Shown: piece by piece, positions 1 through 64,000 of the stretch
Position numbering within the stretch: position 1 is the first letter of the stretch
Layout: every line of letters starts with the position of its first letter
Source: Fervidobacterium pennivorans
Lineage (GTDB): Bacteria; Thermotogota; Thermotogae; Thermotogales; Fervidobacteriaceae
NCBI RefSeq assembly: GCF_001644665.1
Contig: NZ_CP011393.1
Span: forward strand, 558,001 to 622,000
Length of the DNA stretch: 64,000 bases
Reading direction: 5' to 3'
Notes under the pieces: model-generated
Database searches by the model: none
The model's input: only the letters and a program-made list of their open reading frames with translations
What the model was told of the DNA's origin: nothing
Program-made: the position numbers and the translations under genes

Positions 1-2
1 TA

Positions 3-941
3 GTTCCAAAACGAGCTTTAGAAGTTGCAGCAAGTGGTGGGCATAATGTTTTGATGGTTGGACCACCGGGCACGGGAAAAACAATGTTTGCTCGAAGATT
101 TCCAACGATACTGCCACCTATGAGTGAACAGGAAATCATCGAAACTTCAAAGATATATAGTGCCATTGGTTTGTTGGATTCAAAACTTATAACTAAAAGA
201 CCCTTCAGAAGTCCTCACCATACTTCAAGTGCGGTGGCTATAATTGGCGGAGGTACCAATGTCAAACCTGGAGAGGTAACGCTTGCTCACAATGGCGTAT
301 TGTTCTTGGATGAACTTCCCGAATTTCGGAGGGATGTTTTGGAAGCGCTCCGTGAACCTCTTGAAGACGGCGTGGTTACTGTTTCTCGCTCAAAGGCAAC
401 GCATATCTTTCCTGCCAACTTTCAATTAATTGCGGCAATGAATCCGTGTCCATGTGGTTACTACGGAGACAAAGAAATAGCTTGCAAGTGTTCTCCTTAT
501 GAAATCAGAAAATACTGGAAAAATATATCAGGTCCCATACTTGACAGAATAGATATCCAAATCCAGGTTCCTAGAGTGTCTTACGAAGAGATACGTGGAA
601 AAACTTTACAAACGGACGGGGAATCAAGCGCGCAAATTCGTGAAAGGGTAATGAAAGCACGAGAAAAACAGCTGCATAGATACAAAGAAGAGAACATAAA
701 GCTAAATGCAAAGTTGACTCACAAAATGGTTGAGAAATATATTAAACTAGACGACAAAGCAGAGGAAATTTTGAAACTTTTTGTCACAAAACACAGGCTT
801 TCAGGAAGGGCTATAGATAAAATCTTGAAAGTTTCAAGAACCATCGCTGACCTCAACGGTGACGATATTGTCGATGCAAAAGCTGTTAGTGAAGCTTTGC
901 ATTACAGATTGAGCAGCATTGATTTTGAATTTGTACTTTGA
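3..941 (+). CDS. comM: ComM/YifB-family Mg-chelatase-like AAA+ ATPase (C-terminal part, cut by window edge)
   Basis: The reading frame is open from base 3, so the true start lies left of the window. The visible part begins just before a Walker A motif (GPPGTGKT) and carries the Walker B/DELPEF segment typical of YifB/ComM. It also has a CPCGYYGD...CKCS cysteine cluster and the C-terminal helical domain (LSGRAIDKILKVSRTIADL). ComM-type proteins are hexameric helicases that promote branch migration of integrated DNA during natural transformation; that role is known for the family and is inferred here. About 312 codons are present against about 500 in full-length homologues. The next gene follows after a 33-nt gap in the same direction. 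Confidence 0.93.
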   Translation, partial: VPKRALEVAASGGHNVLMVGPPGTGKTMFARRFPTILPPMSEQEIIETSKIYSAIGLLDSKLITKRPFRSPHHTSSAVAIIGGGTNVKPGEVTLAHNGVLFLDELPEFRRDVLEALREPLEDGVVTVSRSKATHIFPANFQLIAAMNPCPCGYYGDKEIACKCSPYEIRKYWKNISGPILDRIDIQIQVPRVSYEEIRGKTLQTDGESSAQIRERVMKAREKQLHRYKEENIKLNAKLTHKMVEKYIKLDDKAEEILKLFVTKHRLSGRAIDKILKVSRTIADLNGDDIVDAKAVSEALHYRLSSIDFEFVL

Positions 942-974
942 TAACAGTTTTTGAAAAAGTTAGGGGGAGTTTGT

Positions 975-2444
975 ATGGAAGAGCTAAAGAATTACTACAG
1001 ACGTGTTGCAAAGTATTCCAGTGCAGCTTCTTTGCTTTACTGGGATATGCAGACTTACATGCCAAAAGATGCAGGTCCCTACAGGGCAGAGGTTTTATCC
1101 GAGATAGGTACTTATGCTTTCAAAGCCATGATTGATGATGCTCTTGGCACACTTTTAGAAAGAGCTCAACCCCAAAATGAAATAGAAGAAAAGATAGTTT
1201 CTGTGGGGAAGAAGGAGTATTACAAGTATAAAAAAGTACCTCCTGAACTCTTTCAGGGGATAATGATGACATCAACAATGCTTGAGCAAAAATGGGAAAT
1301 TGCAAAATCAAAAGGGGATTTTGAAGAAGTAAGACCCCTGCTTGAAAAACTTGTAGAACTATCTAGAAAGTATGCAGAAATTTTAGGTTACGAAGAAGAA
1401 CCATACAACGCTTTGCTAGACCTCTATGAACCTGGTATGAAAGCAAGCGACGTGGAACAGATATTTAGCAGTGTTAAGACCTTTATTCTCGAAGTTCTTA
1501 AGAAAATAGAGAGCCTACCAAAAGCAGAAGACCCGTTTGATAGAGAAATCAGTGCTGAAAAACAAAAGGAATTTAGTATTTGGTTATTGCATTACCTTAA
1601 GTACGACTTCAACAAGGGTAGGTTAGACGTATCAACCCATCCATTCACAAATCCCATAGGTCTAAACGATGTTCGTATAACAACAAGGTATATTGTGAAC
1701 GACATGAGGAACTCTATCTATTCAACCATTCACGAATTTGGGCATGCGTTGTATGCGCTCTCCATTCCGGCAGAATTTTACGGTTTACCAATAGGTAGCA
1801 GCGCTTCTTATGGTTTTGATGAAAGTCAATCCCGATTTTGGGAGAATATAGTGGGCAGGAGCCTGGCATTTTGGAAAGGAATATATCAAAAGTTTGTGGA
1901 AATTATTCCAGAAATGAAAGAGTATACGGTTGAAGAGCTTTGGAGAGCAGTAAACAGAGTCCAAAGGTCCTACATTAGAACGGAAGCTGATGAGGTAACG
2001 TACAATTTACATATAATCATAAGATTCGAAATTGAACGTGCATTAATCAACGGTGAGTTGAATGTAAAAGATATACCAGATAAGTGGGCTGAACTATTTA
2101 AAGATTATATGGGCTTGGAGGTTCCGAATAACACACTTGGTTGTATGCAAGACCCGCATTGGTATGGTGGAAACTTTGGTTACTTCCCAACGTACGCACT
2201 TGGCAATCTCTATGCCGCCCAAATATTCGAGAAGTTAAAAGAAGAAATTGACTTTGATGGTGTAGTTTCAAAAGGTGAGTTTGACGTTATTAAAGACTTT
2301 CTGCGAGAAAAGATTCACACGAAAGGGAAGATGTATGAACCTGCTGAATTAATCAAGATGGTAACCGGTAAGCCACTATCTTATGAACCATTTGTTAGAT
2401 ACGTGAAAGAAAAATACTCTAAGGTGTATGGAATAGAACTTTGA
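975..2444 (+). CDS. M32-family metallocarboxypeptidase (thermostable carboxypeptidase 1 type)
   Basis: A 489-aa cytoplasmic zinc carboxypeptidase. The HExxH metal-binding motif appears as HEFGHALYAL near residue 260. The family segments DVRITTRY, GSSASYGFDESQSRFWEN and HIIIRFEIERALI are all present, and length matches the family (about 500 aa). M32 enzymes remove C-terminal amino acids with broad specificity and probably recycle peptides here. ATG 975 is preferred because AGGGGGAG lies 5 nt upstream; an in-frame TTG at 951 has no ribosome binding site. The gene lies downstream of comM in the same direction and is closed by a terminator at 2482. Confidence 0.93.
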   Translation: MEELKNYYRRVAKYSSAASLLYWDMQTYMPKDAGPYRAEVLSEIGTYAFKAMIDDALGTLLERAQPQNEIEEKIVSVGKKEYYKYKKVPPELFQGIMMTSTMLEQKWEIAKSKGDFEEVRPLLEKLVELSRKYAEILGYEEEPYNALLDLYEPGMKASDVEQIFSSVKTFILEVLKKIESLPKAEDPFDREISAEKQKEFSIWLLHYLKYDFNKGRLDVSTHPFTNPIGLNDVRITTRYIVNDMRNSIYSTIHEFGHALYALSIPAEFYGLPIGSSASYGFDESQSRFWENIVGRSLAFWKGIYQKFVEIIPEMKEYTVEELWRAVNRVQRSYIRTEADEVTYNLHIIIRFEIERALINGELNVKDIPDKWAELFKDYMGLEVPNNTLGCMQDPHWYGGNFGYFPTYALGNLYAAQIFEKLKEEIDFDGVVSKGEFDVIKDFLREKIHTKGKMYEPAELIKMVTGKPLSYEPFVRYVKEKYSKVYGIEL

Positions 2445-2481
2445 ACTTCTGAGCATTAAACTAACGAAAAACAACGGAAAA

Positions 2482-2508
2482 TGCCGGGATAACCCGGCAC
2501 TTTTCTTT
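2482..2508 (+). terminator. Intrinsic terminator after the M32 peptidase
   Basis: A perfect TGCCGGG/CCCGGCA stem with a 4-nt loop (2482-2499) is followed by a T-rich tract (CTTTTCTTTTG). It lies 38 nt after the peptidase stop codon. Confidence 0.9.
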
Positions 2509-2510
2509 TG

Positions 2511-2543
2511 TAAAAAAAAAAGTCCCCGGTTTGGTAACCGGGG
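2511..2543 (-). terminator. Intrinsic terminator of the hydCBA-rex operon
   Basis: On the minus strand a CCCCGGTT/AACCGGGG stem with a TGGT-type loop (2524-2543) is followed by a run of ten T (complement of the A run at 2512-2521). It lies about 110 nt beyond the rex stop codon and is the first strong terminator for the hydrogenase operon. Confidence 0.88.
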
Positions 2544-2625
2544 TGGGAAGGTGTGCTGGCCGTTGTGAGGTCGTTCCTCACTATATATATGCGCGTGGCG
2601 CATTATTGTTCGAATGTTCGAAGGT
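2544..2625 (-). other. Structured GC-rich 3' region or candidate small RNA downstream of rex
   Basis: Between the rex stop and the terminator lie three further inverted repeats in close succession: TTCGAA/TTCGAA (2608-2621), TGCGC/GCGCA (2590-2602) and GTGAGG/CCTCAC (2566-2581). No ORF is credible. The stretch is more GC-rich than the flanking AT-rich spacers. In AT-rich thermophiles such islands often mark structured RNA. It could be the 3' UTR of the operon or a separate small RNA that uses the terminator at 2524. It matches no RNA family I recognise. Confidence 0.35.
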
Positions 2626-2653
2626 TAAAAACTGCTTGAAAACTATTTAATTA

Positions 2654-5309
<2,656 letters not shown>

Positions 5310-5343
5310 TCACCCTCCCGAACTGACAATCAGGACTCACAAA

Positions 5344-7766
<2,423 letters not shown>

Positions 7767-7831
7767 TCAGGGCTAAATGGATAGAATCTATTTATCAATA
7801 CGTATCAACTCATCCAGCTAAACTAATTTTC

Positions 7832-7853
7832 TTTCGTGATACTTTTCACGAAA
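7832..7853. promoter_or_regulatory. Rex-like operator at the hydC start site
   Basis: A perfect inverted repeat TTTCGTGA-N6-TCACGAAA directly follows the -10 box, so a bound protein would block initiation. The layout resembles known Rex sites (TTGTGAA-N6-TTCACAA) with C-G replacing the second base pair. The same core, TCGTGA-N6-TCACGA, stands in front of the hydS cassette at 16,464. Binding by Rex is inferred from this and from the linked rex gene. Confidence 0.7.
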
Positions 7854-7882
7854 ATCATAAAACAAAATATTGCCTCTGTCAA
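7854..7882 (-). promoter_or_regulatory. Promoter of the hydCBA-rex operon
   Basis: A perfect -35 TTGACA (7882-7877), a 17-bp spacer and a -10 TATGAT (7859-7854) face hydC. The predicted start site falls inside the inverted repeat at 7832-7853. Confidence 0.8.
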
Positions 7883-8066
7883 GGGGCAGATTAGAAATTT
7901 TTCACGATATAAATGCATAAAAGCCTTGATTTAAGAAGGTAGGCATACTTATTTTAAGCATTGCAGATATGATTTCACAATGGTAAAGAAAGAGTGGAAT
8001 ATAAAAAAGTATTTACTTTTTTTGAAACGTAACTCCTCTTTCGACAACTAAGAACGACTGAGAAAA
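7883..8066. other. Spacer upstream of the hyd promoter
   Basis: This AT-rich stretch, part of the 339-bp gene-free interval 7728-8066, contains no ORF, tRNA or clear terminator. A single half-site TTTCACGATA occurs near 7900, without a matching left arm. Confidence 0.5.
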
Positions 8067-9386
8067 TTAAAATCTAAGACCACTTCCAAACATGAGGTAA
8101 AAAGAAAGTTCAGGAATGTTTTTTGTAAGATCCAACACACTCCTTAAAAATAGTAGAGGCCTATAAGGAATCCAATTGTCCGGTTCAATACCTATGTCGA
8201 AAGTGAGCAAAGAGAGAGGGAGGTTAATTAAAGGTGTTGTGAGTTCGAAAAATATGCCGATGGCTAAATTAAATTGTTCAAAAAAATGGTAATCGAGACT
8301 TATACCAGAATATAACTTTGTTTGGGATTCATTTTCTGTTCTTTGATTTGATACAATGCACTCCACACCAATTCTGGGAAAGCCTGCATAATTAAAAAGC
8401 AGCGAGAATGTAGTCAGTGTTGGTGAAGAGAAATATCCATAACTGTTTGAGATTTTAACTAAAAACCGCGTTTCATTCTCCTTTATGTCAGCAGAATGGT
8501 TGGTGAGCTCTTCGAATGTCTCCAGGTTGTAAAGATGCATATTTCTTTCTAATTCAGCTGTCACATTAAAGCTCTTAACATCTTCGTTTGGTCCCTTTAC
8601 ATAGAGTTCTATAATTGCTTTGTTTGATACATTACGAACAACAAATGATGTGCTCCAAACTGTAGATTGCTGTTTAACATTTTGGAGTATTGATAAAATA
8701 TCATACGGAGTTAATTCTACATCCTTTAAGTTTTCAAGTAAGGCTTTTGCTCTTTTGTAGCGACTTATAGATGTTGGATTATCAGGTTTGATATAATCAG
8801 CTGACAGGTAATGGTTTGTTAATACGTTTTCCCCTTCTATTACGTGCAGTTGATTGTTGACAAACTCAACAACAGCGGTGTTTCCAAATCTATCAGCCAA
8901 AAAATAGTGTACCATCGGATTGCCAAACAAAGTTCCAAATATTATGGACCTTTTTTTAAATAATGCTACAGCCGACTGTACATCGCTAGAAGTTTCTAAA
9001 ATTTCTCTTAGTATTTGCAAACTTATGCGCGTTGGTCTGAATAAATTTGGAATATTCCAGGAAAATGGTACAGCGGTTATTGCGATATACAAACCAGAGC
9101 TGTTTATACCTTCATATGGCATATCGGCTCCCAGCTGTTCCAAAAGTACCATCCCATACTTTTCGTTGTTTGGCGGAATGAACAATAAAAAGCCTTTTGG
9201 TGAATCCAAATCGCTGTTCTTTCCAATAATTATAGTTCCGTCGTTATTCCTATGATATACGATTGTACAAGCATGTAAATTTGAAGGTAAGAGATTTAAA
9301 GTCATTGAAAGCACAAAGAATACAACAAGCCTGGTAAACACCTTATTAATGATTTGTATGACACTCTGTAATAATCCATTCTCCAT
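8067..9386 (-). CDS. Secreted Ntn-type amidohydrolase (choloylglycine hydrolase/penicillin acylase-like) with a barrel-like C-terminal domain
   Basis: A 439-aa protein. A hydrophobic N-terminal segment (about 15-36) ends in LHA followed by Cys40, the expected N-terminal nucleophile after signal cleavage. Family features follow: CTIVYHRNNDGTIIIGKNSD, GINSSGLYIAI and VLTNH. Relatives cleave linear amides such as bile salts, penicillin V or acyl-homoserine lactones; the substrate here is unknown. After about residue 290 the protein is rich in alternating hydrophobic/aromatic strands and ends in FYLMFGSGLRF, like the last strand of an outer-membrane barrel. ATG 9386 is chosen (GGGGGTG upstream). 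It is the last gene of a locus with a LytTR two-component system. LHAC could alternatively be read as a poor lipobox. Confidence 0.75.
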   Translation of the reverse strand: MENGLLQSVIQIINKVFTRLVVFFVLSMTLNLLPSNLHACTIVYHRNNDGTIIIGKNSDLDSPKGFLLFIPPNNEKYGMVLLEQLGADMPYEGINSSGLYIAITAVPFSWNIPNLFRPTRISLQILREILETSSDVQSAVALFKKRSIIFGTLFGNPMVHYFLADRFGNTAVVEFVNNQLHVIEGENVLTNHYLSADYIKPDNPTSISRYKRAKALLENLKDVELTPYDILSILQNVKQQSTVWSTSFVVRNVSNKAIIELYVKGPNEDVKSFNVTAELERNMHLYNLETFEELTNHSADIKENETRFLVKISNSYGYFSSPTLTTFSLLFNYAGFPRIGVECIVSNQRTENESQTKLYSGISLDYHFFEQFNLAIGIFFELTTPLINLPLSLLTFDIGIEPDNWIPYRPLLFLRSVLDLTKNIPELSFYLMFGSGLRF

Positions 9387-9454
9387 TTTAATACACCCCC
9401 AGTACAAAGCGCGAAAAATTCAAATACAACTGTACAGTATCGCTTGGAACAAAA

Positions 9455-10177
9455 TTACTCCCTAAGACCTAATATCTTGAAGAAGTTGTACTGGTAGTTT
9501 CTTGAGACTTTTATCTCATCGTTGTTGTCCATTAGTACTATGTATGTATTTTGAAACCATTTTTTTATCTTTGAAATATGTTTTATGGAAATAATATAAC
9601 TTTTGTGAACTTGAACAAAATTGTTTGATGGAAGTTTTTTAAGTAGTACGTGAAGAGGCATGGTACATTCAAATATCTTATCTTTTGTTACTATGTGCAC
9701 GATTTTGTTGTTTGCCTCGAGATAGATAATTTCATCGGTGTCTAAAAGATAAATTTCATCGTTGTGTTTCACGGGAAGTTTTGAAAGCTTAGATATGTAG
9801 TATTCTGGTTTCTGCTTTTTCAAACCTAGTTTATATATTCTCTCAATAGTTTTATTCAATCTGTCTTTGGAAATAGGTTTTAGCACATAATCTATAGCAC
9901 ATTCTTCGAAGGCTTTCAACGTGTATTCATCGTACGCAGTTACAAATACGATATGTGGTTCGTACTCTATGTGCTCAAGAGCCTCAAACACGAGTCTATC
10001 ACCAACATTTATATCGAGAAAAAGTACATCTGGTTGAAGTAGATTGGCTTTTTTTATAAATTCTTCGCAATTAAATGCTTCAAAGAGTATTTTAATATTA
10101 CTATCAATTTCGTTGATTAGTCTCTTAATTCGTTCCATTGCCATGGGTTCATCTTCCACAATTCCACAAGTAAACAT
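9455..10177 (-). CDS. LytTR-family response regulator
   Basis: A 240-aa regulator with an N-terminal receiver domain (acidic pocket EDE at 8-10, phospho-acceptor D in DVLFLDIN, FVTAYDEYTLKAFE, DYVLKPIS) and a C-terminal LytTR DNA-binding domain (from about 140, with IIYLEANNKIVHIVTKD and FVQVHKSYIISIKHI). It follows the histidine kinase gene by 18 nt and is presumably its partner. LytTR regulators usually bind pairs of short direct repeats; I could not identify such a site with confidence. ATG 10177 has GGGGTGGAG upstream. Confidence 0.93.
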   Translation of the reverse strand: MFTCGIVEDEPMAMERIKRLINEIDSNIKILFEAFNCEEFIKKANLLQPDVLFLDINVGDRLVFEALEHIEYEPHIVFVTAYDEYTLKAFEECAIDYVLKPISKDRLNKTIERIYKLGLKKQKPEYYISKLSKLPVKHNDEIYLLDTDEIIYLEANNKIVHIVTKDKIFECTMPLHVLLKKLPSNNFVQVHKSYIISIKHISKIKKWFQNTYIVLMDNNDEIKVSRNYQYNFFKILGLRE

Positions 10178-10195
10178 TGCTCCACCCCTTTTGTT

Positions 10196-11185
10196 TCAAT
10201 GCGATTTAATCAATGGTATATGAATTGAAAAGATAGTAAGACCATTTTCCACATTAACCGACATTTTACCTTCAATAAAGGATAGTTGTTGACTAACTAT
10301 AGAAAGACCTGTTCCAAAGTGCTCTGGTTTAATTTCTCTTTGTGGGCTTCCTGTGTTAAGTATATCGATTCGTACATTCTCATTCTCTAAGCCTGCATGT
10401 ATTTCTATAATTCCTCCGGAATTAATCTTAATACCGTATTTTATAGCATTTTCGACAACAGGTTGAGTAATACCAGAAGGAATGATAGCATCTTTGACTG
10501 TCTCTTGAATTGTTATTTTGTATTCGAATTTAATCGGTAGGAGCATTTCTTTTTGTATTTCAAGGTACTTTTCTATGAAATCTAACTCTTCAAAAAGCGA
10601 CCACTGTTTCTTAAATTTTAGTACTTCTCTGTAATAATCGGAAACTCTAAGAGTGAATTCCTCTGCTCTCACTGGATTTCGCCTGACCGCTTCTGCAAGA
10701 AAGTTGAATGTATTAAATACAAAGTGTGGGTTTAGCTTCGCTCTCAGTAGTTCCATATGAAGATTTTGCAGTTCCTTTTCCAATTCTAATCTTCTCACCC
10801 TTTCCTTAAGAGCTGAGAGGTAATTTGCAGCGGATACGGATATTAAGAGGATAATTATCCAGTATATGTCTTTGACTCCTAAATTACTGTTTTGGAAATA
10901 CGAAATTTTTAATATACTCTCAGATACAAATACACTTAACACAATGCTGTATGCAATATTTATAACGGAGTAAAACAACATCTTAGATATTTTTTTCTCC
11001 GTTCTGTAGACTTTTGAAAAGACAGAGTATAAGAAGATACATAAGTTTATCAGCACAAAAGATAGCACAAATGGTGTATAGTAGTCCTTGAAGTCTACTG
11101 ATTTGAGTAAAAAGAAGTAGGGAATGAATATTGATGTTTCGATTACGATAAATTTAGAAATGGATCTACTCACTTTCCATTTCAT
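10196..11185 (-). CDS. LytS-type sensor histidine kinase
   Basis: A 329-aa membrane kinase. Four hydrophobic segments lie within residues 1-125, followed by a coiled linker (ALKERVRRLELEKELQNL). The His_kinase motif LNPHFVFNTFNFLAEA carries the phospho-acceptor His, and an HATPase domain has PVVENAIKYGI and GTGLSIV. No extracellular sensor domain is present, so the signal is probably sensed in or near the membrane. It forms a pair with the LytTR regulator downstream. ATG 11185 is preceded by AGGAGAA. Confidence 0.92.
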   Translation of the reverse strand: MKWKVSRSISKFIVIETSIFIPYFFLLKSVDFKDYYTPFVLSFVLINLCIFLYSVFSKVYRTEKKISKMLFYSVINIAYSIVLSVFVSESILKISYFQNSNLGVKDIYWIIILLISVSAANYLSALKERVRRLELEKELQNLHMELLRAKLNPHFVFNTFNFLAEAVRRNPVRAEEFTLRVSDYYREVLKFKKQWSLFEELDFIEKYLEIQKEMLLPIKFEYKITIQETVKDAIIPSGITQPVVENAIKYGIKINSGGIIEIHAGLENENVRIDILNTGSPQREIKPEHFGTGLSIVSQQLSFIEGKMSVNVENGLTIFSIHIPLIKSH

Positions 11186-11209
11186 TTATATTCTCCTTTT
11201 CTAAAGAAA

Positions 11210-11749
11210 TTAGAAGTTTTTAGAAACCATGTTTTGAAACCTCTTCTTTAAATCTTCGACGTAGGTCTTTGAATCTTTCATATTTTGAAGCTTTTCAAAA
11301 TAAAATGCAAATTTTACAGTATTCCTTTTCATTCCATAGGCATAAGTTATCATGTAGAGGATCTTTTTTTCACTTTCCAAGTCTATCTTTGATTTCTCTT
11401 TCAACAACAACAGAAACTCTCCATCTTCGATAATCATGTCTTGAGCAAGTCGGTTTGTATCAATGAATCTGAAAAATGCCTCCATCCTTATTATCCTTAT
11501 ATCCAGATTAAAAGGTTCTTGCTCTACAGCTCTGGAAAGTTGTGCACTCCCTACGTAGAAATAGAGAATGTTAAATGGAAAAAGTGCACTCGCACTCTTT
11601 TCAAGTGTGAGCGCACCTTCCTTAGCAACTTCAATCACAGTCGAAGCAAAACCAAACGTTAGAAGTACGTATGCAAAGATTGTGCAAATTAAGGTACGAA
11701 CAAACAATACTTTTAACACTTGTGACAATTCCAAAGATTTAGACCTCAT
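11210..11749 (-). CDS. Unrecognised membrane-anchored or exported protein, helical
   Basis: A 179-aa protein I do not recognise. One hydrophobic stretch near residues 12-35 could be a signal or anchor segment. The rest is predicted helical, with spacing suggestive of TPR-like repeats (SAQLSRAVEQEPFNLDIRI). ATG 11749 overlaps the upstream stop codon by one base (TGATG), so it is translationally coupled to the glycine-rich barrel gene. The position between that envelope protein and the sensor kinase suggests a sensory or accessory role; this is inference only. Confidence 0.65.
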   Translation of the reverse strand: MRSKSLELSQVLKVLFVRTLICTIFAYVLLTFGFASTVIEVAKEGALTLEKSASALFPFNILYFYVGSAQLSRAVEQEPFNLDIRIIRMEAFFRFIDTNRLAQDMIIEDGEFLLLLKEKSKIDLESEKKILYMITYAYGMKRNTVKFAFYFEKLQNMKDSKTYVEDLKKRFQNMVSKNF

Positions 11750-12420
11750 CAAAATCCGAATCCAACTCCTCCGTAGAATCCGTATGTCAGCAAGAAATTG
11801 TTGTATTGTGTTAATCCTTGCAAAGGCTTACCGTTAACAAGCCATCCGTCTGGGGAATATCCACCAATTGCAATTGTTCCAACTTCAAGTTGCATAAAAT
11901 CTGTAACTTTGACAGCAATGGCAAGATTTGCTGCAATGGAAATGTAACCTATGGAAGTGGTGAGATAGCCTTCGAGGGTTCCATCTTCGAGGTTGCTAAC
12001 GTTTGTGTTATTTTCATTCACCTTTCTTCCAAGAACTATGTCAATACTTCCAAAATACACGCCAGCAAGCAAGCTAACATTACCAAAAGAGATATTTTTG
12101 AGCCCACCGCCAAATCCACCGCCAACTTCAATTTTGTACTTCTTTCCGTCCTTTGTGACCTCTTTCTCTCCACCAAAACCGAACCCACCACCGTAAGTCA
12201 TACCGGGAACGCCACCATAACCATATCCACCAAATGCAATTATACCATCTGTAAATTCTGGCAAGTCTACAACCGGAATGTTTATGTTCTTCAGTCCGTA
12301 TAGGGTGCCACCAGGAATGTAAACAACTATCGGACCACCACCACCAAACTCGAACGCAAACCCAACAATACCTAACAGCGACAACCATAAAACAACCGCC
12401 AAAGATACGTTTTTCCTCAT
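11749..12420 (-). CDS. Glycine-rich exported protein, probably outer-membrane beta-barrel
   Basis: A 223-aa protein with a clear signal peptide (MRKN, then a hydrophobic core to GFAFEF). The mature part is glycine and aromatic rich, with alternating hydrophobic residues and repeated GGG/GYGYGG stretches. It ends in GFYGGVGFGF, a terminal-Phe strand typical of outer-membrane proteins. Thermotogota have an outer sheath (toga), so toga localisation is plausible. It resembles no named family that I can identify. ATG 12420 has GGAGGTGG 5 nt upstream. Confidence 0.7.
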   Translation of the reverse strand: MRKNVSLAVVLWLSLLGIVGFAFEFGGGGPIVVYIPGGTLYGLKNINIPVVDLPEFTDGIIAFGGYGYGGVPGMTYGGGFGFGGEKEVTKDGKKYKIEVGGGFGGGLKNISFGNVSLLAGVYFGSIDIVLGRKVNENNTNVSNLEDGTLEGYLTTSIGYISIAANLAIAVKVTDFMQLEVGTIAIGGYSPDGWLVNGKPLQGLTQYNNFLLTYGFYGGVGFGF

Positions 12421-12465
12421 ACAATCCACCTCCAAAAGTCTTTAGGTTCGCCCACTACATACCCT

Positions 12466-12487
12466 CTCTAAAAACAGCCGCTGCTGT
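12466..12487 (-). terminator. Weak terminator between the DUF4097-like and barrel genes
   Basis: On the minus strand ACAGC-AGCG-GCTGT is followed by TTTTTA. The stem has only five base pairs, so termination may be partial. Confidence 0.4.
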
Positions 12488-12491
12488 CAAA

Positions 12492-13085
12492 TCACCAGTT
12501 TTTCACAATGATATTTCTACCCTGAATGGTTACTTTATTCTCGTATCTCTTTTTGACATATACCGTTAAATTTGTTGATGCTGAATCAACGATTATTTCG
12601 ACCTTTCCATCAGACGAAAATTCATCGATGTATAATTCACCCTTAATCGTTGCCGTAGAAATCTTTATCTTTACAGGTCCTTTGATCAAAAGATTCTTAG
12701 ATGTAACGTTAACCGAAGAAATATCAACAAAAACATTATCTAAGACCCCTGATATAAGAACGCTCGCGGCGGAAATATTAATGTTCTTGAGCCCCCTAAT
12801 ACCAATTATGATACTCCCAGAGGCTTTGTTTAGTACTGTTCTTTCAGTATTGGAAGAGATATCAATTTTCTCACCTCGACCGTATAAAATTTCATCTTTC
12901 TCATTGTCAAACTGTATACTAAAACTTGCACCTAATATGTTAAGAACTGGATTTGAAACTGGAATTTTAATTAATCCCTCGGAGGAACTTTGCTTTGAAA
13001 TCATAAAATCCGTCGGCAGCAGAAGTATAAACAAAAACGTGAATAATAGCACACCTGCAATAATCTCCCTATATGTTATATCCAT
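12492..13085 (-). CDS. Membrane-anchored DUF4097-like beta-helical protein
   Basis: A 197-aa protein with one N-terminal transmembrane helix (IIAGVLLFTFLFILLLPTDF). Outside it are repeating short strands (IIIGIRGLKNINISAASVLISG, continuing with VNVTSKNLLIKG and IKISTATIKGEL) of the kind seen in DUF4097/DUF2154 'putative adhesin' proteins. Such proteins often accompany cell-envelope stress regulators. It has its own promoter and precedes the barrel/LytTR locus. ATG 13085 (AAGGTGG upstream) is preferred over GTG 13097. Confidence 0.6.
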   Translation of the reverse strand: MDITYREIIAGVLLFTFLFILLLPTDFMISKQSSSEGLIKIPVSNPVLNILGASFSIQFDNEKDEILYGRGEKIDISSNTERTVLNKASGSIIIGIRGLKNINISAASVLISGVLDNVFVDISSVNVTSKNLLIKGPVKIKISTATIKGELYIDEFSSDGKVEIIVDSASTNLTVYVKKRYENKVTIQGRNIIVKNW

Positions 13086-13146
13086 TTCTTCCACCACCTT
13101 TTACAGTTTAGAATGTTAATCACTTACAACAACATTATCTCACTAA

Positions 13147-13176
13147 AATTTACGCGAACAACAGAAATTTCGTCAA
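13147..13176 (-). promoter_or_regulatory. Promoter of the envelope/LytTR locus
   Basis: TTGACG (13176-13171), an 18-bp spacer and TAAATT (13152-13147) face the gene at 13085. Confidence 0.5.
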
Positions 13177-13230
13177 AGGTAAAAATCTTGGTGTAAGATG
13201 CAATTTTAGAGAGTAACCGAACAACTTAAC

Positions 13231-13265
13231 GATAAATAAAAAAGAGGCTGTTTTTTAGCCTCTTT
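13231..13265 (-). terminator. Terminator of the sensory hydrogenase cassette
   Basis: A nine-base-pair AAAGAGGCT/AGCCTCTTT hairpin (13241-13265) is followed on the minus strand by TTTATTTATC. It lies 31 nt after the phosphatase stop. Confidence 0.85.
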
Positions 13266-13296
13266 CCATTGTTATTTTGAAAAGTATCATGAAGAA

Positions 13297-14436
13297 TCAA
13301 TAATACTCTATCTTAACAACTTTACCACGCTTCTCAAGTATCTGAGAGATATCGTGAATAAGCCTAAATTTGAGTGAAATATCGTGCGAAAAGAGTGGAT
13401 TTTGATGAGCGGGGTTTATAGCCCTACCAACAAAAAAGGTTATCACATCAGATTCATCGAGCAGGTCTATCAATTTTTGCGCACCAACGCCAAGAGTTGA
13501 ATCTTGGTTTTCGTAATACCTGAAGACCTGTGAAAGTGTTATTATACCTTCGGTTACAAGGTCTACACCTTCCATATATCCTATGGGTGGAGAATATTCT
13601 GATATACTTGAGAAATCTATCTCAACCTTTTTACCAAGTATTTTCTCAACAATTTGACTCGTCGTCCCACCACAAATCACTTTTTTACCTTCCGCACTCA
13701 TCAGTTTCTCAACAACTATCTTGTCATTCTCTTTGTTTTCAGGCGGTCCAACCATGATTGTCAGATTTCTTCTCTCCCTAATTTTTATAGCACAGACGGT
13801 TGCATCATCGCCTTTTGTGTCTCTGTCAAGTGCTTCTGCAAGTCTAACAAGATGTTTGGTGATACTATGCAAATCAACCTTGTTGTCGAGTAAATTCTTC
13901 AATTCTTTCCTAATGTTATCTACCCCAAAACCAAATGGGTACTTAATGCTACCCATACCTGCCTGTGAAATGCCATCTGTCATCAAAAAAACGATATCAC
14001 CAGGTTTGACTTGAATACTGCTTTCGAGGACTTTTCTACCCTGTATTTCGTGCACTTTCTTTTTAAGCTCAACAAACTCACCTTCTCTGTAAAAGAGAAC
14101 TACAGGAAAATCGTATTCAAAGATATGACAATCTCCATTCACATGGTTAACATAACAAGTGGCTAGTGTTGCGTAGCTTATTCCTCGAACTTTACACGTT
14201 GGAAGTGTTGAAATAATAGATGAAAAGACTTCAGAAATAGGTACATCGTTGAGTACCATCGTTGTAGCCATGGAAGCGGTCAAAGTTGAAAGTATACTTG
14301 CCTTTATTCCGCTACCTAGTCCATCTGATACACTTACAACTGTTTTTTCTTCGGTCTTTTTCAATTTTATCGTATCGCCGCAAACTTCTTCTCCACTCTT
14401 ATTCTTTTGTGCGTAATATATATCACTTGTCAACAT
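13297..14436 (-). CDS. SpoIIE-type PP2C serine phosphatase of the sensory hydrogenase cassette
   Basis: A 379-aa protein. Residues 1-220 form a PP2C/SpoIIE phosphatase domain, with metal-binding acids in SVSDGLGSG, FLMTDGIS and TKGDDATVC. The second half (from LTIMVGPPENKEND) is an extra domain that follows the phosphatase in this family and is often found with HydS. It likely transmits the redox signal of the upstream PAS/hydrogenase-like protein by dephosphorylating a partner. ATG 14436 (GGGGGAAG upstream) overlaps the end of the upstream gene by 14 nt, so production is coupled. The TTG at 14469 is a weaker alternative. Confidence 0.85.
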   Translation of the reverse strand: MLTSDIYYAQKNKSGEEVCGDTIKLKKTEEKTVVSVSDGLGSGIKASILSTLTASMATTMVLNDVPISEVFSSIISTLPTCKVRGISYATLATCYVNHVNGDCHIFEYDFPVVLFYREGEFVELKKKVHEIQGRKVLESSIQVKPGDIVFLMTDGISQAGMGSIKYPFGFGVDNIRKELKNLLDNKVDLHSITKHLVRLAEALDRDTKGDDATVCAIKIRERRNLTIMVGPPENKENDKIVVEKLMSAEGKKVICGGTTSQIVEKILGKKVEIDFSSISEYSPPIGYMEGVDLVTEGIITLSQVFRYYENQDSTLGVGAQKLIDLLDESDVITFFVGRAINPAHQNPLFSHDISLKFRLIHDISQILEKRGKVVKIEYY

Positions 14437-16117
14437 TTTCTTCCCCCAGGAATTTCTTAAATTCTGCAAACCTAGATTTTGTTTCAGCTATCGATTCACC
14501 AAGTAGACTTGCTATGTTTTGAGCTAATTTCATCTGCTCGTTCAAAACTTCATCAATCTTTTCAATAGTTCGTCTTCTCAGCTCGTTCATGTGTTCCCGT
14601 TGTTGGACCATTTCTGTAAGGTCTACAAACAGGACAACTGTGCCTCCATCGTCTGGTAAGTCGAAGACCTTTGGATACAGATAGACCTTTCTAGAATTAA
14701 TGTAAAGCTCATGTATTCTATTCGAGCTTTCTTTTACCCTTTGACAAATACTGATAAGCATATCTTCTGTATAATTCGCAAACAGAATTCTTGCTGAATT
14801 GTTGATATACAAAATCTTTGAATCTTTGAATATCACAATTGCATTTGGTGTTTCCTCAACAACAAGGTTACTCACAGAGGAAACCTTTTCAACTAAATAT
14901 GCAAAACACATTTCCTTTTCTGCTTTACCAACGGCGACAGCAATTGCCTTGTCACGACACGTTTCATATCCACATCCGGTGCAGTCTAATATCTTTTCGG
15001 GATTCGTTTTTCCCATCTGGGCAAAAATCCGTTCAATCTCTGACTCGGGTATATTGTATTCCACCTTTCTTATTTTCAACGAATGTTTCAAATCAATAGG
15101 AACCGAAAATCTGTCCACTTTCTTTACATTTAAACTTTCTAAAACACGGATGGCGTTTTGTAGCCTTGAACGCCGTAATAGTATGTTGTCTTCTCTTTTC
15201 ATAGTGGGACCGTTAATACAGCCTCCGACACACGCGGATGCTTCTATAAATATCTTTTCATTGAAACCATTGAATGTCTTAAAGAAATTTATTATGTTTT
15301 CAACACCTTCAAGCACGTAGTACGGGAAATTCTCCCCAACATACGCAGTAGCGGAATCAACAACTCCTCGAGAGGATGGATAAAACCTTGCTCTGCTTGG
15401 ATGTGGCGAATCTGGATAGGTTTCCGCCATCTTTTCTAACAGGGTGTCAATCCCTTTGGTATTATTATTACCATCGTGAAAGATTTTTTCTAATCCCCTT
15501 TCGAGTTCTTCAAAAGTCAAGACTACATCAAACACATCTTCAAGTTCCTTCTTTTTCGCAATGCACGGACTGACAAAAACCTTTGGCAAATTTCCGAACA
15601 TATGTTTCAAAAACTCGGCATGAGCACTCGCTGGAGATTTAACTTTAAATAGATAATCCGCATATTCGGGAAAATACTTCTCAACGAGTTCTACAACAAC
15701 GGGACACGCCGTTGTAATTAAAGGTTTATCGCTACGTGAAAATATCTTGGCGTACTCTTCTGACACATATTCTGCCCCAATAGAGGTTTCCGAGATGTAT
15801 ACACAACCTAATTGTTTAAGCAAGGACAAAACCTTGAAAGCTTCTTTGAAATAAGCATAGAAAGAAGGAGCTATTGACAAAATAAAAGGTTTCCTCGCAA
15901 GACTTAAAAACTTTTCAATATCATTCCTGTATTGCTTTGCTTTTTGCGGACATGTATTGACGCAAGTGCCACAAAGTACACATTCCTCTTCAATAACAAA
16001 CGATTCACCATGCCTGAAACTGATAGCTTTTACTGGGCAATTCCTGAGGCATTTGTAACAGTACGTACAGTTAGCTTTGTCAGATAAGATATACCGGCTT
16101 TTTGTCATTGTTATCAT
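14423..16117 (-). CDS. HydS-like sensory [FeFe]-hydrogenase protein with PAS domain
   Basis: A 564-aa protein. Two N-terminal 4Fe-4S clusters (CTYCYKCLRNC, CVLCGTCVNTC) precede an H-cluster-type domain with modified motifs: TTACPVV in place of TSCCPGW, SPCIAKKKE for L2, and ACVGGCINGP for L3. A further Fe-S motif (CTGCGYETC...MC) and a PAS domain (ETPNAIVIFKDSKILYINNSARILF) follow, then a coiled region. This architecture is the group C 'sensory' type, thought to sense H2 or redox state rather than turn over quickly. ATG 16117 has AGGTGA 6 nt upstream. It lies between a small [2Fe-2S] protein and the SpoIIE phosphatase, and shares the operator type of hydCBA. Confidence 0.88.
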   Translation of the reverse strand: MITMTKSRYILSDKANCTYCYKCLRNCPVKAISFRHGESFVIEEECVLCGTCVNTCPQKAKQYRNDIEKFLSLARKPFILSIAPSFYAYFKEAFKVLSLLKQLGCVYISETSIGAEYVSEEYAKIFSRSDKPLITTACPVVVELVEKYFPEYADYLFKVKSPASAHAEFLKHMFGNLPKVFVSPCIAKKKELEDVFDVVLTFEELERGLEKIFHDGNNNTKGIDTLLEKMAETYPDSPHPSRARFYPSSRGVVDSATAYVGENFPYYVLEGVENIINFFKTFNGFNEKIFIEASACVGGCINGPTMKREDNILLRRSRLQNAIRVLESLNVKKVDRFSVPIDLKHSLKIRKVEYNIPESEIERIFAQMGKTNPEKILDCTGCGYETCRDKAIAVAVGKAEKEMCFAYLVEKVSSVSNLVVEETPNAIVIFKDSKILYINNSARILFANYTEDMLISICQRVKESSNRIHELYINSRKVYLYPKVFDLPDDGGTVVLFVDLTEMVQQREHMNELRRRTIEKIDEVLNEQMKLAQNIASLLGESIAETKSRFAEFKKFLGEENVDK

Positions 16118-16123
16118 TGCTTT

Positions 16124-16411
16124 TCACCTGCTTTCCTTGCTTCCATTTATGACATTGAGGCTTTCCTTTATTTTCTCAATCAAGCTTTCCACGTTCGATA
16201 AACTTATATTTCCAACACATATATCACCAACTCTTACATTAACCCCTTCCGAACAGTTGCCCATGCAAAGACTGCCACGTAGTTCGACACGTGGGTCTGT
16301 AAGAGATTCTTTGAGTTTCTCAACTACCTTGTATGCACCTTTTAAATGGCACGAACTTCCTAAACATACGTAGATTGTTAGTTTACTTTCGTCGCTTTTT
16401 GAATACTCCAT
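16124..16411 (-). CDS. Small thioredoxin-like [2Fe-2S] ferredoxin (NuoE/HydC C-terminal type)
   Basis: A 95-aa protein consisting of a single thioredoxin-like [2Fe-2S] domain. The ligands are in VCLGSSCHLKGAY and SLCMGNCSEGVNV. It lacks the helical N-terminus of HydC. It is the first gene of the cassette and probably passes electrons to the HydS-like protein. ATG 16411 is chosen because GAGGGG lies 7 nt upstream; an earlier in-frame start would lie upstream of the predicted transcription start. Confidence 0.88.
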   Translation of the reverse strand: MEYSKSDESKLTIYVCLGSSCHLKGAYKVVEKLKESLTDPRVELRGSLCMGNCSEGVNVRVGDICVGNISLSNVESLIEKIKESLNVINGSKESR

Positions 16412-16463
16412 AATCTGTCCCCTCGCCTTGAGATGGGAAGTAAGTTTGTTATATTTTATGAAT

Positions 16464-16481
16464 TCGTGACTACTTTCACGA
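16464..16481. promoter_or_regulatory. Rex-like operator of the sensory hydrogenase cassette
   Basis: TCGTGA-N6-TCACGA, the same core and spacing as the hydC operator at 7832. It lies just downstream of the predicted -10 box, again over the start site. Confidence 0.68.
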
Positions 16482-16484
16482 TAT

Positions 16485-16513
16485 AGTTTAAAACATTTCT
16501 TTTGTATAGTCAA
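16485..16513 (-). promoter_or_regulatory. Promoter of the sensory hydrogenase cassette
   Basis: TTGACT (16513-16508), a 17-bp spacer and TAAACT (16490-16485), with the operator directly downstream, as in the hydC promoter. Confidence 0.6.
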
Positions 16514-16644
16514 GTAGCTTAACATACACAAAAGAAGTATAAAGAAGCGCTTAAGACAGATTTTTGGAAATATTTATTTAAAAAATTATCATACAAATTC
16601 ACAACTAATTTTCATAGTAAACATAAAGGTTATAAAAATCCCTA

Positions 16645-16673
16645 TTGACAACAATGGGAAGTTATGGCAAAAT
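16645..16673 (+). promoter_or_regulatory. Promoter of tRNA-Asp and the LUD gene
   Basis: A perfect TTGACA (16645-16650), a 17-bp spacer and CAAAAT (16668-16673), about 40 nt before the tRNA. Nothing else is seen in the 16,514-16,644 spacer. Confidence 0.6.
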
Positions 16674-16714
16674 TATGCACGGTCAGTGAAGAACTGGCTC
16701 AAACAAAAAAAGAC

Positions 16715-16792
16715 GGGGACGTGGTGCAGCCTGGTTAGCACGCCGGTCTGTCACACCGGTGGCCGCGAGTTCAAATCTCGTCGTCCCCGCCA
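16715..16792 (+). tRNA. tRNA-Asp (GTC anticodon)
   Basis: A complete cloverleaf with the CCA end encoded. The acceptor stem is GGGGACG/CGTCCCC with discriminator G. The anticodon stem CCGGT/ACCGG encloses loop CTGTCAC with anticodon GTC, and the T-arm has GTTCAAATC. Asp identity follows from the anticodon and the G discriminator. Confidence 0.97.
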
Positions 16793-16798
16793 ATTAAG

Positions 16799-16827
16799 AC
16801 GGGACCTTTAAAGGTCCCGTTTTTGTT
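16799..16827 (+). terminator. Terminator after tRNA-Asp
   Basis: An ACGGGACC...GGTCCCGT hairpin (16799-16820) is followed by TTTTTG, seven bases after the tRNA. Confidence 0.9.
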
Positions 16828-16861
16828 TTCCTAGTCCTAAAACTTCCTTGGAGGTGTTCGC

Positions 16862-17503
16862 ATGCGTGAAGAACTTTACCTGTGGAAGTATAAGGCACTT
16901 GCCGAAAAACTTGCCAAAGAAATGAAGAGAAGACATTTTGAGGTTCACATTGTTAATTCAAAAGAGGAACTACTAAAAAAAGTTCGTGAACTTGTGCCTG
17001 AAGGTTCAACAGTTGCAAACGGTGGGTCGTTGACGTTAATTGAAAATGGAGTTTTGGATATCTTCCGGAACGGGAATTATGTCTACTACGACAGGTACGC
17101 TGCAAAGACACCAGAAGAACGTAGAGAACTGGAGCTGAAGGCTTTTACAGTGGATTACTACCTCTCAGGTGCTAACGCTATCACGGAAGATGGAAGACTT
17201 GTATTCCTAGATGGCAATGGAAACAGGGTAGCAGCGATTGTTTATGGACCAAAAAACGTAATTATTGTTTCCAGTGTGAACAAGGTAGTAAAGAGTATGG
17301 AAGATGCACGTGAAAGATTAAGATTTATCTCACCCATGAACAGTAAGCGACTTAACTTGTCAACTCCATGTGTTCAGAAAGGATTTTGCTACGACTGTGC
17401 CAGTTCAGATAGAATTTGCAACTATTTCGTCGTGGTTGAATCTTCAGCGAGAATCCCTAGCAGAATTAAAGTAATATTAACAACTTTTGAAACAGGTCTT
17501 TGA
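16862..17503 (+). CDS. LUD-domain protein (LutC/YkgG-like, DUF162)
   Basis: A 213-aa protein with the LUD fold: GSTVANGGSLTLIENG near the N-terminus, then VDYYLSGANAITEDGRLVFLDGNGNRVAAIVYGP written across residues 100-135. A C-terminal cysteine group (CVQKGFCYDCASSDRIC) could bind a metal or Fe-S cluster. Family members take part in lactate utilisation with LutA/LutB, but neither partner is nearby, so the function stays open. ATG 16862 has GGAGGTG upstream. Confidence 0.85.
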   Translation: MREELYLWKYKALAEKLAKEMKRRHFEVHIVNSKEELLKKVRELVPEGSTVANGGSLTLIENGVLDIFRNGNYVYYDRYAAKTPEERRELELKAFTVDYYLSGANAITEDGRLVFLDGNGNRVAAIVYGPKNVIIVSSVNKVVKSMEDARERLRFISPMNSKRLNLSTPCVQKGFCYDCASSDRICNYFVVVESSARIPSRIKVILTTFETGL

Positions 17504-17574
17504 TTTTTGAGCATATTTGTGAAATTTTCCCCCCTGAAAGCTAAAATTCTCATCAATTAGTTTTGTTGAAGATG

Positions 17575-17603
17575 TTGCACTTCACAAACAAAAGTGGTAA
17601 AAT
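17575..17603 (+). promoter_or_regulatory. Promoter of the second rex gene
   Basis: TTGCAC (17575-17580), a 17-bp spacer and TAAAAT (17598-17603). Two canonical Rex half-sites flank the -10 in everted order: TTCACAA at 17581-17587 and TTGTGAA at 17608-17614. Autoregulation is possible, but the geometry is not the usual one. Confidence 0.6.
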
Positions 17604-17672
17604 TCAATTGTGAAAAGGATAACATGAACAAATTCACCAAAAAAGTGAAAACTAGAGTAGGGGGAGCGATAT

Positions 17673-18317
17673 ATGAAAATACCAAAACCGACAGTCAGAA
17701 GGTTAGGACTTTATTATCGTTGTTTAACAAGGTACAAAGAAGAAGGTGTGAACTTCGTATCTTCGCAGGACATAGCGGATAGGTTGAATATTAAACCAAG
17801 TCAGGTCAGAAAGGATTTGTCGTACTTTGGAGAATTTGGTAAGCGTGGGCTTGGTTACAATGTGAGCAAGTTGATTTCGGAAATAGCGTACATCATTGGT
17901 GTGAATAAAGAATGGAACGTTGCGATTATAGGTGCTGGAAATTTGGGTAGTGCGCTTGCGAATTATCCTGGACTTGCAAAGCACAAATTCAATGTAGTTG
18001 CTATTTTCGATAACGACAGGCAAAAAGTCGGTAAAAAGATAGCTGGAATACCTGTTTCCCACATCAGTGAATTGGACGAGAAAGTGAAAGAGCTTAATAT
18101 CGAGATAGCTGTTATCGCTGTTCCTGAAAGTGCCGCCCAATATGTTGCAGAGCTAGTTGAAAAAGCTGGTATAAAAGGAATTGTGAATTTCTCGCCAATA
18201 AAACTAAGGACCAATATACCAGTTGAAGATGTTGACATAACGCTCTCATTTGAAACACTAGCCTACATGATATTAAAGAACTCACCTGTGAATATCCAAC
18301 AAGAAGAGCAAGTCTAA
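17673..18317 (+). CDS. rex: Redox-sensing transcriptional repressor Rex (canonical paralogue)
   Basis: A 214-aa Rex with the classic recognition segment SQVRKDLSYFGEFGKRGLGY and the NADH-binding motif IIGAGNLGSALANYPG, then IFDNDRQKVGKK. It differs from the hydrogenase-linked copy at 2654 in the winged-helix wing and lacks its charged tail. ATG 17673 has AGGGGGAG upstream. It is transcribed alone from its own promoter and closed by a bidirectional terminator. Confidence 0.95.
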   Translation: MKIPKPTVRRLGLYYRCLTRYKEEGVNFVSSQDIADRLNIKPSQVRKDLSYFGEFGKRGLGYNVSKLISEIAYIIGVNKEWNVAIIGAGNLGSALANYPGLAKHKFNVVAIFDNDRQKVGKKIAGIPVSHISELDEKVKELNIEIAVIAVPESAAQYVAELVEKAGIKGIVNFSPIKLRTNIPVEDVDITLSFETLAYMILKNSPVNIQQEEQV

Positions 18318-18323
18318 AAAATA

Positions 18324-18369
18324 AAAAAACACCCCGTGAAGCTTTTGATTAGCGTACGGGGTGTTTTTA
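18324..18369. terminator. Bidirectional terminator between rex and nrdJ
   Basis: An ACACCCCGT/ACGGGGTGT stem (18329-18364) is flanked by A and T runs on both sides, so it can serve both convergent genes. Confidence 0.88.
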
Positions 18370-18389
18370 TCATTGGCCGTGCTCAATTA

Positions 18390-20924
18390 TCAGCTACACT
18401 TACTCCAGCCACATTTTCTACAGCTCGTACATCCTTCCTGTTTGATTATACTATTTTTCGAGAGACATGATGGACAATACGTATTTCCATCCGCATCTAC
18501 GTAGTAACCTTCTGCCCATTGCAAACCGTTTGCAGTAACAAATTTCTCAATTTCTTCGGCTGTTTTTGCAGTTCCATCTATCACAAATGTATCGATAGTT
18601 TCTGCTGGAGTTTCACCCCAGAGTTCAACAAAGTCATCGATGGCGTTCTTAATTTCTTTTGCCAGAGCGGGCGTATATGTTCCTTTAACCTTTCTTAATT
18701 GTTCAAGAATTTCCTCTGCTGATACCCCCGCCCTTAAGGCAATTGAACTAAGTCTTCCAATCGCTTCCGCAAGTTCAGTTCCGTTCGACAAGAATATTTC
18801 AACAGCTTCTCCGTTATCATCGAAGCTAACGGTGATGTATGTGGTACCTGACTCTGTTTTGAATTTCCTTGTGACACTTCTCAATGTATCCTTTCTTGGT
18901 TTAGGCCTTAATTTGTGCTTTTCGTCAAGCACAAAGAATTGAACCTTTGGTGCATCTTTCGTTTTCAAATTCTTTGCGGAGGTAAGTACTTGCGTCTGCA
19001 GTGAACCATCGCGGTATATGGTCAATCCACGAATATTAAGTTTCAGCGCTTCGAGGTAAATGTTCAAGACATCTTCTTCGGTAGCACTATTTGGCATGTT
19101 TATTGTCTTTGAAATATTGTTATCAACATACCTTTGGAACGCATCCTGCATCAGTAGATGGTCCATTGGTGATATATCCATTGCGGTAACGAAAACCCTT
19201 TTAATGTGTTCTGGCACTTCGGGTATATCTTTTAGTGAACCTTTTTCTACTAACCTATCTTTAATTCGTTCCAATATCTCCTTATCAAGTTTTTGTTCAA
19301 GGACTTTGTTGACGTAGAACAATGCTTCTTTTCCACCATCGTGTTTGTTCATATACCTAACATACGCGAGGAGGAAGTTTGGTTCCAATCCACTACTTGT
19401 GTCTGCGATATTTGATATTGACCCAGTTGGGGCTATAGTTAAGACCGCGACATTACGCTTACCGTACTTTGACTCCGAAAGAACTTGTCTTAACTCATCG
19501 TCAAATTTGCTTATACCCATTGCAAATGGGGCAAACCCTTCTTCACGATAGTATCTACTCTTTTCGAACAACGGGAAGTTGCCTTTTTCTTTTGCTAACC
19601 TGTTCGACTCGCTATGGCCTTGTATTGCCATGAACGCAGTCATATCCGCTGCAAATTGCCTTCCTTCAGGAGAATCATACGGGATGTCAAGTAGGTAGAG
19701 CAAGTCTGCAAATCCCATGATTCCAAGACCTATTCTTCTGCTATCTTTTACTGCCTTTGTAATCTTTTCCAGTGGGAAAACGTTCACATCTATTACGTTA
19801 TCAAGGAATCTGACGGCAAGTCTTGTTGCCTCACCAAATGCTTCCCAATCGAATTTGCCATTCAAATAGAACTTCGCAACATCAATAGAACCTAAGTTAC
19901 AAGCTTCGTATGGCGCAAGTCCTATTTCACCACATGGATTGGTACTCTCAATAACCATTTCTGGATACATGGCGTAGTATTTGTTCATCTCACTTAGGAA
20001 TGCCAGTCCTGGGTCTCCTGTTTTCCAAGCATTTTTAGCCATTTTCTTAAGTAGCTCTCGAACCTTTACTTTTCTTGTAGTATTACACTTTGGATGCTTC
20101 AATTCAATTTCTCCATCTTCCATGTAAAGTTTCAACAGCTCTTCCCTGGGCATTGTTATTCCAACTGATATATTGAAGAATTTTAATACTTTCTCTCCAT
20201 CGTTACCTTCTTTTGCGGTGATGAACTCTTCGATGTCCGGATGGTCGATATTCAAAATTCCCATCAGAGCACCACGTCTTCTGTAGCCTTGTTCGACAAC
20301 ACCAACGGCTGAGTTGAAAACATGCATGAAAGAAACAGGACCACTTGCTTGCCCGTGTGTTCCCGCGACAAAACTTCCTTTGGGTCTCAACCTCGAGAAG
20401 TTACTACCGATACCACCACCAGCTTTGGTAATTAGTGCGTATTCTTTAACCGCATCGAATATACCTTCGATACTGTCTTCAACTGGAACTACAAAACATG
20501 CAGAAAGCATATGGAGATGGTTCCTTGAATTGTAAATTTCCCAGTAATCTTCAAGTGTCATTTGTTCGATAGGTTTCCACAGTAGTTCGTGCCTGACACC
20601 CATGCCGGCGTTAAACAAGGTGGGACTGTTTGGGATGAATATCCTTGAGAGTAAAAAGTTGTAGAATGTTTCTTCCCAGAATTTAACTTCGTCCAGTTTC
20701 TCGCTGTCACTTTTACTTTCCATGGCAGGATTGTTTACCAATTCCGCTGTTGCGATTACACGCGCAACTCTATGGCAAATGTCCGACCACTTGGTCTCAA
20801 GATACTCACCAGATGGAGTTTTTAGAAAGTATCTTTCGGAAAGTATTTTGTAGGCATTTTTTGATGGTTCAATGTTTTTCCAATAGTCGATAAACTTATT
20901 CAATGTACTATAAACAGAAGACAT
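18390..20924 (-). CDS. nrdJ: Class II (adenosylcobalamin-dependent) ribonucleotide reductase
   Basis: An 844-aa enzyme reducing ribonucleotides to deoxyribonucleotides with B12. It closely resembles Thermotoga NrdJ: IPNSPTLFNAGMG, LSACFVVPV, the thiyl-radical/proton-relay motif NPCGEIGL, and APTGSISNIADTSSG. The C-terminus carries a zinc-ribbon-like CPSC...CTSCRKCGWSKC that includes the redox-active cysteines. ATG 20924 is chosen from the fit of FIDYWKNIEPSKNAY to the family N-terminus and an upstream GGGAGG; ATG 20951 (GGAG upstream) is an alternative. Its B12 need fits the cobalamin-controlled uptake genes at 57-59 kb. Confidence 0.96.
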   Translation of the reverse strand: MSSVYSTLNKFIDYWKNIEPSKNAYKILSERYFLKTPSGEYLETKWSDICHRVARVIATAELVNNPAMESKSDSEKLDEVKFWEETFYNFLLSRIFIPNSPTLFNAGMGVRHELLWKPIEQMTLEDYWEIYNSRNHLHMLSACFVVPVEDSIEGIFDAVKEYALITKAGGGIGSNFSRLRPKGSFVAGTHGQASGPVSFMHVFNSAVGVVEQGYRRRGALMGILNIDHPDIEEFITAKEGNDGEKVLKFFNISVGITMPREELLKLYMEDGEIELKHPKCNTTRKVKVRELLKKMAKNAWKTGDPGLAFLSEMNKYYAMYPEMVIESTNPCGEIGLAPYEACNLGSIDVAKFYLNGKFDWEAFGEATRLAVRFLDNVIDVNVFPLEKITKAVKDSRRIGLGIMGFADLLYLLDIPYDSPEGRQFAADMTAFMAIQGHSESNRLAKEKGNFPLFEKSRYYREEGFAPFAMGISKFDDELRQVLSESKYGKRNVAVLTIAPTGSISNIADTSSGLEPNFLLAYVRYMNKHDGGKEALFYVNKVLEQKLDKEILERIKDRLVEKGSLKDIPEVPEHIKRVFVTAMDISPMDHLLMQDAFQRYVDNNISKTINMPNSATEEDVLNIYLEALKLNIRGLTIYRDGSLQTQVLTSAKNLKTKDAPKVQFFVLDEKHKLRPKPRKDTLRSVTRKFKTESGTTYITVSFDDNGEAVEIFLSNGTELAEAIGRLSSIALRAGVSAEEILEQLRKVKGTYTPALAKEIKNAIDDFVELWGETPAETIDTFVIDGTAKTAEEIEKFVTANGLQWAEGYYVDADGNTYCPSCLSKNSIIKQEGCTSCRKCGWSKCS

Positions 20925-20979
20925 ACTGCTTTCCCTCCCCGAATTTAACATAGTATTTCTCCCTAACTTAGCGACGTAT

Positions 20980-21009
20980 ATTATACCACATCTTGTGGTT
21001 CGACTGCAA
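20980..21009 (-). promoter_or_regulatory. nrdJ promoter with an inverted repeat in the spacer
   Basis: TTGCAG (21009-21004), an 18-bp spacer and a perfect TATAAT (20985-20980). The spacer holds a perfect inverted repeat ACCACA-N3-TGTGGT (20985-20999), where a repressor such as NrdR could bind. The sequence is not the textbook NrdR box. Confidence 0.65.
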
Positions 21010-21087
21010 TAGTATACAATGAATTGTAGAATTTTCTTTTCAGTGAGCACGAAGGAGAGATAGCGGGTTAATCTTCCTTAGCGGGCT

Positions 21088-22326
21088 TTATTGGAAATTT
21101 TTTGGCTGTTTTGAAAGGTTGACTAACGGGAAGAGTCTTGAAATCGAAAAGGAGAGCAATATTAGACCCGAGAGAATGTAGACGTTTCTAACCCCTAGTA
21201 AATTACCCAGTATTCCTAAGATAAAGGTTCCAGTTGGTGAACCGCCGGTGTTGATAAATGAATACAGAGATATTGTCCTTCCCTTCATATTTGAAGGAGA
21301 CAAAAGCTGTGTCCTACTGTTTGTGATGTTAAAAAATGAAGACTGACAAGCACCTATTAAGAACGCTGCATAAGGTGTTAGGGCAGGTTTGATGGAAGCA
21401 ATCAGAATGCTTGTTCCGATTACAGCCAGCAAAAACTCTTCTCTTAGCTTTATTAAACGTTCCGGATTTATAGACGCTACTATGTTAGCACCAATAAAAG
21501 CCCCTACACCCATCATTCCCATAATCAGCCCGTAACCAAGTATATCTGATTTCACCACACTTTTGACAAAAGCCTGCATCAACATGCCAAATGGCATTCC
21601 GAAAAGGGAATACATGGTTAGTCCTACGAATGTATTAATTAATACAGAGTTTTTTGATACATAACGTACACCTTCCGTGAGGTCTTCAAAGAACCTTTTA
21701 AAACTCAAATTACTGTAAGTTTTGGCGTGGTTGTCTGGAATCAATAACAGTACAACTATCAACGGTAGAAATGAAATAGCGTTGACTATGAACCCAAACT
21801 CCAAACCATACAACTTTACAACAAAACCCGCAATTGTTGGTCCTATCATCCTTGCAACGTTAAAAATCATTGAGTGTAACGCAAGTGCATTTGGAAGCAT
21901 GTCTTTCGGAACGATGTTTGATATAAATGTGTTCCTAGAAGGAAGATAAAAACCGCTTGTAATTCCCATCATAAGGCTGAGGAAGAGCAGAAAGAAAGGA
22001 CTTAACAGTCCCTTCCAAACAAGGTAAGCCATGAAAAACGCGTTAACAGCATCCAAAAGCTGCGTGTAAAGCAGTATGGTTTTAGGACCGAACCAGTCTA
22101 TCAAAACCCCAGCGATTGGTGAAAAGAAAACCGACGGGAAACCTTTAAGAAAAGCTATAAACCCTATGAAACCTGCGGCTTTGTCTTCTGAAAACAAGTT
22201 AACAGCCACCCAGCCTCTTAGAGTTGTATCTATCCATGTGCCGATTAAAGAAACACTCTGGGCAAACCAGAAGTTTCGATAGTGTTTGTTTTTAAGAGCC
22301 CGATACGGATTCATTACCTTTGCCAT
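21088..22326 (-). CDS. MFS transporter (EntS/DUF894-like exporter group)
   Basis: A 412-aa membrane protein with about 12 hydrophobic helices. It begins PYRALKNKHYRNFWFAQSVSLIGTWID, the hallmark of the MFS group related to the enterobactin exporter and macrolide efflux proteins, and has an internal FLKGFPSVFFSPIAGVLID. The substrate cannot be told. ATG 22326 has AGGTGGGG 8 nt upstream. It is divergent from the galactoside cluster. Confidence 0.85.
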   Translation of the reverse strand: MAKVMNPYRALKNKHYRNFWFAQSVSLIGTWIDTTLRGWVAVNLFSEDKAAGFIGFIAFLKGFPSVFFSPIAGVLIDWFGPKTILLYTQLLDAVNAFFMAYLVWKGLLSPFFLLFLSLMMGITSGFYLPSRNTFISNIVPKDMLPNALALHSMIFNVARMIGPTIAGFVVKLYGLEFGFIVNAISFLPLIVVLLLIPDNHAKTYSNLSFKRFFEDLTEGVRYVSKNSVLINTFVGLTMYSLFGMPFGMLMQAFVKSVVKSDILGYGLIMGMMGVGAFIGANIVASINPERLIKLREEFLLAVIGTSILIASIKPALTPYAAFLIGACQSSFFNITNSRTQLLSPSNMKGRTISLYSFINTGGSPTGTFILGILGNLLGVRNVYILSGLILLSFSISRLFPLVNLSKQPKNFQ

Positions 22327-22370
22327 GAGTACAACCCCACCTAAAAATGAATTAATTCGTTTCACGAACT

Positions 22371-22399
22371 ATTGTAACACTGGTTCTTACTGATTTCAA
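22371..22399 (-). promoter_or_regulatory. Promoter of the MFS transporter gene
   Basis: TTGAAA (22399-22394), a 17-bp spacer and TACAAT (22376-22371). An inverted repeat TTCGT-N3-ACGAA (22356-22368) sits at the start site and may be an operator. Confidence 0.6.
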
Positions 22400-22524
22400 A
22401 CAAGAATTTCGTTAATTAATGAAGATTTAGTATGTATAGAGTAAATAGATTCAGATAATCAACAAAATTTGTCAATATTGATGGTTTGAAATCTTAGAAA
22501 TATTTGATTAAATAGCATTAGGAT

Positions 22525-22544
22525 GTTCGGTAACGTTACCGAAC
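22525..22544. promoter_or_regulatory. LacI-family operator upstream of the galactoside cluster
   Basis: A perfect 20-bp palindrome, GTTCGGTAAC followed directly by its inverted copy. The central CG and AACGTT-like core are typical of LacI/GalR operators. It lies 97 nt before the GH42 gene and is probably bound by the LacI-type protein encoded at 24,513. The rest of the 22,400-22,641 spacer is AT-rich; I could not fix the GH42 promoter. Confidence 0.8.
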
Positions 22545-22641
22545 CACTAACAGAACATTGAAATTAGAAAGAGTCTAGAGGCTTTTTTGGAAAAGCAGTA
22601 ATGAATACATAAATAACGTAAATTTCAAGGAGGTTTTACAT

Positions 22642-24483
22642 ATGGACATTTATGGTGCGGACTACTACCCAGAACATTGGGACAGGTCATTTTGGAAGAA
22701 ACACGTTGAATTGATGAAGGTTTATGGCATTGAGTGGGTTAGGATAGGTGAATTCATGTGGAGTGTTGTAGAACGAAGCGATGGCGAGTTTGATTTTTCT
22801 TTACTTGATGAAGCGATAGAACTACTCTCTGAAAATGGTATCAAGATAATCCTGGGAACGCCGACCGCAACGCCTCCCGCTTGGCTTGTGAGCAAATATC
22901 CAGAAATCCTACCAGTTGACTGGAATGGTAGGGTTAGGGGGTTCGGAAGTCGTAGGCATTACTCCCCAAACTCGAAAGCATATCTTGAATACGCCTTACG
23001 AATTGTTGAACAATACGCATCCAGATATGGTGATGTAATTGATGTATGGCAAATTGATAACGAATTCGGGTGTCATGGCACAACGTACAGCTTTGGCAAC
23101 GAAGACCTCGTTGCGTTTCGAGAATGGCTAAAAGAAAAGTATGGGACTTTAGAGAATTTGAATAGACATTGGGGAACGGTTTTCTGGAGTCAAACATACA
23201 AAAGCTGGGACGAGATTGTCTTTCCAATAAACACCCCAACATTTGAGAATCCTCACCAGATGCTTGACATTTATAGATTTATGTCTGACAGTTCCATACG
23301 TTTCTTAAAAAGTCAGGTTGAAGTAATCAGAAAGTATTCCTCAAAGCCTGTAACTCACAACTTTATGGTTGATTTCATGGATTTGGACTATCGAAAGATG
23401 GCGAGATACGTTGATTTTGTTTCTTGGGATAATTATATAGCAACAGAAGAATACGACCCACTAAGACAGTCGGCAAATCATTCTTTAATGAGGTCTTTGA
23501 AACACCAACCATTTTTAGTTATTGAACAACAACCGGCAAGGGTGAACTGGAGGCAAGTTAACGAAAATTACGAATCCGAATATCTTGCAATGTGGACCAA
23601 ACAGGCGTATTTAAATGGGGCAATGGGTGTAATGCCGTTTCGTTTTGACCAAATTCGGTTCGGGGCTGAGCAATACCATGCCGGGTTATTGGACTACTAC
23701 GGAAGACCAACAAAACGGTTGGAAGCTTATTCAAAAGCGAAAAGTCAAACGCCGGGGGTTATCACTCCAAAACCCGAGGTGGCTATCTTCTTCGATTACG
23801 AAAATGAATGGATACATAGAATAAACCATCTGAATCGAAACTTTAAGTATTGGGATGCAATTGTAGATATTTACAAAGCCGTTAAGAAACTTGGATACAA
23901 TGCAGAGTTCGTGTTTAATGAAGATGAGGTTGAAGGGTACGATGTATTGATAGTTCCTTATGCTTCTTATATTTCTGAAGAGTTCTTGGAGAAAATCAAA
24001 AAATTTGAAGGTCCAGTGTATCTCACCGCAATGTCGTCGATAAAGGATAAATATAATTGGCTAACTGAAAGAATGCCGTGGCATCTTATTGATGAATTCG
24101 GAATTGAAGTAGTTGATTTTGGTGGAATCAAGAAAGAAAAAGGTTATCTCTTCTCTCAATGTGTTAATAGTTTATTCTGGAAAGATGAGCTCGAAGTTTT
24201 CAGCGCGAAAGTTATCGGCAGTTTTGAAAATGGGACCCCACTTGCGACAGTTAAAAACAACCGCTACTATGTAGCTTCTGTCCTTGATGAGAATGGTTGG
24301 AAATTATTGCTGTCTGAAAATCTGAAACCCAGGGTCTTAGGTAAAGGATACGAGTTGGTGAATGTGGAACGAAATGGTAGAGAATTGACAGTTGTTCTGA
24401 ACACATTACCAATTGAGAACAACGTGTATATTGATGGAAGCCTACATGTCTTGAAACCATTCGAACTTAGTTTCGTTGGTTAA
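22642..24483 (+). CDS. GH42 beta-galactosidase
   Basis: A 613-aa family 42 glycosidase. YYPEHWD and VRIGEFMWSVVE mark the N-terminus. The acid/base is E141 in WQIDNEFG, and the likely nucleophile is the Glu in LVIEQQPARVNW (about 295). A trimerisation-type domain (from about 375) and a C-terminal beta domain follow. No signal peptide is present, so it is cytoplasmic and acts on imported beta-galactosides. It is slightly shorter than the usual 650-690 aa. ATG 22642 has AAGGAGG upstream. It heads a galactose operon with regulator, alpha-galactosidase, galT and galK. Confidence 0.95.
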   Translation: MDIYGADYYPEHWDRSFWKKHVELMKVYGIEWVRIGEFMWSVVERSDGEFDFSLLDEAIELLSENGIKIILGTPTATPPAWLVSKYPEILPVDWNGRVRGFGSRRHYSPNSKAYLEYALRIVEQYASRYGDVIDVWQIDNEFGCHGTTYSFGNEDLVAFREWLKEKYGTLENLNRHWGTVFWSQTYKSWDEIVFPINTPTFENPHQMLDIYRFMSDSSIRFLKSQVEVIRKYSSKPVTHNFMVDFMDLDYRKMARYVDFVSWDNYIATEEYDPLRQSANHSLMRSLKHQPFLVIEQQPARVNWRQVNENYESEYLAMWTKQAYLNGAMGVMPFRFDQIRFGAEQYHAGLLDYYGRPTKRLEAYSKAKSQTPGVITPKPEVAIFFDYENEWIHRINHLNRNFKYWDAIVDIYKAVKKLGYNAEFVFNEDEVEGYDVLIVPYASYISEEFLEKIKKFEGPVYLTAMSSIKDKYNWLTERMPWHLIDEFGIEVVDFGGIKKEKGYLFSQCVNSLFWKDELEVFSAKVIGSFENGTPLATVKNNRYYVASVLDENGWKLLLSENLKPRVLGKGYELVNVERNGRELTVVLNTLPIENNVYIDGSLHVLKPFELSFVG

Positions 24484-24512
24484 AAGATAATCTTAAACAG
24501 GAGGTGCTGAAT

Positions 24513-25512
24513 TTGAAAAAGTTTGTAACGATACGTGATGTTGCCAAAGCGGCTGGTGTATCGATAAATACAGTTTCAAGAGCACTTAATAACAAACCAG
24601 ACATAAACAAAGAAACAAAAGAAAGGGTCTTGAAAATAGCGAGAGAGCTTGGGTATATAAAAGATGCGACTGCGACGTCTTTGAGATACGGGTTGACCAA
24701 AGTCATAGGTGTGATACTGGAGGATAGTTCGAACCCGTTTTATTCAGAAGTGCTCAAATCAATAGAAATGGCAGCCAGGAAACGTGGTTTTAACGTCATT
24801 TTTATGAACACGGAAAAAGATTACAGCTTAGAGGAAGATGCGGTAAAAACTATGCTCAGCAGGAGGGTCGATGGGATTATCATTTCTCCCACGCAAGAAA
24901 AAAGCGAGGATATTCAACTGCTTATAAAATCCTCTGTTCCTTTTGTTATCCTTGGCGTTCATTTTGAAGACATGGAGGTTCCAGAGGTTTACAGCAACGA
25001 TGTCAAGGGAGGTTATTTGGCAGTAAGTCACTTGATTGAAAAAGGTAGGAAGAAAATCGTATACCTTAGTGGATATTTGTACAAATCCGTCGCTCGTATG
25101 AGACTTGAAGGATATAGAAGGGCACTCTATGAACATATGTTACCCTTTGACGAAAGTTATGTCTTTGAAGTGGAAGAAGGTGTTGAGAATGCGTATAAAA
25201 AAAATGCTTGATATCATAGAATCCGGACTTCAGTTCGATGGGGTTTTCTGTTTTAACGATATCTCCGCAATTGGTGCAATACAGGCACTCCGTGAAAAAG
25301 GTTACTCTATTCCAGATGATGTGTCAGTTGTAGGATATGACGATATAGCATTTGCGCATTTTATACAACCGAAACTGACAACCGTTCGTATAGATAAGCA
25401 GAAAGAAGGAGAAGAGGCGTTTGAACTACTTTATGAAATGATAAAAAGAAAAGAATTTGTAAACAAAAAGCTGGTTTTGGATGTTGAACTCGTTGTAAGG
25501 GAAACAACGTAA
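24513..25512 (+). pseudogene. LacI/GalR-family regulator split by a frameshift in an A8 run
   Basis: The HTH (TIRDVAKAAGVSINTVSRALN) and ligand-binding domain are intact but lie in two frames. The first, from TTG 24513 (AGGAGGTG upstream), stops at 25211 after 232 codons. The second continues from the A run at 25197-25204 with MLDIIESGLQFDGVFCFNDISAIGA to 25512. Removing one A would give a normal 332-aa protein. The homology continues without loss on both sides of the run. This may be a true frameshift, a homopolymer sequencing error, or transcriptional slippage producing both forms. The protein is expected to control the surrounding galactoside genes through the palindrome at 22,525. Confidence 0.85.
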
Positions 25513-25543
25513 AATCTTTTTGAAGAAAGGAGTGAGCCTCTGT

Positions 25544-27211
25544 ATGTATATCCAAAACTTATCAGAAATAAGGCAGATAATGGGTTACCGCAAGTCTGAT
25601 GGCTATGAGATGATATTAGAGGTTTATAAGGTTCCAGCTGGCTACAAGATTGCAGGAGAAATAAAAGGAATGTTAGATGATGTAGAGTTATTCTCGTTCC
25701 CAAGACCAGATAGGGTACTTGCCAACAACTGGCAGTCATGGGGACCTGCCAGGGTTATAACAAAGGATTTTAAATTGAATTTCCCAAAGGACCTGATTGA
25801 AAAATTCGGTTTCAGTGCATCCATTATGCCGGAAGTTTATTTTGATAATCTTATCAGCGATTATTTCTTAGCCGCCGATACCTTCGTAATAGGAGCGCTT
25901 AAATCCGAGATTGGTCATGTTTATTTCAAGTTGTCTGATGATACAGTATCCGTCCACGTAAGGTATTTTGGTAAGATGTTCGATGAATGGACGTCTATTG
26001 AACCTATTGTGGTAATCAATTTGAACCCTGATGACGGGTTCACATACTATGCCGAACTTATTGCAAAAGAAAACAACGTTACATTTTCATCACACAACCC
26101 AGTCGGTTGGTCGAGCTGGTATCAATACTATCTTGACTTCAATTATGAAAGAATGATTTCCGATTTGGAGAAGTCTAGAGAGCTCGATTTAGGATACGAA
26201 GTCTTCCAAATAGATGATGCTTGGGAAGTTGACATTGGTGATTGGGTACCTAATGAAAAGTTCCCAAGTCTAAAAGAAGTTGCAGATAAAATAGCATCAT
26301 ATGGTTACAAACCAGGAATTTGGCTTGCTCCATTCAGTATTTCGGAAACATCAAGTGTATTCAAAAACCACCGTGATTGGCTTGTTAAAAACGAAAGTGG
26401 TGTACCTGTTGTTGCGTATGAAAATTGGAATAAAAAGATTTACGCCCTAGATATAACGCATCCTGAAGCTGTGGAGTGGTTGAAAAACCTCTTTGTTGGT
26501 TTAAAAGCGAATGGGTTCGATTATTTCAAAATTGATTTTCTTTTTGCTGGAGCAATTCAAGGAAAAAGGTACGCACATAATGTTTCGCCAATCGAAGCTT
26601 ATAGAAAGGGTTTGAAAGTTATTCGAGAAGCTGTAGGAGATTCGTTTGTTCTTGGATGTGGTGCTCCCCTTCTACCAAGTGTTGGTTTAGTCGATGGCAT
26701 GAGAATTAGTGCTGACACAGCCCCATTCTGGGACCCAAATAGTCCAGATATAGGATACCCAAATGCCTATTATGCTCTAAGAAACGTTATTACACGCAAC
26801 TTTATGAACAACGTACTATGGTGGAACGACCCTGACTGTCTTATGCTGAGAAAGGAAGATACACAGCTTAGTGATGCCCATAGAGAACTTTACGCTGTCA
26901 CGTCGCTTTTATTGGATAATATGATAATACAGAGCGATAACCTTTCATACGAAATTGATGAAAATTTGTGGAACTTGGTTAAAAAATACAAGACCTACGG
27001 GCGTAGAAAGTTTAAAGTTCGTGGTTTGATGAGTGGAAGATACAAAATCACAAGTTGTGGTATCAATGGCTGTGATGAACTCGTTATAGAAGACCTCGCA
27101 ACTTTGCAATACAAGGTCAACTACGATACACCAAGGATTGAGTTGTCAAAGGTTGTTGAAAAAAGAACGGACGGTAGAACCTTCAATTACTATATGGAGA
27201 ACAATAAATAG
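25544..27211 (+). CDS. galA: GH36 alpha-galactosidase
   Basis: A 555-aa cytoplasmic enzyme removing alpha-1,6-galactose from raffinose-type sugars. It resembles Thermotoga maritima GalA throughout: NNWQSWGP, GWSSWYQYY, FQIDDAWE. The nucleophile is D331 in YFKIDFLFAG and the acid/base is D391 in DGMRISADTAPFWD. ATG 25544 matches the family N-terminus, with AAAGGAGTG somewhat far upstream (about 11 nt). It lies between the regulator and galT. Confidence 0.95.
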   Translation: MYIQNLSEIRQIMGYRKSDGYEMILEVYKVPAGYKIAGEIKGMLDDVELFSFPRPDRVLANNWQSWGPARVITKDFKLNFPKDLIEKFGFSASIMPEVYFDNLISDYFLAADTFVIGALKSEIGHVYFKLSDDTVSVHVRYFGKMFDEWTSIEPIVVINLNPDDGFTYYAELIAKENNVTFSSHNPVGWSSWYQYYLDFNYERMISDLEKSRELDLGYEVFQIDDAWEVDIGDWVPNEKFPSLKEVADKIASYGYKPGIWLAPFSISETSSVFKNHRDWLVKNESGVPVVAYENWNKKIYALDITHPEAVEWLKNLFVGLKANGFDYFKIDFLFAGAIQGKRYAHNVSPIEAYRKGLKVIREAVGDSFVLGCGAPLLPSVGLVDGMRISADTAPFWDPNSPDIGYPNAYYALRNVITRNFMNNVLWWNDPDCLMLRKEDTQLSDAHRELYAVTSLLLDNMIIQSDNLSYEIDENLWNLVKKYKTYGRRKFKVRGLMSGRYKITSCGINGCDELVIEDLATLQYKVNYDTPRIELSKVVEKRTDGRTFNYYMENNK

Positions 27212-27234
27212 GAAGTTAAGGGTGGTGATAATCG

Positions 27235-28188
27235 ATGATGGAACGAAGATGGAATCTTCTCACTGGAGAATGGATTATGGTTTCAGCATACACGCAAGCA
27301 AGACCTACAAATCCAACGAATTTCTGCCCGCTTTGTCCTGGTGGTGATGAGTTTGAAACAGAGTACGATTTGGTTTCGTTTGATAACAGATATCCTTCAA
27401 TGAAGTTGGATGCTCCTGAAGTCCAAAGCACTGGTATATATAGAAAGGCACGTTCGAACGGAAAATGCGAGGTTGTTGTTTATACAATTGAACATGAAAG
27501 TGCTATGAGCATGATGCCTATTCACCAAATTGAAAAGCTAATCCAGATGTGGGTTGATAGATACCTTGACTTATCACAAAACCGGTTTATTAAATACGTC
27601 TTCATATTTGAAAACAGGGGAAAGGAAGTAGGAGCGACACTTCCACATCCACATGGGCAATTATATGCCTTTCCATTCATTCCAAAGCGTATAGAAGCAA
27701 AACTGCAAGCTTTATCACAATACTACGATGAAAACGGCACTTGTGCAGTTTGTGATATTGTTGATAATGAGATAAAATTAAAGGAAAGAATAATCTACGA
27801 GAATGAATCGATTATCGCACTTGTTCCGTTTTATGCACGTTGGCCCTACGAAGTCCATATATATCCTAAAAGGCACGTAAGTACTCTTGTAGAACTTACA
27901 AACACCGAAAGATATCACTTGGCAAAGGCTCTAAAAGTTGTTACAATGAAATATGACTTACTTTTCAAACAAGCGTTTCCATACATGATGATGCTTTTCC
28001 AAGCTCCAGTTAATGATGTGAGCTATCTGCATGCTTTTCATTTCCATATTGAGTTTAACCCTGTAAAGCGAGACAAAGACAAAATTAAGTGGATGGCAAG
28101 TGTTGAAACCGGAACATGGGCGTTTATAAATCCAAAAATCCCAGAAGAAGCGGCAAAAGAACTAAGAAATGTGGAGGTTGAGTTGTGA
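27235..28188 (+). CDS. galT: Galactose-1-phosphate uridylyltransferase
   Basis: A 317-aa Leloir-pathway enzyme exchanging UMP between UDP-glucose and galactose-1-phosphate. It has the active-site HPHGQ in LPHPHGQLYAFPF, the zinc-type cysteines CPLCPGG and CAVC, and the second-domain FHFHIEF. ATG 27235 follows GGTGGTG. Its stop is one base before the galK start. Confidence 0.95.
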   Translation: MMERRWNLLTGEWIMVSAYTQARPTNPTNFCPLCPGGDEFETEYDLVSFDNRYPSMKLDAPEVQSTGIYRKARSNGKCEVVVYTIEHESAMSMMPIHQIEKLIQMWVDRYLDLSQNRFIKYVFIFENRGKEVGATLPHPHGQLYAFPFIPKRIEAKLQALSQYYDENGTCAVCDIVDNEIKLKERIIYENESIIALVPFYARWPYEVHIYPKRHVSTLVELTNTERYHLAKALKVVTMKYDLLFKQAFPYMMMLFQAPVNDVSYLHAFHFHIEFNPVKRDKDKIKWMASVETGTWAFINPKIPEEAAKELRNVEVEL

Positions 28189-28189
28189 T

Positions 28190-29260
28190 ATGACAGACCA
28201 AAAGATTGTGGTTTATTCACCGGGGCGTGCAAATCTTATAGGAGAACACACCGATTATAACGACGGCTTTGTCTTACCATTTGCTATAAAAAGGTATGTA
28301 AAGATTGAAATAGAACCATCGAAAAAGTTTAAAATTTTCTCACATCAGTTGAAGAAAGGAATAGAGTTTGATACCCCTACAAAAACAAATTCATGGGCTG
28401 ATTACGTAATAGGGATGGTTCAGAAGCTAAGAGAACATGGATACGAAGTTAAGCCATTCACTATGAACATTGATTCTGACCTTCCCATGGGGGCAGGATT
28501 ATCAAGCTCTGCCGCTTTGGAAGTCGGGGTAGGGTATGCTATTTCTCAGATGATGGAATTTGAGATTGACCGTGAAGAACTTGCAAAGATTGCTCATGAG
28601 TGTGAGGTTGATTTCGTTGGTGTTCGATGTGGGATAATGGACCAATACGCTGTTGCACTTTCAAAAGAAAACCACGCCCTTTTTATAGACACCATGACAA
28701 GAGAGTATAAATACGTACCTCTTAGGCTCGATGATACCAAACTTTACCTCATTAACTCTGGAGTTAAGCATGAGCTTGGTTCGTCTGAATACAATAAAAG
28801 AAGGCATGAATGTGAACTTGCGTTGCAAGCGCTTAGAAAATCATCTTTTAGGGAAGTTACTCTCGAAGATATTGAAAAGATTCAAGACCCTGTTTTGAAA
28901 AAGCGAGCACTGCATGTTGTTACAGAGAATGAGAGGGTTTTAAAGACACTATCGGCACTTGAGGATGACAACTTGGTTTTGGTTGGAAAGTATCTGTATG
29001 AATCTCACTACAGTCTCAAAGATAATTACGAAGTTTCTTGCGAAGAGATTGATTTCCTTATCGAGAAGTTGCGTGAGTACTCAAATGTTCTAGGTGCAAG
29101 AATAGTCGGAGCAGGCTTTGGAGGAAGTATCATAGCGTTAGTGAAGGGAAATTTTGAAAGCATTTTTGAGAAAATTTCGGAAGCTTATAGAATTAAATTT
29201 GGTATTTTGCCAACACTTCTTAACGTAGATACAAGCAATGGTGTGTTCAGGGCACTTTGA
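28190..29260 (+). CDS. galK: Galactokinase
   Basis: A 356-aa GHMP kinase phosphorylating galactose at C1. Motifs are PGRANLIGEHTDYNDG (galactokinase signature), the ATP-binding LPMGAGLSSSAALE, and GAGFGGSIIALV near the C-terminus. ATG 28190 fits family length. It has GTGGAGG about 12 nt upstream, inside the end of galT; an in-frame ATG at 28169 is an alternative. A galE epimerase is not in this window. Confidence 0.95.
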   Translation: MTDQKIVVYSPGRANLIGEHTDYNDGFVLPFAIKRYVKIEIEPSKKFKIFSHQLKKGIEFDTPTKTNSWADYVIGMVQKLREHGYEVKPFTMNIDSDLPMGAGLSSSAALEVGVGYAISQMMEFEIDREELAKIAHECEVDFVGVRCGIMDQYAVALSKENHALFIDTMTREYKYVPLRLDDTKLYLINSGVKHELGSSEYNKRRHECELALQALRKSSFREVTLEDIEKIQDPVLKKRALHVVTENERVLKTLSALEDDNLVLVGKYLYESHYSLKDNYEVSCEEIDFLIEKLREYSNVLGARIVGAGFGGSIIALVKGNFESIFEKISEAYRIKFGILPTLLNVDTSNGVFRAL

Positions 29261-29302
29261 GAATATTTAGATGCTTTTAAACAATACGAAAGGGGTAAGT
29301 AG

Positions 29303-29980
29303 ATGGCGAAGAAGATAAAGAAAAATGCGGAAAATTTTTCCTTCAGTTACGATATAGCCGAATCGATAGTCAATTATGCCCGTAAGGTCTCAGAAGAAGG
29401 TCTTACAAGAGGCACTTGGGGAAATATCAGTGTACGAGATGGTGGATATATTTACATCACACCATCTGGTTTCCCATATGACAAGTTAACACCAAAACAT
29501 ATAACGGTTGTAAACGGCGAGGGCAAGAAAGTCTACGGTGAATTAACACCCTCTTCGGAATTACCTTTGCATATTGAAATTTATGAAACACGAGCAGATA
29601 TTCACGCGATAATACACACTCATCCTGTTTATTCAACTATAGTCTCAGTGACTTTAAAAGAAATTCCCCCAATTGTCGAAGATGCTGTTATGATTCTTGG
29701 TGAGTGGCTTTTTGTTTCAGAATACGCGCTTCCGGGAACAGAAGAGCTTGCACGAAACGCTGTAAAAGCTCTTGGAAATAACCATTGTGTATTTTTAAGA
29801 AACCACGGTCTTGTGACCGTGGGGGAAAATCTTCAAGAAGCCTTTACTGCAACGCTCGTTGCAGAAAAAACTGCACAAATTTACATAGAAGCACTCAGAG
29901 TTGGAACAGTTTCTATTCTCCCAGATGAGCATGCAAAGCTATTGAGAGAAAAATATCTCAAATCGTACAGGCAAAAATAA
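29303..29980 (+). CDS. Class II aldolase/epimerase family protein (AraD/FucA type)
   Basis: A 225-aa zinc-dependent class II aldolase-fold protein. It has GTWGNISVRDG, the zinc ligands HTHPVYSTIVS and LRNHGLVTVG, and an SSELPLHIEIY segment. The family includes L-ribulose-5-phosphate 4-epimerase and L-fuculose-phosphate aldolase; the sequence alone does not decide between them. It follows galK by 42 nt and ends 4 nt from the convergent pyrE. ATG 29303 has AAAGGGGT upstream. Confidence 0.85.
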   Translation: MAKKIKKNAENFSFSYDIAESIVNYARKVSEEGLTRGTWGNISVRDGGYIYITPSGFPYDKLTPKHITVVNGEGKKVYGELTPSSELPLHIEIYETRADIHAIIHTHPVYSTIVSVTLKEIPPIVEDAVMILGEWLFVSEYALPGTEELARNAVKALGNNHCVFLRNHGLVTVGENLQEAFTATLVAEKTAQIYIEALRVGTVSILPDEHAKLLREKYLKSYRQK

Positions 29981-29983
29981 CCT

Positions 29984-30601
29984 TTACTTTGCGTTCATCT
30001 TTCTGCTTCCGGGTTTCACAGCAGGTATACCGGATTTACAAAGTGGACAATCTTCAGGGTTGTAAGTAGGGAAATCGAACTTCACAAGATAGAAGTACGG
30101 CTTCCCTTTAAATTTTTGATTGATTTCTTCAAATGGATTCTCTTTTCCTGACCTGTTTATAACACTTGCAAATCCTACGATTTGCCCGCCGTAGCTTTCA
30201 ACAACTTCTACAACTTCGAATGTTGATTTTCCTGTCGTAACAACATCTTCGACAATAAGCACCTTTTCACCTTTGTGTATTTCAAATCCCCTTCTCAATT
30301 TCATGACATTGTCTTCACGCTCGGCAAAAATCGCGCGTGCGTTCAACTTCTTTCCTACTTCATATGCTACGATAATACCACCAAGTGCTGGACCGACAAC
30401 AACATCAACATCCACTCCAGCATCTAAGATTTTCCTTGCTATTAATTCCCCGATTTGTTCTCCATATTTCGGATATTCGAAAACCTTAGCACATTGGACG
30501 TAATTGGGGGAATGTAAACCAGAAGAGAGTATGAAGTGACCATCAAGCAAAGCACCTGTCTTTCTGAGGATTTCTAAAACCTTTTCATTTATCATCTCCA
30601 T
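29984..30601 (-). CDS. pyrE: Orotate phosphoribosyltransferase
   Basis: A 205-aa PRTase converting orotate and PRPP to OMP. It shows ALLDGHFILSSGLHS, VVGPALGGIIVAYEVG, and the PRPP loop VLIVEDVVTTGKSTFEVV. It also has a cysteine pair (CPLCKSG) near the C-terminus, unusual for PyrE, which may bind metal. It is the last gene of the pyr operon. ATG 30601 overlaps the pyrF stop by 10 nt, with AGGTGAG upstream. Confidence 0.95.
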   Translation of the reverse strand: MEMINEKVLEILRKTGALLDGHFILSSGLHSPNYVQCAKVFEYPKYGEQIGELIARKILDAGVDVDVVVGPALGGIIVAYEVGKKLNARAIFAEREDNVMKLRRGFEIHKGEKVLIVEDVVTTGKSTFEVVEVVESYGGQIVGFASVINRSGKENPFEEINQKFKGKPYFYLVKFDFPTYNPEDCPLCKSGIPAVKPGSRKMNAK

Positions 30602-31272
30602 AATCTCACCTTCTCCTTTATAGATTGTATCTTTTCTCCAGGGTCTTTTGCCTTGTACACTTCTCTCCCAAGTACAGCGAAGTCCGCTATTCCAAAAATG
30701 TCCCATAACGATACCACATCTTTTTGGTCGTCTTTTGATTGCTCCATACGTATACCGGGAACCAGTATAGCTCCACCTATCTTGCGTCGCATCTTTATCG
30801 CCCACATACCAGGTAGCACAAACGAAGAGCCCAACCTCGCAAGTCCTAAAATGATATGTTCGAAGTCCTCGAGCTTTCCTGGTAGCGATGTTAACTTTAT
30901 CACGGAGAAAATCATCTTGTCAGTTGATTCAAGAGCAGCTTTAACGCTCTCTAACCCAGCGTTAGCGTGGACTGTGAAACCAATGATTGCAGGATGTTCC
31001 CAAGCTTTTATCGACCTTGCTACTGTTGACGGTATATCAGAAAATTTCAAATCAAGAATAACTTTATATCCTTTTTCGTAGAAATAATCGAGCAGCCTTT
31101 TTCCTTGCACTGCAAGGTTGTGCCCAACCTTAACATAATCAAAACTTCCGTATTTTTCGATGAAATCGATAGGGTCTTCCATGTCTAAGCTAAGTACCGG
31201 TTCTGTTACAACCCAGTTTTTCCTCTCGACTTTTTCCATCTTTTCGCTATCGACAGGAGTGACTATCAACAT
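30592..31272 (-). CDS. pyrF: Orotidine 5'-phosphate decarboxylase
   Basis: A 226-aa TIM-barrel enzyme making UMP. The catalytic DxKxxD array is DLKFSDIP, followed by GFTVHANAG. The C-terminal phosphate-binding part contains ILVPGIR and DFAVLGREVY. ATG 31272 has GGAGGAGGGG upstream; pyrD ends 16 nt before. Confidence 0.94.
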   Translation of the reverse strand: MLIVTPVDSEKMEKVERKNWVVTEPVLSLDMEDPIDFIEKYGSFDYVKVGHNLAVQGKRLLDYFYEKGYKVILDLKFSDIPSTVARSIKAWEHPAIIGFTVHANAGLESVKAALESTDKMIFSVIKLTSLPGKLEDFEHIILGLARLGSSFVLPGMWAIKMRRKIGGAILVPGIRMEQSKDDQKDVVSLWDIFGIADFAVLGREVYKAKDPGEKIQSIKEKVRLWR

Positions 31273-31288
31273 AAAACCCCCTCCTCCT

Positions 31289-32164
31289 TTAGAAGTTATT
31301 ATTTTTTTCATTCTTTAAAAACTCCATAAGTTCTTTTCCTATTTTGTTGATTATTTCCTCATTTTGGAACAGCGCACTTCCTATGCTCACTGCGTTCGCT
31401 CCAAATTGGAGCATCTCTTTTGCTTGTTGAGCAGTGTATATACCACCGGATGCGATTATGAAAATATCCGGTAAAACCTTCCTCACCTCGTAAACAACTC
31501 TAAGTGCGATAGGATAAAGTGCAGGACCTGAAAGCCCTCCAAGTAAAACTTGTCCTTCGGGGTTCACGATAAGTCCACGGATAGTATTGATAACGGTGAC
31601 ACCATTCCAACCTTCCAGTGCAACAATCTTTGCCATTTCTTCAACAAACCCACTCTCTATTCCAAGTTTTGCAATGATAAACGCATCCGTTTCTTTTCTT
31701 ATCTCCTTCAGAAGTTTCTTCCATTCTTCTCTATCCGACATGATTGAAAGTCCGCCGTGATGAACGTTTGGACAGCTAAAATTGTATTCGATAGCCAAAA
31801 ACTTATCTAAGTAAGGTTTCATAAGTTTGGTTATCTCAATGTACTCTTCGAACGAATCCCCTCCAAGGCTCAAAATAGGTGGAACCTTTGAAAGTAAAAC
31901 ATCTAATTCCCCACTATCTATCATCTTTTTGAGACCATCAAAACCAGGATTCTCGAGTCCGATGCGGTTTATCATGAAAACGTTGGATGCGTATATCCTC
32001 GGTGGTTTGTTACCAACCTTTGAATGTAGAGTTATCGTCTTCAGAGTGTATGCACCAACGTACGACCAATCTATTGAATCTACATTGAGATACTCACCAA
32101 AACCCCCAGGTCCGGAGGCTATAACTATGGGTGTTCTCAGTTTGAGTGTCTTTGAACTTGCCAT
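31289..32164 (-). CDS. pyrD: Dihydroorotate dehydrogenase B, catalytic subunit
   Basis: A 291-aa FMN enzyme of class 1B. It has the FMN-binding IVIASGPGGFGEY, active-site base Cys in NFSCPNVHHGG, GVTVINTIRG, GGLSGPALYPIAL and IIASGGI. It works with PyrK to use NAD+ as electron acceptor. ATG 32164 (AGAGGTGA upstream) overlaps the end of pyrK by 28 nt. Confidence 0.95.
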   Translation of the reverse strand: MASSKTLKLRTPIVIASGPGGFGEYLNVDSIDWSYVGAYTLKTITLHSKVGNKPPRIYASNVFMINRIGLENPGFDGLKKMIDSGELDVLLSKVPPILSLGGDSFEEYIEITKLMKPYLDKFLAIEYNFSCPNVHHGGLSIMSDREEWKKLLKEIRKETDAFIIAKLGIESGFVEEMAKIVALEGWNGVTVINTIRGLIVNPEGQVLLGGLSGPALYPIALRVVYEVRKVLPDIFIIASGGIYTAQQAKEMLQFGANAVSIGSALFQNEEIINKIGKELMEFLKNEKNNNF

Positions 32165-32874
32165 ACATTATCACCTCTAAAAACAGGTCCGTCTGTGCAG
32201 ACGTGTTTTATACCATGGATTGTTTCCACAGCGCATCCTTTGCAAGCACCTATTCCACAAGCCATGTACTCGTTCAGAGAAACGTAAACAACCTTATTTG
32301 GCATGTTTTTTACAGCAAGCTCTTCCATGACTTTGGAACCGCTCACGAATATCCAGTCGTAGAATGAGTGATTTAATTCACTGAGCAAATTTAAAAACCC
32401 TTCATTTCCTACAACTACTTTCATCTTTAATTTCTTCACAATTTTGTCGTTCAGTTCAGTTCTTGAGGCCACAATTAATGGTATATCGAAATGTTCGGAA
32501 AGATGGATTCCCTCGGCAAGACAAGACGGCGCCACAATAACTGCACCGTTTCCGCTTTCAGGGACAAACGGATTACCAAGCGGTGCAAGGACATTGAGTT
32601 TTTCGTTGGTCTTAACTATGTATTCGCTTCCCTTACCTGCGATTTTTACTGAGATAGCAAGCTCCATTTTGTTTAACCTTCCAAGCGTATAAGGTTTCCT
32701 TGTTAGTCCTGCACCATCTACACTTACCATGCAAAACTGTCCTGGTAGAAAATCGAAATCTTCTTCAAAGGTGATTAAGTAAGTATTTTGGGTTATCTCT
32801 TCAACACTCCTTTTAGTCAGTAGAAAGGCTTTGTACTTTGTTTGCTTTTTCACTTCAACGGAGAAATTCGCCAT
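32137..32874 (-). CDS. pyrK: Dihydroorotate dehydrogenase B, electron-transfer subunit
   Basis: A 245-aa FAD/[2Fe-2S] subunit. The N-terminal FAD domain has LPGQFCMVSV and RKPYTLGR. The C-terminal iron-sulphur cluster is in ACGIGACKGCAVET with the fourth Cys in HVCTDGPVF. The NAD-binding middle is compact and divergent (VIVAPSCLAEGI), with an extra Cys. ATG 32874 is preferred (AGGTGGG upstream); the in-frame ATG 32895 lacks a site. The 3' end of pyrC overlaps its start. Confidence 0.93.
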   Translation of the reverse strand: MANFSVEVKKQTKYKAFLLTKRSVEEITQNTYLITFEEDFDFLPGQFCMVSVDGAGLTRKPYTLGRLNKMELAISVKIAGKGSEYIVKTNEKLNVLAPLGNPFVPESGNGAVIVAPSCLAEGIHLSEHFDIPLIVASRTELNDKIVKKLKMKVVVGNEGFLNLLSELNHSFYDWIFVSGSKVMEELAVKNMPNKVVYVSLNEYMACGIGACKGCAVETIHGIKHVCTDGPVFRGDNVWQVQRHSN

Positions 32875-34009
32875 TCCAGAACACCCACCTTCCATTTTTT
32901 CTTATTCCAAGGACCTTTCCTTTCAATTTATAACCATTAAATGCACAGTTTTTGCCTTTACTAAAGAATTTGTTGCTTTCAACAATATACTCGGCCCTTT
33001 CATCAATCAACACAGCGTCGTTGGGGAATCTAAAACCAAGTTCTTCATAACTTTTTCCTAACACACTAAGCGGATTTATTGTAAGATTTTTCAAAACGAG
33101 TTCGATATCCTCGAACACTTTCAGATACACAGAAAACGCTACTTCTATATGTGAACTTCCATATGGAGCTTTTTCAAAATCTGCTGGCTTTTCAGGATGC
33201 GGTGCATGGTCTGTTGCAAAGCATGTTATTATACCCTTTCTCACGGCATCTACGAGGATGTGTCTATCTTTTGAAATCGGGGGGTTAATCTTTTGGTTTG
33301 GATTGTTTATCTCCTCTGGGAGGAAGAACACGTGATGAGGGGTTACTTCACAGGTAATCTTCACCTTTTTTCTTAGATACTCTATAGTCTCCAAAGATTG
33401 TGAGGTCGAGACATGCTGAATGTGAAATCTATTAAAGCCGAACTCAAGCCCTGTTAACACTGTTCTGAATATCGCAATTGCCTCGTTTGAGTATGTACGC
33501 ACTGCGTTAGGTACTTTCGAACCTATGTAGAAATCTCCTGGAACTTCGTGCAATTGTGAATGGTCAAATACCAAAGCACTCTTTTTCTCCGAGAAAGCTT
33601 TTACTAAATCTGGATTTGTGTACCGAATTCCGTCTGTTGAGTAACCAGCGATGTTGTTTGTATAGTTCCCAAGCTTATTTAAATCGTTTATCTCTCCAAA
33701 TAAGCTGATAGTATGAAGAAAGTGAACATCTTTGTCTTTTGAAAGTTCAAAGTGATTCTTTAGAACGTCTAAATTTTCTATGGGTGGTCTTGTGTTAGGT
33801 TGAATTACGCATACTCCAAAACCACCAGCTAAAGCTGCATGAGAGAGTGTGTCGTAATCCTCTTGGTCATTTAACCTAACATGTGTGTGTAAGTCTACAA
33901 ATGGTGGTGTAAGTATTAACGAATCAACGTCTTGGTCTATTTTCTCTGGGAAGTCAATCGGAATTTGTTCACTTTTAATTCTCCCAGTTGATATATCAAA
34001 TACTCTCAT
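32855..34009 (-). CDS. pyrC: Dihydroorotase
   Basis: A 384-aa zinc amidohydrolase closing carbamoyl-aspartate to dihydroorotate. It has the metal motif DLHTHVR, the substrate-binding QPNTRPP, TCEVTPHHVF, and CFATDHAPH with the catalytic Asp. It is the first structural gene of pyrC-K-D-F-E. ATG 34009 has AAGGGGG upstream. Its first 14 nt overlap the end of a leader ORF. No pyrB or carAB lies in the window. Confidence 0.94.
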   Translation of the reverse strand: MRVFDISTGRIKSEQIPIDFPEKIDQDVDSLILTPPFVDLHTHVRLNDQEDYDTLSHAALAGGFGVCVIQPNTRPPIENLDVLKNHFELSKDKDVHFLHTISLFGEINDLNKLGNYTNNIAGYSTDGIRYTNPDLVKAFSEKKSALVFDHSQLHEVPGDFYIGSKVPNAVRTYSNEAIAIFRTVLTGLEFGFNRFHIQHVSTSQSLETIEYLRKKVKITCEVTPHHVFFLPEEINNPNQKINPPISKDRHILVDAVRKGIITCFATDHAPHPEKPADFEKAPYGSSHIEVAFSVYLKVFEDIELVLKNLTINPLSVLGKSYEELGFRFPNDAVLIDERAEYIVESNKFFSKGKNCAFNGYKLKGKVLGIRKNGRWVFWNGEFLR

Positions 34010-34241
34010 GCAGAAGCCCCCTTTGGTGTTGATGACATACACATAAGGGTAATAAAAAAGGGACCTCAAAAGAGGTCCCTTTTCTAACAAAACCAAATAT
34101 TGATAACTTTTCGAAAAGGTTTCTACAAAAACCTAAGATTATACTCTTCAAAAGAGCCGGTACAAAATTTACAAAGTTATTGACGTTGTTTGCCACGCTT
34201 CTCTTTCTCTGGTTTTGGCCTCGCTGGACCAAATTAACCAT
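33996..34241 (-). CDS. pyr-operon leader ORF running through the attenuator
   Basis: An uninterrupted 81-codon frame starting at ATG 34241. It has a strong GGAGGTG site 5 nt upstream and lies only about 20 nt after the predicted transcription start. The peptide (MVNLVQRGQNQRKRS...) has no recognisable domain; it starts basic and becomes hydrophobic. The frame passes through a pause-like hairpin and the terminator at 34056-34083, then stops at 33998-33996, 14 nt inside pyrC. This geometry matches the enteric pyrBI leader, where a translating ribosome disrupts the terminator when UTP is low. Function is inferred. Confidence 0.6.
   Translation of the reverse strand: MVNLVQRGQNQRKRSVANNVNNFVNFVPALLKSIILGFCRNLFEKLSIFGFVRKGTSFEVPFLLPLCVCHQHQRGLLHESI
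34051..34083 (-). terminator. Attenuator terminator in the pyr leader
   Basis: A 12-bp perfect stem (AAAAGGGACCTC with its complement, loop of four) at 34056-34083, followed on the minus strand by TTTTTTATT. It lies between the pyr promoter and pyrC, inside the leader ORF. Confidence 0.88.
34117..34134 (-). promoter_or_regulatory. Possible RNA polymerase pause hairpin in the pyr leader
   Basis: On the minus strand AGGTTT-N6-AAACCT forms a 6-bp hairpin followed by TTTTCG. It lies 34 nt before the attenuator, where a UTP-sensitive pause would be expected. Confidence 0.4.
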
Positions 34242-34269
34242 ATTTACACCTCCAAACTTTTCGCAAGGA

Positions 34270-34299
34270 ATTTTACCATAAAGGGTTTGATAGTGTCAA
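34270..34299 (-). promoter_or_regulatory. Promoter of the pyr operon
   Basis: A perfect TTGACA (34299-34294), an 18-bp spacer and TAAAAT (34275-34270). Transcription should begin near 34,263, leaving about 250 nt of leader before pyrC. Confidence 0.8.
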
Positions 34300-34409
34300 G
34301 GTACGAAAATAAAAGTTTCTATAAGTTATGTGAAAACTCTCTGAAAAGCTACTAACTAATTCTCTAAGAAAAGACCTTTGGGTTTCGGTTGTGCGAAACA
34401 AAAGCCCTC

Positions 34410-34439
34410 TTGACAAATCAACCACTGTAATAGTACAAT
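34410..34439 (+). promoter_or_regulatory. Promoter of the GntR/ABC operon
   Basis: A perfect TTGACA (34410-34415), an 18-bp spacer and TACAAT (34434-34439). The -10 box lies inside the inverted repeat described next. Confidence 0.8.
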
Positions 34440-34449
34440 ATTACAGTGG
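34422..34449. promoter_or_regulatory. GntR/YtrA-type operator
   Basis: A perfect 10-bp inverted repeat, CCACTGTAAT-N8-ATTACAGTGG, covers the spacer, -10 box and start site of the promoter. It is the obvious autoregulatory site for the GntR protein encoded directly downstream. Confidence 0.78.
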
Positions 34450-34486
34450 TATACGATATGAGCACATATCAATAGAGGTGTTACGT

Positions 34487-34903
34487 GTGTGGTTTGCTGT
34501 GGACTATCATTCTCCGGTACCGATTTATGCACAAATAAAAGAAAAAGTGAAGGCACTTATTCTTAGCGGTAAGCTAAAACCAGGTGATTTGTTGCCTTCT
34601 ATCAGAACGTTGGCTAAAGACTTAGGAGTAAATGTGAACACGGTGGCACGTGCTTACAGAGAACTTGAACTCGAAGGGGTTATACGTGCAGAACGTGGTG
34701 AAGGGTATACCGTTGTTGGACTTGAAAATACTGTCCACGAGAAAGTAAAACGTCAGATACTCACGGAGCTCGAAAGTGTATTGCGACGTTGCAAAGAACT
34801 CAAGATAGAAAAGTCTACTGTTTTTAGCCTTGTTGAGAGAATATATCAACAATCGAATCAATCAAGTTATCAACACAAGGAAGGTGAAGATGATGGTAAA
34901 TGA
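34487..34903 (+). CDS. GntR-family regulator, YtrA subfamily
   Basis: A 138-aa regulator: a GntR winged helix (PIYAQIKEKVKALILSGKLKPGD, with LGVNVNTVARAYRELELEG as recognition helix) plus a short helical dimerisation tail of about 55 residues, typical of YtrA. YtrA regulators usually repress adjacent ABC exporters. GTG 34487 is chosen because AGAGGTG lies 6 nt upstream and earlier in-frame starts fall before the predicted transcript start. Its 3' end overlaps the ATPase gene. Confidence 0.88.
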   Translation: MWFAVDYHSPVPIYAQIKEKVKALILSGKLKPGDLLPSIRTLAKDLGVNVNTVARAYRELELEGVIRAERGEGYTVVGLENTVHEKVKRQILTELESVLRRCKELKIEKSTVFSLVERIYQQSNQSSYQHKEGEDDGK

Positions 34904-35720
34904 AAGCATGTTGGTTTTGAGCATTAAAAACTTGAAAAAGTACTACGGCAACATCCATGCTGTTGATGGTATCTCATTTGAAGTCTTAAAAGGTGAAATC
35001 TTCGCACTTCTTGGTCCAAACGGGGCGGGTAAGACCACTACAATCAAGTGTATCCTTGGTTTGAGAAGAAAGGATGCCGGAGAGATTGTCTTAAAAGGAA
35101 GTATTTCATTTGTGCCTGATGGAAAGGAATTGTATGGTTCGTACACTGTGGAAAAAATGGTAAAAGTTGCTAAAGAACTAACCGAGAGGTTTGATGAAAA
35201 GAAGTGCTTTGAGTATGTTGAGAGATTCCAAATACCATTAAATGAAAAAGTTTCCAGTTTGTCCAGCGGTCAAACAACACAGCTTTACTTATCAATTGCG
35301 TTTTCTCAAGATGCCGAGCTTTACATCTTTGACGAACCAACATGGGGACTCGATCCGATAGTAAGAAGCCAGGTGCTTGAGATGATAAGAGATTTACCAT
35401 TAGGTGATAGGAGCGTACTCTATACAAGCCATATCTTAAGCGAAGTTGAGAAAGTAGCCGATAAAGTTGCAATTATGAACAAAGGAAAGATACTTGATAT
35501 GGGTTATCTTGATGAGATTAAGGAAAAATACTGTGCTGTTACCGTACCAATGGGTTCAGAAATTGATGGTTACAAGTACAAGAGTACGAAAAATGAAGAT
35601 GTCTATGTTGTAACAAGAGATTATGCTATTTCGAATAATTTGGAATACACTCCTGTTCCTTTTGAAGTGATATTTGAAGCACTTGTAATGGGGAACAACG
35701 ATTCAATAAACATGCAATAA
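34893..35720 (+). CDS. ABC transporter ATP-binding protein
   Basis: A 275-aa ATPase with Walker A GPNGAGKT, an unusual signature LSSGQTTQL (normally LSGGQ), Walker B LYIFDEPTWGLDP, and H-loop TSHILSE. A C-terminal extension of about 70 aa follows the nucleotide-binding domain. It pairs with the permease 22 nt downstream. ATG 34893 or ATG 34890 are both served by AAGGTGA. Confidence 0.9.
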   Translation: MVNESMLVLSIKNLKKYYGNIHAVDGISFEVLKGEIFALLGPNGAGKTTTIKCILGLRRKDAGEIVLKGSISFVPDGKELYGSYTVEKMVKVAKELTERFDEKKCFEYVERFQIPLNEKVSSLSSGQTTQLYLSIAFSQDAELYIFDEPTWGLDPIVRSQVLEMIRDLPLGDRSVLYTSHILSEVEKVADKVAIMNKGKILDMGYLDEIKEKYCAVTVPMGSEIDGYKYKSTKNEDVYVVTRDYAISNNLEYTPVPFEVIFEALVMGNNDSINMQ

Positions 35721-35742
35721 ATCTTAAAAGGTGGTGCTGAAT

Positions 35743-36492
35743 ATGAGGAAAGAGTTTTATGATATGAAAGTCAGGTTTATTGGTGTTCTAATAGTTACAA
35801 TAACACTGTTTTTCATTGTGGCACCATTCCAAAAGTTTACAATCTCCATGCTCGAAGGTTACTCGGGGAATCCCCAGGTCGAAAAGTTTCTACCGGGCGC
35901 GATGCTAAATAAGTTAAAAGAGTGGAATTTCTACATAAATTCTCAGTGGTATGGTAAAAACTTCGGACAAATGGTGGGTATTATAGGTATAATAATGGCA
36001 TTTCCCCTTTTTGCAAGAGAATTTGAGAATGAGACAATAGTGTTTTTACTTGTTAGAAAACCAAGGAAATGGATATACTTTAATAAACTCTTCACTGGAG
36101 CTGTCGCAACATTGATTGTTATGTTAGTAGGTTCGATACTTCCGGCTATATATTCAGCGGTTGCTGGAAAGGAGTATAACTACTCAGTCGTACCTAAGTT
36201 TATGATACACTCAATTTTCGGAGCACTTTTATGGTATTGTGTTGGGGTGTTTTTCTCAGTGCTTTTCAACGACCAAGTCAAGCCTCTTCTTGCCAGCTTG
36301 GGTTTACTTGCTTTAACCACAACAGCGGGTTTGATAAAGGCGATAAAATTTTTGAATACTTTTCCATATCAGCTTGGAGTAAGTATTTTTGAGAAGGGCA
36401 GTGTTGATTTTTGGTATACGCTGGGAATAATAGTCGTGTGCGTAGTGATTACCTGGATTGGTTACTTAGTTTTTGAAAGGAAGGAAGTTTAA
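35743..36492 (+). CDS. ABC-2 type permease
   Basis: A 249-aa membrane protein with about six hydrophobic segments and a large extracytoplasmic loop between the first and second. The stretch FPLFAREFENETIVFLLVRKPRKWIYFNK is the coupling region typical of ABC-2 exporters (quoted from residues 85-115 in part). With the ATPase it forms a YtrA-controlled exporter of unknown substrate. ATG 35743 has AGGTGGTG upstream. Confidence 0.82.
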   Translation: MRKEFYDMKVRFIGVLIVTITLFFIVAPFQKFTISMLEGYSGNPQVEKFLPGAMLNKLKEWNFYINSQWYGKNFGQMVGIIGIIMAFPLFAREFENETIVFLLVRKPRKWIYFNKLFTGAVATLIVMLVGSILPAIYSAVAGKEYNYSVVPKFMIHSIFGALLWYCVGVFFSVLFNDQVKPLLASLGLLALTTTAGLIKAIKFLNTFPYQLGVSIFEKGSVDFWYTLGIIVVCVVITWIGYLVFERKEV

Positions 36493-36524
36493 CAAAAAAG
36501 TGCTGTCAAAATGGGGGTGTGAGT

Positions 36525-36848
36525 ATGATAGTTGTAACGACAGATTTTGTGCCAGGATATGAAATAGTCGAGACACTCGGAATTGTGACAGGAAGTATCG
36601 TTAACTCAAAGCACTTAGGAAAGGATATCGCAGCTGCATTCAAAACACTCGCTGGCGGAGAGATAAAAAGCTATACAGAACTACTTGTAGAGAGTAGAAA
36701 CATAGCACTAAAGAGGATGATTAGCGAGGCTGAAAGGCTTGGGGCTGACGCAGTTGTAGGTGTGCGATTTGGTTCATCATCGGTGATGCAAGGTGCTGCA
36801 GAGTTATTAGCTTACGGAACAGCTGTGAGACTAAAGAAAAAAGAGTAG
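36525..36848 (+). CDS. YbjQ-family protein (PF01906)
   Basis: A 107-aa member of the UPF0145/YbjQ family, with TTDFVPGYEIVETLGIVTG, LLVESRNIALKRM and GADAVVGVRF. The family forms pentamers of uncertain function. It follows the ABC permease by 32 nt and may belong to the same operon. ATG 36525 has GGGGGTG upstream. Confidence 0.9.
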   Translation: MIVVTTDFVPGYEIVETLGIVTGSIVNSKHLGKDIAAAFKTLAGGEIKSYTELLVESRNIALKRMISEAERLGADAVVGVRFGSSSVMQGAAELLAYGTAVRLKKKE

Positions 36849-36876
36849 CAGATAGGTGCAATCATTGAAATCAAAA

Positions 36877-36914
36877 AATCCCCCGTCGGTTCTATGCTAC
36901 GGGGGATTATTTTT
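36877..36914 (+). terminator. Terminator after ybjQ (probably bidirectional)
   Basis: A perfect 10-bp AATCCCCCGT/ACGGGGGATT stem (36877-36908), followed by ATTTTTT on the plus strand and preceded by an A run. Confidence 0.88.
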
Positions 36915-36938
36915 TGGATAATTATAATACTTTTTTGC

Positions 36939-38210
36939 TTAACGTACTACTTTTACGTCTCCTTTTTTGACAAACTGAAGTGTTAGAACAGCTAATACGA
37001 AGAAAACTAAAGTTAGTATTATTAAAGTGCTGTAGCCTATTTTATCGATAAAGAACCCAGCGAGTGGTGGTGCAATAATGTTTGCTGCCATTGAAAAGAA
37101 GTAATACAACCCCGTATAGCCTCCAACTTTTTCCTCTACAGTCATATCAACTATTGTTGGTAGAGAATTAACGTTAACCATCGCCCAACCAAAGCCTCCA
37201 ATTGCAAATAACTCAAAGAACACTTTTGTTAGTAGTCCTACATCTGTTATTATCCTTGTTGATAGTATCGTGCCGATGAGTATAGCGATAACTATTGACA
37301 GCCCTATCGTCATTGTCTTCTTCCTGCCTATTTTTGAGCCTATAAACCCTGCAGGAATTGCAAAGAGCATAAACGTTAATGAGAAAAAGCCAAGTACAAG
37401 TGCACCGGTGCTTTCTTTAATCCCCATTTGGAATTTTGCGTAACTTGTGAAGAAAGTTTCGAGTGCGTTGTAACCGATGAACCACAAGAGTATGGAAAGA
37501 AGCATCATCAAAAGGCTCTTTTCTTTGGAAGTAAAGACATCTTTCATGTTCTCTTTTAATTCATCTATTGTTTTCTTGTAGACATTCTCAAATCTTACTT
37601 TCTCTCCAGTTTTTACTTTGTATTTCTCGTCTTCTCTGATGAACAAAACAACGAGCAACTTGGCAATAAGCATTATTATAGCTCCGACGTAGAATGGCAG
37701 ACCGGGATTTTTGTCATACAGCGGTTTTCCTGCGAAAAACGCAAGAAGTGCGCCTACGCCACCCATGAAATTGATTACACCATTTGCTTGACTTCTGTAC
37801 TCAGATGGTGTTATGTCAGGCATGAGTGCAATAACAGGAGACCTGAAGAGAGCCATGAAGAAATTCATGAAGATAATGTTGAGCATCATTAACCATAATA
37901 CGTGCCAAGCCTTTGTTATAGGTATCAGCGAAAATGTGATAGCAGCAAGCGGTGCACCAACAAGTATGTAAGGCATCCTACGACCGAGTTTTGTTCTCGT
38001 TTGGTCACTTAGAACTCCTATAAGCGGAAGCATGATAATAGCAAAGATGTTATCAATGGTCATCACAAAACCTATGAGAGTTGATGACAGCTCGAAGTCT
38101 TTCAAAAATATCGGAACGTAGGAGTTATACAGTGGCCACACTAAGCTTATCCCGAAGAACCCAAAACCGAGAAGTAAGAGCTTTCGAAATGAAAACTGTG
38201 ATGAACTCAC
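36939..38210 (-). CDS. MFS sugar transporter, SLC45/GPH-like
   Basis: A 423-aa protein with 12 predicted membrane helices. It has features of SLC45-like sucrose/maltose carriers: VWPLYNSYVPIFLKDF, the MFS loop GVLSDQTRTKLGRRMPYILVGAP, and LLWFIGYNALETFF. Import of a disaccharide by cation symport is likely. GTG 38210 has GGGGGG upstream. It is divergent from the dihydrolipoamide dehydrogenase gene. Confidence 0.85.
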   Translation of the reverse strand: MSSSQFSFRKLLLLGFGFFGISLVWPLYNSYVPIFLKDFELSSTLIGFVMTIDNIFAIIMLPLIGVLSDQTRTKLGRRMPYILVGAPLAAITFSLIPITKAWHVLWLMMLNIIFMNFFMALFRSPVIALMPDITPSEYRSQANGVINFMGGVGALLAFFAGKPLYDKNPGLPFYVGAIIMLIAKLLVVLFIREDEKYKVKTGEKVRFENVYKKTIDELKENMKDVFTSKEKSLLMMLLSILLWFIGYNALETFFTSYAKFQMGIKESTGALVLGFFSLTFMLFAIPAGFIGSKIGRKKTMTIGLSIVIAILIGTILSTRIITDVGLLTKVFFELFAIGGFGWAMVNVNSLPTIVDMTVEEKVGGYTGLYYFFSMAANIIAPPLAGFFIDKIGYSTLIILTLVFFVLAVLTLQFVKKGDVKVVR

Positions 38211-38281
38211 AATGCATCCCCCCTTGTTGATTTTGAGTGCGTTTAAAATAATTATATCGCATTTACGATTAATTTTAGAAC

Positions 38282-38310
38282 TTGATACTAAGTCCACGAA
38301 ATAATATAAT
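38282..38310 (+). promoter_or_regulatory. Promoter of the dihydrolipoamide dehydrogenase gene
   Basis: TTGATA (38282-38287), a 17-bp spacer and a perfect TATAAT (38305-38310). Confidence 0.7.
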
Positions 38311-38354
38311 TTTAAAGTGTTAAAGAATTATTTTTTTTGGAAGGAGCTGAAAGT

Positions 38355-39722
38355 ATGTCCTACGATGCAATTATTATCGGTGGCGGTCCAGGTGGATACG
38401 TTTGTGCAATTAAGCTTGCACATTATGGAAAGAAGGTAGCTCTTGTTGAAAAAGAAAACCTTGGTGGCACGTGTACAAACTGGGGTTGTATCCCAACAAA
38501 AGCACTTTTAACCGCAACGCACTTACTCGACGAGGCAAAGGAAAAGGCTGATAAGCTTGGTATCAAGCTTTCTGTTGAAGGCTTTGACCTTTCAAAAATC
38601 ATGGCTCATGCGAACAAGAGCATAGTGATGTCAAGAAAAGGTATCGAGTATTTGATGAAAAAGAACAACGTAACGGTTATTAAGGGAACTGCAGAAGTTA
38701 TTAATAAGAACAAAGTAATAATAAAGGAAACGGGCGAAAAACTCGAAAGTTCAAACTTAGTCCTAGCACATGGTTCTGTGCCAACAATATTCCCACCTTT
38801 CAATCAAGTGGAAGGCATATGGACAAGTAACGATATTTTCCTTATGAAAGAACTTCCATCATCTTTGTTGATTGTTGGTGGAGGAGTAATAGGAGTTGAG
38901 TTTGCGACGTTCTTTAGTTCGCTTGGCGTAAAAGTGAAGATTGTTGAACTTGCCGACCATATCCTTCCATATGAAGATGATGACGTGGTTGAAGAGATTA
39001 AGAAATCATTTGCCAGAAAAGGTGTCGAAATAAAGGAAAAAACGAAAGTTGAAGGTGTCAAGAAAGTGACAGATGGATATGAAGTCGTACTAATTGATTC
39101 AGAAGGGAAAAGTGAGAGCGTTGTAGTTGATAAAGTACTTGTCGCAATTGGAAGAAGACCAAATATTCATGACGATGTAAAAAATCTCGGAGTAGAAATT
39201 GAGCGAGGAATTAAGACTGATAGGAGAATGAGGACCAATATTGAAGGTGTTTATGCCATTGGTGATGTGAGAGGGCAAATAATGCTTGCTCACGTTGCTA
39301 TGTATGAAGGCATCGTTGCAGCGAAAAATATTGCAGGCATAGAGACTGAGATGGACTATTCAGCAGTTCCATCGATTATATTCACAACTCCAGAGATTGC
39401 TTCAACAGGACTTAGAGAAAAAGATGTCGATAAGGATAAAGTTAAGATTTCGAAATTCCCGCTCTCGGCGAATGGAAGGGCAAGAACTATGCTTGAAAAC
39501 ATAGGATTCGTAAAGATAATTGCCGATAAAGAAACAGAGACAGTCTTAGGTATGTCAATTGTTTCCCCAGTTGCAACCGAACTTATTATGGAGGGCGTTA
39601 TCGCTGTTAGGAATAAATTAAAGGCACACGAACTTGAGGAATCCATACATCCACATCCAACTCTAAGCGAAAGCGTTCTTGGTGCGCTGGAAGGGATAAC
39701 AGGTTTGCCAATACATCTGTAA
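38355..39722 (+). CDS. lpdA: Dihydrolipoamide dehydrogenase-like flavoprotein
   Basis: A 455-aa pyridine nucleotide-disulphide oxidoreductase: FAD motif IIIGGGPGGYVCAIK, redox disulphide GGTCTNWGCIPTK, NAD motif IVGGGVIGVEFATFF, second FAD motif GVYAIGDV, and the C-terminal His-Glu pair in HPHPTLSE. These are all features of E3 rather than glutathione reductase. No 2-oxoacid dehydrogenase or glycine cleavage genes are nearby, so its partner is unclear. ATG 38355 has AAGGAGC upstream. Confidence 0.92.
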   Translation: MSYDAIIIGGGPGGYVCAIKLAHYGKKVALVEKENLGGTCTNWGCIPTKALLTATHLLDEAKEKADKLGIKLSVEGFDLSKIMAHANKSIVMSRKGIEYLMKKNNVTVIKGTAEVINKNKVIIKETGEKLESSNLVLAHGSVPTIFPPFNQVEGIWTSNDIFLMKELPSSLLIVGGGVIGVEFATFFSSLGVKVKIVELADHILPYEDDDVVEEIKKSFARKGVEIKEKTKVEGVKKVTDGYEVVLIDSEGKSESVVVDKVLVAIGRRPNIHDDVKNLGVEIERGIKTDRRMRTNIEGVYAIGDVRGQIMLAHVAMYEGIVAAKNIAGIETEMDYSAVPSIIFTTPEIASTGLREKDVDKDKVKISKFPLSANGRARTMLENIGFVKIIADKETETVLGMSIVSPVATELIMEGVIAVRNKLKAHELEESIHPHPTLSESVLGALEGITGLPIHL

Positions 39723-39748
39723 TTTGTTAGTTGTAGAATTGTGAGGAG

Positions 39749-39776
39749 AAGAAGGGGCTGGTGCCCCTTCTTTTAA
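39749..39776 (+). terminator. Terminator after lpdA
   Basis: A GAAGGGGC-TGGT-GCCCCTTC hairpin (39751-39770) followed by TTTTAATTTC, between the convergent lpdA and uvrB genes. Confidence 0.85.
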
Positions 39777-39782
39777 TTTCTT

Positions 39783-41771
39783 TCATTTATTGTTTTTCAA
39801 CTCTTCCTTAACCCTGAATAACTCATCTCTAATTCTTGCTGCGTCTTCATATCTCAGTTCAGATGCCGCTTTGTACATCTCTTCTTCAAGAAGAGCAGCG
39901 TAATCTTCCAATGGAAGAGATTCTTTCAAGGCAAAGATGCTATCTTCGTAGACTTTGTATAGCTCTTCTTCTTCCTCTTTGAACGGTGCGAAGATATCTT
40001 CCATCATAGGTTTAACGATTGTTTGAGGCTTGATTCCATGTTTTTCATTGTACTCCATTTGGATTTTTCTTCTCCTGTTTGTCTCCTCAATCGCTCTTTG
40101 CATTGCCGGAGTGATTTTATCTGCATACATTATCACCTTTCCGTTTTCATTTCGTGCTGTTCGTCCTATAATCTGAATCAGTGTAGTCTCGCTGCGTAAG
40201 AAGCCTTCTGTATCGGCATCGAGTATAGCGACAAGCGAAACTTCCGGCAGGTCCAACCCTTCCCTTAACAAGTTCACACCAACGACAACATCGATTTCAC
40301 CTGAGCGGAGTTTTTTTAACACTTCAAATCGTTTGATAGCATCGAGTTCGGAGTGAAGATACAAAGCTCTAATGTTGAATTCAACCAGATATTCTGCTAA
40401 CATCTCTGCGGTTTTCTTTGTTAGGACTGTGACAAGGGCGCGTTCGCCTCGCTTTTTTACTTCAACGATTTCTTTTACTAAGTCATCGATTTGATATCTC
40501 GTGGGTCTAACTTCTACAAGGGGGTCAATTAATCCGGTTGGTCTTATTATTTGTTCAATAACTTGTTCAGAAACTTCCAATTCAAAAGGACCAGGGGTAG
40601 CAGAGACAAATATCACTTGATTTACTTTCGACAGGAATTCTTCAAACTTAAGTGGTCTGTTATCATAAGCACAAGGCAGCCTAAATCCGTATTCAACAAG
40701 GCTTCTCTTTCTAGACATCTCGCCGTGATACATCGCCCTGAGTTGTGGGATTGTGATGTGTGATTCGTCTATGAATACGATGTAATCTTCGTCGTAGTAA
40801 TCAAGTAGTGAATAAGGTGGTTCTCCTGGTTTTCTCCCATCGAAATGACGCGAGTAGTTCTCGATACCTGTGCAGTAACCCAACGTGCTCAACAGTTCAA
40901 TGTCATTCATCGTTCTTTGATACAGCCTTTGAGCTTCAAGCTCCTTGCCTTGCCTTCTAAGTTCTGCGAGCCTTTCTTCAAGTTCTTGGCGTATGCTTTT
41001 TACAGCCATTGCAATCTTTTCTTCGGTTGTAACGTATTCTTTGGCTGGATATATCGTTATCCTGTCCAGACGCTCAATAACATCTCTGTTTAATCTATCG
41101 AATGTGTAGATTCTGTCAATTTCATCACCAAAGAACTCTATATGGATACCTTCGTCTTGGTAAGTCGGAAAGATTTCAAGAGTGTCACCACGTAAGCGGA
41201 AGCTTCCAGTTAATCCTATATCTTCTTTTCTTTCGTACCCTATTCGTACTAAGTGTTTGAGTAAGTCATTGAGTTTGATACGCTCCCCAACAGCGAGTTT
41301 TATGTTGAGGGTATCGAAATCACGAGGGTCACCGCAAGCGTATATTGCTGAAACACTTGCTACGACGATAACATCCCTTCTGGTCATTAGCGATTTTATA
41401 GCACTCATCCTCATTCTTGCTATTACTTCGTTTATGTCAGCGCTCTTCTCTATGTATAGGTCCTTAGTAGGTACGTAGGCTTCAGGCTGATAGTAGTCGT
41501 AGTAGCTTATAAAGAATTCTACTTTATTCTTCGGAAAGAAAGATTTGAACTCTGTGTATAGTTGTGCAGCCAGCGTTTTGTTTGGAGAAATCACTAAAAC
41601 GGGTTTTTCTATCTCCTTTATAACATTTGCCATCGTGAATGTTTTCCCGCTACCAGTAACACCTATAAGCGTTTGAAATCGATAGCCTTTTCTTAAGCCT
41701 TCCACCAACTTTTCAATAGCTTGAGGTTGATCACCTGCGGGCTCGTAATCACTGACAAGCTCGTAAAGCAT
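39783..41771 (-). CDS. uvrB: Excinuclease ABC subunit B
   Basis: A 662-aa nucleotide excision repair helicase-like protein. It has Walker A GVTGSGKT, the beta-hairpin [18 protein letters not shown], the RecA2 motifs [21 protein letters not shown] and QIIGRTARN, and the C-terminal UVR domain ([24 protein letters not shown]). Length is normal. ATG 41771 has AAGGTGAG upstream. The related-strand gene rqcH ends 76 nt upstream. Confidence 0.97.
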
Positions 41772-41846
41772 AATCTCACCTTCGCATCTTAGCAAACTTT
41801 TGTGTAATCCACCTTTTCATGAGTGCAATTGTTTTGATAGTTCTTG

Positions 41847-43541
41847 TCATTGAAACTTCTCATCAGGGGTTACAAAAAGAGTCTTAAAATTTGAGTAAAG
41901 AACTAGCCCAGGCTTAAAACCTTTGGGTTTTTTTACGTACTTTATGTATGTGTAATCCACCGGTACTTTTGTAGAATACTTCCCTTTACTGAATTGTGCA
42001 GCAAGTTTTGCAGCATATAAAAGAACATCTTCATCGACAGGTTGACCATTCGTCTTTATTACGACATGTGCACCAGGCATACCCTGTACGTGGAGCCATA
42101 TATCGTGCTCATTGGATTTTCTAACCAGTTCGTCGTTTTGCTTGTTATTTCGTCCTACAAGAATTGTAAAACCGTTATACATGTACTTTCTCGGTTCAGA
42201 CACTGCTTGTTCACTTTTCGATTTATTACTCTTTCTCTTGTGCGTTTTCTTTATTAAGTCGTTTTCGAGCATTTCTTCTTCAATCTCTTCTAATTCTTCC
42301 AGTGTTTCTGCGTTTTCTATTGTATCTTGTAACTGTTTCAAGTATTCTAATTCTCTTTTAATCACAATTTCGCGTTTGCTTAATCCCTCTAACTTTTTCT
42401 TTAATTTATTATAGAGCTTGAAATACTTCACACTGTTCTCTATAGGGGATAGGTGTGGTTCCAGTGGTACCGCTACATTCTGATTCGTTTCCCAATCAAA
42501 GAGTTCCACGCTATCTACTCCGTGTGGTATTTGGTAACTGTAAGCTTTTATCAGCTCCCCGTATTTCCTGTATCTATCGGATTCTAAGCACTCCTCTCTT
42601 TCTTTTTCAATCTGTGTTAGGATATCTTCCAAAGAATAAATTCGACTGTTAACAATACTTAGCATTTGGAAGCGTTTTTGAACTAGTTTATCCTTATTTT
42701 CGACAAAATCAAAATACTCATTAATACAACTGATAGCATTATCACATCTTTTTAGGTCCTTATATTTGTGGAGTCTAAATGCTGAGATATCAGTGGGCTG
42801 TTCGTTTTCGTAGTATATGTAGAGGACTTTCTGTCTAATTTCTTCTAATACACTTGAGAGACTTTTGGCTATGTTCCCCAAATCACTTTCACTGACGAAA
42901 GATAGTAGTTTATCTTCTACTTCTGAACGAAAAAGAATTTCTTCGGCAGTTATTTTTGAGAATCCCTGGATGGTGGAATAAATAAACTCTGAAATCATCC
43001 GTTGTTTGTTTTGGAACCTATAAAGAGCATTTGTTAGTTTTTCTAATGTTACTTCATCTATTGAAAGTTTTTCAGATGTAAACAACACGAATGGTTCTCC
43101 TGGTGATATCTTTCTGATGCGTGTTTCTATCCTTTTGTAGGCATCGACTATCAATCCATTTTCGACCAAAACGGCGTTTGAATGCTTCCCCATGATATCG
43201 AAGTAGATTTCATATTCATGTCTTTCTCCAATTTCGTCAAATTTGCGCAGTTTCATAATCATCGTTCTTTCATAGCCGTTCGTTGTAAGTTCTGTAACCA
43301 TTCCGCCACGGATTCTACTGCGCAATAACTCCACAAATGGATGTTTTTCAGGTTCCCTAACTATATGGTCCGTAAATGAGACGTGCGAATAATTCGGATT
43401 CAAGGATATTTTCAAATCGCCTTTGTCAAATGAGAAGTATATCACTTTATCGTAAAGGTATATGTTCCTAACATGCTGTCCAAGAATAAGGTTCCTAATT
43501 TCTTCAACAACGGTTTTCATTACAAAACCATCGAACGGCAT
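41847..43541 (-). CDS. rqcH: NFACT/Rqc2-family protein RqcH
   Basis: A 564-aa protein of the ribosome quality control family that tags stalled nascent chains. It has an N-terminal NFACT-N domain (MPFDGFVMKTVVEEI, YFDIMGKHSNAVLVE), a central coiled coil (residues about 290-420) and a C-terminal NFACT-R/DUF814 domain (GFTILVGRNNKQND, DIWLHVQGMPGAHVVI). Older annotations call such proteins fibronectin-binding. ATG 43541 has AAAGGAG upstream. Confidence 0.92.
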   Translation of the reverse strand: MPFDGFVMKTVVEEIRNLILGQHVRNIYLYDKVIYFSFDKGDLKISLNPNYSHVSFTDHIVREPEKHPFVELLRSRIRGGMVTELTTNGYERTMIMKLRKFDEIGERHEYEIYFDIMGKHSNAVLVENGLIVDAYKRIETRIRKISPGEPFVLFTSEKLSIDEVTLEKLTNALYRFQNKQRMISEFIYSTIQGFSKITAEEILFRSEVEDKLLSFVSESDLGNIAKSLSSVLEEIRQKVLYIYYENEQPTDISAFRLHKYKDLKRCDNAISCINEYFDFVENKDKLVQKRFQMLSIVNSRIYSLEDILTQIEKEREECLESDRYRKYGELIKAYSYQIPHGVDSVELFDWETNQNVAVPLEPHLSPIENSVKYFKLYNKLKKKLEGLSKREIVIKRELEYLKQLQDTIENAETLEELEEIEEEMLENDLIKKTHKRKSNKSKSEQAVSEPRKYMYNGFTILVGRNNKQNDELVRKSNEHDIWLHVQGMPGAHVVIKTNGQPVDEDVLLYAAKLAAQFSKGKYSTKVPVDYTYIKYVKKPKGFKPGLVLYSNFKTLFVTPDEKFQ

Positions 43542-43573
43542 TTGGATGCTCCTTTCCAATGCTTTATTTCTTA

Positions 43574-44554
43574 TCAGTACTCACTTTTCAAGTCAACAAT
43601 GTTCTTTGGCATTCCACCAGAAAGAATTCTTCTAAGATTTTCAATAGTTTCATCTATTCGTCCCACTTGTCCTTCTATCGTAAAACCTCCAACATGTGGT
43701 GAAATAACCACGTTTTTTAAAGTATGGATTGGATATCTAGATGGGAGTTGAACCGTGTGGTCGGAATCAGGATACAAATACCATGTGTCAATTGCAGCAC
43801 CTGCAAGAATTCCATTTTTCAGGGCATAGTACAACGCCTCTTCTTCAATAATCTGTCCTCGACCGACGTTCACCAAAAACTTTCCTTGCATTTGTGATAT
43901 GATTTCTTTATTTATAAGATGATATGTTTCCTTTGTGAGTGGCAAAGTTACGAAAATAACTTTCCCAAATTTTATTGCTTCTTCAAGATTGTTGGTTACA
44001 TAGTTCACCCCTTTGACAGGTTCAACATTCCTCTTAAATCCCATTATTTCACACTCAAAACCGCACAACAACTTAGCTAAGTGTTTTCCAATAGTGCCAA
44101 GTCCAAGAATTGTTACGCGCTTTCCTTGAAGCGAATACCAGAAATCTTCAGGTTTTGCCCCTGCTTCGTAACCGTGCCAAACACCTTTTGCAAGGTCGTT
44201 GTGGTATTCTACAATCCTACCCAAAAGTGCTAATGCTAATCCCAAAGCTCTCTCCGCGACAATTTTTCCATTACCGTGGTTATTTGCAATGATAATATTC
44301 CTTTCATCTAATAAGTCTAAAGGTAGTCCATTAACCCCTGCCCAAGGAACTAAAACGAATTTCAGTTTCTTTGCGTTTAAAACTTGTTCTTTTGTCAAAC
44401 TTCCACTCACTATTACATCCGCATCTTCAATGTGTTTCTGCGCTTCTTCTCTATTTTTTGGGACAATGAAGAAATCACTGGAGAATTCCTTTTTTAGGTC
44501 CTCAATGCGTTGCAGAAAATAGTCTATCATTTTAGTAAGAAAGAGTACTTTCAC
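43574..44554 (-). CDS. D-isomer-specific 2-hydroxyacid dehydrogenase
   Basis: A 326-aa NAD(P)-dependent dehydrogenase. It has the Rossmann motif VTILGLGTIGKHLAKLL, the catalytic Arg in LVNVGRGQIIEEEAL, and the Glu/His region ending in VISPHVGGFT. The substrate (lactate, glycerate or phosphoglycerate type) is not clear. GTG 44554 has GGGGAGG 7 nt upstream; the ATG at 44560 lies too close to that site. Confidence 0.88.
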   Translation of the reverse strand: MKVLFLTKMIDYFLQRIEDLKKEFSSDFFIVPKNREEAQKHIEDADVIVSGSLTKEQVLNAKKLKFVLVPWAGVNGLPLDLLDERNIIIANNHGNGKIVAERALGLALALLGRIVEYHNDLAKGVWHGYEAGAKPEDFWYSLQGKRVTILGLGTIGKHLAKLLCGFECEIMGFKRNVEPVKGVNYVTNNLEEAIKFGKVIFVTLPLTKETYHLINKEIISQMQGKFLVNVGRGQIIEEEALYYALKNGILAGAAIDTWYLYPDSDHTVQLPSRYPIHTLKNVVISPHVGGFTIEGQVGRIDETIENLRRILSGGMPKNIVDLKSEY

Positions 44555-44634
44555 GCACATACCTCCCCTCGATAACCTATTCTGCTCTATTCCACTATTC
44601 CATTTAATTATATCACGTGGTATATGACAAATAA

Positions 44635-44658
44635 ATAAAAAGGTCCCAATGTGGGACC
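44635..44658 (-). terminator. Terminator of the DUF47-PiT operon
   Basis: A GGTCCCA-N3-TGGGACC hairpin (44642-44658) followed on the minus strand by TTTTTATTTATTTG, 41 nt after the pit stop. Confidence 0.87.
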
Positions 44659-44699
44659 AAATAACGGACTGTATAGAGAAGGAAATAGCGTGTCTAAGA

Positions 44700-45905
44700 T
44701 CAGAATAACCTTGTTAAAATTAAGTAAAGTATGGCACTAGCACCTGCTGAGAATGGGATTGTTATAAACCATGAGATAAGTATATCCCTAAGTATACCTA
44801 TGTTTATAACTTCGATTCCACGCGCGAGTCCTACTCCAGTAACCGCACCAACGACGGTGTGAGTCGTGCTGATAGGAAAACCAAATATCGATGATAATAG
44901 TACCGTTGTTGCTGTTCCAAAATCGACAGAGAAGCCTCTCGTGTTATTGAGTTCTGTAATGTTATACCCTATAGTTTCCATGACCTTGTAACCGTATAGT
45001 AAAACTCTGAGGGCAATTCCGAGTCCACCAATGAATAGGATGTACTTTGGAATTTCTATAGCACCTAGATTTGCTGTCCCTGCTTGTCTTATCATAAGTA
45101 TCAATGCTACCGGTCCAACTGCATTTGCAACATCGTTAGCACCATGTGAAAAACAAACATAAGCAGATGTCATGACTTGGACGTGCCTAAATATATCTTC
45201 AACGGCATCGTATTCATTGCTTTTATTATTAATCACTCTTCTTAGAAGCAAGTAAGATAGTACAAAAGCAACAACAAAAAATACCAAGCCAGCCAAGAGA
45301 GAAACATTGTAAGGCTTTTTGAGAGTCTTAAGAGAGAAGAGGAAAGAAATGAGGAAGAAAGTGAAACCAATCAAAACAGGGGCGACTTTCTTAGCTGCTT
45401 TCAACGGACTTGGGCGGTGCAAGATTGTTAGAACTATAACTTTAAAAACTACAAAAGAAAGCAGTCCACCAACTACCGGAGAAATTATCCAAGAAAGCAC
45501 AATCTTTCCCAGATTCGACCAATAAACTACCCTAACCCCACCACTTACGAGTCCGAATCCTATCATTCCGCCAATTATTGAGTGTGTTGTAGACACAGGC
45601 ATTGCAAAAACAGTTGCTATCAAGACCCAAGTAGCAGCAGCTAAAAGTGCTGATAATGCACCGTATATAATGTGATTTGGATTCGTTATATGTTCTATCG
45701 AAACTATCCCATTTGCAATTGTTTTTGTAACAGTGGCGCCGAACATAACCGCACCAAGAAATTCAAGAAAAGAAGCAAGGAAGGCTGCTTGTTTTGGCGT
45801 TATTGCCTTTGCACCAACGGCTGTTGCCATACCATTTGCCACGTCGTTTGCACCTATAGTAAATGCCATAAACATTCCGACAAGTATGGTGAAGAGTGTA
45901 ATCAC
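44700..45905 (-). CDS. pit: PiT-family inorganic phosphate transporter
   Basis: A 401-aa membrane transporter with about ten helices and the duplicated PiT signatures: FTIGANDVANGMATAVGAKA near the N-terminus and CFSHGANDVANAVGP in the second half, each with a later STTHSIIGG/STTHTVVGA. It imports phosphate with H+ or Na+. GTG 45905 has GAGGAGGG upstream. It follows the DUF47 gene, its usual partner. Confidence 0.94.
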   Translation of the reverse strand: MITLFTILVGMFMAFTIGANDVANGMATAVGAKAITPKQAAFLASFLEFLGAVMFGATVTKTIANGIVSIEHITNPNHIIYGALSALLAAATWVLIATVFAMPVSTTHSIIGGMIGFGLVSGGVRVVYWSNLGKIVLSWIISPVVGGLLSFVVFKVIVLTILHRPSPLKAAKKVAPVLIGFTFFLISFLFSLKTLKKPYNVSLLAGLVFFVVAFVLSYLLLRRVINNKSNEYDAVEDIFRHVQVMTSAYVCFSHGANDVANAVGPVALILMIRQAGTANLGAIEIPKYILFIGGLGIALRVLLYGYKVMETIGYNITELNNTRGFSVDFGTATTVLLSSIFGFPISTTHTVVGAVTGVGLARGIEVINIGILRDILISWFITIPFSAGASAILYLILTRLF

Positions 45906-45975
45906 GCTTTTTCCCTCCTCTTTAATGTGCACATACATAAACAATAGTTCTCAATTTCGAAACTTCTCAAGCTTT

Positions 45976-46650
45976 TTAACTATGCGTTATCATTCTGATT
46001 CGCTCAACAACATTTCTTGCTCTGTCTTCAATTCTCATAAGAAGAATTACGACATTGTTTAAGAACATTATATCGACGGGGTTCATCTCATTTTTCTTTG
46101 CGAACAATTTTTTACCAAGTTCCAAACCAAGTTTGTCCGATGAGCGTTCCTCCGCTTCAACAGTTTCTACACCTTGGTCTTCCTTCTCAATTTCCTTTGG
46201 TGCAAAACCAGATTCCACAACGGTCTTAAGTTCCTGAATTATTACATCCATGTGCTCCACACTCTTCCTAACAGTATCTGTAAGTTCCTGAACGGGAGCT
46301 TTAATATCTTCCGGCACATGGTCTATCCGGTTTATTGTTAAGACCTTAACCACATCGTCTGTCAAATCGATAATAGAATCCACGTTATGGAGTATGTCAA
46401 GAAAATCTGCCTTGTTAAAATATGTCCATTTGAGTTTGCTATATATATTCCTAAGTTGGAGTTTAAGTTGATCAGCGGCGTGTTCCAACTTGTCTACTTC
46501 TTTGGATAGGTCATCTACTGAGGTGTTGTTCAGATATTTCTCAACAGCTGTATACATCAAATTTGCTGCCTTTGCGCAGAGTTTTGAGTGTTCACTCAGT
46601 AATTCAAGAGGGGAACGGTAAGGTATCAATTTTTGAAAAATGTTCGCCAT
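45976..46650 (-). CDS. DUF47/PhoU-like phosphate transport regulator
   Basis: A 224-aa all-helical protein of the TIGR00153/DUF47 family: FQKLIPYRSPLELLSEHSKL, NIYSKLKWTYFNKADFLDIL and the C-terminal IEDRARNVVERI. These cytoplasmic proteins regulate the adjacent PiT transporter. An acidic insert (IEKEDQGVETVEAEERSSD) lies in the second half. ATG 46650 has AAAGGAGTGG upstream. Confidence 0.92.
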   Translation of the reverse strand: MANIFQKLIPYRSPLELLSEHSKLCAKAANLMYTAVEKYLNNTSVDDLSKEVDKLEHAADQLKLQLRNIYSKLKWTYFNKADFLDILHNVDSIIDLTDDVVKVLTINRIDHVPEDIKAPVQELTDTVRKSVEHMDVIIQELKTVVESGFAPKEIEKEDQGVETVEAEERSSDKLGLELGKKLFAKKNEMNPVDIMFLNNVVILLMRIEDRARNVVERIRMITHS

Positions 46651-46691
46651 CTCGCCACTCCTTTCCAAAAATATCTTGAGTTTCTGAGGAA

Positions 46692-46719
46692 ATTATAACA
46701 GATATTATGCGTCTTTCAA
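46692..46719 (-). promoter_or_regulatory. Promoter of the DUF47-pit operon
   Basis: TTGAAA (46719-46714), a 16-bp spacer and a perfect TATAAT (46697-46692). Confidence 0.7.
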
Positions 46720-46744
46720 AATTTAATTTCACTTTACTTCGATC

Positions 46745-47512
46745 CTATCTTTGAGACGTATATTTCTCTAAGAACTCTTTGATGGCTTTAACCACAATGC
46801 TTATTTGCTCGTGTGCGCTGATTTTAGCTTCCTTATCACCTTTCTGAAGACCATAGCTCCCAAATTGTGAGTGATTACCTCCAAGTATTTCAACGTATTC
46901 CGTTGATGATGGGAAAAGAGCTTTCTTTTCCTTAATCGTTTTAGGAGGTAAAATACCATCTTCGGAACCGTAGATGCACAGTGATTTTATAGGCAAGTAT
47001 GAAATATCTCTTGCTGGGTATGAAGCCAGGAAAATAATCCCTTTGACCTTGATTCCAACTAACTCTGGATGTTTAACTAAGAACTCAGAAGCCGCCACAC
47101 CGCCAAGAGAGTGCCCTGCCAGGAACCATTCCTTATCTGAAAACCTCGTACCATTTATTATTGTTCTCGCTGAGTCCACATCGAAAATCGCAAAACTTAA
47201 TGGAACGTTTAATATCACTGTTGTTATTCCCTTTTCGGCAAGGCGATAAGCAAGAGGTGCATAAGCAGTGTAGTCAACATGCCCCCCAGGATAAAAAATA
47301 ATGCCAACGTTTTCAAAATAGTTCTTTTTAAAATTTCTTGGTATGAAATATATGTTCTTTTCCCGTATTACTTCTACGTAATTTGATGATTGTAAATATT
47401 CTTTCACTTCTTCAGCAGGTTTTAAAGGACTGTATGCCCAAGTGATAAAAGCAATTATGAGTATTGTTAAAAGAAGTAAGACCACATAAGATATTCGTTT
47501 TTTGCTTTCCAT
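46745..47512 (-). CDS. Membrane-anchored alpha/beta hydrolase
   Basis: A 255-aa protein with an N-terminal helix (YVVLLLLTILIIAFITW) that anchors or exports it. The alpha/beta-hydrolase core has nucleophile Ser in GHSLGGVAA, catalytic Asp in YGSEDGILPP, and His in LGGNHSQFG. It resembles PF12695-type hydrolases. The substrate is unknown. ATG 47512 has GGAGGAG upstream. It follows the truncated glycosidase by 17 nt and may now depend on that remnant's transcription. Confidence 0.82.
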   Translation of the reverse strand: MESKKRISYVVLLLLTILIIAFITWAYSPLKPAEEVKEYLQSSNYVEVIREKNIYFIPRNFKKNYFENVGIIFYPGGHVDYTAYAPLAYRLAEKGITTVILNVPLSFAIFDVDSARTIINGTRFSDKEWFLAGHSLGGVAASEFLVKHPELVGIKVKGIIFLASYPARDISYLPIKSLCIYGSEDGILPPKTIKEKKALFPSSTEYVEILGGNHSQFGSYGLQKGDKEAKISAHEQISIVVKAIKEFLEKYTSQR

Positions 47513-47529
47513 ATATTGACTCCTCCGTA

Positions 47530-48999
47530 TTAATCAGAAATTTTCTCGAAAATAATCTCCTTCGGAGATACGTTTCTGATTCCAATTTCGACATCGTCAA
47601 TCATTATTCTAACTTTTTTGGGGAAGTTGTCTATATTAACAGCAAGTAAAAATTTTTCTCGAGTTTTCATATTCTCCAATGCGAATAAGAGCGTTCCAAT
47701 TTTGTCTTTGTCTTCTGCCAAAACTCTAATATGCGGTTTCAAGCCCATTATTTCGAATATGCGGTTGAAGAAAATGAAATTGGTATTAAAATGTGCAGCA
47801 ATAAATAGTGTGTTCATCTGATGTAGGAATACCGAACAAGCTGCATTCTCCTGAGTAACGTAGGCTAAGATAGAAGAACTGCACTTCTCGTTGTCTTTAG
47901 TGATTATCTCACGTGCCCAGTCGGTTCTAAACTCGCGGAACAGATTATCTGGTGAACTTACCGAAAGATAAAAGTGAGGTGAAGGTAGGAATTCTCTGCC
48001 AGGTTTTATATTCAGATAATCAATCAAAATGGTGCATTTAGAACCAAATTCATCAAAAACGGGAAGATCACCATAAAAAATAACTTTTCCACCTTTTTCA
48101 ATGAATCTTACGATATTTTCTTGCACGCTCTTTGACACGTATTTTGCTGTAGGAAGGATTAAAAGCTGGTCGACATTAGGTTTTGAAAATTCAAGGTCGA
48201 CGAATTTATATCTAAATCCCATAACAAATAGCGTTTTCAAGAAACTATCCCAAAAATTGTATCCCCTGTGAATTTCAATATCAGAGCGCTTTCTATTACC
48301 AATTCCGTAAGCATACTCTGTGCGATAATACTCGTCTAAATATCCGATTAATACATTGTCATAGACCAATGAAAAATCCTTTCCCAGCTGCCTTTCGAGG
48401 CTTGTTAAGAACTCGTTAGCGAATTTTACATATTCGTATGTATAATCGAGTTCACCATTCGGTTTTATTGGTGCTGCAAATCCATGCTCTTCACCAGTAA
48501 AAGCTATTCGACCATTTCCATCTTTAACTTCTTTTCTTAACTTTGGGTTTACTCCTCCGGAAAATAGGTAGTAATTGAGGAACCTATTGCCCAGAATGTA
48601 GGAAATGACTGCCTTGTGAACTGTAGCGTTCGGGTCTATTCTTTCACCCAAATTGTTTCCATAGTCTCCATTTCCACACTCGAACTCCATTACCCCAAAA
48701 GGTTTCTTCGTTGTAGCTTTAAGTATCTCATTTATATTCCATATGTCGATGATATTTCTTATCGTGAAGTCTCCTAAATAAATATCTGTTGCAGGAATTA
48801 TACCTTCTAAATCAAACATCTTCCTGAGTTGTGAAATACCTATCGGGAAAGTATGTGCTCTTCCAGCCGAAGTTCCGTGAATGTTCACGATAAATGTCAC
48901 ATCGATTCCTTTCTTATGTAACATTTCCTTGAGGTTATTCACATAGGCCGCAAAATCATCTTGTGAAAACAAAGAATAATCGGTATGGCACAGTACCAC
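47530..48999 (-). pseudogene. 5'-truncated GH35-like beta-galactosidase remnant
   Basis: About 485 codons remain. They resemble the second half of a clan GH-A/GH35 catalytic barrel (HTDYSLFSQDDFAAYVNNL, KPFGVMEFECGNGD with the presumed nucleophile Glu, YYLFSGGVNP, AAPIKPNGELDYTYEYV) plus the downstream beta domains. The first half of the barrel, including the acid/base Glu, is missing. The frame is closed by a stop at 49011-49009, and the available GTG 48999 has no ribosome binding site. The break coincides with the start of a plus-strand remnant. Family assignment is by motif recognition and could also be a related GH-A family. Confidence 0.7.
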
Positions 49000-49286
49000 C
49001 TTGTGGTGCTATTGGGTCCGTGGTTTTTACACCAGACATAGTTGAAGAAACTGTGAGATATTATTTCGAACACGTGCCCCAGTTATGGGGTTACTACGGT
49101 TTTAAGGATGCTTTCAATTTAGACAGAGATTGGGTGTCAAGAATTTACATTGGTATAGACAAAGGTATAGAACTGCTAATGATCGAAAATTACAAGACAG
49201 GTCTACTTTGGGACATCACAATGAGAAACAAATATATCAAAGATGGATTGCAAAAGTTAAGTTTTCATCAAACTAACAAGGAATAA
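48981..49286 (+). pseudogene. C-terminal fragment of a glucoamylase-like protein (PF10091)
   Basis: About 100 codons match the C-terminal end of the 'Glycoamylase' domain: YGTVPPCGAIGSVVFTP, PQLWGYYGFKDAFNLDRDWV, IGIDKGIELLMIENYKTGL. Full proteins of this family are 400 aa or longer. There is no ribosome binding site or start at the proper place, and the upstream sequence belongs to the opposite-strand glycosidase remnant. It is a dead 3' fragment. Confidence 0.8.
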
Positions 49287-49287
49287 A

Positions 49288-49325
49288 AGAAGAGCGCCCC
49301 ATTATATATAGGGGCGACTTCTTTA
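49288..49325 (+). terminator. Terminator retained from the glucoamylase-like gene
   Basis: A CGCCCC/GGGGCG stem (49295-49316), extended by AAGAAG/CTTCTT on both sides, follows the fragment immediately and may act in both directions. Confidence 0.75.
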
Positions 49326-49349
49326 ATGTTCTCGCTTTTTCACTTTCCT

Positions 49350-49372
49350 GGGAGGGGAAGGGGGTACTGGGG
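49350..49372 (+). other. Putative G-quadruplex motif
   Basis: Four G runs with short loops (GGG-A-GGGG-AA-GGGGG-TACT-GGGG) lie in the spacer between convergent 3' ends. Such a tract is exceptional in this AT-rich window. No function is known. Confidence 0.5.
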
Positions 49373-49402
49373 TTTCAACGGATCGGCTGTTAATTATTCT
49401 TT

Positions 49403-49678
49403 TTATTCTTTTTCTTCAAGTATACTTCTCATCTTTCTGTATTCTTCTTCACTTATCTCACCTTTTACGAAACGTTCTTTGAGAATTTCAATAGCATTGT
49501 CCTTTTTTCTTAAAAGGTTAGACTTTGCAAAAAACAGTTTATAAATTACAAAAACTGCAATAAGAAAGAGTCCAAATGATATTATAGGTCTAAGCCACCA
49601 AAGGGTGTTGTATAGCCAACCTCCAAAACCTGCTCTACATCCAGATACTAACCAAGGACCAAAACCATAAAATCTCAT
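49403..49678 (-). CDS. Small membrane protein with C-terminal SHOCT domain
   Basis: A 91-aa protein: an N-terminal Gly/Trp-rich segment, one transmembrane helix (PIISFGLFLIAVFVIYKLFF), and a SHOCT domain (AIEILKERFVKGEISEEEYRKMRSILEE). SHOCT domains are short oligomerisation modules. ATG 49678 has GGTGGTG upstream. Confidence 0.88.
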   Translation of the reverse strand: MRFYGFGPWLVSGCRAGFGGWLYNTLWWLRPIISFGLFLIAVFVIYKLFFAKSNLLRKKDNAIEILKERFVKGEISEEEYRKMRSILEEKE

Positions 49679-49768
49679 CAGAAATCACCACCATCCTCTC
49701 AACATTTTCTAAATATTGTTGCTTTTTCATCTCGACGGTTAAATTATATCTTTATATTCTTAGAAAAT

Positions 49769-49815
49769 CCTTAGAAAATCCTTAGAATTGCAAGGGATTT
49801 TTCTAAGGTTTTTTT
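49769..49815 (+). terminator. Terminator-like hairpin without an obvious upstream gene
   Basis: CCTTAGAAAATCC pairs with GGGATTTTTCTAAGG (49769-49808) and is followed by seven T. The plus strand upstream holds no gene, so it may end a small RNA or act as a leader element of the lipoprotein gene at 49,964. The left arm is repeated in tandem (TTAGAAAATCC at 49760-49782). Confidence 0.45.
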
Positions 49816-49963
49816 AAGCATTTTAAGTTATTTTATTTGTGTAGGAGTATTTGTAAGATCCTTTAAACTGCGTTATAACATGTTCTGATTGTCGTATATA
49901 ACTTCGGTCTATTTGAAAAGGTTTTTATATGGTACAACACTTGCATAAGGAGGTGGCGGAGTT

Positions 49964-50902
49964 ATGAAAAAGGTATTCTTCGTGTTTGTATTGAGTGTCA
50001 TAGTATTGGTACTTTTTAGTTGCAGCCAACTAAACTTGTTTGAACCAAGAAAGTCGGCGGTATCTGTTGTGCTTTCTTCCGGAGTTGACGGCGACGGCGA
50101 CACCGTAAAGCCGCAAGAATATTCATCAGTGAACTTGCAAGGCATCTACAGAGAACAAGCTCCATGGGTAAAAGATATTCAACATTTATACGTTAAAGTT
50201 TCGAAATTCTCTTACAAATATTCAACAGGACCTGGTGCTGGAAAATGGGCCACACCAACAGTTGTTGATAAAGAAGTGGACCTTGTGAACTTAACTGACG
50301 AAGCAACTTGGTTAACTTTTGATATTCCAAATGGAGCGGTTATAGTTGCACTCGGTTTTGAAGTTGAGCAGGCAACAATAACAATAAATGGTTCGAATTT
50401 TCATGTGAACATTCCTTCAGAGAAGGCAAAAATAGTGATTCCAAATCTCAACTGGCAAGTAAAAACCGATGAGTCACAGATAGTCCTTGCGATCGATTGG
50501 ACAAGGAGTATCATTAAGATAGGTCCAGAAAGCTACATGCTTGTCCCAAGGGTCGCGTATCGTTGGCGTGGAGAATTGAAGAAGTTGTGGGCGATTTACG
50601 GAGACATACTGATTAACGATGCAACACCAACTGTCCCATTGCTTATCGGTTTGTTCGAAGGAACGGACACAACAGCTACACCAACAGTGCTAAAAATGAG
50701 AAGACCACGAGATGATGCTTACTTCTGGCTCGGAAAACATCCAGCTGGAACGTATACTGTAGTAGTTTGGGATAATGTTACATGGTATTGGGATGGAGAT
50801 AGATACAGTATTGAAGGAAGAAAGGCAACTGAAACAACATTTGAACATGGTAAAACAACAGCAAATACAGAGTTGCATTTGAGATATTCGACTAGTGAGT
50901 AA
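49964..50902 (+). CDS. Lipoprotein with DUF4382-like N-terminal domain
   Basis: A 312-aa exported lipoprotein. The signal peptide ends in the lipobox VLFSC with Cys20. The first domain resembles DUF4382 (IQHLYVKVSKFSY, VDLVNLTDEATWLTFDIPNG), an immunoglobulin-like beta domain of surface proteins. The remainder, with many aromatic strands (PAGTYTVVVWDNVTWYWDGD), is not recognised. It is probably attached to the cell envelope facing outwards. ATG 49964 has GGAGGTGG upstream. Confidence 0.75.
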   Translation: MKKVFFVFVLSVIVLVLFSCSQLNLFEPRKSAVSVVLSSGVDGDGDTVKPQEYSSVNLQGIYREQAPWVKDIQHLYVKVSKFSYKYSTGPGAGKWATPTVVDKEVDLVNLTDEATWLTFDIPNGAVIVALGFEVEQATITINGSNFHVNIPSEKAKIVIPNLNWQVKTDESQIVLAIDWTRSIIKIGPESYMLVPRVAYRWRGELKKLWAIYGDILINDATPTVPLLIGLFEGTDTTATPTVLKMRRPRDDAYFWLGKHPAGTYTVVVWDNVTWYWDGDRYSIEGRKATETTFEHGKTTANTELHLRYSTSE

Positions 50903-50969
50903 GGTGGCAGGAAAATCAAAAACACCAAACAACCCCCCGACTCTAACGAGCCGCAGGTTATTTCTTTCT

Positions 50970-52514
50970 TTAATCTTTTTGTGTTAGGGCATGTTTTAAT
51001 TTCCGATAATAATTCGTCGTTAGGATAATCAATGCAATTATGGAACCGATGAACGTTAGCCAAATAGCGTAGAACTTCCAAGTAGTCAGATTAGGTCTTG
51101 CCAAAATTATGGTCAACGTTAAAAGCAGACCAAAAGATAATCCCAACACAATACCCTCTATTAGGAATGTTGCTTTCAAAGAAAAAGGATTGTTTTTGGT
51201 CTTACCTGGGTCAACAATACTGTAGTACGAACCTATCAATGCACTTAACGCGAAAATTGCAAGTGATAAAGGAAAGAGAAACAGGCTATTTTTTTCAAAC
51301 TTTCCGAAAGCATAAGAGATGAAAGCCACTATAATCAACAAGCCTTCGTTTAAGATAATTGGTATTGCCAGTTTTGGAGTTATTATCGTTCGTATGGTTA
51401 CTGGGAAGGTACGTAATATCTCTCTGTACTCAAAATCGTTCTTAGTCAATAATCCTGCTTCAATAGCACAGTAAAGAGAAGCAATGGCTAAAAATGGAAT
51501 AGCGGCGTTCATTGAAGAACCACCAACAAAAAGCATGAATAGAGAAAATATAGCAGGATAGAATATGAGGAATACAAATTGCTCGCTACGTGATAGAAGT
51601 TTCAAATCTTTCCACAAAAACCCTCCAAACTTTGAAGCGTATGTTTTTTGACTGACGACAACTTCATTCGATTTGTTGTTTCCTTTCTTGGTTTGCGTGT
51701 TTTCGTAAACAACGCGTCCGGCGAAATACCAAAATGAATGCAAAAAGGCACCTGTTAAGATGATTACATAAATCAAAAACAAAAGGTCATCAGAATAAGA
51801 CCAGTTGAACGGGTTATATTTTGACGTAGTAAAAGCCACAAATTTTACAAACCGCGCATTTTGCCCAAGTAGTTCTACATTCACATCTTGAATGTAAACG
51901 AAGAATAGGTAAACAACAACAAGCAGAAGCACAATTACAGCATTCAACACTCTAACAAACCGTTTTGAACTGATTCCTCCACTCAATACTGATAAAAGCG
52001 CTGACAGTGACGTCAAAAAAGCAATGTGGAGTAATGTTCGAAGGATGAAACCAACGATGTTAGTTCTAACCACCAGTAAAAATCCAAGAACTGTAGATAC
52101 AAAAAAACCTAATGTAAAGAGCTGATTAGCAAGGGTTACGACTAAGTTATATACGGCGAGCACGCTCCGTCTTATTGGCATCGTGAGAAGTAGTTCCATT
52201 TCGTCACTTCTTGAGAAAGCATGCATACCAGTTCCAACAAACCCCACAACATAAAAGAGCGAAAAAATGGACATCGAGGCGATAAAAAACGACTCAGCAA
52301 CATCCGGATAATTTGTCAACAGCTTGTAGATATTGTAGTTGGAAATCGTCAAAAATACAGCCATGGGAAGAATAGAACTAAACATAAGTAAGATGTATCG
52401 CAAGGCGTAATTTGGTTCTTTTGAACTTGTAATCCTCTTTCTTTTAGTTTTTACCGTGTTTTGCGGATTTAAAGAAAGCCCAAGATACTTGAATAGAATC
52501 CTAAGTTCTCCCAT
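50970..52514 (-). CDS. ABC exporter permease (large ABC-2-like membrane subunit)
   Basis: A 514-aa membrane protein with about 12 hydrophobic helices in two halves. The second half repeats an ABC-2-type coupling region (GFLWKDLKLLSRSEQFVFL), and the first has SRSDEMELLLTMPIRRSVLAVYN. It pairs with the ATPase 45 nt upstream. The substrate is unknown. ATG 52514 has GAGGGAT upstream. Confidence 0.82.
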   Translation of the reverse strand: MGELRILFKYLGLSLNPQNTVKTKRKRITSSKEPNYALRYILLMFSSILPMAVFLTISNYNIYKLLTNYPDVAESFFIASMSIFSLFYVVGFVGTGMHAFSRSDEMELLLTMPIRRSVLAVYNLVVTLANQLFTLGFFVSTVLGFLLVVRTNIVGFILRTLLHIAFLTSLSALLSVLSGGISSKRFVRVLNAVIVLLLVVVYLFFVYIQDVNVELLGQNARFVKFVAFTTSKYNPFNWSYSDDLLFLIYVIILTGAFLHSFWYFAGRVVYENTQTKKGNNKSNEVVVSQKTYASKFGGFLWKDLKLLSRSEQFVFLIFYPAIFSLFMLFVGGSSMNAAIPFLAIASLYCAIEAGLLTKNDFEYREILRTFPVTIRTIITPKLAIPIILNEGLLIIVAFISYAFGKFEKNSLFLFPLSLAIFALSALIGSYYSIVDPGKTKNNPFSLKATFLIEGIVLGLSFGLLLTLTIILARPNLTTWKFYAIWLTFIGSIIALIILTTNYYRKLKHALTQKD

Positions 52515-52559
52515 AGTCTTATCCCTCGTTCTTTAAAATTGTATGATTGCAATATGTAA

Positions 52560-53312
52560 TTACAGGTTTTCTACAATGTCTCTAATGTCTTCGGTTGCTG
52601 TAAGCGAAAGGAAGATATCTTCAAGTGATTTTCCATGTTTCTCTTTCAACTCGGCGACGTAGCTTTCAGCAATAATCTGCCCTTTATTGATAATGGCAAC
52701 TCGATCGCACATCTTTTCTGCTATCTCGAGTATGTGAGTCGTCATGAATATCGTTGTTCCTTCGTCTGCATATTTTCGAAGTAATTCTTTCAATATCTTT
52801 GCGCTTCTTGCATCAAGTCCAACGGTTGGTTCATCTAAGAAAAGAACTTCGGGTTTTCTCATGAGTACGGAAATGAGCATTAATTTTTGTTTCATTCCGT
52901 GAGACATCTCACCAACAAATTTCGAGAGGTAATCTACACCAAAGGCATTACATAATTCTTCTATACGGTTTTTCAATTCTTGCTTGTTCAATCTGTAAAT
53001 TGCGATAACGAAGTCTAAAAATTCGTAACCTTTTAGATGTTCATATATCTTAGGTTCATCCGGAACCACGCCTATTTTTCTTTTTATCTCGGTTTCGTGG
53101 TCCTTCATATCAAGCCCAAGTATTTCTACCTTTCCGCTTGTTGGTTTCAAAACCCCCGTTAGCATTCTTATGGTAGTTGTCTTTCCTGCACCGTTTGGTC
53201 CAAGAAATCCAAATATTTCACCACGGTTAACACTTAAGTTCACATTATCCACGGCTGTAAAATCGCCGAATTTTTTTGTGAGTCCTAAGGCTTTGATAGT
53301 AATATTCTCCAT
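52560..53312 (-). CDS. ABC transporter ATP-binding protein
   Basis: A 250-aa ATPase with Walker A GPNGAGKTT, a divergent signature MSHGMKQKL (typical of CcmA/NatA-like exporters), Walker B VLFLDEPTVGLD, and H-loop TTHILE. It works with the large permease downstream. ATG 53312 has GAGAGGAG upstream. It lies 83 nt after ribH and may be a separate transcript. Confidence 0.92.
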   Translation of the reverse strand: MENITIKALGLTKKFGDFTAVDNVNLSVNRGEIFGFLGPNGAGKTTTIRMLTGVLKPTSGKVEILGLDMKDHETEIKRKIGVVPDEPKIYEHLKGYEFLDFVIAIYRLNKQELKNRIEELCNAFGVDYLSKFVGEMSHGMKQKLMLISVLMRKPEVLFLDEPTVGLDARSAKILKELLRKYADEGTTIFMTTHILEIAEKMCDRVAIINKGQIIAESYVAELKEKHGKSLEDIFLSLTATEDIRDIVENL

Positions 53313-53395
53313 GTCTGAGCATCTCCTCTCGTTTATTTACGCAAGGGTTTCGATTAACCTTCAAGTTCACAGAAGAGTTAGAACATATCATATTT

Positions 53396-53917
53396 TTATT
53401 TTATCACAGAAGATTTTGAGCTGTCTAATACTCTTTTCAAATTAGCCATTTCCAATGCAGCCAAGGCAGCCTCAAAACCTTTGTTACCGCTCTTGATTCC
53501 TGCCCTATTCAATGCTTGTTCCACAGTTTCTGTTGTTAGAACACCGAAAGTTATAGGGATTTTTGATATTGAATTGAAATGTGCAACAGCTTTTCCTATC
53601 TCGTTAGCAACTATGTTGAAGTGGTATGTTTCACCTTGTATGACAGCTCCTAGTACGATGATAGCATCGAATTTGTCGGAGTGGAAGTTAATCAGATGGT
53701 TAAGTACAAATACAACTTCCATACTTCCTGGAACACGTACTATCGTGATGTCCTCTTCTCTGACGTTGTGCCTTATCAAACAGTCTATCGCTCCTTCAAG
53801 GAGTCTTTCTGTTACTGAGCTGTTGAACCTTGGAACAATGATGGCAAACTTCAAACCACTCCCGTCGTACGTACCTTCTTGGATTTTAAGTCTTAGTTGT
53901 GCGGTTTTACCTTCCAT
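53396..53917 (-). CDS. ribH: 6,7-dimethyl-8-ribityllumazine synthase
   Basis: A 173-aa enzyme joining DHBP and the ribityl-uracil. It has FAIIVPRFNSSVTERLLEGA, VRVPGSMEVVF, LGAVIQGETYHFN with the catalytic His, and PITFGVLTTETVEQA. It is the last gene of the rib operon. The C-terminal tail is slightly extended. Confidence 0.96.
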   Translation of the reverse strand: MEGKTAQLRLKIQEGTYDGSGLKFAIIVPRFNSSVTERLLEGAIDCLIRHNVREEDITIVRVPGSMEVVFVLNHLINFHSDKFDAIIVLGAVIQGETYHFNIVANEIGKAVAHFNSISKIPITFGVLTTETVEQALNRAGIKSGNKGFEAALAALEMANLKRVLDSSKSSVIK

Positions 53918-53979
53918 AGGCTTTCGTTACCTCCTTTTCAATTTTCGATGTTTTTCATATTCAAAGCACATGTAAGTTC

Positions 53980-55161
53980 TTAAACCAAGCCTTCGATGTC
54001 TTTCAATAAGTGATTGAATCTTACCATCTTTGTTTTCAGGTAAAATTTGTTATGCTCCGTTACTCTACCAAACAGTCTCTCTGTTCTTTCTACGTGTACG
54101 CCGAAGTCCTCAAGTTGTTTAACTTTCTCTGGATTGTTTGTGAGTAATACTATCCTCTTTACACCAAGGGATTTTAATATCTGGTAGGCAGCAGTATAGT
54201 CGCGTTCGTCCGGTTTGAAACCAAGCGTAATGTTGGCCTCGTAAGTGTCCAATCCTTTGTCTTGCAAGTGGTAGGCGTTAATTTTATTGGTCAAACCTAT
54301 GCCTCTTCCTTCTTGTCTTAGATAAATCAATATTCCTCCATTTTCGGCTATCCTTTTTAATGCGCTTGAAAGCTGACTACCACAATCGCATCTTAGCGAA
54401 GAAAGCGTGTCACCTGTGAAACATTCAGAGTGAATGCGAACAAGAGGAATTGATTGGTCTGGCCATTTCTTTACAATTGCTACATGTTCCTTTCCATCTA
54501 GTCTGTTATCAAAAGCATAGATTTCAAATTCGCCGTATTCTGTTGGTAACCTTGCTGTGGATTTTACCTTTATGAGTTGTTCATGCTTTACGTATAATTT
54601 CCAAATCTGGTTTATAGTAAGAACCTTTAATTTGAATTGTTTAGCCAAGTGTTTCACGTACTCTAAATTGTGAGAGTCTCCATTTTCATCGAGAATTTCT
54701 ACAATGCAGCTGAAAGGTTTAAATCCTAACAATCTAACAAGCTCGACCGAAGACTCGCTGTGTCCACGCCGAGTGGTGAAACCTTTTGCACCTATTAACG
54801 TTACATGACCAGGGTATTTAAAGTCTTGAAGCGTTGTACTTTCGTCGGAGATTTTGTTACAAGTTATAGCTCTTTCGACTGTGCTTATACCTGTCCCAGA
54901 ACCCCAGTCAATGGGGACGAAATAATTAGCTCCGTAATTGGAAGGTAGTCTGAAAAATCCCCTTTTAAGAAGATTTTCTTCTGGACCGACGACACAGAAA
55001 AGACCTTTTCCATAACGTACAAAGAATTCGGTTATTTGTCTATTCATCAACTCTGCCGGGTAGACGAAATCCGCTTCAATTTCGCGTTCTTCGTCAACGA
55101 CAATCACAGGTTTACCATTTAAAAAGTCATCTCTGATAGATTGTATAAGTTCTTCATCCAT
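53980..55161 (-). CDS. ribBA: Bifunctional DHBP synthase/GTP cyclohydrolase II
   Basis: A 393-aa fusion. Residues 1-200 are the RibB domain (VVDEEREIEADFVYPAEL, GTGISTVERA, RRGHSESSVELVRLLG), somewhat diverged but with the metal-binding acids kept. Residues 205-393 are RibA with zinc ligands in ECFTGDTLSSLRCDCGSQL and YLRQEGRGIGLTNK. It starts both branches of riboflavin synthesis. ATG 55161 overlaps the end of ribE by 43 nt, with AAAGGGGTG upstream. Confidence 0.95.
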   Translation of the reverse strand: MDEELIQSIRDDFLNGKPVIVVDEEREIEADFVYPAELMNRQITEFFVRYGKGLFCVVGPEENLLKRGFFRLPSNYGANYFVPIDWGSGTGISTVERAITCNKISDESTTLQDFKYPGHVTLIGAKGFTTRRGHSESSVELVRLLGFKPFSCIVEILDENGDSHNLEYVKHLAKQFKLKVLTINQIWKLYVKHEQLIKVKSTARLPTEYGEFEIYAFDNRLDGKEHVAIVKKWPDQSIPLVRIHSECFTGDTLSSLRCDCGSQLSSALKRIAENGGILIYLRQEGRGIGLTNKINAYHLQDKGLDTYEANITLGFKPDERDYTAAYQILKSLGVKRIVLLTNNPEKVKQLEDFGVHVERTERLFGRVTEHNKFYLKTKMVRFNHLLKDIEGLV

Positions 55162-55730
55162 ATATCTAACACCCCTTTCATGTATCGTGCAAAAATATCG
55201 ATTTCATAATTTACAGGTGAACCTGGGACTAAGAACTTTAAGTTGGTTTTCTCGAGAGTGTGTGGAATTACTTGGACTGTGAATGTTTCATCGGATACAG
55301 ATGCTATTGTTAAGCTTACACCGTTGAGGGCTATGGAACCTTTTTGTGTAACTGCCCAGTATTCTCTTGGTTTTTTAAAAGTCATAAGCACAGAATTTTT
55401 CACATTTTGTTTTGAAAGGAAGATAATTGTTCCATCTACATGTCCTGTGACGTAATGACCAGATAGCGAATCTCCAACTCTTAACGCTCGTTCTAAGTTA
55501 AAATACTTTTCAAAACGCAGGTTTGTCTTATTCAAGGTTTCTACTCCGACATCAAAGTGTAGGTTTTCGTCAACCTTAACTACGGTTAAACATGCGCCGT
55601 TGACGGATATACTTTCACCAATGAAAACACACTGAGAACTATCCTTGGGATATCGCCAAGGGTTTTCAACAATCAACCTTTTACCATCGAAGTATCCTTT
55701 ACATACATGCTGGATAATTCCTGTGAACAT
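55119..55730 (-). CDS. ribE: Riboflavin synthase, alpha subunit
   Basis: A 203-aa enzyme dismutating lumazine to riboflavin. Two similar beta-barrels are marked by MFTGIIQ with SVNGACLTVV, and GHVDGT with ALNGVSLTIASV. ATG 55730 overlaps ribD by 58 nt. Confidence 0.95.
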   Translation of the reverse strand: MFTGIIQHVCKGYFDGKRLIVENPWRYPKDSSQCVFIGESISVNGACLTVVKVDENLHFDVGVETLNKTNLRFEKYFNLERALRVGDSLSGHYVTGHVDGTIIFLSKQNVKNSVLMTFKKPREYWAVTQKGSIALNGVSLTIASVSDETFTVQVIPHTLEKTNLKFLVPGSPVNYEIDIFARYMKGVLDIWMKNLYNLSEMTF

Positions 55731-56830
55731 TTCCTCATCACCACCATTAGTTCTTTTCTGTTCTTGGCAATTCTTATCTTTTGAATTTCAAAAGGTATTT
55801 CACTTTCCTCGATGGGTATGCTTAAATGTTGAAAAATTGATTTCCCTTTACCAAATATCTTGGTTGCGTAGAAACCGTATATTTCATCAGCATAAGGCAA
55901 AAATTGTGAAAATACAGAAGCACCACCCTCAATTAACACGGAATCGATACCTTCTCTTGCCAACTCTTTTAGGATGTTTTCTACAGATAGACTTTCTGGA
56001 GTCTTTACTTTTACGTACTCTGGAAGCTCGACGTTTTGATAATGCTTTGAGGAAAAAATAATAACCCTCCTTTGGTAATCAGGATTAAAAAGCTCAAACT
56101 TATCGGTGTCGGAAATAATTCTTTTTAAGACCCTCCCATTCTCATCTAGAACAACAACGTCCGGGTTTCTGAATTTCCTTTTGGGAAGCCTAACGTTGAG
56201 CATAGGATTATCCTTTAGAACAGTTTCAGCGCCAATTAAGACAGCTTTGTGAATACTTCTCAGTTTGTGCACTTCACTTCGTAGTTCTTGAGTAATCCAC
56301 TTTGAATTTGCAATCTTATCAGCAATCTTTCCATCAAGGGTGGAAGCGTATTTAAGTGTAACGTAGGGAAGACCGGTGGTAACGTATTTGAAGAAGAACT
56401 TTGCAACTTCTTTCGCTTCATTTTCCAAAACCCCAACCTTAACTTCGATTCCATTTTTCATTAGCTTTTTAATCCCATCTCCACTCACCGGATTAGGGTC
56501 CTTTGCTGCGATAACTACCCTTTTTATTCCACTTTCAATAATTGCATCAGTGCATGGCGGTGTTTTCCCGTAGTGGTCACAAGGTTCCAACGTTACATAC
56601 ATTGTTGCACCAGATACATCGAACCCATTCTTCTTGGCATCTAACAAAGCTTCTCTTTCGGCATGCAGAGCTCCAAAACGTGTGTGATACCCTTTCCCTA
56701 TTATGTTTCCGCCTTTTACGATTACCGCTCCAACAGGAGGATTAGAGTTGACAAAACCAAGCCCTTTTTTAGCTAATCTTAAAGCTATTTTCATATAAAA
56801 CTCATCATTAGGCACTCCAAGCTTATTCAT
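55673..56830 (-). CDS. ribD: Bifunctional riboflavin deaminase/reductase RibD
   Basis: A 385-aa protein. The N-terminal deaminase has zinc ligands HAERE and PCDHYGKTPPC. The C-terminal reductase has KYASTLDGKIA, VLIGAETVLKDNPMLNVR and VLIEGGASVFSQFL. It is the first gene after the FMN riboswitch. ATG 56830 has AGGAGGGA upstream. Confidence 0.96.
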   Translation of the reverse strand: MNKLGVPNDEFYMKIALRLAKKGLGFVNSNPPVGAVIVKGGNIIGKGYHTRFGALHAEREALLDAKKNGFDVSGATMYVTLEPCDHYGKTPPCTDAIIESGIKRVVIAAKDPNPVSGDGIKKLMKNGIEVKVGVLENEAKEVAKFFFKYVTTGLPYVTLKYASTLDGKIADKIANSKWITQELRSEVHKLRSIHKAVLIGAETVLKDNPMLNVRLPKRKFRNPDVVVLDENGRVLKRIISDTDKFELFNPDYQRRVIIFSSKHYQNVELPEYVKVKTPESLSVENILKELAREGIDSVLIEGGASVFSQFLPYADEIYGFYATKIFGKGKSIFQHLSIPIEESEIPFEIQKIRIAKNRKELMVVMRKCSQELSSMYVKDTSMVKG

Positions 56831-56849
56831 GGGACTCCCTCCTGGTTTT

Positions 56850-56896
56850 ACTAAAATCTATAAAATAAAAAGCCCCGAGAAAATCTCTCGGGGCTT
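56850..56896 (-). terminator. Riboswitch-controlled terminator of the rib operon
   Basis: An AAGCCCCGAGA/TCTCGGGGCTT stem with a 5-nt loop (56870-56896) is followed on the minus strand by TTTTATTTTATAG. Its 5' arm, GCCCCGAGAG, is also perfectly complementary over 10 bp to the P1 strand of the FMN aptamer at 57064-57073. This gives a mutually exclusive antiterminator. Confidence 0.9.
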
Positions 56897-56951
56897 GAAT
56901 TTTCATTCACTAAAGGGTTAGATAAGTGTCGAAAGATGTTAACTTATCTAT

Positions 56952-57077
56952 CGTACTCTCTCCCATCCGGACTTTCACCGTCGGCTCCGGAATTTCACCG
57001 GATCAACCCTCTGTATTTATAGAGGGCTCGCGGGCTTTCACCGCCGGTCGGGAATTTCACCCTGCCCCGAGAGTACG
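56952..57077 (-). promoter_or_regulatory. FMN riboswitch (RFN element)
   Basis: The full RFN consensus is present on the minus strand: GGGGCAGGGTGAAATTCCCG, CCGGCGGTGAAAGCCCGCGA, GATCCGGTGAAATTCCGGAG, and CGACGGTGAAAGTCCGGATG. It is closed by a 9-bp P1 stem (56952-56960 with 57069-57077). FMN binding should favour the downstream terminator. Confidence 0.97.
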
Positions 57078-57106
57078 TAAAAGATTTAACTAACTTTCTT
57101 GTCTAT

Positions 57107-57135
57107 ATTTTACTTCGACAGTAATGATTAGTCAA
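57107..57135 (-). promoter_or_regulatory. Promoter of the rib operon
   Basis: TTGACT (57135-57130), a 17-bp spacer and TAAAAT (57112-57107), about 30 nt before the aptamer. Confidence 0.78.
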
Positions 57136-57163
57136 CTCTTATATTTGTTAGCTTGAAAATAAA

Positions 57164-58165
57164 TCACTTTGCAACCCCGTTTTTCCACTTCATCAAAACA
57201 AACATAAACGGAGCACCTATGAACGATGTAATAATTCCAACTGGAATTTCAATAGGGTTTAACAACGTACGTGCAAGTGTGTCACAAACTGACATTAGCA
57301 TACCACCTATTAAAATTGTTGCTAAAAGATTTCTACTATGTTTGGGACCAGCAATTGTCCGTGCCATGTGTGGAACTACCAGTCCAACAAAGCCTATGAT
57401 ACCTGTTTTGGAAACAAATGTAGCAGTAACAAATGAACCAAGCAAATAAAAAGTCCATTTTAAGGCTTCCACATTGATACCTAAACTCTTTGCTTCTTTT
57501 TCACCCAAGGTCATAACGTCCAGTTGTTTGTTTAACGTAAAGGCTAAGGTTACGAAAACTGTTAAGGAAATCACAGGAACAGTTAAATCTCTGAAAGTTA
57601 TTCCCGAGAATGAACCGTAGAGCCAAACGTGCCCAGTTACAAGAGATTTATTTGCAATGTTTAAAAGTAACATACTACCAGCGGAAAATAATGTGCTAAC
57701 CAATACACCACTTAAAACAAGATGAACTGTTGGTACCACATTTCCTTTCTTTGCAAGTATTATGGAAAGACTAGAAGCGATTAACGCAAATATGAAACTC
57801 ATCGTGGGGACACTCACATGGGCAATCGAGTTCACAATAAAGTATATTGCTAAGAGTGCACCAAAACTAGCTCCGGCGGATGTTCCTATAAGATAAGGGT
57901 CAACAAGAGGATTTTTCATTATCGCTTGGAATATATTTCCTACCAACGACAGTGCTATTCCCGTTAGTGTTGCCATTAAAACCCTTGGAAACCTCAAGTT
58001 CCATATCATATATTTTTCGGCGCTTTCTTGTTGAAGAAGTTGGAATATTTTCAAAGGACTGACATACACTGTTCCAAAGGACAAGTTAAAAACAAAAACT
58101 ATGACGAAAATAAAGGGGAGGGAATACCTCCCCAAAGTTTTGAACCATTTTTGGGTTCTAGCCAA
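57164..58165 (-). CDS. btuC: BtuC/FecCD-family ABC permease (probable cobalamin uptake)
   Basis: A 333-aa membrane protein with about ten helices and FecCD signatures: LRFPRVLMATLTGIALSLVGNIFQ, NPLVDPYLIGTSAGASFGA, and GIIGFVGLVVPHMAR. The cobalamin riboswitch upstream supports B12 or a corrinoid precursor as substrate. The likely start is TTG 58165 with GGAGGT 9 nt upstream inside the end of btuF. No ATPase gene follows; the next element is the rib promoter. Confidence 0.9.
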   Translation of the reverse strand: MARTQKWFKTLGRYSLPFIFVIVFVFNLSFGTVYVSPLKIFQLLQQESAEKYMIWNLRFPRVLMATLTGIALSLVGNIFQAIMKNPLVDPYLIGTSAGASFGALLAIYFIVNSIAHVSVPTMSFIFALIASSLSIILAKKGNVVPTVHLVLSGVLVSTLFSAGSMLLLNIANKSLVTGHVWLYGSFSGITFRDLTVPVISLTVFVTLAFTLNKQLDVMTLGEKEAKSLGINVEALKWTFYLLGSFVTATFVSKTGIIGFVGLVVPHMARTIAGPKHSRNLLATILIGGMLMSVCDTLARTLLNPIEIPVGIITSFIGAPFMFVLMKWKNGVAK

Positions 58166-58168
58166 TTA

Positions 58169-59077
58169 TTACTTACCTCCGTAGAAGAAGTTATAGAAAA
58201 TATCCAAATACTTGAAAATATGTGGTGCTGCTTGGCTAACCTCATCACCATCGACTATCAAAACTTTACCTTGTTTTACTGCTTTTAAATTCTTCATTAT
58301 TGAATGGTTTTTTACAGCCTGCTCAACTTCTTTTGGATCACCATATGCTCCGATTATTATTACATCAGGATCATTTTTAACAAGCCATTCCCAACTTACA
58401 GGTAACCATCCGTTATTTCCTGTGTATGGAGCTGCTATATTTCTACCACCGGCGATGACGATAAGTTCGTTCATATACGAACCAGTTCCTGCCGTCCATA
58501 GTTGTTTCGCATTTTCGTCTGGTGTTGTTATTGTGAAAAACACCGTCGGTCTGCTTTCCAATGGAATTTTCGAAGTTTTTTGTCCAATTTCTGTCATTTT
58601 ATTTCTGAGCTCGGAGACAAGCTTGTCGGCCTTGTTTTTGACATTGAAAACGGCACCGAGTTGACCAACAGCTTTAATTATATCTGTCAAAGTGTTTGCG
58701 TTTAAAACATAAGCTGTGAGATTTGCTTTTTCTAGTTTTTCCACTTCTGGGAATTGGAAACCACCGAACATGATAACTAGGTCAGGCTTTAGAGAATGAA
58801 TTTTCTCGATGTTTAAAGGCACCATGTTGCCTATGTTCTCTGCCTTTTTGTAATTATCCCAAGTAGTAACACCGACGATTCGATTTTCAAGTCCAAGAGC
58901 TTGCAAATACCTTGTCGCACTTGGTGCAGCAGAGACAACCCTTCTTGGTGGCATTGGAATATTCACAATTCTTCCAGCATCATCAACAACCGCAATAGCA
59001 AGTGAAAAAACTGTCACAATGAGCATGAACATGACGAAAAGCTTTCTTAAAGAGCCAAAAGAAAACGACTTAACCAT
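58169..59077 (-). CDS. btuF: BtuF-like periplasmic corrinoid-binding protein
   Basis: A 302-aa solute-binding protein with a signal peptide (LFVMFMLIVTVFSLAIA). Class III binding-protein features are RVVSAAPSATRYLQALGLENRIVG (first strand/helix; quoted across residues 42-65), HSLKPDLVIMFGG and WEWLVKNDPDVIIIG. It lies directly under a cobalamin riboswitch. ATG 59077 has GGAGGG upstream. The permease start is 3 nt after its stop. Confidence 0.9.
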   Translation of the reverse strand: MVKSFSFGSLRKLFVMFMLIVTVFSLAIAVVDDAGRIVNIPMPPRRVVSAAPSATRYLQALGLENRIVGVTTWDNYKKAENIGNMVPLNIEKIHSLKPDLVIMFGGFQFPEVEKLEKANLTAYVLNANTLTDIIKAVGQLGAVFNVKNKADKLVSELRNKMTEIGQKTSKIPLESRPTVFFTITTPDENAKQLWTAGTGSYMNELIVIAGGRNIAAPYTGNNGWLPVSWEWLVKNDPDVIIIGAYGDPKEVEQAVKNHSIMKNLKAVKQGKVLIVDGDEVSQAAPHIFKYLDIFYNFFYGGK

Positions 59078-59143
59078 ACACAAACCCTCCCTCTTTGCAA
59101 AAATTTGTTGCCATCCCCAGGCTACGTGGTGGATGGCCACCTT

Positions 59144-59294
59144 CCTTCGTATGTCAGGTCTCCCGACTCGCGGATCATCCTACTCCCTGCGCCTTCCCAG
59201 CTTTAAAGCCAGTGGCACTGTGCAGGTTTCGTCCCCGCTCACGGTGGCGGCCCCGTGCCGGATTCTCACCGGACTTCCCTTGGACATACGAAGG
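59144..59294 (-). promoter_or_regulatory. Cobalamin riboswitch
   Basis: The classic elements are seen on the minus strand: AAGTCCGGTGAGAATCCGGC, CGGGGCCGCCACCGTGAG, the B12 box GCCACTGG, GGGAAGGCGCAGGGAGTAGG and ATGATCCGCGAGTCGGGAGA. They are closed by a 12-bp P1 stem (59144-59155 with 59283-59294). No terminator follows, so control is probably at translation of btuF. Confidence 0.96.
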
Positions 59295-59325
59295 GAGGTT
59301 TATTTTAACTTGTTTTCTAGTTCAT

Positions 59326-59354
59326 ATTATACTACCGCCATTAATTAATGACAA
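59326..59354 (-). promoter_or_regulatory. Promoter of the btuFC operon
   Basis: TTGTCA (59354-59349), a 17-bp spacer and a perfect TATAAT (59331-59326). The -35 lies over the 3' end of the small membrane protein gene upstream. Confidence 0.75.
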
Positions 59355-59761
59355 CAAGTTTTATTTGCATCTGTACTCATTAAGTCTGTTTTATCAGGTT
59401 TTAGCGCAGCTTTTCGTAAGTGGATTACATATATAATTGAATATGCGCCTGTAATCAAGAGCATAACGTCCCCAGGACTCAGTTTATAGATTTCTTCACC
59501 AATAAGTACATTAACTATAGAAAATGTAAACGTGAAGAATACATATCCTGCAGCAATTAAGAAAAGTATGCTCCCAACATACAGATGTGCGATTTTAAAA
59601 GTGTACTCATTACTTCCAAATTCTTGGAAACCTGATATTAGAACGGACATAAACGACAGTATCACCAAAGAGAACAAATATTGCCCTTCTATAACGTATA
59701 AAATGAAGGTTACCAGGGAAAGAATTAACATTATTGCAAGCATTCTGTTAATACTTCTCAT
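59345..59761 (-). CDS. Small four-helix membrane protein of the feo operon
   Basis: A 138-aa protein with four hydrophobic helices and a polar C-terminus ending in CCH. It matches no family I recognise and is not FeoC, which is a small winged-helix protein. ATG 59761 (AAGGTGG upstream) overlaps the feoB stop by 4 nt, so it is translationally coupled to feoB. The terminal Cys-Cys-His could bind iron; this is inference. Confidence 0.7.
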   Translation of the reverse strand: MRSINRMLAIMLILSLVTFILYVIEGQYLFSLVILSFMSVLISGFQEFGSNEYTFKIAHLYVGSILFLIAAGYVFFTFTFSIVNVLIGEEIYKLSPGDVMLLITGAYSIIYVIHLRKAALKPDKTDLMSTDANKTCCH

Positions 59762-61659
59762 AGTATCCACCTTCCCGTTGTGTATACTACCAACGAAAGT
59801 AAGTAGGAAATAGCAAGACTGTAAAAAACTGCAAATAATGTATATTTCGAGCTATTTGTTTCACTTTTTATTGCTGCAAGTGTAGCGAAGCATGGCATAT
59901 AACCAAGTATAAAGGTCATTAGTGTTGCACCTATGAGAGGGTCAAAATGAATATTGGAAACGTTGCCGTAAAATTGTGAAAGCGAGGATACTATGACTTC
60001 CTTTGCGACTCCCCCAAATATAAGCGCTGACACTATTTGCCATGAAAATCCTAAAGGTGCAAACAATGGTTGAAGAAATTTTCCAAGCATGGAAACGAAG
60101 CTATTATCTACGTCTCCTCTACCTGGAAAATAAGTTAACACCCAAATTACAATGCTTGTAGCAAAAATAATCGTTCCGGCTTTTTCGAGAAAGTGCTTTC
60201 CTCTGTTCCACACGTAAGTCAGAATATTTGGGAGTTTAGGAAATCGGTACCTTGGTAATTCCATAACAAGAGGAACCGATTCACCCTTTAGAATTACTTT
60301 GTTTACTATCCTTGATGACAAAGCTGTGAGAAGAAGGCTCAAGGCATATATTGCAAAAAAAGCTTCTGCTTTATGGTTTGAGAATGCCACGTTAACAATC
60401 AGAAGATACACGGGAATCCTTGCACTACAACTAATGAAAGGCGAAACCAAGATAGTCGTAACTCTTTCGCGCTCGTCCGATAAACCCCGGGCTGCCATGA
60501 CGCTGCTTACATTACACCCGAAACCTAATAACAATGTCATGAAAGACCTCCCGGTTAATCTCAATGAATACATTAACTTGTCGACTAAAAAGGCTATGCG
60601 TGGGAGATAACCGCTCTCTTCCATGATTCCAAGTGCAAAAAAGAGTGCAAAGATACTTGGAACAAATGCCAAAACACTACCTACACCATTTATGATTCCT
60701 TGCGATATTAATGAACTCAGTATAGTTTCGCTTCCAACAGAATCTGCGATTTTTTCAAAAAGATACTCAAGTAACCCTACCAAAGGTTCTGATACCTTGA
60801 AAGTAAAGTTGAAGGCCATATAAATTAGAGACAAAAATACAGGAATACCTATATACTTATGTGTTAAAACATGGTCGAGGGCTTCTGTAACAGTAAGTGC
60901 CTCGCCTGTTCTTTGAATCGAAAGCTGGACAACGTTTGTTATATATTCGTACTTCGTCAAAGGTATTGATGTTTTAATTTCCTGAGAAATCGTCTCTAAT
61001 ATATCCTTTGGACAATCTTTTTTCAAAAACGCTCTTGCATATTTGTCTCCTTCAATAATTTTAACTGCAGTAAATCTCTTATTAAAAGTTTCTTCTACAC
61101 ATTGCTCTATTTCTTTAATTATTTCTTCAGTTTCCTTTCCATAATCTATTACAATAGGTCTTGTTGTTCTTTTGAAGGATTCCACAATCTTTTCTTTAAG
61201 CTCTTCGATTCCTTCTCCAGTGTGAGCTGATGTAAGCACAACTGGAGCTCTAAGAAATTTCTCAAGGGAAGACTTGTCAATTTTTGTTCCAGATTTTTTT
61301 GCTTCATCGATAGCGTTAAACACAGCGATTACATTTAATCCTAACTCGCAAGCTTCTAAGAGTAAAAACATCCCCTGTTCAGGACTCATACTATCTATGA
61401 CAACGACAGTAACATTTGGTGGAGAAAAAAGTAGATAATCTCTTGTCAATTTCTCGTCTACAGATGTCGCTGTTAGACTGTAAACACCTGGTAAATCAAC
61501 AAAATGTAGAGTGTAGTCTTTGTAAGTTGTAGCTCCTTCAATCCTCGTAACTGTAACGCCAGGCCAATTAGCAACGTACTGCCTGGCACCTACTAATTTA
61601 TTGAAAAGGCTGGTCTTTCCAACATTTGGGTTACCCAATAAGCCTACAGTTATCACCAC
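59758..61659 (-). CDS. feoB: Ferrous iron transporter FeoB
   Basis: A 633-aa inner-membrane Fe(II) transporter. The N-terminal G domain has GNPNVGKTSLFN, DLPGVYSL and NAIDEA. The membrane part has SGYLPRIAFLVDK, LLGFGCNVSSVMAARGL, SARIPVYLL and GGVAKEVIVS. GTG 61659 is preferred, since GGGAG lies 9 nt upstream and directly abuts the earlier TTG at 61668. It is 5 nt downstream of feoA. Confidence 0.95.
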   Translation of the reverse strand: MVITVGLLGNPNVGKTSLFNKLVGARQYVANWPGVTVTRIEGATTYKDYTLHFVDLPGVYSLTATSVDEKLTRDYLLFSPPNVTVVVIDSMSPEQGMFLLLEACELGLNVIAVFNAIDEAKKSGTKIDKSSLEKFLRAPVVLTSAHTGEGIEELKEKIVESFKRTTRPIVIDYGKETEEIIKEIEQCVEETFNKRFTAVKIIEGDKYARAFLKKDCPKDILETISQEIKTSIPLTKYEYITNVVQLSIQRTGEALTVTEALDHVLTHKYIGIPVFLSLIYMAFNFTFKVSEPLVGLLEYLFEKIADSVGSETILSSLISQGIINGVGSVLAFVPSIFALFFALGIMEESGYLPRIAFLVDKLMYSLRLTGRSFMTLLLGFGCNVSSVMAARGLSDERERVTTILVSPFISCSARIPVYLLIVNVAFSNHKAEAFFAIYALSLLLTALSSRIVNKVILKGESVPLVMELPRYRFPKLPNILTYVWNRGKHFLEKAGTIIFATSIVIWVLTYFPGRGDVDNSFVSMLGKFLQPLFAPLGFSWQIVSALIFGGVAKEVIVSSLSQFYGNVSNIHFDPLIGATLMTFILGYMPCFATLAAIKSETNSSKYTLFAVFYSLAISYLLSLVVYTTGRWIL

Positions 61660-61664
61660 AGTTT

Positions 61665-62123
61665 TCAACTCCCTTGCTCGGATTGAGTTTCAGCGCTTGT
61701 TACCAGTATCTTTGAAAGCTTCCCAAATCCGATATGAAAGGTTCCCAGCGATGTAACAACTCTTCTGTCACCAAGCAGTCTGATAGTTGAACCTTCCGTT
61801 ATCCCTACTTTCGATAACCGACGATGTATAATATGCCCTCCCAGAATTTGTTTTACTTTATATAATCCCGGAGTAGCACTGGAAAGAGGTATAATTGAAT
61901 CTCTAAGTATTTCTACTTCGACAAGACTTGCTTCTGACTGCCTCAAGCTTATAAGTTTATTGAAAACTTTGTATATCCTCGGGTCACCCATCGGCGCACT
62001 CTTTACTACTGTTATCGTTACCCCGGGCATGATGCCAATGGCTCTGAGCTTTGGCGAAATTTCGGATTCTTCTACATCCTTGACCATTACTTTAGCACCA
62101 ACGGGTGCCTCTGACAGTTTCAC
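61665..62123 (-). CDS. feoA: FeoA protein with two fused FeoA domains
   Basis: A 152-aa protein made of two FeoA (SH3-like) domains in tandem. The first (KLSEAPVGAKVMVKDVE, IGIMPGVTITVV) and the second (GLYKVKQILGGHIIHRRLSKVG, ITEGSTIRLLG) together give twice the usual length of about 75 aa. FeoA activates FeoB. GTG 62123 is chosen since GAGGTG lies 6 nt upstream and the N-terminus then fits the family. Confidence 0.9.
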   Translation of the reverse strand: MKLSEAPVGAKVMVKDVEESEISPKLRAIGIMPGVTITVVKSAPMGDPRIYKVFNKLISLRQSEASLVEVEILRDSIIPLSSATPGLYKVKQILGGHIIHRRLSKVGITEGSTIRLLGDRRVVTSLGTFHIGFGKLSKILVTSAETQSEQGS

Positions 62124-62179
62124 ATATTTCACCTCGCATTTCAGGATTCAGAATTGGGAAGAATGGTTTTAGAGTTTTG

Positions 62180-62196
62180 TTGAGAGTGATTCTCAA
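62180..62196. promoter_or_regulatory. Fur-like operator at the feo start site
   Basis: TTGAGA-N5-TCTCAA; read as a 7-1-7 element (TGAGAAT-C-ACTCTCA on the minus strand) it resembles a Fur box. It lies directly downstream of the -10 box. The binding protein (Fur or DtxR/MntR type) is inferred. Confidence 0.6.
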
Positions 62197-62200
62197 TAAG

Positions 62201-62229
62201 ATTGTAAATGGGAAAGAAAAGATTGTCAA
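62201..62229 (-). promoter_or_regulatory. Promoter of the feoAB operon
   Basis: A perfect TTGACA (62229-62224), a 17-bp spacer and TACAAT (62206-62201). Confidence 0.78.
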
Positions 62230-62312
62230 CACAATTTTTTTGAAACAAAGTGCAGCTCCTTTTTCGTATTAACTTTGCGTTGGACGATATTGCCGGAAAT
62301 ATGTGATTATAA

Positions 62313-62341
62313 TTGACTGTTAAGAGTAAAAGTGATAAAAT
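62313..62341 (+). promoter_or_regulatory. glnA promoter
   Basis: TTGACT (62313-62318), a 17-bp spacer and TAAAAT (62336-62341), leaving a leader of about 60 nt. Confidence 0.75.
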
Positions 62342-62408
62342 ACAATTATAGTTGTTATTTCGTGTTTTTACTCACTATTTTTAGATTGCGAAGAGTGGGG
62401 GGAAAGTT

Positions 62409-63746
62409 ATGGCGTCAAACAAAGACATAACTCGTGAGGAGCTTTTTAGGTTTGTGGAAGAAAACCAGGTCAGGTTTGTAAGATTGCAGTTTACGGATAT
62501 CAACGGGATGATGAAAAATGTTGAAATCCCTGTTGATGAACTTGAGACAGCTTTAGAATCGGGTATCATGTTTGATGGTTCTTCCGTTGAGGGTTTTGCA
62601 AGGCTTCATGAATCTGATATGTACCTTAAACCAGATTTGAGAACAGTTGCCATGCTTCCTTGGACATTTGATGGTCACAGAAGTGCGAGAATTATATGTG
62701 ATGTTTACAACGATTCCGAACATCCATTCGAAGGTGACCCAAGATATAGGTTAAAGCTTGTTGAAGAAAAAGCTCGAAAGATGGGGTTCATTCCCTACGC
62801 AGGTCCTGAGGTTGAATTTTTCATTCTTCCAAGACAAAATAACAGACCTGTTTTCGAATTCTTGGACAGTGGTAGTTATTTTGACCTTCTACCTGTTGAT
62901 ATCGCAGAGCACATCAGAACAGAAGTGTCTGTCCACTTGGAGGAAATGGGTTTGGATGTTGAGACTACTCATCATGAGGTTGCCCCTTCACAACATGAGG
63001 TAGATTTTAGATACGCAGAACCTGTTATTGCAGCTGATAACGTTCAAACGGTCAAGCTTGTCATTAAAACGCTTGCTATAAAGAACAATCTCTATGCAAC
63101 GTTTATGCCAAAACCGTTCTTTGGTGTAAACGGTAGTGGAATGCATGTTCATATGAGCTTATTCACACTTGACGGGAAAAACGCCTTTTATGATGAAAGT
63201 GCTCCTGATGGTATTTCTCAAGTTATGAAATACTTCATAGGTGGTTTGATTGCACATGCGCGAGAAATAACGGCAATAACAAACCCAACGGTCAACAGTT
63301 ACAAAAGGCTTGTGCCTGGCTACGAGGCTCCCGTGAACATTGCTTGGAGTAAAGGAAACAGAACAGCGTTGATAAGGATACCAAAAGCCAGAGGAAAAGC
63401 AACAAGAATCGAGTACAGGTCTCCGGACCCATCATGTAACCCATACTTAGCATTTGCTGTAATTCTTGCGGCTGGTTTGGACGGAATTGAGAAAAAAATA
63501 GAACCGCCCGCGGCAGTTGAGGAAAACATTTATCAGATGTCCGAAAGTGAAAAGCAAAAACGTGGTATTTACAGACTACCCGCGAATTTAAAAGAAGCAC
63601 TAAACGAGGCGGAAAATAGCAAGCTTGTTAGAGAAGTCCTTGGCGAACATATTTGGGAAAAGTTCTTAAAATTGAAAGAGCGAGAATGGTGGGAATATTC
63701 AACTACCGTTACTGAATGGGAAAGAAAGAAATACGAGAATATATGA
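62409..63746 (+). CDS. glnA: Type I glutamine synthetase
   Basis: A 445-aa ammonia-assimilating enzyme. It has [21 protein letters not shown] (signature region, part), the metal ligands in GPEVEFFIL, the [13 protein letters not shown]-binding segment, and [17 protein letters not shown]. The short length fits the GSI-alpha type common in Thermotogota and Firmicutes. ATG 62409 has GGGGGGAA upstream. It overlaps the next gene by 4 nt. Confidence 0.97.
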
Positions 63747-64000
63747 AAAATTCTGACTTAAAGATGTTTTTACCAACGACAGAGGAAGAAATAAAACTGC
63801 GAAATTTAAAAAGTTTAGATGTTATCCTAGTGACGGGTGATGCCTATGTGGATCACCCGTCTTTTGGTGTTGCTTTACTTGGAAGGCTTTTGGAGGCGAG
63901 AGGTTATAAGGTAGGAATAATAGCGCAACCGGAAGGTCCAGAGGATATAAAAAGGCTTGGAAAACCTAATTTATTCTTTGGTGTTACATCAGGGAATGTA
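63743..64000 (+). CDS. ygiQ: YgiQ-family radical SAM protein (N-terminal part, cut by window edge)
   Basis: Eighty-six codons are visible. [32 protein letters not shown] (quoted across residues 25-48) and [12 protein letters not shown] match the N-terminus of YgiQ proteins; the radical SAM cysteines lie beyond the window. ATG 63743 overlaps the glnA stop (ATGA), suggesting coupling. An ATG at 63764 is an alternative. Confidence 0.85.

Follow-up and report, generated by a model that had tools for sequence, protein, structure and literature searches.

A putative PyrR-gated, ribosome-mediated attenuator in front of the pyrCKDFE operon of Fervidobacterium pennivorans

Results

The pyr operon and its leader

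The DNA analysed here, a stretch of 64,000 nucleotides of the Fervidobacterium pennivorans genome (G000) that we call the window, contains on its minus strand a leader followed by the genes pyrC-pyrK-pyrD-pyrF-pyrE. The first gene of the operon, pyrC, encodes dihydroorotase (32855..34009; NF006840, 542 bits). The genes pyrK (dihydroorotate dehydrogenase electron transfer subunit, 32137..32895) and pyrD (dihydroorotate dehydrogenase, 31289..32164) were assigned by their best families under the curated cut-offs, and pyrF (orotidine-5'-phosphate decarboxylase, 30592..31311; TIGR01740) and pyrE (orotate phosphoribosyltransferase, 29984..30601; TIGR01367) scored above theirs, with the start of pyrE placed by its family match. 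FMN and cobalamin riboswitches exceeding the Rfam threshold are also found in the window (56951-57078 and 59136-59303, both on the minus strand).

The leader, on the minus strand throughout, begins with a promoter of the extended-TG form TTGACA-18-TAAAAT (34270..34299; 11 of 12 consensus positions matched), made up of TTGACA at 34299-34294, a spacer of 18 nt and TAAAAT at 34275-34270; counterparts of the -35 and -10 boxes were judged by eye in eight pyrC leaders and in L018, the pyrC leader of genome G071. A Shine-Dalgarno (SD) sequence GGAGGTG (34247..34253) and an ATG (34241-34239) open a frame of 81 codons (33996..34241), whose TGA stop (33998-33996) falls 14 nt within pyrC (ATG at 34009-34007). 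Within this frame lies an intrinsic terminator (34054..34083) with a 12-bp stem (34083-34056) and a U tail, for which folding gave -19.8 kcal/mol; a simple terminator scan of the window listed no terminator at the leader site because the stem extends into the T tract. The 60 nt ahead of the terminator (34084..34143; 47% U) form a candidate pausing region. The promoter, ribosome site, 81-codon frame, in-frame terminator and stop inside pyrC had been described in an earlier sequence-only reading of the window, and all of them were found in place. In the window and some relatives, the 5' arm of the terminator carries ACCUC (34072-34083), complementary to GGAGGU of the leader SD (34247-34253), and the two pair in folds of partial transcripts.

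A predicted PyrR binding loop on the leader start

A predicted PyrR binding loop, UGGUUAAUUUGGUCCAGCGAGGCCAAAACCA, which the sequence-only reading had missed, lies at 34210..34240 on the minus strand and scores 49.9 bits with R1, a covariance model built from 14 Thermotogota loops only. Its lower stem starts at the G of the leader ATG, and leader codons 1-10 (ATGGTTAATTTGGTCCAGCGAGGCCAAAAC, MVNLVQRGQN) are PyrR loop sequence. The hairpin has the UCC(N)GNGAGG loop region, the bulged upper stem, the internal loop and the lower stem of such loops. An Rfam search at the gathering threshold returned no match at the leader site; RF00515 was the top-scoring family for the region, yet at 30.2 bits against a gathering value of 54, and since that model covers an entire attenuator, the homology claimed here is that of the binding loop alone. 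R1 also detected, at 30.6-31.7 bits and E values of about 2e-5 to 4e-5, the Firmicute pyr-leader loops that precede pyrR in Bacillus velezensis, Lactobacillus kefiranofaciens and Paenibacillus cellulosilyticus, and it weakly matched the Bacillus pyrB loop; the model contains none of these. Two-sided stem changes numbered 18, compared with 7.3 after shuffling, a count reached in 0 of 500 shuffles; the lower stem alternates between GG/CC and CU/AG and the upper stem between GC and CG. Judged on sequence and covariation, the Thermotogota loop is homologous to Firmicute PyrR binding loops. One further match to the loop pattern came from a Planctomycete and, on its sequence alone, was taken as chance.

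The same genome encodes PyrR outside the pyr operon (G000:C1:45739-46260); the protein scores 232 bits, above the NF003549 cut-off, and matches a solved PyrR structure at 196.9 bits. A search for literature on PyrR in Fervidobacterium returned no relevant paper. PyrR was found in 42 of 103 Thermotogota genomes. R1 loops occurred in all 28 Thermotogales genomes bearing PyrR and in just one of the 16 in which PyrR was not detected, namely G073, which is 60% complete. Neither PyrR nor the loop was detected in the Thermotogales genomes G084, G085 and those of family f3, in which pyr regulation must therefore differ or be absent.

Each of the nine readable pyrC leaders carries the predicted loop at the start of its frame. 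In L018 (2904-2874, minus strand) the core GAGAGACC replaces GAGAGGCC and the R1 score is 34.2 bits, so that PyrR binding may be weaker or altered there, though the frame is intact. In L012 and L014, the best SD matches a UUG start three codons on, within the loop.

Conservation of the leader frame

In eight pyrC leaders, the frame that the loop dictates stays open past the terminator and the two other frames are closed; in the ninth, L018, the frame is open too. For the window alone, an open frame of this kind has P=0.024 by dinucleotide shuffling, and per-leader values range from 0.004 to 0.23, with log10 P summing to -13.6 over the eight pyrC leaders. With a near-identical pair counted once, log10 P is about -12, which gives the seven lineages a joint P of about 1e-12. 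The DNA that separates loop from terminator is 44-58% identical by global alignment, mostly near the shuffled level, apart from two close pairs at 91% and 94%. The leader DNA is thus mostly close to background similarity, and the frames can therefore be treated as near-independent tests, about seven cases in all. Synonymous and non-synonymous codon changes in the two close pairs (4/6 and 3/6) are too few to judge selection.

An SD-preceded in-frame start was found in all eight pyrC leaders tested, and SD-led frames extend as far as the terminator in every one of 14 Thermotogota leaders but in none of four Firmicute controls. An equivalent terminator hairpin is present in the pyrC leaders of all relatives, and the leader stop lies 5-80 nt past it. 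The encoded peptide is not conserved past the part dictated by the loop. An alignment of relatives, which the sequence-only reading had proposed as a check, therefore came out as that reading expected: start, frame and terminator are kept in all nine readable pyrC leaders, the ribosome site in the eight tested for it, and the peptide varies; stops in the leader frame ahead of the terminator, sought in the same nine, occur in none.

U-rich tract and pairing between loop and terminator

In eight pyrC leaders, the 60 nt ahead of the terminator contain 35-53% U (mean about 45%), whereas the 36 other terminators of these loci average 30%, and 5.6% of them reach 43%. The U-rich stretch noted earlier in the window is accordingly a feature kept in relatives, and purE-type leaders (described below) likewise have 36-48% U. 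The conservation of this tract makes a contribution from UTP sensing possible. The pause-like hairpin reported with it (34117..34134, minus strand) does occur in the window, but in the closest relative one of its stem pairs is lost through a G>A change, and a conserved pause hairpin was rejected; taken as a whole, the region shows no unusual degree of structure (z -1.9 to +1.7).

Competition between loop and terminator was assessed by folding partial transcripts ending in the terminator loop and counting the pairs that the PyrR loop forms with the 5' arm of the terminator. The expected number of such pairs was 0.00-0.40 for the pyrC leaders and 0.97-6.69 for four Firmicute controls, so that by thermodynamic folding a mutually exclusive antiterminator of the Bacillus type does not appear in the pyrC leaders. 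Equilibrium probabilities of the terminator were high in Thermotogota leaders and Firmicute controls alike, and since the hairpin folds in the controls as well, simple fold probabilities do not discriminate and were set aside. Long-range complementarity between the sequence directly after the loop and that directly before the terminator was seen in the window, where the helix has z of about -2.9, and in three other leaders; it was absent from L011, L012 and L017. These foldings suggest that pyrC leaders do not share the Firmicute arrangement as a conserved trait, and an accessory antiterminator-like pairing is possible in some species. The terminator 5' arm often has GGACC or GGACU, complementary to GGUCC of the loop; among 40 terminators, L009, L012 and L013 rank in the top 5% for this complementarity, which is ordinary in the remaining leaders and can be called suggestive only.

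Discussion

According to the above comparisons, the pyrC leader is very probably a PyrR-gated, ribosome-mediated transcription attenuator. The transcript would begin about 25 nt before the leader AUG. When UMP is scarce, PyrR would be off the loop, and a ribosome could load at once, translate through the loop and follow RNA polymerase into the terminator region, where it would suppress the hairpin and allow pyrCKDFE to be transcribed. With a frame that spans the terminator, the ribosome would keep the hairpin from forming; ribosomes repress a terminator that lies close to their stop codon or upstream of it, and repression is lost once the stop sits more than 27 nt before the terminator (PMC4824070). 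When UMP is plentiful, PyrR-UMP, reported as the inhibitory form in other bacteria (PMC10942264), would clamp the loop, the leader would not be initiated, and with no ribosome behind the polymerase the terminator would stop transcription. PyrR-UMP should block ribosome entry because the lower stem includes the G of the start codon; in two relatives, it would cover the SD and the UUG start instead. Binding by this PyrR, the initiation block and ribosome-mediated antitermination are steps that we infer, and ribosome-dependent attenuation by a leader frame spanning the terminator is well supported at the level of sequence comparison.

Other arrangements could be considered for the same parts. The leader shares with the Bacillus/Firmicute PyrR attenuators (RF00515) a homologous PyrR and a homologous binding loop, and if it worked as they do, the loop would serve as an anti-antiterminator against an antiterminator and the open frame would be incidental. 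The complementarity of the terminator arm to GGUCC and the long-range pairing of some leaders would fit such a scheme, which is nevertheless unlikely: unlike in the Firmicute controls, loop and terminator arm barely compete in pyrC leaders and SD-led frames reach the terminator, three leaders lack the long-range pairing, the arm complementarity is weak relative to other terminators, and the conserved frames would be left unexplained. A further difference from the Firmicute type is that the element scores under the RF00515 gathering threshold. With enterobacterial pyrBI, in whose pyrL leader coupling prevents formation of the terminator hairpin (PMC5021804), the pyrC leader has in common a U-rich region followed by a terminator that the leader frame runs through. 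The ribosome-dependent half of the pyrBI-like attenuation originally proposed for the window is well supported, but its other half, UTP-dependent coupling in which PyrR has no role, is scarcely credible, since a near-invariant predicted PyrR loop overlaps the start codon, pyrR is present in the genome, and loops and pyrR co-occur across the order. The pause hairpin of pyrBI has no conserved equivalent here, and because the target of an RNA-binding protein is predicted on the start codon, the pyrC leader is not a pyrBI attenuator.

It could also be supposed that the leader acts on pyrC translation rather than on antitermination, with PyrR repressing pyrC via the leader, as the leader frame stops within or beside the pyrC start in the window and in L010, L011, L012 and L015. 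The overlap with pyrC, first noticed in the window, is real there but not constant: the leaders L013, L014, L017 and L018 end sooner, ahead of the ribosome site of pyrC itself, and a strong in-frame terminator is present in all leaders, which makes such coupling highly improbable. An extension of the PyrR-gated attenuator, rather than its opposite, is a hybrid with two inputs, in which PyrR gates leader initiation and UTP-sensitive pausing of the polymerase in the U-rich tract sets how near the ribosome trails it, as in enteric pyrBI. We regard this as a tentative option: the U content of the pyrC and purE-type leaders speaks for it, but the pause hairpin lacks conservation, and hydrophobic codons or avoidance of structure would also yield U-richness. 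More doubtful is a fuller version that senses UMP via PyrR and UTP via pausing and in which, in addition, the ribosome crossing the translated loop displaces or excludes PyrR. If true, a two-input leader would unite the Gram-positive and enteric pyrimidine switches.

The closest known relative of the PyrR-gated, ribosome-mediated attenuator appears to be in the pyr operon of Thermus strain ZO5, for which Van de Casteele et al. 1997 reportedly described PyrR attenuation with a translating ribosome replacing the antiterminator. In both systems PyrR would act together with a leader frame that extends to an intrinsic terminator, and a ribosome would do the work of an antiterminator; a loop on the leader start, a frame to the terminator and the lack of an antiterminator, which define the Thermus type, are all found in the predicted layout of the pyrC leaders. 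We regard the match as a lead. Thermus ZO5 belongs to another phylum, and further apparent differences are that in the pyrC leaders the loop starts in the start codon and is translated, that the long frame (65-97 codons) spans the whole terminator, and that pyrR lies outside the operon. To our knowledge, a ribosome-mediated PyrR attenuator has been proposed for Thermus only, without comparative or genetic proof, and we know of no comparable published comparative support. The present scheme is a variant of this previously proposed PyrR-ribosome attenuation, and its comparative support is the new part: seven near-independent leaders retain loop, start, frame and terminator as the rest drifts, which is strong support of this kind and places the device in Thermotogota, whose pyrC elements fall under the Rfam threshold.

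The loop was found in three placements within the order. At the pyrC operons of Fervidobacterium and a sister genus, it begins in the start codon of the leader, whose frame extends through the terminator. At purE-type loci, the 3' arm of the loop is the SD of a leader of 13-67 codons whose end lies within, shortly before or past the terminator; such loops precede purE operons in four genomes of another genus (g3) of the same family and purE in two Fervidobacterium-group genomes. At uraA (uracil permease), order-wide and in a few others, the 3' arm forms the SD of the gene itself and there is no leader. The second predicted PyrR loop of the F. pennivorans genome is of this last kind (G000:C1:2044889-2044919; L122, loop at about 890-920), and uraA would probably be under direct translational repression by PyrR. 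PyrR-dependent translational repression has been described for Mycobacterium smegmatis, to judge from the title of Fields and Switzer 2007 as cited in PMC13328217. A predicted PyrR loop over a translation start is common to that type and to the loci described here, and uraA fits it directly; unlike that type, the pyrC loop lies on a leader and the output would be transcription termination, the loop covering the structural gene's own SD or start at uraA and not at pyrC. One regulator would thus use the same loop in three ways within the order: at pyrC on the start of a leader, at purE on the SD of a leader, and at uraA on the SD of the gene itself. This suggests that PyrR may ancestrally block translation starts, the antiterminator being one lineage's solution.

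At the purE loci, PyrR, a pyrimidine regulator, is apparently wired to purine synthesis. In the g3 loci L115 (1344-5262, genome G080), L116, L070 and L072, a loop, a short leader and a terminator stand before a purine operon, which in L115 reads purE-purC-purQ-purL, and the same arrangement precedes purE in L097 (G071) and L074 (G072).
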